A DNA stretch of 42,758 nucleotides from contig RECD01000175.1 of NCBI GenBank assembly GCA_007694185.1, positions 1 to 42,758 of the forward strand, written 5' to 3'. Of the stretch, positions 1 through 42,758 are shown one piece after another. Every line of letters begins with the position of its first letter. The first letter of the stretch is position 1. The DNA comes from Planctomycetaceae bacterium. GTDB lineage: Bacteria > Planctomycetota > Planctomycetia > Pirellulales > Pirellulaceae. The notes beneath the pieces are model-generated. The model saw only the letters and a program-made list of their open reading frames with translations, made no database searches and had not been told where the DNA came from. The position numbers and the translations under genes are program-made.

Positions 1-680
1 TGAGGCGATAACCCGGTGGTCGGTTGGGTTCGCTACGGGTTGGATTCCGTGAGGGGAGCGGACGCGAACGGTGACCGCGGGGTTATGGGTGGCGACCGCA
101 AGCGCCGCTGGTCATTTCGCGGTGTGGCATATCTTTGATTGCCCGCCAAGTTCACTGGTGCAAATGTACGATTGTTTCCTCGGACCGGGTGATTGGCGAA
201 GTGGCAGGCCCTTCACCGGAAGGGGGGAAGCGGGGCCTGAGGAGCCCCTCTGGTCGCATCGGCTGTTGTCTGGCGGGTCGTCATTTTTGAGACGAGAAAC
301 TCGACCGGCAGGTCAAAACGAAAAGCTTCTCGGCTGTTAACCCGTAGGTGCCAAGTTCGTAACGGGTTGCGTCCGAAAAGCAGCCGCCGAAAAGGTCGCG
401 AAATCGGTAAACCCTTGCCGTGAAACAGGTTGCGAATTGAGAAAAAGATAACATCGTTACGGAAATGGTTCCTTTCCGGGAGGCATCGGTTAGCGGCGCG
501 AATTGCCCGCGGGTTGGCGGACGGCGGGTTTTTGCATCCTGAAATCCGCCTATCGAAGCCGGCGTCGTTTTCGCTAGACTCGCGCCGCAGGCGTTGTTCG
601 GCGGAAATCGGCGCGGCGCCGTGGGATGTCGGTTGCTCGAACGGGAATGAATATTTTCGGCCTCAAAACGGGATGGAGCG
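1..680. other. Leading intergenic region without a convincing gene
   Basis: No reading frame here has a recognisable domain, and those present on both strands look like chance frames in GC-rich DNA. A GC-rich hairpin (GCGGGGC, a short loop, then GCCCC) lies near 230-248 but lacks a following T-run, so it is at best a weak terminator for an upstream gene outside the window. The promoter of glmS must lie in this stretch, but I cannot point to convincing -35 and -10 boxes. Confidence 0.5.
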
Positions 681-2540
681 ATGTGCGGAATCGTCGGATA
701 CGTCGGTCGTGAAGCCGCGATCCCCTTCCTGCTGGAGGGATTGAGGAGGCTGGAGTACCGCGGGTACGACAGCGCCGGGATCGCGACCTGTGGCCCCGAG
801 GGGCTGACGATCGACCGCACGGTCGGCAAGTTAGTCAACCTGGCGGCCAAGCTGGGCGAATCTCCGTCAGATGCCACGATCGGCTTGGGGCATACCCGCT
901 GGGCGACTCATGGTGCCCCGGTCGTCGCGAACGCCCACCCGCACGTCGGTGGCGACGGCGAGGTGGTGTTGGTTCACAACGGGGTGATCGAAAACCACGT
1001 GCAGCTCAAGCAGGAATTGGCTGCTGCGGGATACGATTTTCGTTCGGCGACCGATTCGGAAGTCGTCGCTCACCTGATCGCCGAGGGTTTGAAACGGGCT
1101 TCGGAGGCGGAGGGTGCTGACGCCAACGCCCCCTATTTGGACGCGGTCCGCTGGGCGTTGTCGCGGTTGCGAGGCACCTACGGGTTGGCGATCCTGTTTC
1201 GCGATCGTCCGGATTTGCTGATCGCCGCCCGGTTTGGCAGCCCCTTGGTTGTTGGCGTGGGCAAAGGCGAATATTTCCTCGCGAGCGACGCGTCGCCGCT
1301 GGCGGGACGGACCGATCGGATCGTCTACTTGGCGGACCATCAGTTGGCGACGCTGACCCCCAGCGGCTTCACCGTCCATCACCGCGAGCAGGGGCGAATA
1401 TCGCCGCAGATCGAGCGGGTTAAATTGGACGAATTGATCCCCAGCCTCGAAGGCTTCGATCACTACATGCTCAAGGAGATCCACGAGCAGCCGGAGGCGA
1501 TTCGGAACGCGATGCGAGGGCGGCTCGACGACCAGGACGCCACGGCGATTTTTGGCGGATTGAATTTGACGCCCCAGCAGCTACGCAGCGTCGACCGGAT
1601 CATTTTGACCGGATGTGGGACGAGTTGGCACGCGGCCTTGGTCGGCGAGTACCTGATCGAGGAATTGGCTCGGATCCCGGTCGAGGTGGAATATGCCAGC
1701 GAGTTGCGGTATCGGAACCCGCCGATCGGTCACAACACGTTGGTCTTCGGGATCACGCAGAGCGGCGAGACGGCAGACACGTTAGCGGCCGTTTGTGAAA
1801 CGAAACGCAAGGGGCATCGGACTTTGGCGATCTGCAACGTCGTCGGCAGTTCGATCGCGCAGGCTGCCGATGGCGGTATCTACCTGCATGCCGGCCAGGA
1901 GATCGGCGTGGCCAGCACGAAGGCCTTCACTTCGCATTGCTGTGTGCTCGCGATGTTGGGGCTGTATTTCGGTCGGACGCGAGATTTGAGTTTCGAAGCG
2001 GGGCAACAGACGATCGAGGCGTTGCGTAGTTTGCCGATGTGGGTGCAACAGGCGCTGCAGTGCGAATCGCGGGTCCGCGCCGTGGCCCAGCGTTTCGCCG
2101 ACGCGACAAACTTTCTGTACCTCGGCCGGCGCTACAACTTCCCGACGGCACTCGAAGGGGCGTTGAAGCTGAAGGAGATCAGCTACATCCATGCCGAGGG
2201 TTACCCGGCGGCGGAGATGAAGCACGGCCCGATCGCGCTGGTCGACCGGCACACGCCGAGCGTATTTTTGGTACCTCGAGGCATCACTTACGACAAGGTG
2301 ATGGCTAATATGGAAGAGGTGAAGGCGCGAGGCGGGCCGATCATCGCGATCGCCGGACACGACGACCCGCAGGTCGAAGCGTTGGCGGACGAGGTGATTC
2401 AGGTGCCCGAGGTGCCGGAATTCCTGCAGCCGATCGTTTCGGTCGTGCCTTTGCAATTGCTCGCTTATCACGTCGCATTGATCCGCGGTTGCGACGTCGA
2501 CCGGCCGCGGAACTTGGCCAAAAGCGTGACGGTCGAATGA
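681..2540 (+). CDS. glmS: Glutamine--fructose-6-phosphate aminotransferase (isomerizing)
   Basis: This cytoplasmic enzyme makes glucosamine-6-phosphate from fructose-6-phosphate and glutamine, the first committed step to UDP-GlcNAc. The 619-residue protein begins MCGIVGYVG, so Cys2 becomes the N-terminal nucleophile of the class II glutamine amidotransferase domain (about residues 2-240). Two SIS sugar-binding domains follow (from about 306, with GCGTSWHA and a TQSGETADT loop, and from about 478, with ALEGALKLKEISYIHAE). The C-terminus DVDRPRNLAKSVTVE is the conserved GlmS tail. Length is normal. The ATG is fixed by the catalytic Cys, with GGAG just upstream. A small gene and a nucleotide-sugar epimerase follow on the same strand, suggesting an envelope-precursor cluster. 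No glmS ribozyme was recognised upstream. Confidence 0.97.
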   Translation: MCGIVGYVGREAAIPFLLEGLRRLEYRGYDSAGIATCGPEGLTIDRTVGKLVNLAAKLGESPSDATIGLGHTRWATHGAPVVANAHPHVGGDGEVVLVHNGVIENHVQLKQELAAAGYDFRSATDSEVVAHLIAEGLKRASEAEGADANAPYLDAVRWALSRLRGTYGLAILFRDRPDLLIAARFGSPLVVGVGKGEYFLASDASPLAGRTDRIVYLADHQLATLTPSGFTVHHREQGRISPQIERVKLDELIPSLEGFDHYMLKEIHEQPEAIRNAMRGRLDDQDATAIFGGLNLTPQQLRSVDRIILTGCGTSWHAALVGEYLIEELARIPVEVEYASELRYRNPPIGHNTLVFGITQSGETADTLAAVCETKRKGHRTLAICNVVGSSIAQAADGGIYLHAGQEIGVASTKAFTSHCCVLAMLGLYFGRTRDLSFEAGQQTIEALRSLPMWVQQALQCESRVRAVAQRFADATNFLYLGRRYNFPTALEGALKLKEISYIHAEGYPAAEMKHGPIALVDRHTPSVFLVPRGITYDKVMANMEEVKARGGPIIAIAGHDDPQVEALADEVIQVPEVPEFLQPIVSVVPLQLLAYHVALIRGCDVDRPRNLAKSVTVE

Positions 2541-2619
2541 TCAACGTCACGGTATCGGATCGACCGCGGTCCGCATCCTCTTAGTTTCCGTTTCTCCTTA
2601 TGTCCGAGATCGATCGCTG

Positions 2620-2862
2620 ATGAATGTCGAACTGATTCGTGGCGAGTTCGTTTCGCCCAACCGTGGGTCGGAAGCCGCCTATCGTGACGCGGGTGCCATC
2701 GGGTTGACCCACAGCACCCGCAAGGCGCTCACGGTTCAGATCGGGGAGCAGGCCGGGGCGGAGATCGCTGACCTGATCCAGCAGATGGCGGCGGAGATCG
2801 AGGAATTGCGTCGGACGAAGGTCAGCATCACGCGGATTGTGCCTCATGCCGAGCCGAGTTAA
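2620..2862 (+). CDS. Small conserved-looking hypothetical protein (80 aa)
   Basis: I do not recognise this family. The 80-residue product has no signal peptide or membrane segment. Its first half is mixed (residues 1-40) and its second half contains a likely amphipathic helix, with EIADLIQQMAAEIEELRR around residues 48-66 that could form a short coiled coil. It lies 79 bp after glmS and 11 bp before the epimerase gene, on the same strand, which argues that it is a real operon member. The frame reads cleanly from ATG to a TAA stop. No function can be assigned. Confidence 0.6.
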   Translation: MNVELIRGEFVSPNRGSEAAYRDAGAIGLTHSTRKALTVQIGEQAGAEIADLIQQMAAEIEELRRTKVSITRIVPHAEPS

Positions 2863-2873
2863 TCTGGCCGTCC

Positions 2874-3902
<1,029 letters not shown>

Positions 3903-4072
3903 GCCGATCAACCCGAGTTCGTGGCCGTGAGGCCTGACTGCTCGCGCGAATTGGGTCCTCAAGGGAATCCGATCTTCCGTGACGACGTTCGATTGCGAAG
4001 TGCTGGCCGCGTCGCTTCCTGCCCCTCCTCTTCCTTTCCCGCCCGCCTGCCAACAGCTTGTTGAGAACTCTG

Positions 4073-6166
4073 ATGATTCCCATTCGTACTTTTCGCCAGT
4101 GCGTCCAGAAAACCCGTTTCGTATCCGAGACCAGGCTTTCTGAGGTGGCGATCGGCGAGTCGAAGCCCTCGCGGGTTCCTGCGCGGCGGTTGACTCTGGT
4201 TGCCCTCGCGGCTTGGCTGATCATCCTGTCGGGCGGCTTCGTCTCGCCCGCCCTTGCACAACCGGCCGGCCCGCCGAAGTTGAAGGATTTGAACGGGCAT
4301 TTCCCGATGACGGTGCCGGAGACGGCCGAGGCGTGGCAAGCTCGCGCGGAGGCCTTGCGATTGCAGACGCGGGTCGCGTTGGGGCTGCATCCGATGCCGG
4401 AGTTGGCCGATCCGACCCCGACGATCTATGGTCGGGAATCGTTTGACGGCTACACGATCGAAAAGCTGATCCTGGAAAGCTTGCCGGGGCACTTCATCAC
4501 CGCCAGTCTCTACCGTCCGGTCGGCGACGCGGCCGAGGGGACCCGTCGTCCGGCGGTGATGTACGCGCACGGCCACTGGAACGACGGACGGTTCTATGAA
4601 GCTTCCCCGGGTGAGGTCGCGAGGCTGATCGCAACCGGCGCGGAACGGTTCGAGAACGCCGCCATCAACCACATGCAAGCGGCTTGCGTGCAACTCGCTC
4701 GAATGGGCATCGTCGTCGTTCAGTACGACATGATCGGTTACGCGGACAGCCAACAGATCTCGTTCGACCGCGCCCATCGCTACGGCATCAACGATTCGGA
4801 CCCGCCGACCACCGACGACGGTTGGCCGTTGTTCACCGCGACCGCCGAAGGTTACGGCCAATCGATAATGGGGCTGCAAACGATCAATTCGATCCAGATT
4901 TTCGAGATGTTGCGGCGGCTCCCCGACGTCGATGGTGAACGGGTCGCGATCACCGGTGCCAGCGGCGGCGGCACGCAGTCGTTCATCGCGACGGCGGTCG
5001 ACACGCGGATCGCCGGGTCGTTGCCGGCGGTGATGGTCAGTACCGGGATGCAGGGCGGCTGCACCTGTGAGAACGCCTGCGGGTTGCGGGTGGCGACCGG
5101 CAACATCGAATTGGCAGCCTTGACCGCACCCCGTCCGTTGGGGCTGACGACGGCCAACGATTGGACGATCAGGCTGCCCGAAGATGGCTTTCCGGAATTG
5201 CAGCAGGTCTATCGGATGCTCGGCCGCCCCGATGCCGTGCGGCTCTTCCCCGGGGCCCATTTCCCGCACAACTACAACCACGTCGCCCGCACGTCGATGT
5301 ACGGCTGGATGAACCAACTGTTCGGCTTGGGGCTGACCGAGCCGGTCTTGGAACGAGATTTTGAATTGGTTCGCAAAGACCGACTGACCGTTTGGGATGA
5401 CGAACACCCACGGCCCGAGAGTGGCGTCGACCATGAGCGGAAGCTGACCAAGGCCTGGGCGGCTCAGATCGACGCCGCGACCCGGCCGTCCGAATCCGAC
5501 TCGCCCGAGGTTGCCGAGCAGAAACGGAAGTTGGTCACCGAAGGCTGGGGCTCGATCCTCGCCTGGGCCGATGCTTATCGCGGCATGGAGGCGGGCAATG
5601 TGAAGTGGAGCGGCCCGCGAGCGGGTCAGGTCGTCGTCGCTAGCCCGCCCGTCCCCCTGACCCCGTCGGACGACGGCATCGTCGAGCTGCATTTTGTCGA
5701 TTTCAACTCGAGAACCATCTTCGCCAACTCTTCGATCTCCGTTCGCGACCCGTTCGGGGGCGATGAACGTGATCGGTCGCCGTTGGTCAGCAACCCGCGA
5801 CCGGCCGCCGCCTACACCTATGGCTACAACGCCCCGCCGACGGTCCGCCGGCTTGGGGTGCTGTTGGACGCGTTGCAAGCGGCTCGAGGCGACCGCGATT
5901 TCCGCTATCGGCTGGTGGTCGGCGACAATGAAATCGTGCTAGCCGCCGCAGCCGCGGTCGCTTGGCCGGAAGGGATCTCCGACGTCGTCTGGAAGGCCGT
6001 CGCGACCGCCGATTTTGATCCGCTGGCCGAGGTCTCCTCGATTCGCGACCCGAACTTCATTCCCAATGGCCTTCGGTACCGTGGCCTGGCGGGGCTGGTT
6101 TCGGTCCTGGACGATCGGCTGACGCGCGTCGGCGGCGGCGGCGGGCTGATGGGCACCAAGAAGTGA
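4073..6166 (+). CDS. Secreted alpha/beta hydrolase, acetyl-xylan-esterase-like
   Basis: This is a predicted exported esterase or peptidase-like hydrolase of about 697 residues. An N-terminal basic stretch and hydrophobic core (RRLTLVALAAWLIILSGG) ending in PALAQP form a signal peptide, though unusually far from the ATG at 4073. A GTG at 4145 would give a more normal signal sequence. The fold markers are the HGHWN oxyanion region near residue 165, the nucleophile elbow GASGGG with Ser297, and a downstream acid/His region (TTANDWT, HFPHNYNH). The family resembles the acetyl xylan esterase-like hydrolases common in planctomycetes. The region after about residue 430 has no motif I recognise. The gene converges on rtcB with a 31-bp gap. 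Confidence 0.82.
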   Translation: MIPIRTFRQCVQKTRFVSETRLSEVAIGESKPSRVPARRLTLVALAAWLIILSGGFVSPALAQPAGPPKLKDLNGHFPMTVPETAEAWQARAEALRLQTRVALGLHPMPELADPTPTIYGRESFDGYTIEKLILESLPGHFITASLYRPVGDAAEGTRRPAVMYAHGHWNDGRFYEASPGEVARLIATGAERFENAAINHMQAACVQLARMGIVVVQYDMIGYADSQQISFDRAHRYGINDSDPPTTDDGWPLFTATAEGYGQSIMGLQTINSIQIFEMLRRLPDVDGERVAITGASGGGTQSFIATAVDTRIAGSLPAVMVSTGMQGGCTCENACGLRVATGNIELAALTAPRPLGLTTANDWTIRLPEDGFPELQQVYRMLGRPDAVRLFPGAHFPHNYNHVARTSMYGWMNQLFGLGLTEPVLERDFELVRKDRLTVWDDEHPRPESGVDHERKLTKAWAAQIDAATRPSESDSPEVAEQKRKLVTEGWGSILAWADAYRGMEAGNVKWSGPRAGQVVVASPPVPLTPSDDGIVELHFVDFNSRTIFANSSISVRDPFGGDERDRSPLVSNPRPAAAYTYGYNAPPTVRRLGVLLDALQAARGDRDFRYRLVVGDNEIVLAAAAAVAWPEGISDVVWKAVATADFDPLAEVSSIRDPNFIPNGLRYRGLAGLVSVLDDRLTRVGGGGGLMGTKK

Positions 6167-6197
6167 GCGGTTCGGCCAGGGGATAGCGAACGGTTCG

Positions 6198-7586
6198 TCA
6201 ATCCTCGGGACGGCTGCCGTCGCCGCACATCTTGACCACTTTGGGATCGAACCGGGCGATCACGCCGACCAAGTCCTGCTGTTGGCTCATCACTTCGTCG
6301 ATGTCTTTGTAGACCCCGGGAACCTCATCCGCGCCGGCGGACAAGACGTGAACGCCACGAGCCAGCAGCGACTGTTGCACCGCCTTCCAGGTGTACTTCG
6401 TCTTCGCCTGCGTGCGGCTCATCCGCCGCCCTGCGCCGTGGGATGCCGAATCGAGGCTGGCCGGATTCCCCTTGCCGCGGACGACGTAGGCGGGGGTCGC
6501 CATCGAACCGGGGATCACGCCGAGCACGCCTTCGCCCGCCGGTGTCGCCCCTTTGCGGTGTACGACCAGTTCGCGACCGCCGTGGGACTCTTTCCAGGCG
6601 AAGTTGTGGTGATTTTCGACTCCGGCGATGACCTTGGCCCCTGCCTGGCGGCAAACCAACCGATGGATCACCTCGTGGTTGGCTGCGGCGTAGTCGCCCA
6701 TCAGGTTCATGGCGAGCCAATACTCCTGGCCCGCTTCGGTATCGAGATCGAGCCACGCGAGGCGACCGAGTTGTTCGTAGCGTTTGGGCAGTCGGGCACG
6801 AGCTTGGTTGCTGTAAGTGTTGCAGACCGCCGCCCCCACGCCACGGCTGCCGCTGTGGCTAAGCAGCGCCGAGTAACGCCCCGCCTCTAGCCCCCAATCG
6901 GTGTCGGATCGGTCGAGCGTCAGTACACCGAATTCGACGAAGTGGTTGCCGGAGCCGGAGGTGCCGAGTTGCCGCCAGGCTCGGTCGCGATGTTCTCGGG
7001 TGATCCGCGTGACGCCCCAATCCTGGTCCATCACCGCGTGATCCTGCGGCCGCTCGTGGACCGAACCGACGCCGAAGCGGGTGCCCCGTTCGAGTGATCG
7101 TGTGAAGCGGTCGAGATCCTGATTGAGCGATTCGGGTGGCAAGTCGAGGACCGATAATTTCATTCGGCAGGCGATATCGACACCGACCGCGTAGGGGATC
7201 ACGGCGTTTTCGACCGCGATCACGCCGCCGATCGGCAACCCGTAGCCGACGTGGGCGTCGGGCATCAGCGCCGCGGCGACGACGCCGGGAACCGCGCAGG
7301 CTTGACGCATCTGGGCGTGCGAAGCTTCGTCGATTTGGTTTCCCCAAGTTTGGTAATCGACCGGTTCGTGGGGGACGAACGCACCGAATTCGACCAGACC
7401 CGCAGCGAGTGCGGCAAAATGCGGGTCGTCCAGAAACGCATCGGGCTGGGCGACGATTTCGGCGATCCGACTTGTCAGCTCCCTCCCGCGCGACCGATTC
7501 GCCTTGATCAGCGATTGGATGCCTGTCAGGGCGGCGGCGAAGCATTCGTCGGGAACGCCGAGTTCCCGGAGTCGCTTGGTACGCAT
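6198..7586 (-). CDS. rtcB: RtcB family RNA-splicing ligase
   Basis: RtcB joins RNA 2',3'-cyclic phosphate (or 3'-phosphate) ends to 5'-OH ends using GTP and Mn2+, in RNA repair. The 462-residue protein carries the family signatures in order: MPDAHVGYGLPIGGV, GVDIACRM (the Cys metal ligand), HSGSRGVG, ENHHNFAWKE and SHGAGRRMSR, the last containing the region of the guanylated His. Length is normal for the family. I chose ATG at 7586 over the TTG just before it because AGGA lies a few bases upstream. No archease or RtcA gene lies nearby. The short gap to the upstream hydrolase gene is convergent, so this gene is probably monocistronic. Confidence 0.94.
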   Translation of the reverse strand: MRTKRLRELGVPDECFAAALTGIQSLIKANRSRGRELTSRIAEIVAQPDAFLDDPHFAALAAGLVEFGAFVPHEPVDYQTWGNQIDEASHAQMRQACAVPGVVAAALMPDAHVGYGLPIGGVIAVENAVIPYAVGVDIACRMKLSVLDLPPESLNQDLDRFTRSLERGTRFGVGSVHERPQDHAVMDQDWGVTRITREHRDRAWRQLGTSGSGNHFVEFGVLTLDRSDTDWGLEAGRYSALLSHSGSRGVGAAVCNTYSNQARARLPKRYEQLGRLAWLDLDTEAGQEYWLAMNLMGDYAAANHEVIHRLVCRQAGAKVIAGVENHHNFAWKESHGGRELVVHRKGATPAGEGVLGVIPGSMATPAYVVRGKGNPASLDSASHGAGRRMSRTQAKTKYTWKAVQQSLLARGVHVLSAGADEVPGVYKDIDEVMSQQQDLVGVIARFDPKVVKMCGDGSRPED

Positions 7587-7780
7587 CAAATCCTGCTGCT
7601 TGGAATCACTCAGCTGAACGCTAGGTCGCTACGTCTGCAACGCCGCTTCCGGGCGTGGCGTAGCGTTTCTATCGAAGCGGCACGGGCCGTCCGGTGTGAG
7701 CGTTTTACGCGATCGATGGCCGTTGGTGGTACCGGAGGGCTTGCGCCCTGCCGCTCCCTGGTGGCCTCGCAATCGTTCGC

Positions 7781-8837
7781 TCCGATTTAGCCGGTGGCGT
7801 GAGGTGAGTCGGTGATGGAGCCTCCAGCGGAGTTCGGTCGCAGGCCAGCCGGGATTCTGCTCAGCCCAAACGCTCACGCAGCCGCTTTTGCAACTCCTGC
7901 TCCAAAGCCGTCAGCCGCTGCATGCCCAGGCTGAGCAATTCCTCGGTTCCGCTCGGCGAGTCGCCAAGGAGCTGTTGGAGCAATTTCACCTGACCCATCA
8001 ATTCGCCTTCCAGTCGGCCTTCCAGTCGGCCCTTCACTTCCCCCTCCAGTTCACCCTCCAGGCGAGCTTGCAGGTTTCTTGCCCGTTCGTCTCGTTCCAT
8101 CTTCAGCCGCGCGTTGTACAGCCGTCGTTCATCGGGATTCTTGGCGATCATTTCCAGCACTCCTACGGCTTCCGCAAAGACGGGATGGGGTAGACGGGCG
8201 GCCAATTCTTCTTTCGTCGACTCTTTAGCCCGGCAGAAAAAGTAGTACCACTGTTCGACCGGGTCCGTGATTACCCGATTATCGCCGGGCGGCACGTACT
8301 TCGGCAACTCGACGAGGTGGATTTGCAGACAGTCGGTCAGCAGTTGTCCGCGATCGGTGCGAAGTTGAAAGTGATGGTGCATCCCAGCTTCCTCGCGAAA
8401 CTCGATCGCGTCGAGCAGGCAGATGCCGATCGAGGGTTTGAGCTCGTGATAGCCTTCGCCCGCTTCAAGTTGGCCAGCCAGCAGGCTGGCGGCGTAGTAG
8501 GCGAGCCGCTGACGCAGCCCCAGCGGCCGAGTCGTTTGGACCTCGATGTCATACAACCGGCCCCGCTCGTCCGTCGCGAGGATATCGAGCAGCGACCACT
8601 TGTCGTCCGCGAACTCCTTCTCGATGGTCGGATTCAGGATCCGTACCTCTCGGATCGGCGAAGGGAACCGGAGCATGGAGTTGAGGAAGTGCCGCGTGAT
8701 CGCGGGATGCTTAGGGCTTCCCAACAGCCGTTTGCAGGCGAAGTCGACGGTGGGATCGATACCGATGATCATGGGCACCCCTGCGGCGGAGCGGGCCGAA
8801 GCTGCGAGCGACGACGAAGCCGCATTGTTTCCCCATC
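7781..8837 (-). repeat. Inverted duplicated segment, copy 1 (Rpn nuclease plus flanks)
   Basis: The duplication is wider than the gene. Reading the minus strand, matching sequence begins at about 8837 (GATGG then AAACAATGCGG) and runs through the gene. After a diverged patch of roughly 40 bases, similarity resumes (CACCGACTCACCTCACG) to about 7781. The second copy is at about 19739-20830 on the plus strand. Ends were judged by eye and may be off by some bases. Confidence 0.85.
7861..8772 (-). CDS. Rpn/TIGR01784-type PD-(D/E)XK nuclease, copy 1
   Basis: This belongs to the Rpn (recombination-promoting nuclease / putative transposase, PDDEXK_2) group. The 303-residue product opens with IDPTVDFACKRLLGS, then carries LLDILAT and YDIEVQ, giving the Asp and Glu-x-Gln of the nuclease core, and LRQRLAYYAASLLAGQL, the usual helix with tyrosines. 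The C-terminal quarter is highly charged, with a run of four-residue LEG-type repeats. ATG at 8772 is preceded by AGGGG at a 5-base spacing; a GTG two codons earlier is the alternative. A near-identical inverted copy lies at 19804-20751. The gene sits just past the stop codon of bioB, on the same strand. Whether it acts in DNA transfer or recombination here is unknown. Confidence 0.88.
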   Translation of the reverse strand: MIIGIDPTVDFACKRLLGSPKHPAITRHFLNSMLRFPSPIREVRILNPTIEKEFADDKWSLLDILATDERGRLYDIEVQTTRPLGLRQRLAYYAASLLAGQLEAGEGYHELKPSIGICLLDAIEFREEAGMHHHFQLRTDRGQLLTDCLQIHLVELPKYVPPGDNRVITDPVEQWYYFFCRAKESTKEELAARLPHPVFAEAVGVLEMIAKNPDERRLYNARLKMERDERARNLQARLEGELEGEVKGRLEGRLEGELMGQVKLLQQLLGDSPSGTEELLSLGMQRLTALEQELQKRLRERLG

Positions 8838-8852
8838 AGATGCGAGGCCTGT

Positions 8853-10103
8853 TCAACCTCCGCAGCCGCCCGTGCCGCAGTCGCCGATTCCACGGGTTGC
8901 GGTTTTCTCTGTGACCGGCACGGGCAGCGGCTGGGATCCCCCACCGCAACCGCCTTGGCCGCCGCACGACCCCTCGCCGTCGCAGCTCGCCGAGTCGCCG
9001 TGAGTATCTGCGGGTTGTGAATGGGGGGCTGCGGCCGCACCGGTGACCTCGAATCCCAGATCGCGGATCATTTGATAATCGGCCTCCGGCGGTTGGCCTT
9101 CGGTCGTCAGGTAATCACCGACAAACAGGCTGTTAGCGGCGTACAAGCCAAGCGGCTGCAGCGTCCGCAGGTGGAGTTCGCGACCGCCAGAGATCCGCAG
9201 TTCGCTTTGCGGGCTAACCATCCGGAACATGGCGAGGGCGCGCAAGCAGTCCTGGGGGGTCAGTTCGGAGGTTCGTGCCAGCGGCGTGCCGTCGATCGAA
9301 TTGAGGAAATTGACGGGGATCGATTCGGCGCGAAGTTCTCGCAACTGCATCGCCATGGCGACGACGTCGTCGTGCGTTTCGCCCATCCCGATGATGCCGC
9401 CGCTGCAGACTTCCAACCCGGCGTCACGGACGTGATGCAGGGTCTGGACGCGGTCGGCGTGGGTGTGGGTGGTGCAAATTTCGGCGTAATACGATTCGCT
9501 GGTATTCAGATTGTGATTGACTCGATCGACCCCGCAAGCCTTCAGCCGCTGAGCTTGCTCGGCGGTCAGCAATCCCAAGCAGGCACAGATGTCGAGCCCG
9601 TATTTGGCTTTGATTTCCGGCACGATCTCTTCGACCGCCTTCATCTCCCGTTCGTTCGGGCCGCGGGCGCTGATCACCAAACAATACGTCTTGGCTTGGC
9701 GGCCGGCGGCCAACTCGGCAGCGGCCATCAGCTTGTCGCGTTGCAGGATGTTGTACTTGGGGACCGGTGCGGTCGAGACCTTCGATTGGCTGCAGTAATT
9801 GCAGTCTTCCGGGCACAGGCCGCTCTTGGCGTTCATCAGGAAATAGAGCTGCACCGACAGGCCGAAATGGTGTCGACGCAGCAGGAAGGCGGCGTCCAGG
9901 ACGGCGAGCAAATCTTCGTTGGGCGATCGCAAAATGGCGATCGCCTGTTCGTGCGTCAGATCGCGGCCGGCGAGCACCTGTTCGGCCCAGAGGCGATAAT
10001 CGGGGCGGGGCGTCGCGACGCGGCTGGCGTCGGCGGTTCGTGACGGCGAGGTCGCGACGAGCGGGTCAGCGGCGGTGGTCGGTTCCGTTGGCGCGGTGGA
10101 CAT
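8853..10103 (-). CDS. bioB: Biotin synthase with Cys/Gly-rich C-terminal tail
   Basis: BioB is a radical SAM enzyme that inserts sulfur into dethiobiotin to make biotin. The radical-SAM cluster motif CPEDCNYC gives Cys97, Cys101 and Cys104. The context NAKSGLCPEDCNYCSQS and the later CSGGIIGMGE and SIDGTPLA are diagnostic. The core ends near residue 355 (IRDLGFEV); an extra tail of about 60 residues follows, with five cysteines in glycine-rich sequence (CDGEGSCGGQGGC and DCGTGGCGG). I chose ATG at 10103; the frame stays open upstream to 10466 but that part looks non-coding. No other biotin gene is nearby. It is divergent from the PSP1-like gene, 361 bp away. Confidence 0.95.
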   Translation of the reverse strand: MSTAPTEPTTAADPLVATSPSRTADASRVATPRPDYRLWAEQVLAGRDLTHEQAIAILRSPNEDLLAVLDAAFLLRRHHFGLSVQLYFLMNAKSGLCPEDCNYCSQSKVSTAPVPKYNILQRDKLMAAAELAAGRQAKTYCLVISARGPNEREMKAVEEIVPEIKAKYGLDICACLGLLTAEQAQRLKACGVDRVNHNLNTSESYYAEICTTHTHADRVQTLHHVRDAGLEVCSGGIIGMGETHDDVVAMAMQLRELRAESIPVNFLNSIDGTPLARTSELTPQDCLRALAMFRMVSPQSELRISGGRELHLRTLQPLGLYAANSLFVGDYLTTEGQPPEADYQMIRDLGFEVTGAAAAPHSQPADTHGDSASCDGEGSCGGQGGCGGGSQPLPVPVTEKTATRGIGDCGTGGCGG

Positions 10104-10464
10104 GTCTATTCCGTGGCGATGATGAATCGAGGATCGGTCCGCTCGGACTGCCGACACTCGGCTGGGTGGTCCGTGGCCCGAAAAAGTCGAAGCGGATTGG
10201 GGAGCTTTACCAGCTCCCGGTGAGGCTTGCTGTCGGCCGTCGTCCGGTCGCGTCGGCCTCCGGTTGGTCGGTCGGTCTACCGCTGACAAATCGGCCTTCG
10301 TCTGTCCCAGCGGTTGCCTGCCAGGCTCGTCGGCATGCCGTTTGGGCGTCTGAACGGGTGACCGCGAAACCATGCCGGCCCGTTGCCAACCGCCCCGCTG
10401 TCTGTGATGTTGGCGATCCGCTCCCGGGAAGGCAACCCGGGTTGAGTCGCAAAGCGAGGTTCTC
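10104..10464. other. Divergent intergenic region between bioB and the PSP1-like gene
   Basis: This 361-bp stretch must hold both divergent promoters. An open frame continues from bioB across it, but the implied protein is arginine- and proline-rich and lacks motifs, so I read it as non-coding. No inverted repeat resembling a BirA or BioQ operator was recognised. Confidence 0.4.
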
Positions 10465-11061
10465 ATGCAGCACCACTTCGTACGAATCGGACCGCTGGGC
10501 GATTGGGTCGTCTGCCGCGCCGTCGGCGGTTTGGCTTATTCCCGAGGCGACCGCGTGATTTGCCGTACGCCCCGCGGGGTGGAAGTCGGTGAAGTCGCGG
10601 CGGATTGCGACGCAGGCGCCGAAGTCACCGGCTCGATCCTGCGGGCGATGACGACCGAGGACGAGTGGTTGTGGAAGCGGTTGAGGCGGGATCGAGCGGG
10701 TTGGATTGACCGCTGCCGCGAATGGCTTGCGTCGCGAGGCTCGGCCGCCCTGCTGCTCGATGTCGACCAACTTTTCGATTCCGGAAATCCTGTCTTTTAC
10801 TTCTTGGTCCCGCCCGGCCCGGAGGAAGCGGGATTGATCGACGAATTGGCGGCGAGATTCGAGCGACATGCCAGGACGAAGCACTTTGCCAAGCAATTGG
10901 CGGATGGCTGCGGGCCGGGTTGCGGGACCCGGGATTGTGGTGAGGCGACTGGGGCGAACGCGGAAACGGGCCGCGGCGGCGGGTGCTCCGGCGGCTGTGC
11001 GGCTTGCGTCGTCGCCAGTGCCGGCAAACGGTCTGTTCCGAGCGTCCGCGGCGGCGAATAA
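10465..11061 (+). CDS. PSP1 / RicT (YaaT)-like protein with cysteine cluster
   Basis: The 198-residue protein matches the PSP1 C-terminal domain pattern: a small beta domain with RTPRGVEVGEV (residues 34-44), a helical segment, then ALLLDVDQLFDSGNPVFYFLVPP and a region ending in a cysteine cluster. Six cysteines lie near the C-terminus: Cys149, 153 and 157 (GCGPGCGTRDCG) and Cys174, 178 and 181 (CSGGCAAC). In Bacillus the RicT homologue works with RicA and RicF in a complex that carries [4Fe-4S] clusters; whether this divergent protein does so is inference. There is no signal peptide. It starts at ATG 10465, divergent from bioB, and is followed by a 280-bp gap. Confidence 0.75.
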   Translation: MQHHFVRIGPLGDWVVCRAVGGLAYSRGDRVICRTPRGVEVGEVAADCDAGAEVTGSILRAMTTEDEWLWKRLRRDRAGWIDRCREWLASRGSAALLLDVDQLFDSGNPVFYFLVPPGPEEAGLIDELAARFERHARTKHFAKQLADGCGPGCGTRDCGEATGANAETGRGGGCSGGCAACVVASAGKRSVPSVRGGE

Positions 11062-11341
11062 TGACGATCCGATCTCGGTACCCGCCTGCATCGCGAGCCC
11101 GATTGGGTGGCTTGACGGCGGCGAAAATTGCTCGGTACAGGTTTTTTCTAGTGCAGCGACCCTCAGATTCCGTTAACCTAAAGGTCAATGAACGGGATGC
11201 GGGCGTCGGTTAGCCGCTGGATCCTAGTCGTTTTCCCCGTAGCCGATCGACTGCGAGTCAAATGCTCGATTTTGTCGGTTTCGCGTCGGGGCCCACCTTC
11301 CCCACCCCCACCGCCTTCCTTCCCGAAACCTAAGGCTTCGC

Positions 11342-13645
11342 ATGATGGCATCGGCCCGCGTCTTCGGAATTCAGTGCGTCACTCGCACCTTAACCCTCAT
11401 CCTGGCGGTTTGCCTCGGCTTGGCACCGTCCGTCCGAGCCACCGAACCGACGGGCGAAACGCTGACAAGCTTGGGGGCGGGTTCATCGTCGGTGACCCGG
11501 CCGATCAGCTTCGAGCTCGACATCCAGCCGATCCTCGCGGCGACGGGTTGCAACACGGGGCCTTGCCACGGCAAGCAGCGGGGCCAAAACGGCTTCCAGT
11601 TGTCGCTGCTGGGGTTTGATTCCGATTTCGACCATGACGCGATCGTCCGCGAGGGTCGCGGCCGACGGATTTTCCCGGCTGCCCCCGATCAAAGTTTGTT
11701 GTTGCTCAAGGCGATGGCGATCCTGCCTCACGGTGGCGGCAAGCGGTTCGAGGCCGGTTCGGAAAATCATCAACTGATGGTCGAGTGGATTCGCCAAGGG
11801 GCGGTCCGTCGGCTCGCCGAGGAACCGGTGCTGGAAAGGGTCGAATTGCTCCGCGACAAGTTCGTGCTGACGCCGGCCGAAGAAGGTGAACTCGGCGTCG
11901 TGGCCCATTACAGCGACGGGTCGACCCGCGACGTCACTTTCCTAGCCACCTACTTGGCGAACGAGTCGTCGGTGGTGGCGGTCGACGAGCAAGGCCGTTT
12001 GAAAGCTGGGCCGCTGCCAGGCGAAACCGCCGTGATGGCCCGTTACATGAACCACATCTGCGTGGCGGATGTCGTCATCCCGCAGACTGTTCCGCTTGCA
12101 CCGGATGCCTTCGCCGATCTTCCCCAGTACAACTTTATCGACGAGTTCATCGACAGCAAATTGCAGGAATTGGCGATCCTGCCGACGCAGCCCGCCAGCG
12201 ATTCGGTCTACCTGCGGCGGATCTTTCTCGATTTGATCGGCCGGTTGCCGACGCCGGACGAAGTTCGTGAATTCCTGGCCGCGGCGGCTCAAGCGAAAGC
12301 GAGCGATTCGCCTGGGGCTGGCGATTACCGTCGGGTCTGGGTCGACCGCTTGCTCGAGCGTCCGGAATACGTCGATCACTGGGCGAACCAGTGGGCCGAT
12401 TTGTTGCGGCCCAATCCCTACCGGGTCGGCATCAAGGCGGTGCTGAATTACGACAACTGGATCCGTGACCAATTTCGCGAAGGCGTGACGCACGACGAGT
12501 TCGTGCGACGGATCGTCACGGCCAAGGGGAGCACTTGGCACAACGGCCCCGCGACGCTCTACCGCGACCGCCGTGATCCGGAAGAGATCGCCACGATGGT
12601 CAGCCAGTTGTTCCTCGGCATCCGGTTGGACTGCGCCAAATGCCATCACCACCCGTTTGAAAAGTGGAGTCAGCAGGACTTCTACCAATTCGCGTCGTTC
12701 TTTGCCCAAATCGGCCGCAAGGGGACCGGGTTGTCGCCGCCGATTTCGGGTGGTGAAGAGATCGTTTTCTTCTCGGGCACCGGCTCGGTGAAGCACCCGG
12801 TGACGGGGGAAACGCTCAGCCCCGTACCGCTGTTCGGCGAAACGGAGGAGGTGCCCAAGGATGTCGACCCGCGTGAAGCGTTGGCTCGCTGGATGACTTC
12901 GCCCGACAACGATTACTTTGCCAAAGTCCAGGTCAACCGGATTTGGGCGGCGTTGATGGGACGCGGGATTGTCGAACCGATCGACGATTTGCGATCGACC
13001 AACCCGCCGACCCATCCCGAATTGTTCGACGCCTTGGCGAAGCACTTTCAGGAGTCGGGTTACGACGTGAAGGAACTGATCCGGACGATCGTCGCGTCGC
13101 GGGCCTATTCGACCGGTTCCGATGTGAACGAAACGAATGTCGGTGACCGGCTGAATTACTCCCGGCACTACCGGAAGCAATTGCGAGCCGAAACGTTGCT
13201 CGACGCGATCGCCGACCTGACCGAAACGAAGACTTCGTTCGGCAACGCGATGGCGGACGGCGCGCGAGCCACCCAGGTCTGGACTCACCGAATTCCGTCG
13301 CTGTTCCTGGACACCTTCGGGCGTCCCGACATGAACCAAGATCCGCCTTGCGAGCGGATCGAGGATTCGACCGTTACCCAGTCGCTGCACCTGATGAACG
13401 ATCGCGACATCGACCGTCGGATCCGCAGCGACAGCGGGCGGGCAGCTCGCTTGGCGAAGAGCGACCTGTCGGCCGAACAGGTGATCGAGGAGATTTACCT
13501 CGCTGCCTACTCACGGTTGCCCGACGCGGAAGAGTCGGCTTATGCGACCACGTTGATCAATTCCGCGGGGTCAGATCGTCGCGAGGCGATCGAGGACCTG
13601 ATGTGGGCGATGATCAATTCACCCGAGTTCACGATTCAAGATTAG
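11342..13645 (+). CDS. DUF1549/DUF1553 (PSCyt2/PSD1) secreted protein
   Basis: This planctomycete-type exported protein has 767 residues. A signal peptide (TLTLILAVCLGLAPSVRA) is followed by a cytochrome-like region (CNTGPCHG: Cys70, Cys75, His76), a bacterial Ig-like domain (about 165-250), the DUF1549 region (from about 265, FIDEFIDSKLQ) containing a canonical CAKCH (Cys431, Cys434, His435), and the DUF1553 region (from about 505, DPREALARWMTSPDNDYFAKVQVNRIW). Such proteins are thought to act in the periplasm in redox or polysaccharide-related processes, but their reaction is not established. It starts with ATG 11342 and ends 13 bp before the DUF1501 gene, so the two form an operon. The first heme-like motif has four residues between cysteines instead of two. 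Confidence 0.92.
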   Translation: MMASARVFGIQCVTRTLTLILAVCLGLAPSVRATEPTGETLTSLGAGSSSVTRPISFELDIQPILAATGCNTGPCHGKQRGQNGFQLSLLGFDSDFDHDAIVREGRGRRIFPAAPDQSLLLLKAMAILPHGGGKRFEAGSENHQLMVEWIRQGAVRRLAEEPVLERVELLRDKFVLTPAEEGELGVVAHYSDGSTRDVTFLATYLANESSVVAVDEQGRLKAGPLPGETAVMARYMNHICVADVVIPQTVPLAPDAFADLPQYNFIDEFIDSKLQELAILPTQPASDSVYLRRIFLDLIGRLPTPDEVREFLAAAAQAKASDSPGAGDYRRVWVDRLLERPEYVDHWANQWADLLRPNPYRVGIKAVLNYDNWIRDQFREGVTHDEFVRRIVTAKGSTWHNGPATLYRDRRDPEEIATMVSQLFLGIRLDCAKCHHHPFEKWSQQDFYQFASFFAQIGRKGTGLSPPISGGEEIVFFSGTGSVKHPVTGETLSPVPLFGETEEVPKDVDPREALARWMTSPDNDYFAKVQVNRIWAALMGRGIVEPIDDLRSTNPPTHPELFDALAKHFQESGYDVKELIRTIVASRAYSTGSDVNETNVGDRLNYSRHYRKQLRAETLLDAIADLTETKTSFGNAMADGARATQVWTHRIPSLFLDTFGRPDMNQDPPCERIEDSTVTQSLHLMNDRDIDRRIRSDSGRAARLAKSDLSAEQVIEEIYLAAYSRLPDAEESAYATTLINSAGSDRREAIEDLMWAMINSPEFTIQD

Positions 13646-13658
13646 GAGACTGCGGATC

Positions 13659-15008
13659 ATGTCGAAACTCAGCATCAATTGTGAAGGGGCCTCGCGGCGG
13701 GATTGTCTGCGATTGGGCTTAGGGGGATTGATCGGTGGCGGATTGGCAGGTGCTTTGCACGCCACGGCATCTGCGGCTTCGGCGGGGGGAACGCCCGCAG
13801 CGAGCAAGTCAAAACGTCAAGCCGATTCGTGCATCCTGATTTGGATGGACGGGGGTCCCAGTCACTACGAGACCTTTGACCCCAAGCCGGAAGCTCCCGT
13901 CGAAATTCGTGGCGAGTTCGGCACGATCCCGACCAAGACTTCGGGGATGCACTTTTCGGAACTGATGGTCCGCCTGGCTGACGTCTCGGAATCGCTCGCC
14001 ATCGTCCGTTCGATCCGGCACGACCAGGGGAATCACGGTGCCGGGAATCACTACATGATGACCGGGGCGCCGACGCGGATTCCGGTCGGCTGTGGCGCGT
14101 TCGTCAGTTTCCATCCGAGCATGGGAAGCGTCGTCGCTCATGAATTGGGTGCCCCCCACGGCATCCCGGCTTATTTCTCGATCCCGAACATGTCGCGGTC
14201 GGGCGGACCGAACTTCTTGGGTGCCAAGTACGCCCCCTTCGTCGTTCCCGATGACCCGAACGGCGCTTCGTTTCGGGTCCGCGACGTCACCTTGCCGAGC
14301 GGTTTGGGTGACGAACGGTTCTCGCGTCGCCAACAGATCCGCCAGCAGGTCGATCAGATGCTGCGGATCAACGATGACTCCGCCGGCGATCCGGCATTGG
14401 CGGGCGATGAGTTCTTCAAGCAGGGCTTGCAATTGATCAGCAGCCCGGAGGCTCAAGCGGCTTTCGATATCCATCGCGAACCGGACAGTGTCCGCGACAA
14501 GTACGGACGCCACGGCTTCGGCCAACGGGCGTTGTTAGCCCGACGGCTCGTTTCGGCCGGTGTCCCCTTCGTGACGCTCTATCACGGCGGCTGGGACGAC
14601 CACCGAGGGCTTTTCCCCGCCTTTAAAAAGAAGTTGCCGACGTTCGAAGCGACCGTCGCCGCACTGATCGAAGACCTGCGTGACTCGGGCATGCTCGAGC
14701 GGACGATGGTCATCGCGTTGGGCGAATTCGGACGGACGCCGAAGATCAACAAGGACGGCGGTCGCGATCACTGGTCCAACGCCATGAGTGTCATGTTCGC
14801 GGGCGGTGGCACCCCGGGCGGCCAAGTGATCGGGGCGACCGATCGCCAAGGCTACGCGGCGGTCGAACGTGTCCTTGCTCCCGAGAACTTCGTTTCCACC
14901 GTTTATCGGAAACTCGGCATCGATCCTGCGCAAATCCTCTACACGCCGCAAGGGCGACCGTCGCACTTGGTCAGCGACGAGCGGCCGATCGAAGAGTTGA
15001 TGGGTTGA
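13659..15008 (+). CDS. DUF1501 domain-containing exported protein
   Basis: This 449-residue protein of the DUF1501 (sulfatase/alkaline-phosphatase-like fold) family is the usual partner of DUF1549/DUF1553 proteins. A twin-arginine-type signal (SRRDCLRLGLGG, residues 12-23) precedes the DUF1501 start (SCILIWMDGGPSHYETFDPKP). Characteristic later stretches are IRHDQGNHGAGNHYMMTG, YHGGWDDH, and ALGEFGRTPKIN followed by GGRDHWSNAMSVMFAGGG. The conserved Asp and His residues suggest a metal-binding hydrolase fold, but no substrate is known. It begins 13 bp after the upstream gene's stop codon and is followed by a strong terminator, so the two-gene unit ends here. Confidence 0.93.
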   Translation: MSKLSINCEGASRRDCLRLGLGGLIGGGLAGALHATASAASAGGTPAASKSKRQADSCILIWMDGGPSHYETFDPKPEAPVEIRGEFGTIPTKTSGMHFSELMVRLADVSESLAIVRSIRHDQGNHGAGNHYMMTGAPTRIPVGCGAFVSFHPSMGSVVAHELGAPHGIPAYFSIPNMSRSGGPNFLGAKYAPFVVPDDPNGASFRVRDVTLPSGLGDERFSRRQQIRQQVDQMLRINDDSAGDPALAGDEFFKQGLQLISSPEAQAAFDIHREPDSVRDKYGRHGFGQRALLARRLVSAGVPFVTLYHGGWDDHRGLFPAFKKKLPTFEATVAALIEDLRDSGMLERTMVIALGEFGRTPKINKDGGRDHWSNAMSVMFAGGGTPGGQVIGATDRQGYAAVERVLAPENFVSTVYRKLGIDPAQILYTPQGRPSHLVSDERPIEELMG

Positions 15009-15037
15009 GCTTGGCTTGATCGTCACCGTCGCACGCC

Positions 15038-15083
15038 GACGGGCGGACAGAGCGAGACGCTTTGTCCGCCCGTCGTTTTTTTT
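15038..15083 (+). terminator. Rho-independent terminator after the DUF1501 gene
   Basis: A near-perfect stem of about 17 base pairs (GACGGGCGGAC AGAGCG paired with CGCTTT GTCCGCCCGTC, including a G-T wobble) with a short AGA loop is followed by G and a run of eight T. It ends the DUF1549/DUF1501 operon 30 bases after the stop codon. Confidence 0.93.
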
Positions 15084-15165
15084 GACCGCCGGCGTGGTTA
15101 TTCTGGGGGTTGCAAACGGCCCCCGCTGTTCATCCTTTTCCGACTCTTGATCGCAAGTTCACACC

Positions 15166-17640
15166 ATGAGCCACTCTCGTCCGTTCGTCTCGTTCGTCGT
15201 CGGCCTCCTGACGCTTTTAGCGATCGCTGGCGATGCGAACGCCCAAGAGAACCAAGCGTTGACGTATCGCCACTTCGACGTCGAGGAAGCCGACGGCCGA
15301 GTGACCGGCATGACGCCGGTGCCGGTCACGACCTTGCCTCGCTGGGCTCGTGACGTTTCCCAGCAGCCGTTCGATTGGGATGCACCGGCGGATGGGACCG
15401 CACCGTTGTTCCTCCAGCCGCTGCCGTTCGTATTGCCGCCGATCGACGACGGCGAACCGTTCTACGGTCACAATCACCAACCCTCGATCACCTGGTTGCC
15501 CAACGGCGACCTGCTAGCGATCTGGTACTCCACTCAAGGTGAGTCGGGCACCGAATTGACGGTCCTTGCCAGCCGCTTGCGGGCTGGCCAAGCGGAATGG
15601 GACGCGTCGAGCGAGTTCTTCAAAGCTCCCAACCGCAACATGCACGGGTCGGCGATCTTGCATGACGGCCAGGGCAACATCCATCACTTCAACGGCATGG
15701 CCCCGGACGGCGGTTTGGGCTGGGCCAAGCTGGCCTTGTTGATGCGAACCAGCCGCGACAACGGCGTCACTTGGACCCCACCCTTCGCGATCGATCCACG
15801 GTTGATCGGACGCCACCAGGTCATCGACGGCACGTTGATGACCCGCGCCGGCGTGCTGATTCAGAACTGCGATGCGGTCCCTGGTGGAAATGGCGGGACG
15901 GCGCTGCACCTCAGCCGCGACGGGGGCAAGACCTGGGTCGATCCCGGCGAAGGGAAACCGGCGCCGGACTTTACCGCGGGCGGAACCGGGGAGGGGACGA
16001 TCGCCGGCATTCACGCCAAGGTCGTCGAACTCAACGACGGCCGCTTGATGGCGTTTGGACGCGGCGACTCGATCGAAGGCAAAATGCCGATCAGCATTTC
16101 GGACGACCTCGGTAAGACCTGGCGGTATCGAGCCAGCCCGTTTCCGCCGATCGGTGGTGGGCAGCGACTGGTGCTGCGTCGCTTGAACGAAGGCCCGCTG
16201 CTGTTGGTTTCCTTCACCGCCGGCAACCGGCGAGAGCCGGAAGCGAAAGGCATGTCGTTCACCGCTGCTGACGGGAGCGAGTTCATCGGGCACGGGATGT
16301 ATGCCGCGTTGTCGTTTGACGAAGGCGAAACCTGGCCGGTAAGGAAATTGCTGACGCCCGAGCCGGGTGAATATGACGGTGGCGCCTGGACCGGCCCGTT
16401 CGTCGCCACGCCGACCCGCGCCGAACACGCCGGCTACCTCGCTGGGACACAGACGCCGGATGACGTGATTCACCTGATCAGCAGTCGGCTGCACTACCGA
16501 TTCAACCTCGCGTGGCTGACCGCGGGCACCCCGCACGCCGTGGCCGCGACCCGGTCGCTGGAAGGCCCGTTGGAGCCGTTCTTGGGCGAGCCGAGCTTGG
16601 AGCTGCAACGGCTGTTCGCTGACGAACGTTTCCCCAACATCACCGTCGCCCTGGACGGCACGGTGCTGGCGACTTTTGGGAACAAACGCGTGCGGGTGCG
16701 GCGGAGCGAAGATGGTGGCGAGACTTGGGGCGAACCGATCACGATCGCTGATCCCGGCTTTCATGGCGGCGGCACCACGGTCGACGAAACCACCGGTGAC
16801 GTGCTGGCTTTCGTCGAAGAGCACCATCCTCCCGCGGCGTTGACGATCTACCGCAGCCGCGATCACGGCCGAAGCTGGGTCGCCGACCTGGGAACCGTCA
16901 TTCAGCCCGACAAACTCGGCAACTTGCCGTCGATGCACATGAACGAGCACGGCAGCACGCTGCGGCATGGCGTCCATCGTGGGCGATTGATTCGGCCAAC
17001 CCGTTTTTACGCCGGCAAGAACGACCGCAGTCGATGGCCCGAGCATTACACCAACGCGATGCACAGCGATGACGGTGGCAGGACTTGGCAGACGAGTGAG
17101 CCGTTTCCCGAAAACGGGACGGGCGAAGCGGCCTTGGTCGAACTGGCAGATGGTCGCATCCTGTACAACTCGCGAGTCCACTGGCAGGAGCGTCCACAAA
17201 ACACTCGCCGGCGGTCGGCCATCAGCCGGGATGGCGGCCACACTTGGGAAGACTGGAAGGTCGTCGACATCCTACCGGACGGCAACCAAGATCGCTCGTA
17301 CGGCTGCATGGGAGGTCTGGTGCGATTGCCCGTCGCCGGGGAAGACATCCTGATCTACAGCAACCTCGACACGCCCAAGTCGGTCCGCGAGCGGATCACG
17401 GTTTGGGCCAGTTTCGATGGGGGCGAAACCTGGCCGGTCAACAGGTTGGTTTTCGAAGGCCCCAGCGCCTACTCGTCGTTGACCGCCGGCAGGCCGGGAA
17501 CCGCCAGCGAGGGCTGGGTCTACCTGCACTTCGAAAGCGGTGGCTCCCAAGTGGCCCGCTTCAATCTCAGTTGGCTACTGGCGGGCGAAGCGACCGGTGA
17601 CGGTGAAATCCCGTCGTCGCTGGCGACTCGGGGAAACTGA
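15166..17640 (+). CDS. Secreted sialidase-like protein with two BNR propellers
   Basis: This 824-residue exported protein (signal peptide FVVGLLTLLAIAGDANAQ) resembles sialidases of the BNR/Asp-box superfamily. I count nine Asp boxes of the S-x-D-x-G-x-[TS]-W form, among them SRDNGVTW, SRDGGKTW, SDDLGKTW, SEDGGETW and SDDGGRTW. The protein looks like two fused propellers (about 60-450 and 460-824): both halves end with SFD.GETWPV and then RFNL.WL. The second half has the better sialidase signature (RFPNITVALDGTVLATFG, RLIRPTRFYAG, ELADGRILYNSR). Sialic acid is not the certain substrate; any exo-glycosidase on acidic sugars is possible. The gene begins after a terminator and stands alone. Confidence 0.85.
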   Translation: MSHSRPFVSFVVGLLTLLAIAGDANAQENQALTYRHFDVEEADGRVTGMTPVPVTTLPRWARDVSQQPFDWDAPADGTAPLFLQPLPFVLPPIDDGEPFYGHNHQPSITWLPNGDLLAIWYSTQGESGTELTVLASRLRAGQAEWDASSEFFKAPNRNMHGSAILHDGQGNIHHFNGMAPDGGLGWAKLALLMRTSRDNGVTWTPPFAIDPRLIGRHQVIDGTLMTRAGVLIQNCDAVPGGNGGTALHLSRDGGKTWVDPGEGKPAPDFTAGGTGEGTIAGIHAKVVELNDGRLMAFGRGDSIEGKMPISISDDLGKTWRYRASPFPPIGGGQRLVLRRLNEGPLLLVSFTAGNRREPEAKGMSFTAADGSEFIGHGMYAALSFDEGETWPVRKLLTPEPGEYDGGAWTGPFVATPTRAEHAGYLAGTQTPDDVIHLISSRLHYRFNLAWLTAGTPHAVAATRSLEGPLEPFLGEPSLELQRLFADERFPNITVALDGTVLATFGNKRVRVRRSEDGGETWGEPITIADPGFHGGGTTVDETTGDVLAFVEEHHPPAALTIYRSRDHGRSWVADLGTVIQPDKLGNLPSMHMNEHGSTLRHGVHRGRLIRPTRFYAGKNDRSRWPEHYTNAMHSDDGGRTWQTSEPFPENGTGEAALVELADGRILYNSRVHWQERPQNTRRRSAISRDGGHTWEDWKVVDILPDGNQDRSYGCMGGLVRLPVAGEDILIYSNLDTPKSVRERITVWASFDGGETWPVNRLVFEGPSAYSSLTAGRPGTASEGWVYLHFESGGSQVARFNLSWLLAGEATGDGEIPSSLATRGN

Positions 17641-17665
17641 TCCCTGCGCGGTCCCTTTCACAACG

Positions 17666-18412
17666 TCACTCGGTCACTCCCCAAAGTTCACCGAGCAACT
17701 CGTAGGCGTCCGGATCGTGACGTTGCAACTCCGCGCTGTCGAACGGGTAGAAATCGTTGCGACCGAAATAAGCTTCGGTCGTCTCGGCGAAGTACTCCAT
17801 CGGACTCGTCATGGCATACGCCTGCTCGAATCGGTTCGGCTTGCCGTTACCCAGCCAGCGTTCGACCCGCGCGTAAAGGCCTGAGTCTCGGGCCCGCTCA
17901 TAGGCCGCTCGGATTTGCGGATTTTCGAAACCGCCTGGGAGAAAGCGGTGGTGATAGGCATGAGCCAGTTCGTGCAGCACAAAACTGGGCATTCGCGAGC
18001 ACTCTTCCTCAAAAATCCGGACGTTCGTGAACTCGACCGCCTCGACCATCACCGGATCGCGGCCATGATCTCGCAGCCACCCGGCCCCCGGGTGGTATTC
18101 CGCCTTGGGCGATACTTGCGGGTATTCGGGGGAAAAGTAGAGCGGCACCTGTCGGAGTTTGGCGACCGCCTTGGGGGGCAAGTCCTGTTCGATCTTTGCC
18201 AATTGCGACGTCAACAATTCGATCGCCCGCGATAGACGCTCCGTATCCGCCGTGTCTGCGGTCAATCGTCGGTCGATGTGAACCTGCCATCCGAGGATCT
18301 CACGCGACTGGCGTCTGATCGCCGCATCCTCCGCCGACGAAACTGGACTGGCAAAGCTCAATCCCACTGCCAGTCCCAGCGCGAGCACCGTCGAGTTACG
18401 AAACCCCATCAT
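17666..18412 (-). CDS. Secreted HExxH protein, putative zinc metallopeptidase
   Basis: This 248-residue protein has a signal peptide (STVLALGLAVGLSFASPVSSAE). The motif FVLHELAHAYHH puts His147, Glu148 and His151 in a zincin HExxH site, and PMEYFAETTEAYFG downstream could supply the third ligand (a Glu). A similar arrangement is seen in toxin lethal-factor-type and other secreted zincins. The substrate is unknown. The start ATG-ATG pair at 18412/18409 follows a G-rich stretch. It converges with the sialidase-like gene (stop codons 25 bp apart) and its own upstream region is an accessory patch. Confidence 0.8.
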   Translation of the reverse strand: MMGFRNSTVLALGLAVGLSFASPVSSAEDAAIRRQSREILGWQVHIDRRLTADTADTERLSRAIELLTSQLAKIEQDLPPKAVAKLRQVPLYFSPEYPQVSPKAEYHPGAGWLRDHGRDPVMVEAVEFTNVRIFEEECSRMPSFVLHELAHAYHHRFLPGGFENPQIRAAYERARDSGLYARVERWLGNGKPNRFEQAYAMTSPMEYFAETTEAYFGRNDFYPFDSAELQRHDPDAYELLGELWGVTE

Positions 18413-18878
18413 TTACCCCCAATGCAAGCACCCGATCTGGAATCATACGGCTCGACAGCCGACTGGCAACCATTTTAGCCTTGGCGTGGAGGCTCGTGAG
18501 CGCTTCGTCTGCTTGCGGTTGTACGCTGTGGCCCACGCTACTTCCAAACTTCCGACTTCGCGATCCTTATCGGTCGCATCGACGAGCACGATCAGGTTTG
18601 GTACGACGTGATCCTGGTCGACGAGGGAGGGAAGACGGAGCATCATTACTTGATCGTTTACGATGACGACACGTGGGAACCGCTCGTGGAACCGAACTCG
18701 GGATCGACTTTGTGACGGCAGTCGGCTTTTTCGCGGATGTCCATTGGCGGTCACGAATGATGCCGTATCACGCGCCACGGTAAACCGAATCTGTCAGCGC
18801 CGTGTGGATCCCAGACCCATCGGTTGAGCGGCCCGGCGCGATCACCGTCCCTCACACGAAGGCCTGCGAGTTGCTCCT
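18413..18878. other. Accessory intergenic region
   Basis: The only sign of coding in this 466-bp stretch is the start-less frame at 18500-18715. No hairpin, repeat or RNA gene was recognised in the remainder. Confidence 0.4.
18500..18715 (+). pseudogene. Start-less open frame, possible gene fragment
   Basis: Between a TGA at 18497 and a TGA at 18713 the plus strand encodes about 71 codons with protein-like composition: RYFQTSDFAILIGRIDEH, then QVWYDVILVDEGGKTEHH and YLIVYDDDTWEPL. The sequence alternates hydrophobic and acidic residues as in a small beta-sheet protein. There is no ATG or GTG at the beginning (only CTG), so it may be the 3' part of a decayed gene. I do not recognise the family. 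Confidence 0.4.
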
Positions 18879-19280
18879 GTGACCCAATGCCCCGTCTGTT
18901 ACGTTCCGTTACGGCTGGTGGTCGCGTCGGAAGTCGAAATCGACGTCTGTGATATCTGTCACGCCATTTGGCTCGATGCCGGAGAGCTGGAGAAAATCGG
19001 TGAAACTCGAAGTTTGGTGAGCCGCGAGTTTGCTACGTCGGAATTGTCGCTGCTCCGATGTCCGCGTTGTTCGACACGCTCCTTCGGCACGATCGAAACG
19101 GATCGGGGCAGCTTCGCCATCTGCACGAAGTGCCGGGGAGTTTTGGTGGGAGGTAAAACGGTAGAAGAGCTATCAGCGGGCACGAACCGAACGGGAGATC
19201 GAATCGCCAACGCCGCTTTGGAAACTCCGCACGTGTTGTCCTTTCTCGGCGACTTGATGTGGCTGTTCGGGTCGCCTTGA
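18879..19280 (+). CDS. Zinc-ribbon (zf-TFIIB type) protein
   Basis: The 133-residue product begins with a TFIIB-type zinc ribbon: CPVC (Cys4, Cys7) and CDIC (Cys24, Cys27) followed by HAIWLDAGELEKI, the hallmark of the zf-TFIIB family. A second pair of CxxC motifs (CPRC and CTKC) is followed by RGVLVGGKTVEEL, a degenerate repeat of the same module. The start is GTG at 18879, so that the first Cys pair is included; no good ribosome binding site is visible. The C-terminal PHVLSFLGDLMWLF is hydrophobic. Function is unknown; such proteins are small cytoplasmic zinc binders. A transposase remnant begins about 30 bases after its stop. Confidence 0.8.
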   Translation: MTQCPVCYVPLRLVVASEVEIDVCDICHAIWLDAGELEKIGETRSLVSREFATSELSLLRCPRCSTRSFGTIETDRGSFAICTKCRGVLVGGKTVEELSAGTNRTGDRIANAALETPHVLSFLGDLMWLFGSP

Positions 19281-19312
19281 ACGCCGGCCGACGTCGCGGC
19301 TCGGTCACCTGT

Positions 19313-19504
19313 TCAAGACATCTGCAGGCAGCGTTCGAAATTCAGATGTACTTGGCGATCATCGCTTGCCTGCTCATCTTGATTTACACCGGCGGGCAAC
19401 CGACCAAGCGAACCTACGAGATGATCTGTTTTTACTTGCTCGGCTGGGCAAGCCTGGAGGAGCTGGAAGCCCACATTGAAAAATTGAAAGCAAAGTCCCT
19501 CTAG
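19313..19504 (+). pseudogene. C-terminal remnant of an IS4-type transposase
   Basis: This frame encodes RHLQAAFEIQMYLAII, then LILIYTGGQPTKRTYEMI and CFYLLGWASLEELEAHIEKL and a stop at 19502-19504. The order YLAII.CLLI...TG..PTKRT.EMI.FY..GWAS.EEL..H...LK is, as I recall it, the typical C-terminal end of IS4-family transposases of planctomycetes. The N-terminal 300 or so residues with the DDE residues are absent, so it is a dead fragment. Just downstream, near 19534-19552, an AAAGCC...GGCTTT hairpin may be part of the old element end. Confidence 0.7.
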
Positions 19505-19738
19505 GAGCACTGCGCGCCTACCCAAGCTTCAAAGCCAGGGAGGCTTTCTGCTGCGCGCACGGCACCCGAAACCACGGGAGCCAACGCTGCAAACCGCCAC
19601 CACAGTGTGGCGTGACCCATGAAAAGCGACCCGGCCTCTCCCGAAGCGATTGCCGTGCCGAACAGTATTGGTTCCGGACACTTTTTTACCGCTCATTGCT
19701 TACGGGCTTGGACGGCAAAGGGCTGGCGACCGGTTGGC
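19505..19738. other. Region between transposase remnant and Rpn copy 2
   Basis: No complete gene is seen. The frame of the following nuclease is open back to 19612, but this extension differs from copy 1 and is rich in Arg and Trp, so it is not considered part of the protein. The segment may hold leftovers of the decayed insertion sequence. Confidence 0.4.
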
Positions 19739-19803
19739 GATGGCGAAACAATGCGGCTTCGTCGTCGCTCGTACGTTCGGCCTACTCCGCCGCAGGGGTG
19801 CCC

Positions 19804-20751
19804 ATGATCATCGGTATCGATCCCACCGTCGACTTCGCCTGCAAACGGCTGTTGGGAAGCCCTAAGCATCCCGCGATCACGCGGCACTTCCTCAACTCCA
19901 TGCTCCGGTTCCCTTCGCCGATCCGAGAGGTACGGATCCTGAATCCGACCATCGAGAAGGAGTTCGCGGACGACAAGTGGTCGCTGCTCGATATCCTCGC
20001 GACGGACGAGCGGGGCCGGTTGTATGACATCGAGGTACAAACGACTCGACCGCTGGGGTTGCGTCAGCGGCTCGCCTACTACGCCGCCAGCCTGTTGGCT
20101 GATCAGCTCGAGGCGGGCGAGGGCTATCACGAGCTCCGGCCTTCGATCGGCATCTGCCTGCTCGACGCGATCGAGTTTCGCGAGGAATCTGGGATGCACC
20201 ATCACTTTCAACTTCGCACCGACCGTGGGCTACTGTTGACCGATTGCCTGCAAATCCATCTCATCGAGTTGCCGAAGTACGTGCCGCCCGGCGATAATCG
20301 GGTAATCACGGACCCGGTCGAACAGTGGTACTACTTTTTCTGCCGGGCTAAAGAGTCGACGAAAGAAGAATTGGCCGCCCGTCTACCCCATCCCGTCTTT
20401 GCGGAAGCCGTAGGAGTGCTGGAAATGATCGCCAAGAATCCCGATGAACGACGGCTGTACAACGCGCGGCTGAAGATGGAACGAGACGAACGGGCAAGAA
20501 ACCTGCAAGCTCGCCTGGAGGGTGAACTGGAGGGGAAACTGAAGGGTCGACTGGAAGGTCGACTGGAAGGTCGACTGGAAGGCCAAGTGGAGGGCCGACT
20601 GGAAGGCGAATTGATGGGTCAGGTGAAATTGCTCCAGCAGCTCCTTGGCGACGCGCCAAGCGGAACCGACGAGTTGCTCAGCCTGGGGATGCTGCGGCTG
20701 ACGGCTTTGGAGCAGGAACTACGAAAGCGGTTGCGTGAGCGTTCGGGCTGA
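19804..20751 (+). CDS. Rpn/TIGR01784-type PD-(D/E)XK nuclease, copy 2
   Basis: This 315-residue protein is a near-identical paralogue of the product of 7861-8772, on the opposite strand. The nuclease core residues are Asp63 (LLDILAT) and Glu77-Val-Gln79 (YDIEVQ). By eye it differs from copy 1 at about a dozen positions, plus a 12-residue longer charged repeat: about residues 238-272 read as LEG-type units (GRLEGRLEGRLEGQVEGRLEG) against a shorter run in copy 1. The ATG at 19804 has AGGGG upstream, conserved in both copies. It lies next to a transposase remnant, and no neighbour suggests a host function. Family members promote recombination in E. coli; here this is inference. Confidence 0.88.
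   Translation: MIIGIDPTVDFACKRLLGSPKHPAITRHFLNSMLRFPSPIREVRILNPTIEKEFADDKWSLLDILATDERGRLYDIEVQTTRPLGLRQRLAYYAASLLADQLEAGEGYHELRPSIGICLLDAIEFREESGMHHHFQLRTDRGLLLTDCLQIHLIELPKYVPPGDNRVITDPVEQWYYFFCRAKESTKEELAARLPHPVFAEAVGVLEMIAKNPDERRLYNARLKMERDERARNLQARLEGELEGKLKGRLEGRLEGRLEGQVEGRLEGELMGQVKLLQQLLGDAPSGTDELLSLGMLRLTALEQELRKRLRERSG
20517..20620 (+). repeat. In-frame 12-bp tandem repeats in Rpn copy 2
   Basis: Units of the type CTGGAAGGTCGA encode Leu-Glu-Gly-Arg and are repeated, with variants, inside the coding region. Copy 2 carries three more units than copy 1 (36 bp, 12 residues), keeping the frame. The matching region of copy 1 lies at about 8001-8076 on the minus strand. Confidence 0.85.
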
Positions 20752-21051
20752 GTCCGTGCGACGCTGACGGTCAATCCGACTCGATGGCGGGAGCCGTCAC
20801 CGACTCACCTCACGTCACCGGGTAATCCGACCCGAGCCTTCACGAGGCGGACATGAGGCAGTTACCTGTGTTTTTGCCGCATTTTCCGGCAACCGCGCCG
20901 CCCGCTGCGACTTGCTAGAAACGACAGCACCTTGTGCCCCCGGATCATCGACGGCCGCTGCCGAGCGAAACGGCGGGCCGACCTTCTGGGCGAACAGTAG
21001 CCCCCGGTGGCGGGGGCTGCGTTCTCTTGCCGTCGTTCGAGGCGAGCCGGA
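20752..21051. other. Intergenic region between Rpn copy 2 and the TIM-barrel gene
   Basis: No gene is visible. It contains the tail of the duplicated segment (to about 20830) and a GC-rich hairpin at 20999-21018. Confidence 0.4.
20999..21018 (-). terminator. GC-rich hairpin, possible terminator of the TIM-barrel gene
   Basis: A perfect 8-bp stem (AGCCCCCG / CGGGGGCT) with a 4-base loop lies 33 bp beyond the stop codon of the minus-strand gene at 21052-21975. There is no T-run after it on either strand, so termination is uncertain. Confidence 0.4.
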
Positions 21052-21975
21052 TCAACCCGCGAGTTCGGTTTGCAATCGCTGCAACAACTCTTTGGTTTTG
21101 CGAATGCCATCCATTTCGCTGAGCCGGCCCCCTTCGTACTCGATTCCCACGTAGCCGTCATAACCGTGGGACAGGACGATCCGCATCATTCGGCGGAAGT
21201 CGGTGGCGGTTTCGTTGCCCGATTCGTCGAAATCGTGGCTCTTGGCGCTGACGGCTTTGGCGAACGGCATCAGTTCGTCGACGCCGAGGTACCGGTCGTA
21301 CTCCAGCGGCAAGTCGCCACGGCGGATCACGAAGTTGCCGAAATCGGGGAGTGTTCCGCAATTGTCCATCCCGACCAGCTTCATCACACCGGCCAACCAG
21401 GCGCCGTGGCTGCTCAGCCCGCCATGGTTTTCGACCAAGACGTTCAACCCTTCCGTCGCCGCGTATTCACTGAGCCGTCGCAACCCGTCGGCGGCGAGCT
21501 TTTGTTGTTCTTCGAACGAGCCGCTGCTGCCCGCGTTGACCCGAACCGAGTGACAGCCGAGAAACTTCGCGGCATCGACCCATTTTTTGTGGTTGTCGAC
21601 GGTCTTCACCCGAGCCGCTTCGTCCGGCGCTCCGATTTGGCCTTCGCCATCGATCATGATCAACAAGCTGGTCACGCCATGGTCTGCGGCCCGTTTCTTC
21701 ATATCGCCCAAAAAGGACTCATCCTTCGCCTTGTCCTTGAAGAACTGGTTCACGTACTCGACGGCGTCGATGTCGAACTCCTGCCGCGCGACCTTGGCGA
21801 AATCGAGGTGATCGACCGTCTTGTTTCGGATCGCGCGATGCAGCGACCACTGGGCCAACGAAATCTTGTAGGGCGGATCGGATGCGGCGGCCAGTGAGGG
21901 ACGGGCGATGGCCATGGCGGCGGTAGCCAAGCCGAGGCTGGCGAGGAATCGGCGGCGGGAAGGGAGCGAGTTCAT
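21052..21975 (-). CDS. Tat-exported TIM-barrel protein, sugar-phosphate isomerase/epimerase-like
   Basis: This 307-residue protein belongs to the xylose-isomerase-like TIM-barrel superfamily, acting on an unknown sugar. The twin-arginine signal [10 protein letters not shown] at residues 6-15 is followed by a hydrophobic stretch ending near SLAAASD. Barrel features include [12 protein letters not shown], the metal-ligand pattern VENHGG (Glu), TLPDFGN (Asp), SAKSHDFD (His) and GIEYEG (Glu). I chose ATG at 21975 ([11 protein letters not shown]), since a start 20 codons earlier would bury the Tat motif. Planctomycetes carry many such exported isomerase-like proteins. It is divergent from the methyltransferase gene. 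Confidence 0.87.
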
Positions 21976-22189
21976 CGGGTCAGGTTCCGGCGGGGGAAGG
22001 GAGATGAGAAAATCAGATTCGGCCATTGTAGCCAACGCGAACCGTCCTGTCGGCCGGATCGGCCAGCCCCGCTCAATCGTTAAACTTGCCCCAATCCGAA
22101 CGTGAGACAGAAGGGAAACGGAGGGTTCGAAGACCTGTGAAGTTTGTGCTCATTTTACGCATCGGCCGTCCGATACCTTGGGAGCCGGC

Positions 22190-22346
22190 GAGAGGAAACA
22201 GGGTGGTTTCCTCCACGCAGGGTTCGGAAAGGCGATCAGGTGTGAAGGCGAGTGGGATCGCTTTCAGTCAAACGCCGGTTTGCTTTTCCCCGCGATAAGA
22301 GGAGTCGGCGGGATGGGACGTGGCCGTCTCATCCCGCCGCTTTTTT
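22190..22346 (+). ncRNA. Candidate structured RNA or leader, family unknown
   Basis: Three hairpins follow one another: 22192-22199 with 22206-22213 (GAGGAAAC/GTTTCCTC, 8 perfect pairs, 6-base loop), 22229-22237 with 22256-22264 (about 9 pairs with one G-T wobble), and 22269-22273 with 22278-22282 (CAAAC/GTTTG). The series ends in the terminator at 22306-22346. It could be a small RNA or an attenuating leader of the methyltransferase gene, whose ATG is 16 bases after the T-run. It does not match the consensus of tRNA, tmRNA, RNase P or SRP RNA as I know them. The 5' end is not defined. Confidence 0.35.
22306..22346 (+). terminator. Strong Rho-independent terminator before the methyltransferase gene
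   Basis: A 15-bp stem (CGGCGGGATGGGACG paired with CGTCTCATCCCGCCG, one G-T wobble), loop TGGC, then C and six T. It lies upstream of a gene on the same strand, and the gene on its left is divergent. It must therefore end a transcript that starts between the two genes. Confidence 0.85.
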
Positions 22347-22362
22347 GCCTGCTCGCTCCCGC

Positions 22363-23217
22363 ATGAACGTCATTTCCGTCACCGATCTCGACGATCCCCG
22401 CCTTGACCCCTACCGCGACCTGCGGCGCGAAGACGTCCGCCGGCGGGGGCCCCTGTTCATTGCCGAGGGGCGACTGGTCGTCCAGCGACTGTTGGCCAGT
22501 CACTACGAGACCGTTTCGGTTTTGGCCGAGGCGAAACGATTGCCGTGGGTCGCCGAGCGAGCTTCCGCGGCCACCCCGGTGTTGGTGATTTCGTCCGACG
22601 GGATGCGGGAGGTTTCCGGGTTCAATTTTCATCGCGGCTTGCTCGCCTGCGGTCGCCGGATTTCGATGCTTCCCGCAGAGACGCTGTTGCAAGAACATGC
22701 AGATGCTCACAGTCCCGGCTTGTCGGACGAGGTCGCGTTGGGGGCGATCGCCGTGAGTGACGCGGAGAATCTCGGCAGCTTGATCCGGACGGCCGCGGCG
22801 TTCGGCATCGATCGATTGGTGCTGAGCCGCCAGACGATCGACCCGCTCTGTCGGCGGGTGCTGCGGGTCAGCATGGGGACGGCGCTGCGGATGCGAATGT
22901 TCGACCTGGCGGACCCACTGGGCTGGCTAACCGAAAATGAACGGCTTGGTCGCTGGTTCACGATCGCCACGACGCTCGAACCAGGAGCAATCCCACTCAG
23001 CCAAGTGGCCAGGCATCCCGAGTTTCACCGGCGCCCAAAATTGGTACTGATGGGAAACGAGGGAGACGGGTTGCCGGCGGAGCTCAGCCGTGCCTGCACC
23101 GTGCGAGGCGTGATTCCGATGGCACCGGGAATTGACTCGCTGAATGTCGCCGTTGCGGGGGGGATCGCGATTTACGAACTGTTCCGTCACGAACGCACCG
23201 GCGGCGAGCCTCAGTAG
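22363..23217 (+). CDS. TrmH/SpoU family RNA 2'-O-methyltransferase
   Basis: This SAM-dependent enzyme methylates ribose 2'-OH groups in tRNA or rRNA. The 284-residue protein has an N-terminal substrate-binding part (FIAEGRLVVQRLLAS) and a C-terminal SPOUT domain with its three motifs: AVSDAENLGSLIRTAAAFG, LVLMGNEGDGLP, and GIDSLNVAVAGGIAIYELF. The exact RNA target cannot be read from the sequence. I chose ATG at 22363 (MNVISVTDLDDPRLDPY), just after the terminator; the open frame upstream is non-coding. The 3' end overlaps the convergent barrel gene by 7 bp. Confidence 0.93.
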   Translation: MNVISVTDLDDPRLDPYRDLRREDVRRRGPLFIAEGRLVVQRLLASHYETVSVLAEAKRLPWVAERASAATPVLVISSDGMREVSGFNFHRGLLACGRRISMLPAETLLQEHADAHSPGLSDEVALGAIAVSDAENLGSLIRTAAAFGIDRLVLSRQTIDPLCRRVLRVSMGTALRMRMFDLADPLGWLTENERLGRWFTIATTLEPGAIPLSQVARHPEFHRRPKLVLMGNEGDGLPAELSRACTVRGVIPMAPGIDSLNVAVAGGIAIYELFRHERTGGEPQ

Positions 23218-24683
23218 TTGATTCCGACTCGCAGCATCACCGCGTCTCCGGGGTTGATGTTGTCGCCGCTATTGTTGCGATAAATGATTTCACGGTCGAA
23301 GACATAGCCGACTTCGAAGAATCCGGTCCGATGGCCGTTGCGGATCTGATCGCTGCGGCCCCATTCGAAACCGGCCAAGACACGTAGGTCGTTGACGTCA
23401 ACCCGCTCCGATCCGCCCGCTTCACGCTGGACCGTCCAACTTCCCCCGCCGTATTCTCCCGCGACATAACCCCACACGTCGTGGGTTCCCAGGGTGGACA
23501 GGTAACGACTCCACTTCGGTTCTGGGAAAAACAGGTCCAGACGCGACATCGGGGTTGGCATGCAGGTGACGCCAAACGCCGGCAGCAGTTTGACGCGGTT
23601 CCGATCGAGATAATAGACGCCCCCTTTGAAAGTCGTTTGGGGGGTCAGCCGAAACAGCCCCAGGCCTCGTCCCAAGATCCGAAAGCTGTCGCCGATGTTC
23701 GTGTCGAAATCGCTGAACATCCCGACTTGCAACCCCAGGTCGATGCTGAAGATCTGGTTCGGGTCGCTCTGCCAATCCGCGTCGAGGTAGGCGGAGTAGA
23801 CCTGGCCGGGAAGGTCAGCCCCCGATGTGCTGCTGGGTCCGTCGAAGAACGTCATCCCGTAGCCGGGCGAAATGACTAAAGGCGTCCCGGAGCGGAAAAA
23901 ATCGGGGAACGAAAAGTGGACCGCTGCATCGAAATCGGTCATTCCGAGCGATGTCACCGAATCGCCGCGAGGGATCCAGCTGGCGTCGAACCGGTGGCCG
24001 CTCATCAGCCGCAGGGGGGCGGGGGTCACGCCGCTCCAGGTACTGCCTCCGGCGAAACCGCCGGGGTAGAGGCTGCTCGGCGTCCCCGACGGGAACGCTG
24101 AGGGCGGGAAGGTGTTCGGCGGCGGCAAGCCGGGGACACCGTAGGTTTGCCCAAAACCGGTCTGGCCCATCGGTTGGCCAAAACTCTGGTCGAAGCCGGG
24201 TTGCCCGAACGACTGCGTTCCGAAACCGGGATTCCCGAGGCCAAACGAAGGGGGCGGGGCGACCTGAGGGCTGTAATTCGGCGGCGGGTAAGAGGTTCCC
24301 GAGTTCCAATTAGGGAGCGTCGACTGGCCGGGTACGGGTTGGACCCCGGGGACGGCAGGTGCGTAGGCGCCGGCCCCGGGGCCCGTGGAGTAAGGATCGA
24401 ACAGCGACGTCGTTCCCGTCATCGACGGCGGGGAAAACGGCTGTTGAACAGGTGTTAAATTGGTTCGGGGGATGTCGACCGGCGATTGGGAGGAACCGGT
24501 GACGCTGGGATAGGATTGCGCAAGGGCAACCCCCTGAAACGGCCAACCGAGGTTCAAGCAAGCCATGCCGACCAGCAGGGCGACGGTTGCACGCGGGCTG
24601 GCGATCAGGGCACGCGGCGCCCCGGAGACCGACTTTGCCGGCCCGTCGGTTTCCGACGCGATCGCACCTGTCTTTCCAATCAC
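23211..24683 (-). CDS. Secreted beta-barrel-like protein with Pro/Gly/Gln-rich spacer
   Basis: The 490-residue product has a hydrophobic signal region (TVALLVGMACLNLGW...VALAQ), far from the N-terminus by normal standards. Residues about 60-220 are a low-complexity spacer with repeated FGQP, GQTGFGQTYG and PPP-type sequence. The rest (220-490) alternates hydrophobic and polar residues, rich in aromatic and glycine residues, with segments such as VHFSFPDFFRSGTPLVISPGYG and a terminal VMLRVGINY ending in an aromatic residue. That pattern suggests an outer-membrane beta-barrel. I do not recognise a named family. Its neighbours give no specific clue. Confidence 0.7.
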   Translation of the reverse strand: MIGKTGAIASETDGPAKSVSGAPRALIASPRATVALLVGMACLNLGWPFQGVALAQSYPSVTGSSQSPVDIPRTNLTPVQQPFSPPSMTGTTSLFDPYSTGPGAGAYAPAVPGVQPVPGQSTLPNWNSGTSYPPPNYSPQVAPPPSFGLGNPGFGTQSFGQPGFDQSFGQPMGQTGFGQTYGVPGLPPPNTFPPSAFPSGTPSSLYPGGFAGGSTWSGVTPAPLRLMSGHRFDASWIPRGDSVTSLGMTDFDAAVHFSFPDFFRSGTPLVISPGYGMTFFDGPSSTSGADLPGQVYSAYLDADWQSDPNQIFSIDLGLQVGMFSDFDTNIGDSFRILGRGLGLFRLTPQTTFKGGVYYLDRNRVKLLPAFGVTCMPTPMSRLDLFFPEPKWSRYLSTLGTHDVWGYVAGEYGGGSWTVQREAGGSERVDVNDLRVLAGFEWGRSDQIRNGHRTGFFEVGYVFDREIIYRNNSGDNINPGDAVMLRVGINY

Positions 24684-24798
24684 CCTAGCTGCCCTCGGAC
24701 GGTTCTCCGTTGCCGGCCCCTACGGCCAGGCTTTTCGGATAGTTCTCCGAAAGGGCTCAAGTCAAGAGCACCCGCGAGCCGAGACCCGCTCGCTCGGA

Positions 24799-26139
24799 TC
24801 AGCGATCGAGCCGGTAGAGCCGCGATTGGCTGCGGAGAAACAGGGCGCCGTCCGCGACGGCGGGCGATGCGGTGAAGCCGTCACCCAGGTCGTTCACCGC
24901 AACGACTTGAAACTCGGGGGCCGCCCGGATGACGGTCGTCTTCCCCTCTTCGCTGAAGAAATAAATCAGCCCGTCCTGAAACAGCGGTGACGCGGAAAAG
25001 TTGCCGCCGATCCGTTCTCGCCAAATTTCCTTGCCGGTCAAGGCATCGAAACAGGTCAAAATCCCCGCGTCGTTGCCGACGAACAGGTGCTCACCGACCA
25101 GCATCAGCGACGGTTTTTTCGGAATTTGGCTGTCGGAGCTCCACACGATGTGGCTGGAGGTCACCTCGCCGCGGCCGCCGTAGCGGACGGCCAGCAATCG
25201 CGACCGCATGAAACTGGTACACACGTACGCCATGCCGTGCCCGATGACCGGTTTCGGGACGGTGGAAAAACCGAGATCCCCGTAGGCGGCTTTCCAAAGC
25301 TCCTCGCCGGTGGCGGGGTCATAACCGTAAACCCAATCGGCGGCGGGTGAAATCAGTTCCGGACCGCTGGCCGTCTCCGCGATCGACGGCGTGCAGTAAG
25401 CCTTCTGCATCTCCCCCTTCGGATTCATCTCGCCCGACCGCTCCGTCCGCCAAGCCAAGCTGCCGTCCTCCACCCGCAGCGCCGCGACAAATTGCTTGTC
25501 CGTGCCGTCGAAGTGGGTGATCATCAGCCCGTTCCAGACGATCGGGGAGCTGCCCGGGCCGTTTTGGTGATCGACCCGCAGATCCTGATTTCGCCACAAG
25601 ACCTCACCGGTCTGGGTGTCGATCCCAGCCGAACCGTACGAGCCGAAATGGACCAACACCCGCTCCCCTTCGATCACGGGGGTGGGGGAAGCGTAAGTGT
25701 TCGTTTTGTGAATCGGTTCGAGCGATTCGGGGCGAAACAGCTCGATGTCGTGCTTCTTTTCGCCTGTTTCCTGGTCAAAGGCCAACGCTCGCAGCGATAC
25801 CGCGTCGACAATTTCGAGCCCCTGTGGGTTGGCGATCTGTGCCAAACGGGCCTGCTTCGCTTCCTCAGACAACTCCTCGGCGATCGCCGTGGTCAGCCAA
25901 ATCAGCCCATCGGCGATGACCGGCGACGAGTGTCCTTGACCGGGGACCGCGACCGACCAGGTCACCCCCTCCTGTTCGCTCCAGCGGACCGGGAGTGACT
26001 CACCCGCCACGGTGCCGTCGCCGCGAGGACCGCGGAATTGTCGCCATTCCTCCGCGACCGCCAGGTTGCAGGCTGGACCGGATGTGGCGAACGCCAAAAC
26101 GAGTGCCGAACGAACGAGCAACAAAAATTTCCGAATCAT
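24799..26139 (-). CDS. Secreted PQQ-type beta-propeller protein
   Basis: This 446-residue protein carries a signal peptide (LLLVRSALVLAFATSGPACNLAVAE) and then WRQFRGPRGDG, the usual opening of planctomycete PQQ-like propellers. Blades repeat the pattern WRNQDLR, DGSLAWR, ATGEELWKAAYG and LTGKEIWRERIGG, each with a Trp near its end. These resemble BamB-like or pyrroloquinoline-quinone-type repeats but without a clear catalytic or PQQ-binding site, so I regard it as a structural or binding propeller. The start ATG 26139 (MIRKFLLL) is chosen from the signal peptide; the frame is open further upstream. Spacing to the next minus-strand gene is 115 bp. Confidence 0.88.
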   Translation of the reverse strand: MIRKFLLLVRSALVLAFATSGPACNLAVAEEWRQFRGPRGDGTVAGESLPVRWSEQEGVTWSVAVPGQGHSSPVIADGLIWLTTAIAEELSEEAKQARLAQIANPQGLEIVDAVSLRALAFDQETGEKKHDIELFRPESLEPIHKTNTYASPTPVIEGERVLVHFGSYGSAGIDTQTGEVLWRNQDLRVDHQNGPGSSPIVWNGLMITHFDGTDKQFVAALRVEDGSLAWRTERSGEMNPKGEMQKAYCTPSIAETASGPELISPAADWVYGYDPATGEELWKAAYGDLGFSTVPKPVIGHGMAYVCTSFMRSRLLAVRYGGRGEVTSSHIVWSSDSQIPKKPSLMLVGEHLFVGNDAGILTCFDALTGKEIWRERIGGNFSASPLFQDGLIYFFSEEGKTTVIRAAPEFQVVAVNDLGDGFTASPAVADGALFLRSQSRLYRLDR

Positions 26140-26201
26140 GGCGACTCCGATTGGGCAGGTGAGGGTTCCATGGCGAACGTCCCGGCGAGGCGAACGTGTG
26201 C

Positions 26202-26236
26202 GGGGAAACGGCGAGAGGGGAAACGGCGAGAGGGGA
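26202..26236. repeat. Short 15-bp tandem repeat upstream of the PQQ-type gene
   Basis: The unit GGGGAAACGGCGAGA occurs twice in tandem with a partial third copy. It lies about 65 bp upstream of the minus-strand start at 26139 and could sit in its 5' leader. No role is visible. Confidence 0.8.
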
Positions 26237-26398
26237 TGCGACCGTGGGTTGCGGCTACATCCGGCCAAGTCGAAAACGGGCGTCGCGGACGTCCCTCGCC
26301 GATCGAGGCCGTCACCAAGTATAGCCACGAAGCTCAATCGGGATCACGGGACAGAATCGCCAAATGCCTCCTCCCGAATCCGTGACTCGGTTGCCCCC

Positions 26399-26512
26399 GT
26401 TCTCGTACTCAGCATCGCGGTACTCGTACTCGATCGATCCGCTACGGCAACGCGGTTTGGTTCGGAGCAACCGCGTCGGAACCGACACGATCCGTTCGAG
26501 CACGAGGACGGG
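26399..26512. repeat. 21-bp repeat family, left of the SDR gene (degenerate)
   Basis: GTTCTCGTACTCAGCATC followed 21 bases later by GTACTCGTACTCGAT is a diverged pair of the same unit seen at 27846-28066 (core GTGCTCGTGCTCAG). A third trace in the other orientation (GTTCGAGCACGAGGACG) is at 26494-26510. Confidence 0.65.
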
Positions 26513-26952
26513 CAAGCATGCCGACACGTCTCTTGGCTCATAACTTGAACGCGTTCATCGACACTGCCGTTAGCGGTTCGTGCAGAGAAGACAAAAGCAA
26601 TTCTGCGGCGGTTTCTGCGATGGGTTGTGCTGTGTCCCCCGTTGTCTCGAAGGGCAGACGCCGTCAAAAAAGACAACACCTGCCAGTCCCACGTTGGGAC
26701 CGTGTAACTCATGAGTCACGTCAGCCGAATCGAAAACCGCGCTTCGCCGTAATTGCCCAAGAGTAAAGGATGTGCCCTATAAATATTGGCGATGGAGAAC
26801 GCAGGTGTCCGCATTGTGCTGGCAGCGGCGTTGGCGTCGGTGAAAGGGAAAACGTCGGCTCAGGCGTTTCTGTCGTCGACACTGAACGACAGACGGTTGA
26901 ACAGTGCGGCAGACCGGGCCGTCACACTTCATGCTTTGAACGGAGATAAACG

Positions 26953-27681
26953 ATGTCAAACGAGTTGTCAGGCAAGGTCGCCGTCGTCACCGGCGCGGCC
27001 GCGGGTATCGGGCTGGCCAGCACGGAGGCGATGTTGGCGGCCGGTGCACGCGTCGTGTTGGTCGACCGCGACGAGGCGGCACTGACGGCGCTCTGTGAAA
27101 AGCACGGCGATGCTGTGATCCCGCTGGTCATGGATCTGCTCGATCCGCAGAGCTGCGCGACGCTGGTGCCGCGGGTCCTGGAGAAGTCGGGCCGGATCGA
27201 CATCCTGCACGCCAATGCCGGCATCTATGTCGGTGGCGATTTGGTCGATGCCGCCACGGAGGATATCGACAGGATGCTGAATTTGAATGTCAACGTCGTG
27301 ATGAAGAACGTGCGTGACGTCCTACCGCATATGATGGAGCGCGGTTCGGGTGACATCGTGGTGACCAGTTCATTAGCGGCCCACTTCCCCACCCCTTGGG
27401 AACCGGTCTACGCGTCGTCCAAATGGGCGATCAACTGTTTCGTCCAGGTGGTGCGCCGTCAGGTATTCAAACACGGCATCCGCGTCGGGTCGGTCTCGCC
27501 CGGTCCTGTCATCACCGCGCTGCTCGATGATTGGTCGGAGCAGAAACTCAAAGACGCAAAGGATGCGGGCAGCCTGATCGAGGCGTCGGAGGTCGCCGAG
27601 GTGGTGATGTTCATGCTGAGCCGACCCCGCAACGTGACCATCCGCGATGTGGTCATCATGCCGACAAATTTTGACCTCTAA
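26953..27681 (+). CDS. Short-chain dehydrogenase/reductase (SDR), polyol dehydrogenase-like
   Basis: This classical SDR of 242 residues has the cofactor motif TGAAAGIG (residues 14-21), an acidic Asp in LVDRD at the end of beta-2 (favouring NAD), ANAGIY, the catalytic Ser (VVTSSLA) and YASSK (Tyr and Lys). It resembles ribitol/sorbitol-type dehydrogenases, but the substrate is not certain. The ATG at 26953 is preceded by GGAG about eight bases upstream. The gene stands alone between two stretches of 21-bp repeats. Confidence 0.92.
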   Translation: MSNELSGKVAVVTGAAAGIGLASTEAMLAAGARVVLVDRDEAALTALCEKHGDAVIPLVMDLLDPQSCATLVPRVLEKSGRIDILHANAGIYVGGDLVDAATEDIDRMLNLNVNVVMKNVRDVLPHMMERGSGDIVVTSSLAAHFPTPWEPVYASSKWAINCFVQVVRRQVFKHGIRVGSVSPGPVITALLDDWSEQKLKDAKDAGSLIEASEVAEVVMFMLSRPRNVTIRDVVIMPTNFDL

Positions 27682-27845
27682 CATGCCGTTGCGAGGCAGC
27701 TTGATCTGTGGCGATTGCACTCGGCCGATGAGCACGAGCATTTCTCAAAAGGGCTCGGCTCGCTATCCGTACTGCCGCTGTCGATCGATATCCGGTGGCC
27801 GACCGCCGTGCCAGACGGATGGTGCCAGCCAACTTGTTTTCTCAA

Positions 27846-27901
27846 TCGTGCTCAGCGGAGCGGTGCTCGTGCTCAGTGCAGCGGTGCTCGTGCTCGACTC
27901 C
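27846..27901. repeat. 21-bp repeats, block A
   Basis: About 2.5 tandem units with core GTGCTCGTGCTCAG and a spacer of the type TGCAGCG. Each unit would translate as seven codons in an open frame. Confidence 0.85.
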
Positions 27902-27956
27902 GTCGCCCACCCCAGCCAGCCTTTCTCAAACCGAGTCCGGCAACGTCGCCCCTTTC

Positions 27957-28066
27957 GATTACGAGCACGAGCACCGTCGCTGCGCGACTGAGCACGAGCA
28001 CGGTTGCACTGAGAACGAGCACCGTTGCACTGAGCACGAGCACGGTTGCACTGAGTTCGAGTTCAA
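27957..28066. repeat. 21-bp repeats, block B (opposite orientation to block A)
   Basis: About five tandem units of the complement (core CTGAGCACGAGCAC with spacer GGTTGCA or CGTTGCA), the last being GAGTTCGAGTTC. Read together with block A these form inverted blocks about 55 bp apart, able to fold into an imperfect hairpin or cruciform. Confidence 0.87.
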
Positions 28067-28084
28067 GCGTCTTGGGGAGCTAAC

Positions 28085-28438
28085 TTAATCCGGGGCGACT
28101 TCGTCGATCTTGGCCGCCATGATCAAATCGTTGTCACTCAGCCCGCCGATCGCGTGAGTCATCAGCTCGATTCGCACGTGGCGATAACCGGTCAGGTGCA
28201 GATCGGGATGATGCTGCTCCTCCTCCGCCAAGTCGGCGACTTGTTGCAGGAAGGCCATCGCCGATACGAAATCGCGGAATTTGAACTTGCGTGAGATCGA
28301 GTCGCCCGGCTCGTCGATTTGCCATAGCGGCACTTGGGCCAAGAGCGGCCGGACTTGATCGACGGTCAGCTTTTCGACTCCCCCCTCGCAGGGGACGCAG
28401 TGGCGCCGAGCCAGCGTGTCGGTGGGGTCGGATTCCAT
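28085..28438 (-). CDS. 4a-hydroxytetrahydrobiopterin dehydratase (pterin-4a-carbinolamine dehydratase)
   Basis: The enzyme dehydrates 4a-hydroxytetrahydrobiopterin in the recycling of pterin cofactors. The 117-residue protein has the signature EEEQHHPDLHLTGYRHVRIE with the conserved His pair, and the preceding WQIDEPGDSISRKFKFRDF, as in PCD/DCoH proteins. The start ATG 28438 follows GGAG at a spacing of nine, and I prefer it to the TTG two codons upstream. No phenylalanine hydroxylase gene lies nearby, as is often the case for this small enzyme. It is divergent from a TPR protein gene. Confidence 0.92.
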   Translation of the reverse strand: MESDPTDTLARRHCVPCEGGVEKLTVDQVRPLLAQVPLWQIDEPGDSISRKFKFRDFVSAMAFLQQVADLAEEEQHHPDLHLTGYRHVRIELMTHAIGGLSDNDLIMAAKIDEVAPD

Positions 28439-28577
28439 CTGCAATTACTCCTCTACGTGAAAGTTCGACCGAAAAACCGAACCGCCCGGCTCGAGCCCTT
28501 CGATGAGTCTTGGTTTTCGTCAGTCCGTCAGTTTAGAATCGGGGAAAGGCATTCAGATCGCAAGGAGAGGTGGGCAG

Positions 28578-29210
28578 ATGGTCGGTTCCTCGGATATTGA
28601 GCTCCCGCGTGGGCTTCTCGTCGCCCAGGGCTACCTCGAATTGGCAACCGGGCCGGCCGCTCGCTTGGGATTGGCGATCCAATTGCGGCGGCAGGCTTTG
28701 AGATCCTCGCTGCTGGCCGCTGTCTCCTGCCGCATCGACCCCGGCGACGACGATGTCGACCGTCATCGCTCGGAACGTTTTCTGCTGATCGGCCAGACGC
28801 TGCGGCTGCTAGGACGTCACGATTTGGCCGTGCGGCCGCTGACGCTCGCGACCGAAAACCCGACGACCTACCGCGACGCGGGGCTGGGCTTGGCGTGGTG
28901 CCAACGCCGGATGGGGAACCTTCGAGCCGCGATCTTGACGACGTCCCGCACGTTGTCCACGCTCCCGGGTGACGCCGACTTGCATTACAACTTGGCCTGC
29001 TACTTGGCGTTGGCGCTTCACTCAGCCGAGTCGCTGCGGGAGTTGTCTTGGGCGATCGAGTTGAAGCCGCGACTGCGAGCTCGTGCGGCGTGCGAGTCCG
29101 ACTTTGACTCCTTACGCGGCTCGGCGGCCTTCGAGGAGTTGCTGCGTCCAGGTGTGAAACTGGCTCACCCCAGCATTCAGATCCCTGCCCCGCGACACCC
29201 CTATTCCTGA
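28578..29210 (+). CDS. Tetratricopeptide-like protein
   Basis: The 210-residue product is alpha-helical and carries TPR-like stretches: LLIGQTLRLLGRHDLAVRPLTLA (from about residue 70), DAGLGLAWCQRRMGNLRAAI, and DLHYNLACYLALALHSAESLRELSWAIEL. Such repeats mediate protein-protein contacts. There is no signal peptide or membrane segment, so it is probably cytoplasmic. The ATG at 28578 is preceded by AAGGAG about ten bases upstream; the frame is open from 28503. A small membrane protein gene follows 33 bp after its stop. Confidence 0.75.
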   Translation: MVGSSDIELPRGLLVAQGYLELATGPAARLGLAIQLRRQALRSSLLAAVSCRIDPGDDDVDRHRSERFLLIGQTLRLLGRHDLAVRPLTLATENPTTYRDAGLGLAWCQRRMGNLRAAILTTSRTLSTLPGDADLHYNLACYLALALHSAESLRELSWAIELKPRLRARAACESDFDSLRGSAAFEELLRPGVKLAHPSIQIPAPRHPYS

Positions 29211-29243
29211 CGCCCCGCCTTGCCCCCTCGCCCCCCGAGAGCA

Positions 29244-29609
29244 GTGCCCGACCGACGACCTCCCCCACCCGATCCGACCAGGAACTTCATCTTGTTGCTG
29301 GTGGTGTTGTCCGCCGGGGTGGCCGCCGCGATCCGTTGGTGGCCGCGGGAGGAAGCGCCGCTAGAAGGGTCAATCCCGATGGTGATGGCGATCGGTTTGA
29401 CCCGGCTCGCTCTGGTCATGGGAGCCCTGTGGGTGGCTTGGCCGGTCGCCCGCAAGCCGGCGATGTGGATGCCCCCTGGGTTACTGGCACTCGCCTTCGT
29501 CTTGTTCGGGATTTGTGCCGTCCAGCCGCGGTTGGCGATCGCGCTCGTGCCGGCGATCGGCAGCCTGATCGCCTTGAGCGCCGTGTTACGCTTCTTCCGC
29601 AACGCCTGA
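29244..29609 (+). CDS. Small hydrophobic membrane protein, unknown function
   Basis: The product of about 121 residues has a Pro/Arg-rich N-terminus and at least three predicted membrane segments (NFILLLVVLSAGVAAAI; MVMAIGLTRLALVMGALWVAW; LALAFVLFGICA, then ALVPAIGSLIALSAVLRFF). GTG at 29244 (PDRRPPPPDPTRN) is a plausible start; a TTG at 29220 would add eight residues. It follows the TPR gene on the same strand and overlaps the convergent MMPL gene by 24 bp. I do not recognise a family. Confidence 0.65.
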   Translation: MPDRRPPPPDPTRNFILLLVVLSAGVAAAIRWWPREEAPLEGSIPMVMAIGLTRLALVMGALWVAWPVARKPAMWMPPGLLALAFVLFGICAVQPRLAIALVPAIGSLIALSAVLRFFRNA

Positions 29610-31997
29610 GTCGGGTGCGGCCGACAGGCCGTGCGACGATTCACTCGGCACGCCGCCAGATGCCACGGATTGCTGCCGATAGCGAGGGTGATCGAAGACC
29701 GCCAGCAGCGCGGGCAAAAAGAACAGGTCGGCCAACAACGCCGCCAGGATCGTTCCACCCCCCATCCAGGCGAACACGTGGTGTTCCCGCGTGTCGCTCC
29801 AAAGCACCGTCGTGAACCCGGTGACGACGACCAGCGTCGTCATGATCAGTGCCCCGCCGACCCCGCGAAAGGCGCGGGCGATCGCGGCGTCCTGGTCGCC
29901 CCCCCGGCTCCGTTCCATCCGATAACGGGTCATGAAGTGGATCGTGTCGTCCACCGCGATCCCCAAGCAGACCGTGAACGCGATCACGCTGACCAGTTCC
30001 AACGGTTGCCCGACCAACCACATGCCGGTGCCGGTAGCGGTTAGCGGCAGCAGGTTGGGGATGATCGCGATCAAACCGAGCCGAATCGAACGGTAGATCA
30101 CGGTCAGCACCAGAAAGATCACGACCGACGCGGTACCGAGACTTTTGGTCAAGTCGACCATGATCCGGTACAAATTTTCCCACCGCCACACCGCACCGCC
30201 TTCGAGCGCGAGCTCAAAACCGGGATGCCGTGCCGCGATCTCCACAACCCGCTGGTCGATCCGTTCGAACACCGGGCCGTACTTGGCGATTCCCAAATCC
30301 TGCAGCCGAAAAATGACTTTCAGTGTCCGTTGTTCAGGGACCACGAAGACCCGCCGGAGTTGCGGCGGGAGCAATTCCACCAACGACGCCTTCTGCGTCG
30401 GGCTGCCGTCACCGGGCAGTGCGGCGATCAGCCTCGCGATACCGAGCGGATTCCCCAACAGCGGTTCCTCCCCCAACATCCGCTCCACCTCGTCGCTGAC
30501 CGCGATCACTTCGGGCGACTCCGCAGCGATCGAATCGTCCCAACGGACGGTTACATGAGCCGTTTCCAAGCCGCCGAAGGCGCGGTCGACATGCCGCAAC
30601 CACTTGGCCGCGGAACTCCGTTCCGGGATCGCGTTGAGGATTCGTTCGTCCGGCTGAAGTTGCGACGTGACCGCCAGCGTGACAGCCATCACGGCTAACG
30701 CCAACACCGTGAACGACTTGCGGTAACGCAGCCCGACGAGCACCAAACGGGTGACCCGGTCGAGGTTCCGCTCGATCCATCCCTTGCCTTGACCACGGTG
30801 AACGCCCCGCCCGAGCGGCGTCAGACAGGCTAGCGGGATTGCCGTCATGATCGCCAGGAAGGTGACGCCGACGCCGATCACGCAGCACCAGCCGAACTCG
30901 CGAACCACCGCGTGGTGCGCCCAACCGAGCGACGCGAACCCGATGGCCGTCGTCAGCGATGTCAAAAAGCAAGCCGCACCGACCTCGTCGAGCGATTTCG
31001 CTAACGCATCGCGAACCCCCAACCCACTGGAACGGTTGACCCGTATCTGGGTCATCATGTGAACCCCGTCGGTGAACCCGACCAAGCTCAACAGAACCGG
31101 GACGACCACGTGGTTGAACGGGTTGTCTTCGAAGTGAAAAAAGCGGATGACGCCCATCGTCCAGACCACGCCGAAGATCGGGGCTAGCGCCGTGACCAAC
31201 ACCGCCGAGGGGCCGCGAAACAGGATCGTGGCCAAGACCAAAATCACGCCGTTGGCGATCAGTTGAAACTTGCGGTCGTTGTCCTTCGACGCGGCACTCA
31301 TCACCAGCCGGATCGGCGTCTCGCCGGTCACGCCGACTTCGAAATCGAGGCCGTACGAATCGAACACGCGGTTGACCGTGTCTACCAACTTCGTCGTGCA
31401 GTCGGCGTCCGAACGGACGTAAAACCAATCGGTACGTAACGAAAACAGGAGCGTTCGGCCGTCCGTCGACAACAACTGGCCAGCGATCATCGGGTTTTCC
31501 AAAGCCCGCTCGCGGGCGGCGTCGAATCGTCGCTGCGACGCCCGGTGATCGGGAAACGCCGGTTCGGGCAAGCCGAACAAATTCAGCGGCGGCGACCGGT
31601 CCATCCACATCACCTGCGTCACCTGCGGCAACGCTTCCAATTCGGCGACCGCCTCGCGGATCGCCTTGGCCGCGGTGGGGGTGAAGAAGTCGTCGCCGGT
31701 GACCAACAGCATCAGGTCGCTGCCGAACAGCATCACCGGGGTGACGTCGGGTGCTGGGCCAGTCGGCTCGGTCCGATTCGACGAACTTTCGCGGCCACGT
31801 CCCCGCCCGCTCATCCCGCCGGCCGACGATTCCCCGTCTTCTTGCACGGGGGCTTTGACCAACAACGTCGGGTCGTAATAGCCGATCGCCGCCAGCGTCG
31901 ACATGGCGACGAAGACGAGCAACGAGATGGAGGGGCGTCGAGCGAAGATCCCCAGCAACGACGGCGACACGCCGGGGTCCGAAATACGGTTGATCAT
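29586..31997 (-). CDS. RND/MMPL family exporter
   Basis: This 803-residue inner-membrane protein resembles MMPL/RND proton-driven exporters (HpnN-type). It has one N-terminal membrane helix (ISLLVFVAMSTLAAIGYY), a large periplasmic loop, a block of helices, and then the same layout repeated. The paired motifs GFTDGVHMMTQIRVN and GIAVDDTIHFMTRYRM sit at equivalent places in the two halves, with TSLTTAIGFASLG and TTLVVVTGFTTVLW after them. The acidic residues probably carry protons. Start ATG 31997 (MINRISDPG) is chosen so that the first helix is near the N-terminus. Its substrate may be lipid or hopanoid; nothing here decides. Its start is divergent from the alpha-2-macroglobulin gene. Confidence 0.9.
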   Translation of the reverse strand: MINRISDPGVSPSLLGIFARRPSISLLVFVAMSTLAAIGYYDPTLLVKAPVQEDGESSAGGMSGRGRGRESSSNRTEPTGPAPDVTPVMLFGSDLMLLVTGDDFFTPTAAKAIREAVAELEALPQVTQVMWMDRSPPLNLFGLPEPAFPDHRASQRRFDAARERALENPMIAGQLLSTDGRTLLFSLRTDWFYVRSDADCTTKLVDTVNRVFDSYGLDFEVGVTGETPIRLVMSAASKDNDRKFQLIANGVILVLATILFRGPSAVLVTALAPIFGVVWTMGVIRFFHFEDNPFNHVVVPVLLSLVGFTDGVHMMTQIRVNRSSGLGVRDALAKSLDEVGAACFLTSLTTAIGFASLGWAHHAVVREFGWCCVIGVGVTFLAIMTAIPLACLTPLGRGVHRGQGKGWIERNLDRVTRLVLVGLRYRKSFTVLALAVMAVTLAVTSQLQPDERILNAIPERSSAAKWLRHVDRAFGGLETAHVTVRWDDSIAAESPEVIAVSDEVERMLGEEPLLGNPLGIARLIAALPGDGSPTQKASLVELLPPQLRRVFVVPEQRTLKVIFRLQDLGIAKYGPVFERIDQRVVEIAARHPGFELALEGGAVWRWENLYRIMVDLTKSLGTASVVIFLVLTVIYRSIRLGLIAIIPNLLPLTATGTGMWLVGQPLELVSVIAFTVCLGIAVDDTIHFMTRYRMERSRGGDQDAAIARAFRGVGGALIMTTLVVVTGFTTVLWSDTREHHVFAWMGGGTILAALLADLFFLPALLAVFDHPRYRQQSVASGGVPSESSHGLSAAPDSGVAEEA

Positions 31998-32422
31998 GCC
32001 AGCCTTGAGGTCCGATCGATTCTCGAGTCGACGCTCCGCCCCAGCCCCACTTTTTGCCGCCTGGCTACCGAAGCACCGCAGCATCCTAAGAAAAATTTTC
32101 CGATTTCGGCAGGCCGGCCTAAGAAATCGCCCCGTCCGAACGTTAACTCACCGTGGCGACTCGGTTCCGCGGTCGCCGGCGTCACGTCGCAACTTGTCCA
32201 AGTCTCTCCTTTGCCCAGAGCTTTTCGATGAAACCGGCACGCCTTCGCCCAGCGATCCCGTCCGCTCCTGTCCCGCCTGATCCAGTCAGTCGCGACGCTT
32301 GCGCTAACCTCGGCGGCTTTACCCACGACATCATTCCGTTTCACCGATGGCCTTTTCGCTCCCCGCTGACGACAATAGCGGCTGGTGTCGGATGCCTCCT
32401 TGTCCTATGCAGAGAACTTTTC

Positions 32423-35400
32423 GTGAATGGTCGCCGCCCGAGCCCTGCAAGCACTTGTCCGGTTCGTCTTGTCCCCTGCCTGTTGCTCCTCGGATCGCTG
32501 ATGTTTTCCCCTTCGGTTCACGCCCAGGACGCCCGGCTCGGGGATGACCCGTTGTGGAAAGCGGTCCAAGAGGCGTTGGACGAAGGCCGCCCGCAGACGG
32601 CGATCGAACGGCTGGAACCGCTGATCCGCCGCGCCGCCGAAGCCGAGAATCACGCCGAATCGATCCGCGCCGTGACCTTGAAGCTGTCGCTCGAAATGTC
32701 GACGCGGCCGGATGAGCCGGCCGAAAAGCTGAAGCGGATGCGGGTCTTGATCGACGAGTCGCCCGAACCGATGCGGCCGGTGATGGAGGCGATCCAAGCC
32801 GGCTGGATGTGGGAGTTTTTCCAACAGAACCGCTGGCGGTTCGCCCAGCGGACGGCGGTCGCCGAAGCCGCCCTCCCCCAAGTGTCTCCATCGGACGCCC
32901 AAGCGAACATCCAGCCTGGCGCCGAGCCGGATCAACCCGATGCCGACGTCCCGGCCGCGTTACCCGGCCCCGATGACGACCCGGTGAGTTGGGATTTGCC
33001 ACGGATCTTGCGGATGATCGACGGCCAATTCGCCCGCTCGCTGCGAGCCGCCGAAACGCTGAAAACGGTCCCGGCGTCCGATTACAAGATCCTGCTGTCC
33101 GACGGCAACGTGCCGGCGAATCATCGCCCCACGATGTACGACATCTTGGTGCATCACGCACTGGAATTTTATTCGGCGGGCGAACAGGCCGGGTCGAAGG
33201 CGATCGACGCGTTCGAACTGTTGGCCGATTCGCCGATCTTCGCTTCGACCGACGAATTCCTTCGCTGGCAACCGACGACGACCGACGTCCGCGCGCCGTT
33301 ATGGGTGGCCGTGACGTTGTACCAGGACCTGCTCCGGTTCCACCTCGAAGATGCCGACCCGACCGCCAAGTTGGATGCCGACCTGGGGCGACTCGAGTTC
33401 GGTGACAACCACGCGTTGGGAGAAGTGAAGTCTGATCGCTTCCGCGCGGCGCTGCGTCGCTTCGCCGATGCCAACGCGAACCACCCGATCTCGACCCGCG
33501 CCCTGCATCGGCTCGCCGAGTTGGCTCGCGCCGACGAAGACATGGCCGAAGCCCATCGGATCGCCTCCGCCGGCTTGGCGCGTTTTCCCGACAGTGTCGG
33601 TGCGAACCGCTGTTTCAACCTGATCCAAGAAATCGAAGCCCCCGAGGCCTCTGTCGAAACCGAACGGGTCTGGAACGCCCCCTGGCCGACGCTCGAAGTC
33701 CGCTACCGCAACGTCCAACAGGTCCACTTTCGCGTGGTCAAGTTGGATGTCAACGAGTTCATCGCTTCCGGGCGGTGGCAGCCCGAGCAGTTGGACGCCG
33801 AACGGTTCCGCAAGCTGTTGCAAGGCCCGGTCGTCAAGGCTTGGTCAGCCACCTTGCCGGCGACGCCTGATTACCAAGCGCGGATCGAATCGCTAGCCGC
33901 ACCGCAAGACCTGCCGCCGGGTCCCTACCTGCTGTTCGCCAGCCATCGCGAGGATTTCGCGGATGCCGAGAATCAACTGAGCGTGACGGAGATTTGGGTC
34001 AGCGACCTGGCTTTGGTGACCCGCACCGAACAGGGACGCGGGGTGATCGGCGGCTGGATTCTCGATGCGAAAACGGGCGAACCGCGTCGCGGCGCGACCG
34101 TCCGTGGTTGGCAGACATCTCCCCGTGGCGGGACCGTCGAAATCGCTTCGGTGACGACCGATGCCCAAGGAGAGTTCCGCTTTCCTGCCCAAGCCCGCAA
34201 CCGGTTGTTGCTGCTCGCCTCGCACCGCGGACATCAGATTTCGACCGCCGGTTTCCTGCACGCGGCTATCCATTCCCCCCAGCGGGGACGCTACGAGCAG
34301 ACCCATTTTTTCACCGATCGCGCGATTTATCGCCCCGGACAAACCGTCCGATACAAGGGGATCTGCTATTCGGCGGACCAGGACAAAGACGATTACCGCA
34401 CGATGGGGCGCCAACGGCTGGTTGTCGTTTTTCTGGACGCCAACGGTCAAGAGATCGAGCGGCTGACACACGCCTCGAACGAGTACGGCAGTTTCAACGG
34501 CAGCTTCACCACCCCCCGTGACCGACTGACCGGCCTGATGACGATCCGCGTCGAGTCCGGACCTCAGGGCCAGACGTCCGTCCAAGTCGAGGAATACAAG
34601 CGACCGAAGTTCGAAGTCGAATTGGCGGCCCCCGATGTGGCGGCGAAATTGGGGGACGAGGTCTCGCTCAAAGGCACCGCGACCGCGTACACCGGGGCCT
34701 CGATCGATCAGGCGACGGTCAGTTGGCGAGTCGTCCGCGAGGTCCGCTTTCCGCCCTGGTGGTTCTGGCGGATGTGGTGGTTGCCTCCGATGGCGCCCGA
34801 ACGTCAAGAGATCGCCCGCGGCACGACCACGACGAACGCGGACGGAACTTTCGAAATCAGCTTCGTCGCGAAACCTGATCTGTCGGTTGACCCCGAATCC
34901 GAACCGACGTTCCGCTACTCGGTCGCGGCCGACGTGACCGATGGAACGGGCGAAACCCGCTCGAACGAGCGATCGATCAACCTCGGCTACACGGCGCTCT
35001 CCGCCACCTTGACCGCGGCCGATTGGTTGCCGAGCGACAAGCCGGTGGAACTCGCCGTTCGCACCACGACCCTCGATGGCGAAGCCCAGCAAGCGACCGG
35101 CACGATCCAGATTCATGCCCTGAAGCAGCCCGAAGCGGTCATCCGCCCGCGCCTGTCCGGCGGCGGTTATTCCCCTCCACCGATCCCTCTCGGTCGGTCG
35201 ACCGGCAGGCGTCCCGGCCCGTCGATCGCCCCCGGCCCGGCGCCGTCCGACCCGAGCAACCCGAACGGCTGGGAATTGGGCGAAGTGGTGACCCGGGCCG
35301 ATTTCAATACCGACGGCGCGGGAAACCAAACGCTGCCATTGGATCTGGCCCCCGGGATCTATCGCGCGGTGCTGTCGACCCGTGACCGCTTCGGCAAAGA

Positions 35401-38400
35401 AGTGACCGCGATCTTGCCGCTGGAAGTCTTTGACCCCGCGACCGCCTGGCCGGTCAAGGTCCCGCAGCGGTTAAGGATCGAGAAGCCCTCGATCGAGCCG
35501 GGCGAGACATTCCGCGCGGTTTGGTCGAGCGGTTACGACGCCGCCAGGGTGCTGGTCGAGATCGAACATCGCGGCAAAATCATCAAAAAGGTGACGTCCG
35601 AGCCGAACAAGACTCACCTCTTGGTCGAGTTGGAGGTGACCGAAGCGATGCGCGGCGGCTTCACGATCTACACGACGATGGTTCGCGAAAATCGAGCCTA
35701 CCTGGAAACGCGGCGGATCGACGTCCCCTGGAGCAATCAGAAACTCGAGATCCGCTGGGAACGCTTCACGTCGAAATTGGAACCGGGAGCGAGCGATAAA
35801 TGGGCCGCCGTGATCACCGGGCCCGGGGCCGAAAAAGCCGCTGCCGAAATGGTCGCGACGCTCTACGACGCGTCGCTCGATGCCTTCCTGCCGCACAACT
35901 GGATGTCCGGTTTCGGAGTCTTTCGCCAGGACCCGTCGACGGTTTCTCGCGGCTTCGAGAATCGAGCAAAAACATTCTCGCCTTGGCACTACGGCTGGGT
36001 GCGCGACGGCCGCGACGCCAGTTGGAATTACCCCCGGCTCGATTGGCCGCCCAGCCATCTGGGCCAGCCCGTGTTTTTCGGCAGGATGATGCGGCGGGGT
36101 GGCGGTGGTCCTGAGATGATGATGGCTGACGCGATGATGCCGGCCCCTGCGGCGATGGCGGCCGAATTCGGTGTTCAGAGCAAAGCTATGGGCATGGGCG
36201 GCATGGGCGGCGGCATGGTCGCCGAGGGGGAAATGGCCAGATTGGCGGATCGGAATGCGGCGGATAAAAGTGGCGATGAAGCGTCACCGACAGCCCCGCC
36301 GGTCGATTTGACCGGGGTTTCGGTCCGCACGAATTTGAACGAGACCGCCTTCTTCTTCCCGCACCTGACATCCGGCCCAGACGGCAGCGTGCGGATCGAA
36401 TTCACGATGCCCGAAGCGCTGACCCGTTGGAACTTCCTCGGGTTCGCTCACGACGCCAAACTCCGCGCGGGACTGCTCCGCGACAGCTTGGTGACGAGCA
36501 AGGATCTGATGGTGCAACCGAACGCACCCCGGTTTTTGCGAGAAGGGGATTTGATCGAGTTCACGGTCAAGGTGACCAATCGGTCCGCCACCCGCCAAAC
36601 CGGGTCGGCGGCGCTGCGGTTCGCTGACGCACGCTCGGGCGATTCCGTCGACGCCGAATTAGAGAACACGACCGGCCCGCAAGCTTTCGATATCGCCTCG
36701 GGCCAATCCGAATCGCTGGCGTGGCGGATTCGTGTTCCCGACGGCCTGACGCTGCTGACCTATCAGGCGGTCGGCTCCAGCGGACGCGTGTCCGACGGCG
36801 AGGAAGGCTACCTGCCGGTCCTTCCGCGGCGGATTTTGGTTACCGAATCGTTGCCGCTGCCGATCCGCGGTCCGGTGACGAAATCGTTCGACTTCACGCG
36901 GCTGGCCGCTTCGGCCGATTCCGATTCGCTGCGTCATCAGTCGTTGACGGTCCAAATGGCATCCAACCCGGCGTGGTACGCGGTGATGTCGTTGCCTTAC
37001 CTGATGGAATTCCCGCACTCGTGCAGTGAGCAGATCTTCAATCGGCTCTATGCCAATTCGTTGGCCCGGCACATCGCCACCAGCGACCCGCGGATCGAAC
37101 GGGTCTTCGCGCAGTGGCGAGGAACGCCGGCGCTCGACAGCCCGCTGACGAAAAACGAAGACCTGAAGTCGGTGCTGCTCGAAGAAACCCCGTGGGTTCG
37201 CCAAGCCGAATCCGAGAGTCAATCGCGACGGAACGTCGGCCTGCTGTTCGACGCGAACCGCTTGAATGATGAGACCTCGCGCGCCCTGGCGCAGCTAACG
37301 GCCCAGCAACTCGACGACGGCCGCTGGCCCTGGTTCCCCGGCGGACCGGCGAACGACTTCATCACGCTCTACATCACCACCGGTTTCGGTCGGCTCAGGC
37401 ACCTCGGTGTGGCGGTCGACACCGCCCCCGCCGTCCGGTCGCTCTCCCGCCTCGACGCCTGGATGACGGAGATCCATCGCGAAATTCTCAGGCGACGAAC
37501 CAAGGATTCGCCGCCGCTGGAGGAAGCGGTTCACCTGACGCCGACGATCGCGATGTACCTGTACGGCCGCAGCTTCTTCCTAGCCGACCAACCGGTCGCA
37601 GAGGAACATTCCGAGGCGTTGCGATTCTGGCTCGATCAAGCCAAACGGCATTGGTTGAAGCTGAATAGCTTGCAATCGCAAGCCCATCTGGCCGTCGCGC
37701 TGAAGCGTTTCGGCGACGCCCCGACCGCCGACAAGATCCTGGTGTCGCTCAAGGAACGCTCGACGACGAACGAGGAGTTCGGAATGTTCTGGGCGCGAGC
37801 CACCGATTGGCACTGGTGGTACCGAGCCCCGATCGAAACCCAAGCGGCCCTGATCGAAGCTTTCGATGAAGTCGCCGGCGACGCCGCCGCGGTCGATGCC
37901 TGCCAGGTCTGGTTATTGAAACAACGCCAGACTCAGGATTGGAAAACGACCAAGGCGACCGCCGATGCGGTCTACGCGCTGCTGCTCCGCGGTACCGATC
38001 GGCTCGCTTCCAGCAAGTTGGTCGAGGTTTCTCTTGGCGAATCGAAGATCCAGCCCGAGGCGGTCGAAGCCGGCACGGGGTTCTACGAACATCGGATCAG
38101 CGGCGACCGGGTCACCGCCGACATGGCACGGGTTACCGTCACCAAACCCGAGGCGGGTGTCGCCTGGGGCAGCGTCCACTGGCAATATTTCGAGGACATC
38201 GGCAAGATCACGTCGGACACCGAAACGCCGCTGAAGCTGACCAAGGAACTTTACATCAAGGAGAACACCGACGCCGGGCCGGTGCTCCGCCGCGTGACCG
38301 AGGATGGCGAAGCGGGCCAAGTGAAGGTCGGTGATGAACTGGTCGTGCGACTGGTGCTGCGGGTCGATCGCGACATGGAATACGTCCATCTCAAGGACCA

Positions 38401-38662
38401 TCGCGGCAGCGGCACCGAGCCGGTCAACGTCCTGTCGGGTTACCGCTACCAAGACGGCTTGGGCTACTACGAATCGACGCGCGACGCGGCCAGTCATTTC
38501 TTCATCGACTACCTTCGCCCCGGCACCTACGTGTTCGAGTATTCGACACGGGTGCAACTGCGAGGCGAGTACCAGACGGGGATGGCCAACATCGAGTGCA
38601 TGTACGCACCGGAGTTTCGCAGCCACAGCCAAAGCATCCCGTTGGTCGTGCGGGGCGAATGA
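32423..38662 (+). CDS. Bacterial alpha-2-macroglobulin family protein
   Basis: This large secreted protein (about 2079 residues) resembles protease-trapping alpha-2-macroglobulins. A signal peptide (RLVPCLLLLGSLMFSPSVHAQ) favours GTG 32423; the frame is open further up, and ATG 32228 would add 65 residues. Order: a helical N-terminal region (to about 430); a carboxypeptidase-like beta domain (about 540, GGWILDAKTGEPRRGATV); the MG2 opening (FFTDRAIYRPGQTVRYKG, about 626); a Met/Gly-rich segment (about 1221-1278); the A2M domain (from about 1304, FFFPHLTSGPDGSVRIEF); the thioester motif CSEQ at Cys1534-Gln1537; the helical domain; and a C-terminal beta domain. It lacks a lipobox, so it may be periplasmic. 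The next gene overlaps it by four bases. Confidence 0.92.
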   Translation: MNGRRPSPASTCPVRLVPCLLLLGSLMFSPSVHAQDARLGDDPLWKAVQEALDEGRPQTAIERLEPLIRRAAEAENHAESIRAVTLKLSLEMSTRPDEPAEKLKRMRVLIDESPEPMRPVMEAIQAGWMWEFFQQNRWRFAQRTAVAEAALPQVSPSDAQANIQPGAEPDQPDADVPAALPGPDDDPVSWDLPRILRMIDGQFARSLRAAETLKTVPASDYKILLSDGNVPANHRPTMYDILVHHALEFYSAGEQAGSKAIDAFELLADSPIFASTDEFLRWQPTTTDVRAPLWVAVTLYQDLLRFHLEDADPTAKLDADLGRLEFGDNHALGEVKSDRFRAALRRFADANANHPISTRALHRLAELARADEDMAEAHRIASAGLARFPDSVGANRCFNLIQEIEAPEASVETERVWNAPWPTLEVRYRNVQQVHFRVVKLDVNEFIASGRWQPEQLDAERFRKLLQGPVVKAWSATLPATPDYQARIESLAAPQDLPPGPYLLFASHREDFADAENQLSVTEIWVSDLALVTRTEQGRGVIGGWILDAKTGEPRRGATVRGWQTSPRGGTVEIASVTTDAQGEFRFPAQARNRLLLLASHRGHQISTAGFLHAAIHSPQRGRYEQTHFFTDRAIYRPGQTVRYKGICYSADQDKDDYRTMGRQRLVVVFLDANGQEIERLTHASNEYGSFNGSFTTPRDRLTGLMTIRVESGPQGQTSVQVEEYKRPKFEVELAAPDVAAKLGDEVSLKGTATAYTGASIDQATVSWRVVREVRFPPWWFWRMWWLPPMAPERQEIARGTTTTNADGTFEISFVAKPDLSVDPESEPTFRYSVAADVTDGTGETRSNERSINLGYTALSATLTAADWLPSDKPVELAVRTTTLDGEAQQATGTIQIHALKQPEAVIRPRLSGGGYSPPPIPLGRSTGRRPGPSIAPGPAPSDPSNPNGWELGEVVTRADFNTDGAGNQTLPLDLAPGIYRAVLSTRDRFGKEVTAILPLEVFDPATAWPVKVPQRLRIEKPSIEPGETFRAVWSSGYDAARVLVEIEHRGKIIKKVTSEPNKTHLLVELEVTEAMRGGFTIYTTMVRENRAYLETRRIDVPWSNQKLEIRWERFTSKLEPGASDKWAAVITGPGAEKAAAEMVATLYDASLDAFLPHNWMSGFGVFRQDPSTVSRGFENRAKTFSPWHYGWVRDGRDASWNYPRLDWPPSHLGQPVFFGRMMRRGGGGPEMMMADAMMPAPAAMAAEFGVQSKAMGMGGMGGGMVAEGEMARLADRNAADKSGDEASPTAPPVDLTGVSVRTNLNETAFFFPHLTSGPDGSVRIEFTMPEALTRWNFLGFAHDAKLRAGLLRDSLVTSKDLMVQPNAPRFLREGDLIEFTVKVTNRSATRQTGSAALRFADARSGDSVDAELENTTGPQAFDIASGQSESLAWRIRVPDGLTLLTYQAVGSSGRVSDGEEGYLPVLPRRILVTESLPLPIRGPVTKSFDFTRLAASADSDSLRHQSLTVQMASNPAWYAVMSLPYLMEFPHSCSEQIFNRLYANSLARHIATSDPRIERVFAQWRGTPALDSPLTKNEDLKSVLLEETPWVRQAESESQSRRNVGLLFDANRLNDETSRALAQLTAQQLDDGRWPWFPGGPANDFITLYITTGFGRLRHLGVAVDTAPAVRSLSRLDAWMTEIHREILRRRTKDSPPLEEAVHLTPTIAMYLYGRSFFLADQPVAEEHSEALRFWLDQAKRHWLKLNSLQSQAHLAVALKRFGDAPTADKILVSLKERSTTNEEFGMFWARATDWHWWYRAPIETQAALIEAFDEVAGDAAAVDACQVWLLKQRQTQDWKTTKATADAVYALLLRGTDRLASSKLVEVSLGESKIQPEAVEAGTGFYEHRISGDRVTADMARVTVTKPEAGVAWGSVHWQYFEDIGKITSDTETPLKLTKELYIKENTDAGPVLRRVTEDGEAGQVKVGDELVVRLVLRVDRDMEYVHLKDHRGSGTEPVNVLSGYRYQDGLGYYESTRDAASHFFIDYLRPGTYVFEYSTRVQLRGEYQTGMANIECMYAPEFRSHSQSIPLVVRGE

Positions 38663-39735
38663 GCATGCGAGCATCGAGAGATCGGCCGGATGGCAAATCC
38701 GGCGCGGCGGTCGCTGGTCCTTGGGCAAACTTCGGAGGGATGAAGTCAAGCCGTCCGGCGTCGCTTCGCAACGTGCGGCGGGCCCGCTGGTCGAGTCGGC
38801 TGGTCCTGACTCTGGTAATGGCGGCGCTGCTGGCGGCGGGAGAAACCCGAGTCGTCGCGCAGCAGGCTGCCGGCGGCGGCGAAGGCCGGTCAGGGCAAAC
38901 GCCCGTCGGCAGCCTGAGCGACCCGGAAATTGACGAAAGCAGCGGGCTGGCCAAGTCGCATCGCCGGCCAGGTTTTTTCTGGACGCACAACGACTCGGGC
39001 GATTCCGCACGGCTGTTCGCTTTCGATCGTCGCGGCGTCGCCAGCGGCGGTTGTGAACTGGTCGGCGTCCGCGCGGTCGACTTCGAGGACATGGCGTCGT
39101 TCGTCCAAGACGGCGTCCCGCGGCTCGTCGTCGCCGATATCGGCGACAATCTCGCCCGCCGCGAATCGGTCACGCTGTATTTCTTTGACGAACCCGATCC
39201 GCAAACCCGCACTCGCATCTCCGATTATCAACGTGTGGAATTGCGTTATCCCGACGGGCCGCGAGATTGCGAGGCGATCGCGGTGGACGTCGAGGCATCG
39301 ACGGTGACTTTGGTCAGCAAATCGTTTCTGCCGTTGGCCGGCGTCTACACCACGCCGCTGCCGCCCCGAGTGGTCGCCTCCTCACCGTCTGGATCGCGCG
39401 TGCCGCTTCCGCTTACCGGTCGGCCGCCCGAGGTTGTCACCTTACAGCGACGCGGACTGTTGCCGCTGCCGCTCGTGACCGGGATGGACCGTGACGATTC
39501 GACGGGCGAATTCCTGCTGGTCACTTACTTTCAACTGTTTCGGTTTCCCGTCTCGCGAGATGATCGGCCGTGGTGGCAACAGACACCGGTCGCCAGCGAC
39601 CTGCCCCGTTTCCGGCAGATCGAAGCGGTCGCGATCGATCATGACGGAAGTGTCTGGGTGACGTCCGAAGGGCAGCCCGCTCCCTGGGGTCAGGTCGACG
39701 AGCGTGTTGGTGCTGAGCCACAATCGCCTCGCTGA
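38659..39735 (+). CDS. Secreted propeller-like protein, function unknown
   Basis: The 358-residue product has a hydrophobic signal region (SRLVLTLVMAALLAAGETRVVAQ). The body carries SSGLAKSHRRPGFFWTHNDSGD, then VVADIGDNLARRE and DCEAIAVDVEASTVTLVSKS. These are typical of secreted six-bladed-propeller-like proteins of the HNDSGD type; no catalytic residues are clear. The ATG overlaps the upstream stop codon (ATGA at 38659-38662), suggesting translational coupling with the alpha-2-macroglobulin. An alternative start is ATG 38740, nearer the signal peptide. The C-terminus (QPAPWGQVDERVGAEP) looks unlike the expected end of the domain, so it could be frameshifted or divergent. Confidence 0.72.
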   Translation: MSMRASRDRPDGKSGAAVAGPWANFGGMKSSRPASLRNVRRARWSSRLVLTLVMAALLAAGETRVVAQQAAGGGEGRSGQTPVGSLSDPEIDESSGLAKSHRRPGFFWTHNDSGDSARLFAFDRRGVASGGCELVGVRAVDFEDMASFVQDGVPRLVVADIGDNLARRESVTLYFFDEPDPQTRTRISDYQRVELRYPDGPRDCEAIAVDVEASTVTLVSKSFLPLAGVYTTPLPPRVVASSPSGSRVPLPLTGRPPEVVTLQRRGLLPLPLVTGMDRDDSTGEFLLVTYFQLFRFPVSRDDRPWWQQTPVASDLPRFRQIEAVAIDHDGSVWVTSEGQPAPWGQVDERVGAEPQSPR

Positions 39736-39872
39736 CGCCGCCATGTAAAACACGGGTTGATCGCGCGGGAACGATAGGCTCCAACAGACGGTGTCTCAAC
39801 GCTCGTCAGGCTTTCACAACCGGACGCGGTGCGAGACGTTTCCTCCGTCAGTTCCCATTCTCAGGCCCGTTC

Positions 39873-40505
39873 ATGCCTTCCGCCGAACCGACATCGACCC
39901 CGCTGGAAATCGAGCAGAAATACCGGATCACCGACCCAGCCGCCGTCGAAGCCGACGTGTTGCGACTCGGGGCGATTCCTGCGTCTCCCCAGCGTCACGC
40001 CGACACCTACTACCGGCACCCGTCGCGCGACTTCGTGCAAACCAAAGAAGCGCTCCGTATCCGCCGGGTCGCTGCGGCAGGCAGCGGGACCGACACGGTG
40101 ACATCGAACGACCACCTGCAAGCGTACGTCACCTACAAAGGCCCCTACCTGGCGGGCGGCATCAAAACTCGCCCGGAACTGGAGTGGCGACTCGACCCAG
40201 GTGACCCCGATGGCCGGAACCTCTCCGAACTTTTTCGCCATCTCGGGTTTGTCGAGGCGTTGACCGTCGCGAAGACGCGGCGACCGTTTGAGTTGGAACA
40301 CCAAGGCCGTCAGGTCGTGATCGTGATCGACGACGCGGGACCGTTGGGGCACTTCGTCGAAATCGAAATGATGGCAGCGGGCGAGGAACAGGTCGAAGCG
40401 TGTCGAGCGACGGTCGCAAAAATCGCGGAAGAACTCGGGCTAAACTCCCCCGAATCACGCAGTTACCTCACCATGGCGCTGGCGACACCCGATTACCGCC
40501 CCTGA
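39873..40505 (+). CDS. CYTH domain protein (class IV adenylate cyclase-like)
   Basis: CYTH enzymes act on triphosphates, as adenylate cyclases or thiamine or inorganic triphosphatases. The 210-residue protein starts with the family's EIEQKY motif (Glu12-x-Glu14-x-Lys16) and has the later tunnel residues: TKEALRIRR, YVTYKGPYL, KTRPELEWRL, KTRRPFEL and VIDDAGPLGHFVEIEM. This layout resembles the CyaB/class IV group; the substrate cannot be fixed. It begins 137 bp after the propeller gene, with ATG at 39873, and is followed by a gap before the glycosyltransferase. Confidence 0.88.
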   Translation: MPSAEPTSTPLEIEQKYRITDPAAVEADVLRLGAIPASPQRHADTYYRHPSRDFVQTKEALRIRRVAAAGSGTDTVTSNDHLQAYVTYKGPYLAGGIKTRPELEWRLDPGDPDGRNLSELFRHLGFVEALTVAKTRRPFELEHQGRQVVIVIDDAGPLGHFVEIEMMAAGEEQVEACRATVAKIAEELGLNSPESRSYLTMALATPDYRP

Positions 40506-40592
40506 CGTCGGCCCTTTGCGCAGCAAATTGCCGGCTCCGGGCCGTGCCGTTGATGTAGCGGTGGCTGGCACCAACCGTTGATGCGACGCCAG

Positions 40593-41802
40593 TCAGGCCG
40601 CAGCGGCTGACGCGGGTGACCGGCGAGCCTCCACCAAAGCCTGGGAGATCGCTTGACCGATCACTTCACGGGTGTAGTTGTCGATCACGAAGCGACGTCC
40701 GTTGCGGGCGATCCGCTTAGCCGCATCGCTGTTTCGCAACAACTCGGTGAGCCGCTTGGCCATCTCGCCAGGCGTTTCGGCTCGCACGTAGTGAGTGCCG
40801 TCGACCAAACCGAGGCCTTCGACCGCTCGACCGGTGGCGATCACAACCACACCGGCCGCCAACGCTTCGAGAACCTTTAGCCGTGTCCCACTGCCATGGC
40901 GAATCGGCAGCAGTGTGTATCCGGCCGTGGCCAAGATGTCCCGGCACGACGATGGGCTCTCGATCAACCGGATCATCCCAGCAGCGGCTAACCGAGCAAC
41001 CGCCCGGTTGATCGGTGGACGGCCCGCGACCACCGGCACGACGTCGATCCGATGCCTCTGCCAACACGGGGACCACCTCTCGGGTCAGCTCGACGATCGC
41101 TTTGACATTGGGGAAGTAACAGAGTTGGCCGATGAATACCGGGACCGGATTCTCATAGCGAGCCCCGAATATCGGTACGTCAAGCGAAGCTTCATCGGGA
41201 ATCGGGTTGACAATCACATCGTCCGCCCTCCCCCCCAACGCGTGCAAAACGTTCGCATCGTCAGCGGAACAGACCCAAACTCGATCGGCGAGTCGGCTGA
41301 GGTCGCGATCAGCCGCGCGGACGGCAGCTCGTGCCGCGGCCAACCGTCGCCGGGACGTTACCCGACGCAGCATTCGCTTCGGCCAGGCCGCGGCCCGCAA
41401 CTGCTGTTCATACAGCGCCGATTCGATGTTGTGCATGTTCAACACGGTGGCGATGCCGCGAGATTTCAGCCGCGTCAAGGCCGGTCCCCACGCGACACCC
41501 TCCAAGACTACGGTGTCAGGCCGAAATCGATCGACCCAGCTATCGATCTCATCAAGCGTCGCGGACGACAACGCGAGGCAGGTCGGGCAGGCCCGATCGA
41601 ACGCCCGCCAAGGATTGCCTCCTGAGAAGCTCTGGAGCGGTTCAAATTGGATCGCTGCCGGACAGTCGCCCACGGTCGAGCCGGCCAGTCCGAGCGAACC
41701 GAAATCCGTGGCAACGTTCTGATCGGCCAACGTCGCAGCCCGAAAGTCGCCCCCCGACTGGGGTGGCCACGGGCAGCGAACCACTAACTGCATTAATCGC
41801 AT
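40593..41802 (-). pseudogene. Glycosyltransferase family 4-like, disrupted by a frameshift
   Basis: Two reading frames on the minus strand together make a normal GT4-type enzyme of about 400 residues. The N-terminal part (from ATG 41802) runs to FIGQLCYFPNVKAIVE and VVPVLAEAS; the C-terminal part carries VVPVVAGRPPIN, GYTLLPIRHGSGTRLKVLEA and AAGVVVIATGRAVEGLGLVDG, the nucleotide-sugar binding end. The break is near 41046, where a single extra base (or two missing) would be needed to join the frames. Sequence around it is not a slippery heptamer. It may be a true pseudogene or a sequencing error. The enzyme would act on surface polysaccharide; it is divergent from the GT25-like gene. Confidence 0.8.
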
Positions 41803-41878
41803 TGCGAGGATCTCGAATCACCTGGTAATGACTGCTGGTAGCGTCGCCCCCCGCGAAGACACAGCCGTAAGCCCGCCC

Positions 41879-42697
41879 ATGAACACAAACCGGCCTCCCT
41901 GCTACGTCTTGACCATGGACCCTGTCAATGGCGCAAGACGCCGAAATGCTCATCAACAGTTCGCGCATCTCCCTTTGGAATGGAAGTTCGTCATCGGTGT
42001 TCCGCCCGGTAATCAGCACGGGTCTGGCCATTATTCGCCTTGGCGGAACCTGGCGAGAATGAAACGATCGATGACGCCCGGCGAGGTCTCTTGCTACCAC
42101 GGCCATCGCAAAATCTGGGAGACAATGCTCGACGACGGACACGACATGGCGTTGGTCTTCGAAGACGATTTCTCAGTCGTCGACCGACCGGCTCTGCTGC
42201 ATGCGATCGACAATGCCACGCTGATCGCCTCGCGGTGGGATGTCGTTAAGTTCTTCGACTTCAGCACCAAACCGGTGGTCTGCAGTCGCAGGGTGAACCA
42301 AACCGAATTTGTCTATCACAAATATCCCACCTCGGGATGCGTCGCCTACCTGATCCGGGCCGCAGTCGCCGCCGCGTTGTTGCAACGCCAAGCGATCTTC
42401 CGGCCAATCGATGAAGATTGGTCACACCCTTGGGAGTCGGGACTGAGGTTACTGTCGGTCGTACCCAATCCCGTCACCGAGATCGCTATCGGTCTCGGTG
42501 GTTCGTTGCTCGACGCCGATCGCAAAAACATCCGCGGGACGAATCGCAACTGGCTCAGGACTATCCATGGCAACATCCTGGCACTCGAAAAACGAATCCG
42601 ATCCCGCCGCTGGCAACAACGGATGAGAAAGGTTCTCGGCGGCCCCAGCGACGCCCCACCCCGCCTGGCTCAACAAACCGACAGGACCGCGGCTTAG
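41879..42697 (+). CDS. Glycosyltransferase family 25-like protein
   Basis: The 272-residue product resembles LPS-type glycosyltransferases of family 25. MTPGEVSCYHGHRKIWETML (the GEVGC..SH-like motif) is followed by ALVFEDDF, the Asp-rich nucleotide-sugar and metal site. PTSGCVAYLIRAAVA and PIDEDWSHPWESGLRLLSVVP are the usual later motifs. It probably adds a sugar to surface polysaccharide or LPS. I chose ATG 41879 (MNTNRPPCYVLTMDP), which puts the first strand at the N-terminus; an ATG at 41828 is also in frame. It is divergent from the GT4-like gene, and a repeat follows its stop. Confidence 0.85.
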   Translation: MNTNRPPCYVLTMDPVNGARRRNAHQQFAHLPLEWKFVIGVPPGNQHGSGHYSPWRNLARMKRSMTPGEVSCYHGHRKIWETMLDDGHDMALVFEDDFSVVDRPALLHAIDNATLIASRWDVVKFFDFSTKPVVCSRRVNQTEFVYHKYPTSGCVAYLIRAAVAAALLQRQAIFRPIDEDWSHPWESGLRLLSVVPNPVTEIAIGLGGSLLDADRKNIRGTNRNWLRTIHGNILALEKRIRSRRWQQRMRKVLGGPSDAPPRLAQQTDRTAA

Positions 42698-42708
42698 TCT
42701 GGGCTGTC

Positions 42709-42750
42709 AAGGCTCCGAAAGGTGCCACCAAGGCTCCGGAAGGTGCCACC
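42709..42750. repeat. Two 21-bp tandem repeats at the window edge
   Basis: The unit AAGGCTCCGAAAGGTGCCAC plus one C occurs twice with one base different (GAAAGG / GGAAGG). The edge sequence CACCTTTC is the inverse complement of GAAAGGTG inside the unit, so the repeat may continue as an inverted element beyond the window. No gene is seen here. Confidence 0.75.
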
Positions 42751-42758
42751 CACCTTTC

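What the first reader, a model, noticed from the sequence alone, without database searches (positions are those of the whole stretch)
36085..36255. Met/Gly-rich bait-like segment in the alpha-2-macroglobulin
Seen: about 50 residues with 13 Met (MMM, AMMPAPAAM, AMGMGGMGGGM), lying just before the A2M domain, where known alpha-2-macroglobulins hold the protease-cut bait region; the CSEQ thioester motif follows at 1534-1537. Inference: a bait tuned to certain proteases, or a methionine-rich sensor of oxidants or copper that alters trapping.
Basis: partly seen in the sequence, partly recalled or inferred. Interest (0 to 1): 0.65.

Follow-up and report, generated by a model that had tools for sequence, protein, structure and literature searches.

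The report
Methionine-rich protease bait in bacterial macroglobulin
A large secreted bacterial protein that resembles our own protease-trapping alpha-2-macroglobulin carries, exactly where the protease is meant to bite, a floppy methionine-rich stretch whose letters change fast between species but whose methionine-rich make-up recurs across many bacterial phyla.

Summary
In detail: 13 Met in 56 residues (36086-36253, one base off the stated start), far above the rest of the protein. The place is the bait position: an AlphaFold2 model leaves residues 1246-1356 disordered inside an alpha-2-macroglobulin fold, and Arg1368 behind it, matching the alpha'NT arginine of CD109 and TEP1, is invariant in all rows read. 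The loop holds the most variable bin and the most insertions of the protein, yet its make-up is kept: Met 10.5% against 1.7% elsewhere in 47 family sequences, 43 more than doubled; Leu is depleted. Among the 80 best relatives found, 60 of 78 readable baits are more than doubled; Bacteroidota are weaker. In the relatives Met favours Pro-Met and Ala-Ala-Pro-Met; AAPM occurs 14 times in 77 baits and never in the other residues counted. That suggests a lure for serine proteases, but the window's own bait has neither Pro-Met nor AAPM (only APAAM). Oxidant role: a weak trend only; genomes without a COX1 match keep Met-rich baits. Copper: little support. Internal translation starts: rejected. Cleavage and trapping are inferred, not shown. 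Known kind of protein, with an apparently undescribed bait make-up.

The parts
32423..38662 (+). alpha-2-macroglobulin gene (2079 aa from GTG 32423; ORF open from 32153; ATG at 32225 also possible)
   Evidence: ORF; Pfam MG2, A2M_BRD, A2M, bMG10; only PF00207 match in its genome; signal-peptide-like N terminus ending VHA and no lipobox, both read by eye
34301..34588 (+). MG2 domain (PF01835)
   Evidence: E 1.5e-18
35477..35791 (+). Pfam A2M_BRD match (macroglobulin region in front of the bait loop)
   Evidence: E 3.8e-5, 24.5 bits against cut-off 22.7
35960..36292 (+). disordered bait loop, residues 1246-1356
   Evidence: AlphaFold2 pLDDT < 50 at model residues 227-337
36086..36253 (+). Met/Gly/Ala-rich core of the bait, residues 1288-1343, 13 Met in 56
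36326..36337 (+). alpha'NT plug residues R1368-L1371 (R1368 aligns with the conserved Arg of CD109 and TEP1)
   Evidence: R in 47 of 47 readable family rows and 59 of 59 cross-phylum rows; profile alignment to CD109 and TEP1
36344..36604 (+). A2M / MG7 domain (PF00207)
   Evidence: E 7.5e-19
37022..37033 (+). CSEQ thioester motif, residues 1600-1603
   Evidence: Cys in 42 of 47 readable family rows and 56 of 59 cross-phylum rows
38234..38614 (+). bMG10 C-terminal macroglobulin domain (PF17973)
   Evidence: E 2.4e-30

Best explanation
The segment is the bait of a secreted, thioester-bearing bacterial alpha-2-macroglobulin. It is a long disordered loop whose job is to be cut by intruding endopeptidases. 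The cut frees the alpha'NT plug (R1368, L1371) from its channel, the protein collapses, and the thioester (C1600-Q1603) couples to the protease. The Met-rich make-up is selected rather than random. In the relatives the Pro-Met and Ala-Ala-Pro-Met steps would offer P2-Pro/P1-Met sites to elastase-, chymotrypsin- and subtilisin-like serine proteases, and the Arg-rich front half would serve trypsin-like ones; the window's own bait offers Met in Ala/Gly/Arg contexts (APAAM, AMMP, GRMMRR) instead. Shown here: position, predicted disorder, fast divergence, conserved make-up, motif enrichment in relatives, conserved plug residue and thioester motif. Inferred: cleavage, collapse, trapping and the identity of the proteases. 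I give about 0.9 to 'bait' and about 0.4 to 'Met is there mainly as protease cleavage sites' (lowered from 0.45 on finding that the window bait has no Pro-Met).
For: AlphaFold2 model of residues 1020-2145 on 57 sequences: mean pLDDT 82; residues 1246-1356 are the only long stretch below 50. Foldseek's first eight matches are Salmonella and E. coli A2M, CD109, TEP1 and A2ML1 (E 5e-38 to 3e-34). VIA-align Z 18-20 to CD109, C3, C5 and A2M chains; most C3/C5 alpha chains in the list align from about model residue 336-377 on, that is from the end of the loop. Variability: highest-entropy bin and most inserted columns at the loop, next domains fixed. Window against same-genus L004: 25% identity in the bait, 78% in the next domain; against L078 36% and 86%. 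Make-up: Met 10.5% against 1.7%, 43 of 47 more than doubled, Leu at 0.44 of background; another linker of the same proteins has 1.5% Met. 60 of 78 cross-phylum baits more than doubled. AAPM: 9 against 0.8 expected (43 family baits), 14 against 1.0 (77 cross-phylum), 5 against 0.2 (27 paralogue baits); Pro-Met about twofold in all three. AAPM 14 times in 5,775 bait residues and 0 in 133,795 others (first 60 residues of each ORF left out). Proteases that cleave AAPM-pNA are reported (passages of PMC3153244; PMC6604391; PMC4181652).
Against: No cleavage data. The window's own bait has no Pro-Met and no AAPM, only APAAM; AAPM is in 7 of 43 family, 12 of 77 cross-phylum and 5 of 27 paralogue baits, Pro-Met in 25, 42 and 10. 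Pro-Met-Ala is enriched in the family (12 against 4.1) and across phyla (29 against 5.3) but not in the paralogues (1 against 1.0), and AAPA is enriched about as strongly as AAPM in two of the three sets. AAPM is not the best substrate in two of the three papers whose passages I saw: 77% of FAAF in PMC6604391, and 15-82% over eight enzyme columns in PMC4181652, whose text calls hydrolysis low with Met at P1 for the parent enzyme. Leu would serve such proteases about as well, yet it is depleted. Not more than doubled in Met: 4 of 47 family, 18 of 78 cross-phylum, 14 of 27 paralogue and 15 of 27 extra Bacteroidota baits. The two closest pairs show no bait excess of change (97% against 100%, 99% against 98%). 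TM-scores of the fold matches are low, 0.2-0.4. Human A2M works with a Gly/Ser bait, so no make-up is needed for the trigger (PMC9352918; PMC8267569; passages). Shuffle tests ignore relatedness.
Confidence: 0.78

Rival explanations
1. Oxidant switch: the bait methionines are oxidised under oxidative attack, which blocks (or shifts) cleavage, so trapping is tuned by redox state, as oxidation of a P1 Met does in alpha-1-antitrypsin (recalled) and hypochlorite does to human A2M as a whole.
For: Met enriched while Leu is depleted: Met:Leu 2.85 against 0.20 in the family, 1.53 against 0.21 across phyla. Human A2M loses trapping after hypochlorite, and Met oxidation is named as largely responsible for its dissociation (PMC6679887 passages). 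Genomes with a COX1 match have somewhat more bait Met: median 5.5 (n 54) against 4.0 (n 24), p 0.05; without Bacteroidota 6 (n 42) against 4 (n 24), p 0.025.
Against: The 24 baits from genomes without a COX1 match still have a median of 4 Met in 75, among them one with 10, one with 8 and four with 7. Within Verrucomicrobiota there is no difference (20 against 7, p 0.76); the Planctomycetota contrast (p 0.03) rests on 2 genomes. COX1 is a crude proxy, draft genomes can miss it, and lineages are not independent.
Confidence: 0.13
2. Selection is only for a flexible, soluble, non-folding loop; Met, Ala and Gly accumulate because they are tolerated, and triplet slippage adds ATG runs.
For: Fast divergence; 94 of 345 bait Met lie in MM runs; Ala and Gly also up, beta-branched and aromatic residues down.
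Against: Another variable linker of the same proteins is Pro-rich with 1.5% Met. The most Ala/Gly/Pro-rich windows of 21 other ORFs here carry 0-3 Met. Recurrence across phyla. AAPM found only in baits in the set counted.
Confidence: 0.16
3. A lure for one cognate or self protease (a regulated processing site) rather than a broad bait.
For: A short recurrent motif (AAPM) is more than a promiscuous bait needs.
Against: AAPM is present in only 7 of 43, 12 of 77 and 5 of 27 baits and not in the window; the surrounding sequence drifts.
Confidence: 0.12
4. Copper (or silver) binding by Met clusters.
For: Many Met in a short stretch; Met pairs at distance 2 (MxM) exceed every shuffle in both sets (52 against a mean of 34.8, 51 against 28.1), and distances 5 and 8 are near or above the shuffled maximum.
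Against: MxxM spacing is at expectation in the family (30 against 33.7) and only mildly up across phyla (38 against 27.6, shuffled maximum 43). No Cys in 43 family baits and His at 0.26 of background.
Confidence: 0.04
5. Internal translation starts in the Met-rich stretch yield a separate C-terminal chain.
For: Many in-frame ATG codons after Gly codons; SD-like tetramers stand before 12.8% of bait Met against 7.7% of other Met.
Against: That count (44 of 345) equals synonymous-codon shuffles (mean 42.8, sd 7.1), and Gly codon use is about the same as elsewhere.
Confidence: 0.01

Closest known systems
Animal A2M / A2ML1 / CD109 / TEP1
   Same: MG fold, bait position, alpha'NT arginine plus hydrophobic residue, CxEQ thioester; the MG7-TED profile scores best with CD109 (8e-23) and TEP1 (1e-19).
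   Different: Long disordered loop (111 residues in the model; human bait 39 residues by PMC8267569, not a like-for-like measure) with a Met-rich make-up kept between species; human baits show low conservation and no essential motif (PMC9352918 passages).
ECAM / SaA2M (bacterial type I A2M)
   Same: Bacterial, thioester, bait in the equivalent MG domain (PMC4498604 passages); best Foldseek matches.
   Different: Weaker sequence similarity (profile E 2e-9 to 3e-7 for near-complete chains); no lipobox seen by eye; flanking genes are an MMPL transporter and a sub-cut-off Phytase-like match rather than PBP1c.
MagD (bacterial type II A2M without thioester)
   Same: Five family members here have lost the thioester Cys but keep a bait loop; MagD also keeps its bait (PMC5764988 passages).
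   Different: The window protein has CSEQ; no mag-type operon was looked for.
Alpha-1-antitrypsin reactive loop (Pro-Met P2-P1)
   Same: Works like the Pro-Met steps of the relatives' baits at the level of the cleaved bond (Pro at P2 recalled; P1 Met358 named in the PMC5602671 abstract as shown in the listing).
   Different: Unrelated fold and inhibitory mechanism; not a member; the window bait itself has no Pro-Met.

Membership tests
alpha-2-macroglobulin superfamily | MG domains with A2M/MG7 and thioester-domain fold | tested here: met
   Pfam; AlphaFold2 and fold searches
alpha-2-macroglobulin superfamily | CxEQ thioester motif | tested here: met
   CSEQ at 1600-1603; whether the thioester forms was not testable
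alpha-2-macroglobulin superfamily | disordered, variable bait directly before the alpha'NT | tested here: met
alpha-2-macroglobulin superfamily | bait cleavage triggers collapse and protease trapping | not testable with these tools
   needs purified protein
ECAM-type (type I) bacterial A2M operon | gene next to PBP1c | tested here: not met
   neighbours are MMPL (29586-32084) and a sub-cut-off Phytase-like match (38596-39735); Pfam of 11 other window ORFs showed no PBP; not every ORF was scanned. PBP1c adjacency is described for 'a number of bacteria' in PMC5764988
Type II (MagD-like) A2M | no CxEQ | tested here: not met
   CSEQ present
Met-rich copper-binding proteins | Met/His/Cys metal motifs | tested here: inconclusive
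   MxM spacing enriched, MxxM not clearly; no Cys in family baits, His depleted; binding itself not tested

The most novel reading that the evidence does not exclude
Bacterial A2M baits are modular lures with selected content. In Planctomycetota, Verrucomicrobiota and several other phyla the lure is a Met-rich chain, in part built on Ala-Ala-Pro-Met cleavage steps, which oxidation could switch off. In part of the Bacteroidota it is replaced or extended by a copy of a SusC/TonB-receptor N terminus (CarboxypepD_reg, GYG box, plug domain), that is, a decoy of the cell's own protease-exposed receptor.
Probability: 0.15. Interest if true: 0.75.

Novelty: new variant of a known kind. Interest (0 to 1): 0.43.

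Why it matters
Which proteases bacterial macroglobulins are meant to catch is, to my knowledge, open. A bait whose make-up is kept across phyla while its sequence drifts gives a direct, testable prediction (proteases that cut at Met, in many relatives after Ala-Ala-Pro or Pro) and a search signal for baits. It would also show that bacterial baits, unlike what is reported for vertebrate ones, carry selected content.

Tried and rejected
Internal translation start (rejected). Copper motif spacing (little support). Oxidant link by COX1 presence: weak overall (p 0.05; 0.025 without Bacteroidota), none within Verrucomicrobiota. Contrast of two Bacteroidota families: both low in Met, lifestyles unknown, so not used as a test. 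NCBIfam gave only one sub-cut-off match of no use. phmmer of the whole protein against PDB gave weak matches; profiles did better. Literature (listings, plus passages where named): Met-rich bait (one paper, unrelated by title and abstract); TonB plug plus macroglobulin (20 papers hold at least 3 of the 4 terms, 12 listed; one of the 12, PMC4557270, mentions macroglobulin once and was not opened); macroglobulin plus planctomycetes (10 papers; passages of PMC12485934 concern another protein); the older paper on bacterial A2M and horizontal transfer that I recall was not found. Rows dropped before counts: L076 (no flank); L121 and L130; L079 (same bait as L004); L013, L017, L072, L064 (near-duplicates) and L076 from the 43-row family set; two of 29 paralogue loci; L168 in the count. 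L108 and L067 show the same bait and stand in different sets; L162 and L169 repeat L155 and L152. L077 in the family set is a second, 42% identical copy of its genome.

Full report
What is there. The ORF 32153-38662 (+) encodes an alpha-2-macroglobulin with Pfam MG2, A2M_BRD, A2M and bMG10 matches over their cut-offs and a CSEQ thioester motif. The genome (5.8 Mb, completeness listed as 99%) has no other PF00207 match at E 1e-5 and no other match to this protein. The Met-rich core is residues 1288-1343 (36086-36253): 13 Met in 56. The best window elsewhere in the protein has 5 in 57, and 21 other ORFs of the window reach at most 5.

Is it the bait? Three signs say yes. First, an AlphaFold2 model of residues 1020-2145 on an alignment of 57 sequences is confident apart from residues 1246-1356, between a modelled strand (1208-1215) and the alpha'NT/next strands; by the domain order given in PMC9352918 and PMC4498604 this is the bait place in MG6 (MG8 in bacterial numbering). 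Foldseek finds SaA2M, ECAM, CD109, TEP1 and A2ML1 first, and most C3/C5 alpha chains in the list align from about model residue 336-377 on, that is from the end of the loop. TM-scores are low (0.2-0.4) and multi-domain rmsd values high (12-21 A), as expected if domains are arranged differently, so I rely on domain order, not on superposition. Second, R1368 aligns with the arginine of the CD109 and TEP1 alpha'NT stretch. For human A2M the alignment was not printed, but its range (profile 9 at residue 727) puts profile position 14 = R1368 on residue 732 if no gap lies between. R1368 is present in 47 of 47 readable family rows and 59 of 59 cross-phylum rows; residue 1371 is Leu, Met or Phe. In human A2M, R732 and F735 belong to the stretch that threads the channel whose emptying after cleavage is proposed to trigger collapse (passages of PMC9352918). 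Third, variability: the bins from 1231 to 1350 have mean entropies of 2.2-3.0 bits and 88 inserted columns, against 0.8-0.9 and none at 1381-1440. Bin 1321-1350 is the highest of the protein; the N terminus (2.4-2.8) and 631-690 (2.5-2.7) are also variable. Between the window and same-genus L004 the bait is 25% identical and the next domain 78%; the two closest pairs of relatives show no such contrast.

Is the Met-richness special? In 47 family sequences (of 48 aligned, window included) Met makes up 10.5% of the segment and 1.7% of the rest; 43 of 47 are more than doubled. Ala and Gly are also up; Leu (0.44), Ile (0.24), Thr (0.18) and His (0.26) are down, and Cys is absent. The other variable linker of the same proteins (975-1018) has 1.5% Met. 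By record title they are Planctomycetota, Verrucomicrobiota, Lentisphaerota, Kiritimatiellae, Aminicenantes, Acidobacteriota, Riflebacteria, Ozemobacter, Wallbacteria, Muiribacteriota, Cloacimonadota, WOR-3, Bacteroidota, Ignavibacteria and some unplaced. Of 78 with a readable bait, 60 are more than doubled in Met; the bait window is strictly the richest of its protein in 36 and richest or tied in 48. The single WOR-3 and Ignavibacteria baits are not doubled, and Bacteroidota are in 6 of 12 and 12 of 27 further loci (my count, two of the 27 repeats); a distant paralogue family in 13 of 27. So the feature is widespread but not universal.

What are the Met for? In the relatives Met is placed non-randomly. 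Pro-Met is about twofold over shuffles, and AAPM is 9 against 0.8 (43 family baits), 14 against 1.0 (77 cross-phylum baits) and 5 against 0.2 (27 paralogue baits); AAPA is enriched too. AAPM occurs 14 times in 5,775 bait residues and not once in 133,795 other residues of the same proteins, the first 60 of each left out. But it is a minority motif: AAPM in 7 of 43, 12 of 77 and 5 of 27 baits, Pro-Met in 25, 42 and 10; the window bait has neither, only APAAM. Ala-Ala-Pro-X are P4-P1 sequences of serine-protease test substrates. In passages that I saw, EatA (a SPATE) cleaves MeOSuc-AAPM-pNA best and shares its substrates with cathepsin G (PMC3153244); a fungal protease cleaves Suc-AAPM-pNA at 77% of its best substrate (PMC6604391); a Bacillus alkaline protease and other enzyme forms in the same table at 15-82%, with the text calling hydrolysis low with Met at P1 for the parent (PMC4181652). 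The front half of the baits is more basic than the back half in 37 of 43 family and 54 of 77 cross-phylum baits, and Arg (median 4.5 per family bait) would serve trypsin-like enzymes. Human A2M can be given protease specificity by placing a cleavage site in a Gly/Ser bait (PMC8267569 passages), so bait content decides which protease is caught. That makes 'cleavage sites for serine proteases' the most likely single role, at about 0.4. Leu would do as well and is depleted, so a Met-specific reason, such as less structure formation or oxidisability, may be added to it.

Tests of the rivals. Oxidant: bait Met is a little higher in genomes with a COX1 match (median 5.5, n 54) than without (4.0, n 24; p 0.05; 0.025 without Bacteroidota), with no difference inside Verrucomicrobiota. 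Genomes without COX1 keep up to 10 Met, so an oxidant role is unlikely to be general. Copper: MxM spacing up, MxxM not clearly, no Cys in the family baits, little His. Internal start: SD-like sites equal synonymous shuffles. Drift: hard to square with recurrence across phyla and with AAPM confined to baits, but related sequences are not independent and I ran no tree-based test.

Thioester. Five of 47 readable family members lack the Cys (L027, L029, L063, L067, L075), and four of these also the Gln; two (L063, L067) have strongly Met-rich baits (10 and 12 Met). So the Met-rich bait does not depend on the thioester, in line with type II A2Ms that keep a bait without CxEQ (PMC5764988 passages).

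Verdict. The protein is a known kind. A bait make-up conserved across phyla with a recurrent AAPM step was not found described in the listings I saw, which cover open-licence papers only.

Noticed in passing
L161, L165, L166, L167 (family of G297); L112 (Ereboglobus); 15 of 27 further Bacteroidota baits: The bait slot of part of the Bacteroidota A2Ms holds a SusC/TonB-receptor-like N terminus: CarboxypepD_reg_2 domain, GYG-type box (15 of 27 baits, 13 with GYG itself) and a TonB Plug domain. Of 10 chosen fragments scanned, Pfam Plug is over its cut-off in L161, L165, L166 and L112 and below it in L167. The bait may be a decoy of a surface receptor.
   Followed up: partly
L144 (candidate division WOR-3): A CarboxypepD_reg domain (E 7e-19) sits in the loop before the bait of this A2M.
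   Followed up: partly
L027, L029, L063, L067, L075: Relatives of the window protein that have lost the thioester Cys (to Asn or Ser), four of them the Gln too, inside an otherwise conserved stretch; the differing residues suggest more than one loss, no tree was made.
   Followed up: partly
G008, G019, G022, G085: Some genomes of the family carry this A2M and a second one 25-42% identical to the window protein; others have only the distant kind, and G000 has only this one.
   Followed up: no
window 40717-41802 (-): Glycosyltransferase-4-like ORF whose last ~100 residues read by eye like an out-of-frame tail; possible frameshift or assembly error.
   Followed up: no
window 38596-39735 (+): Small ORF overlapping the end of the A2M gene as listed, with only a sub-cut-off Phytase-like match; function unknown.
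   Followed up: no
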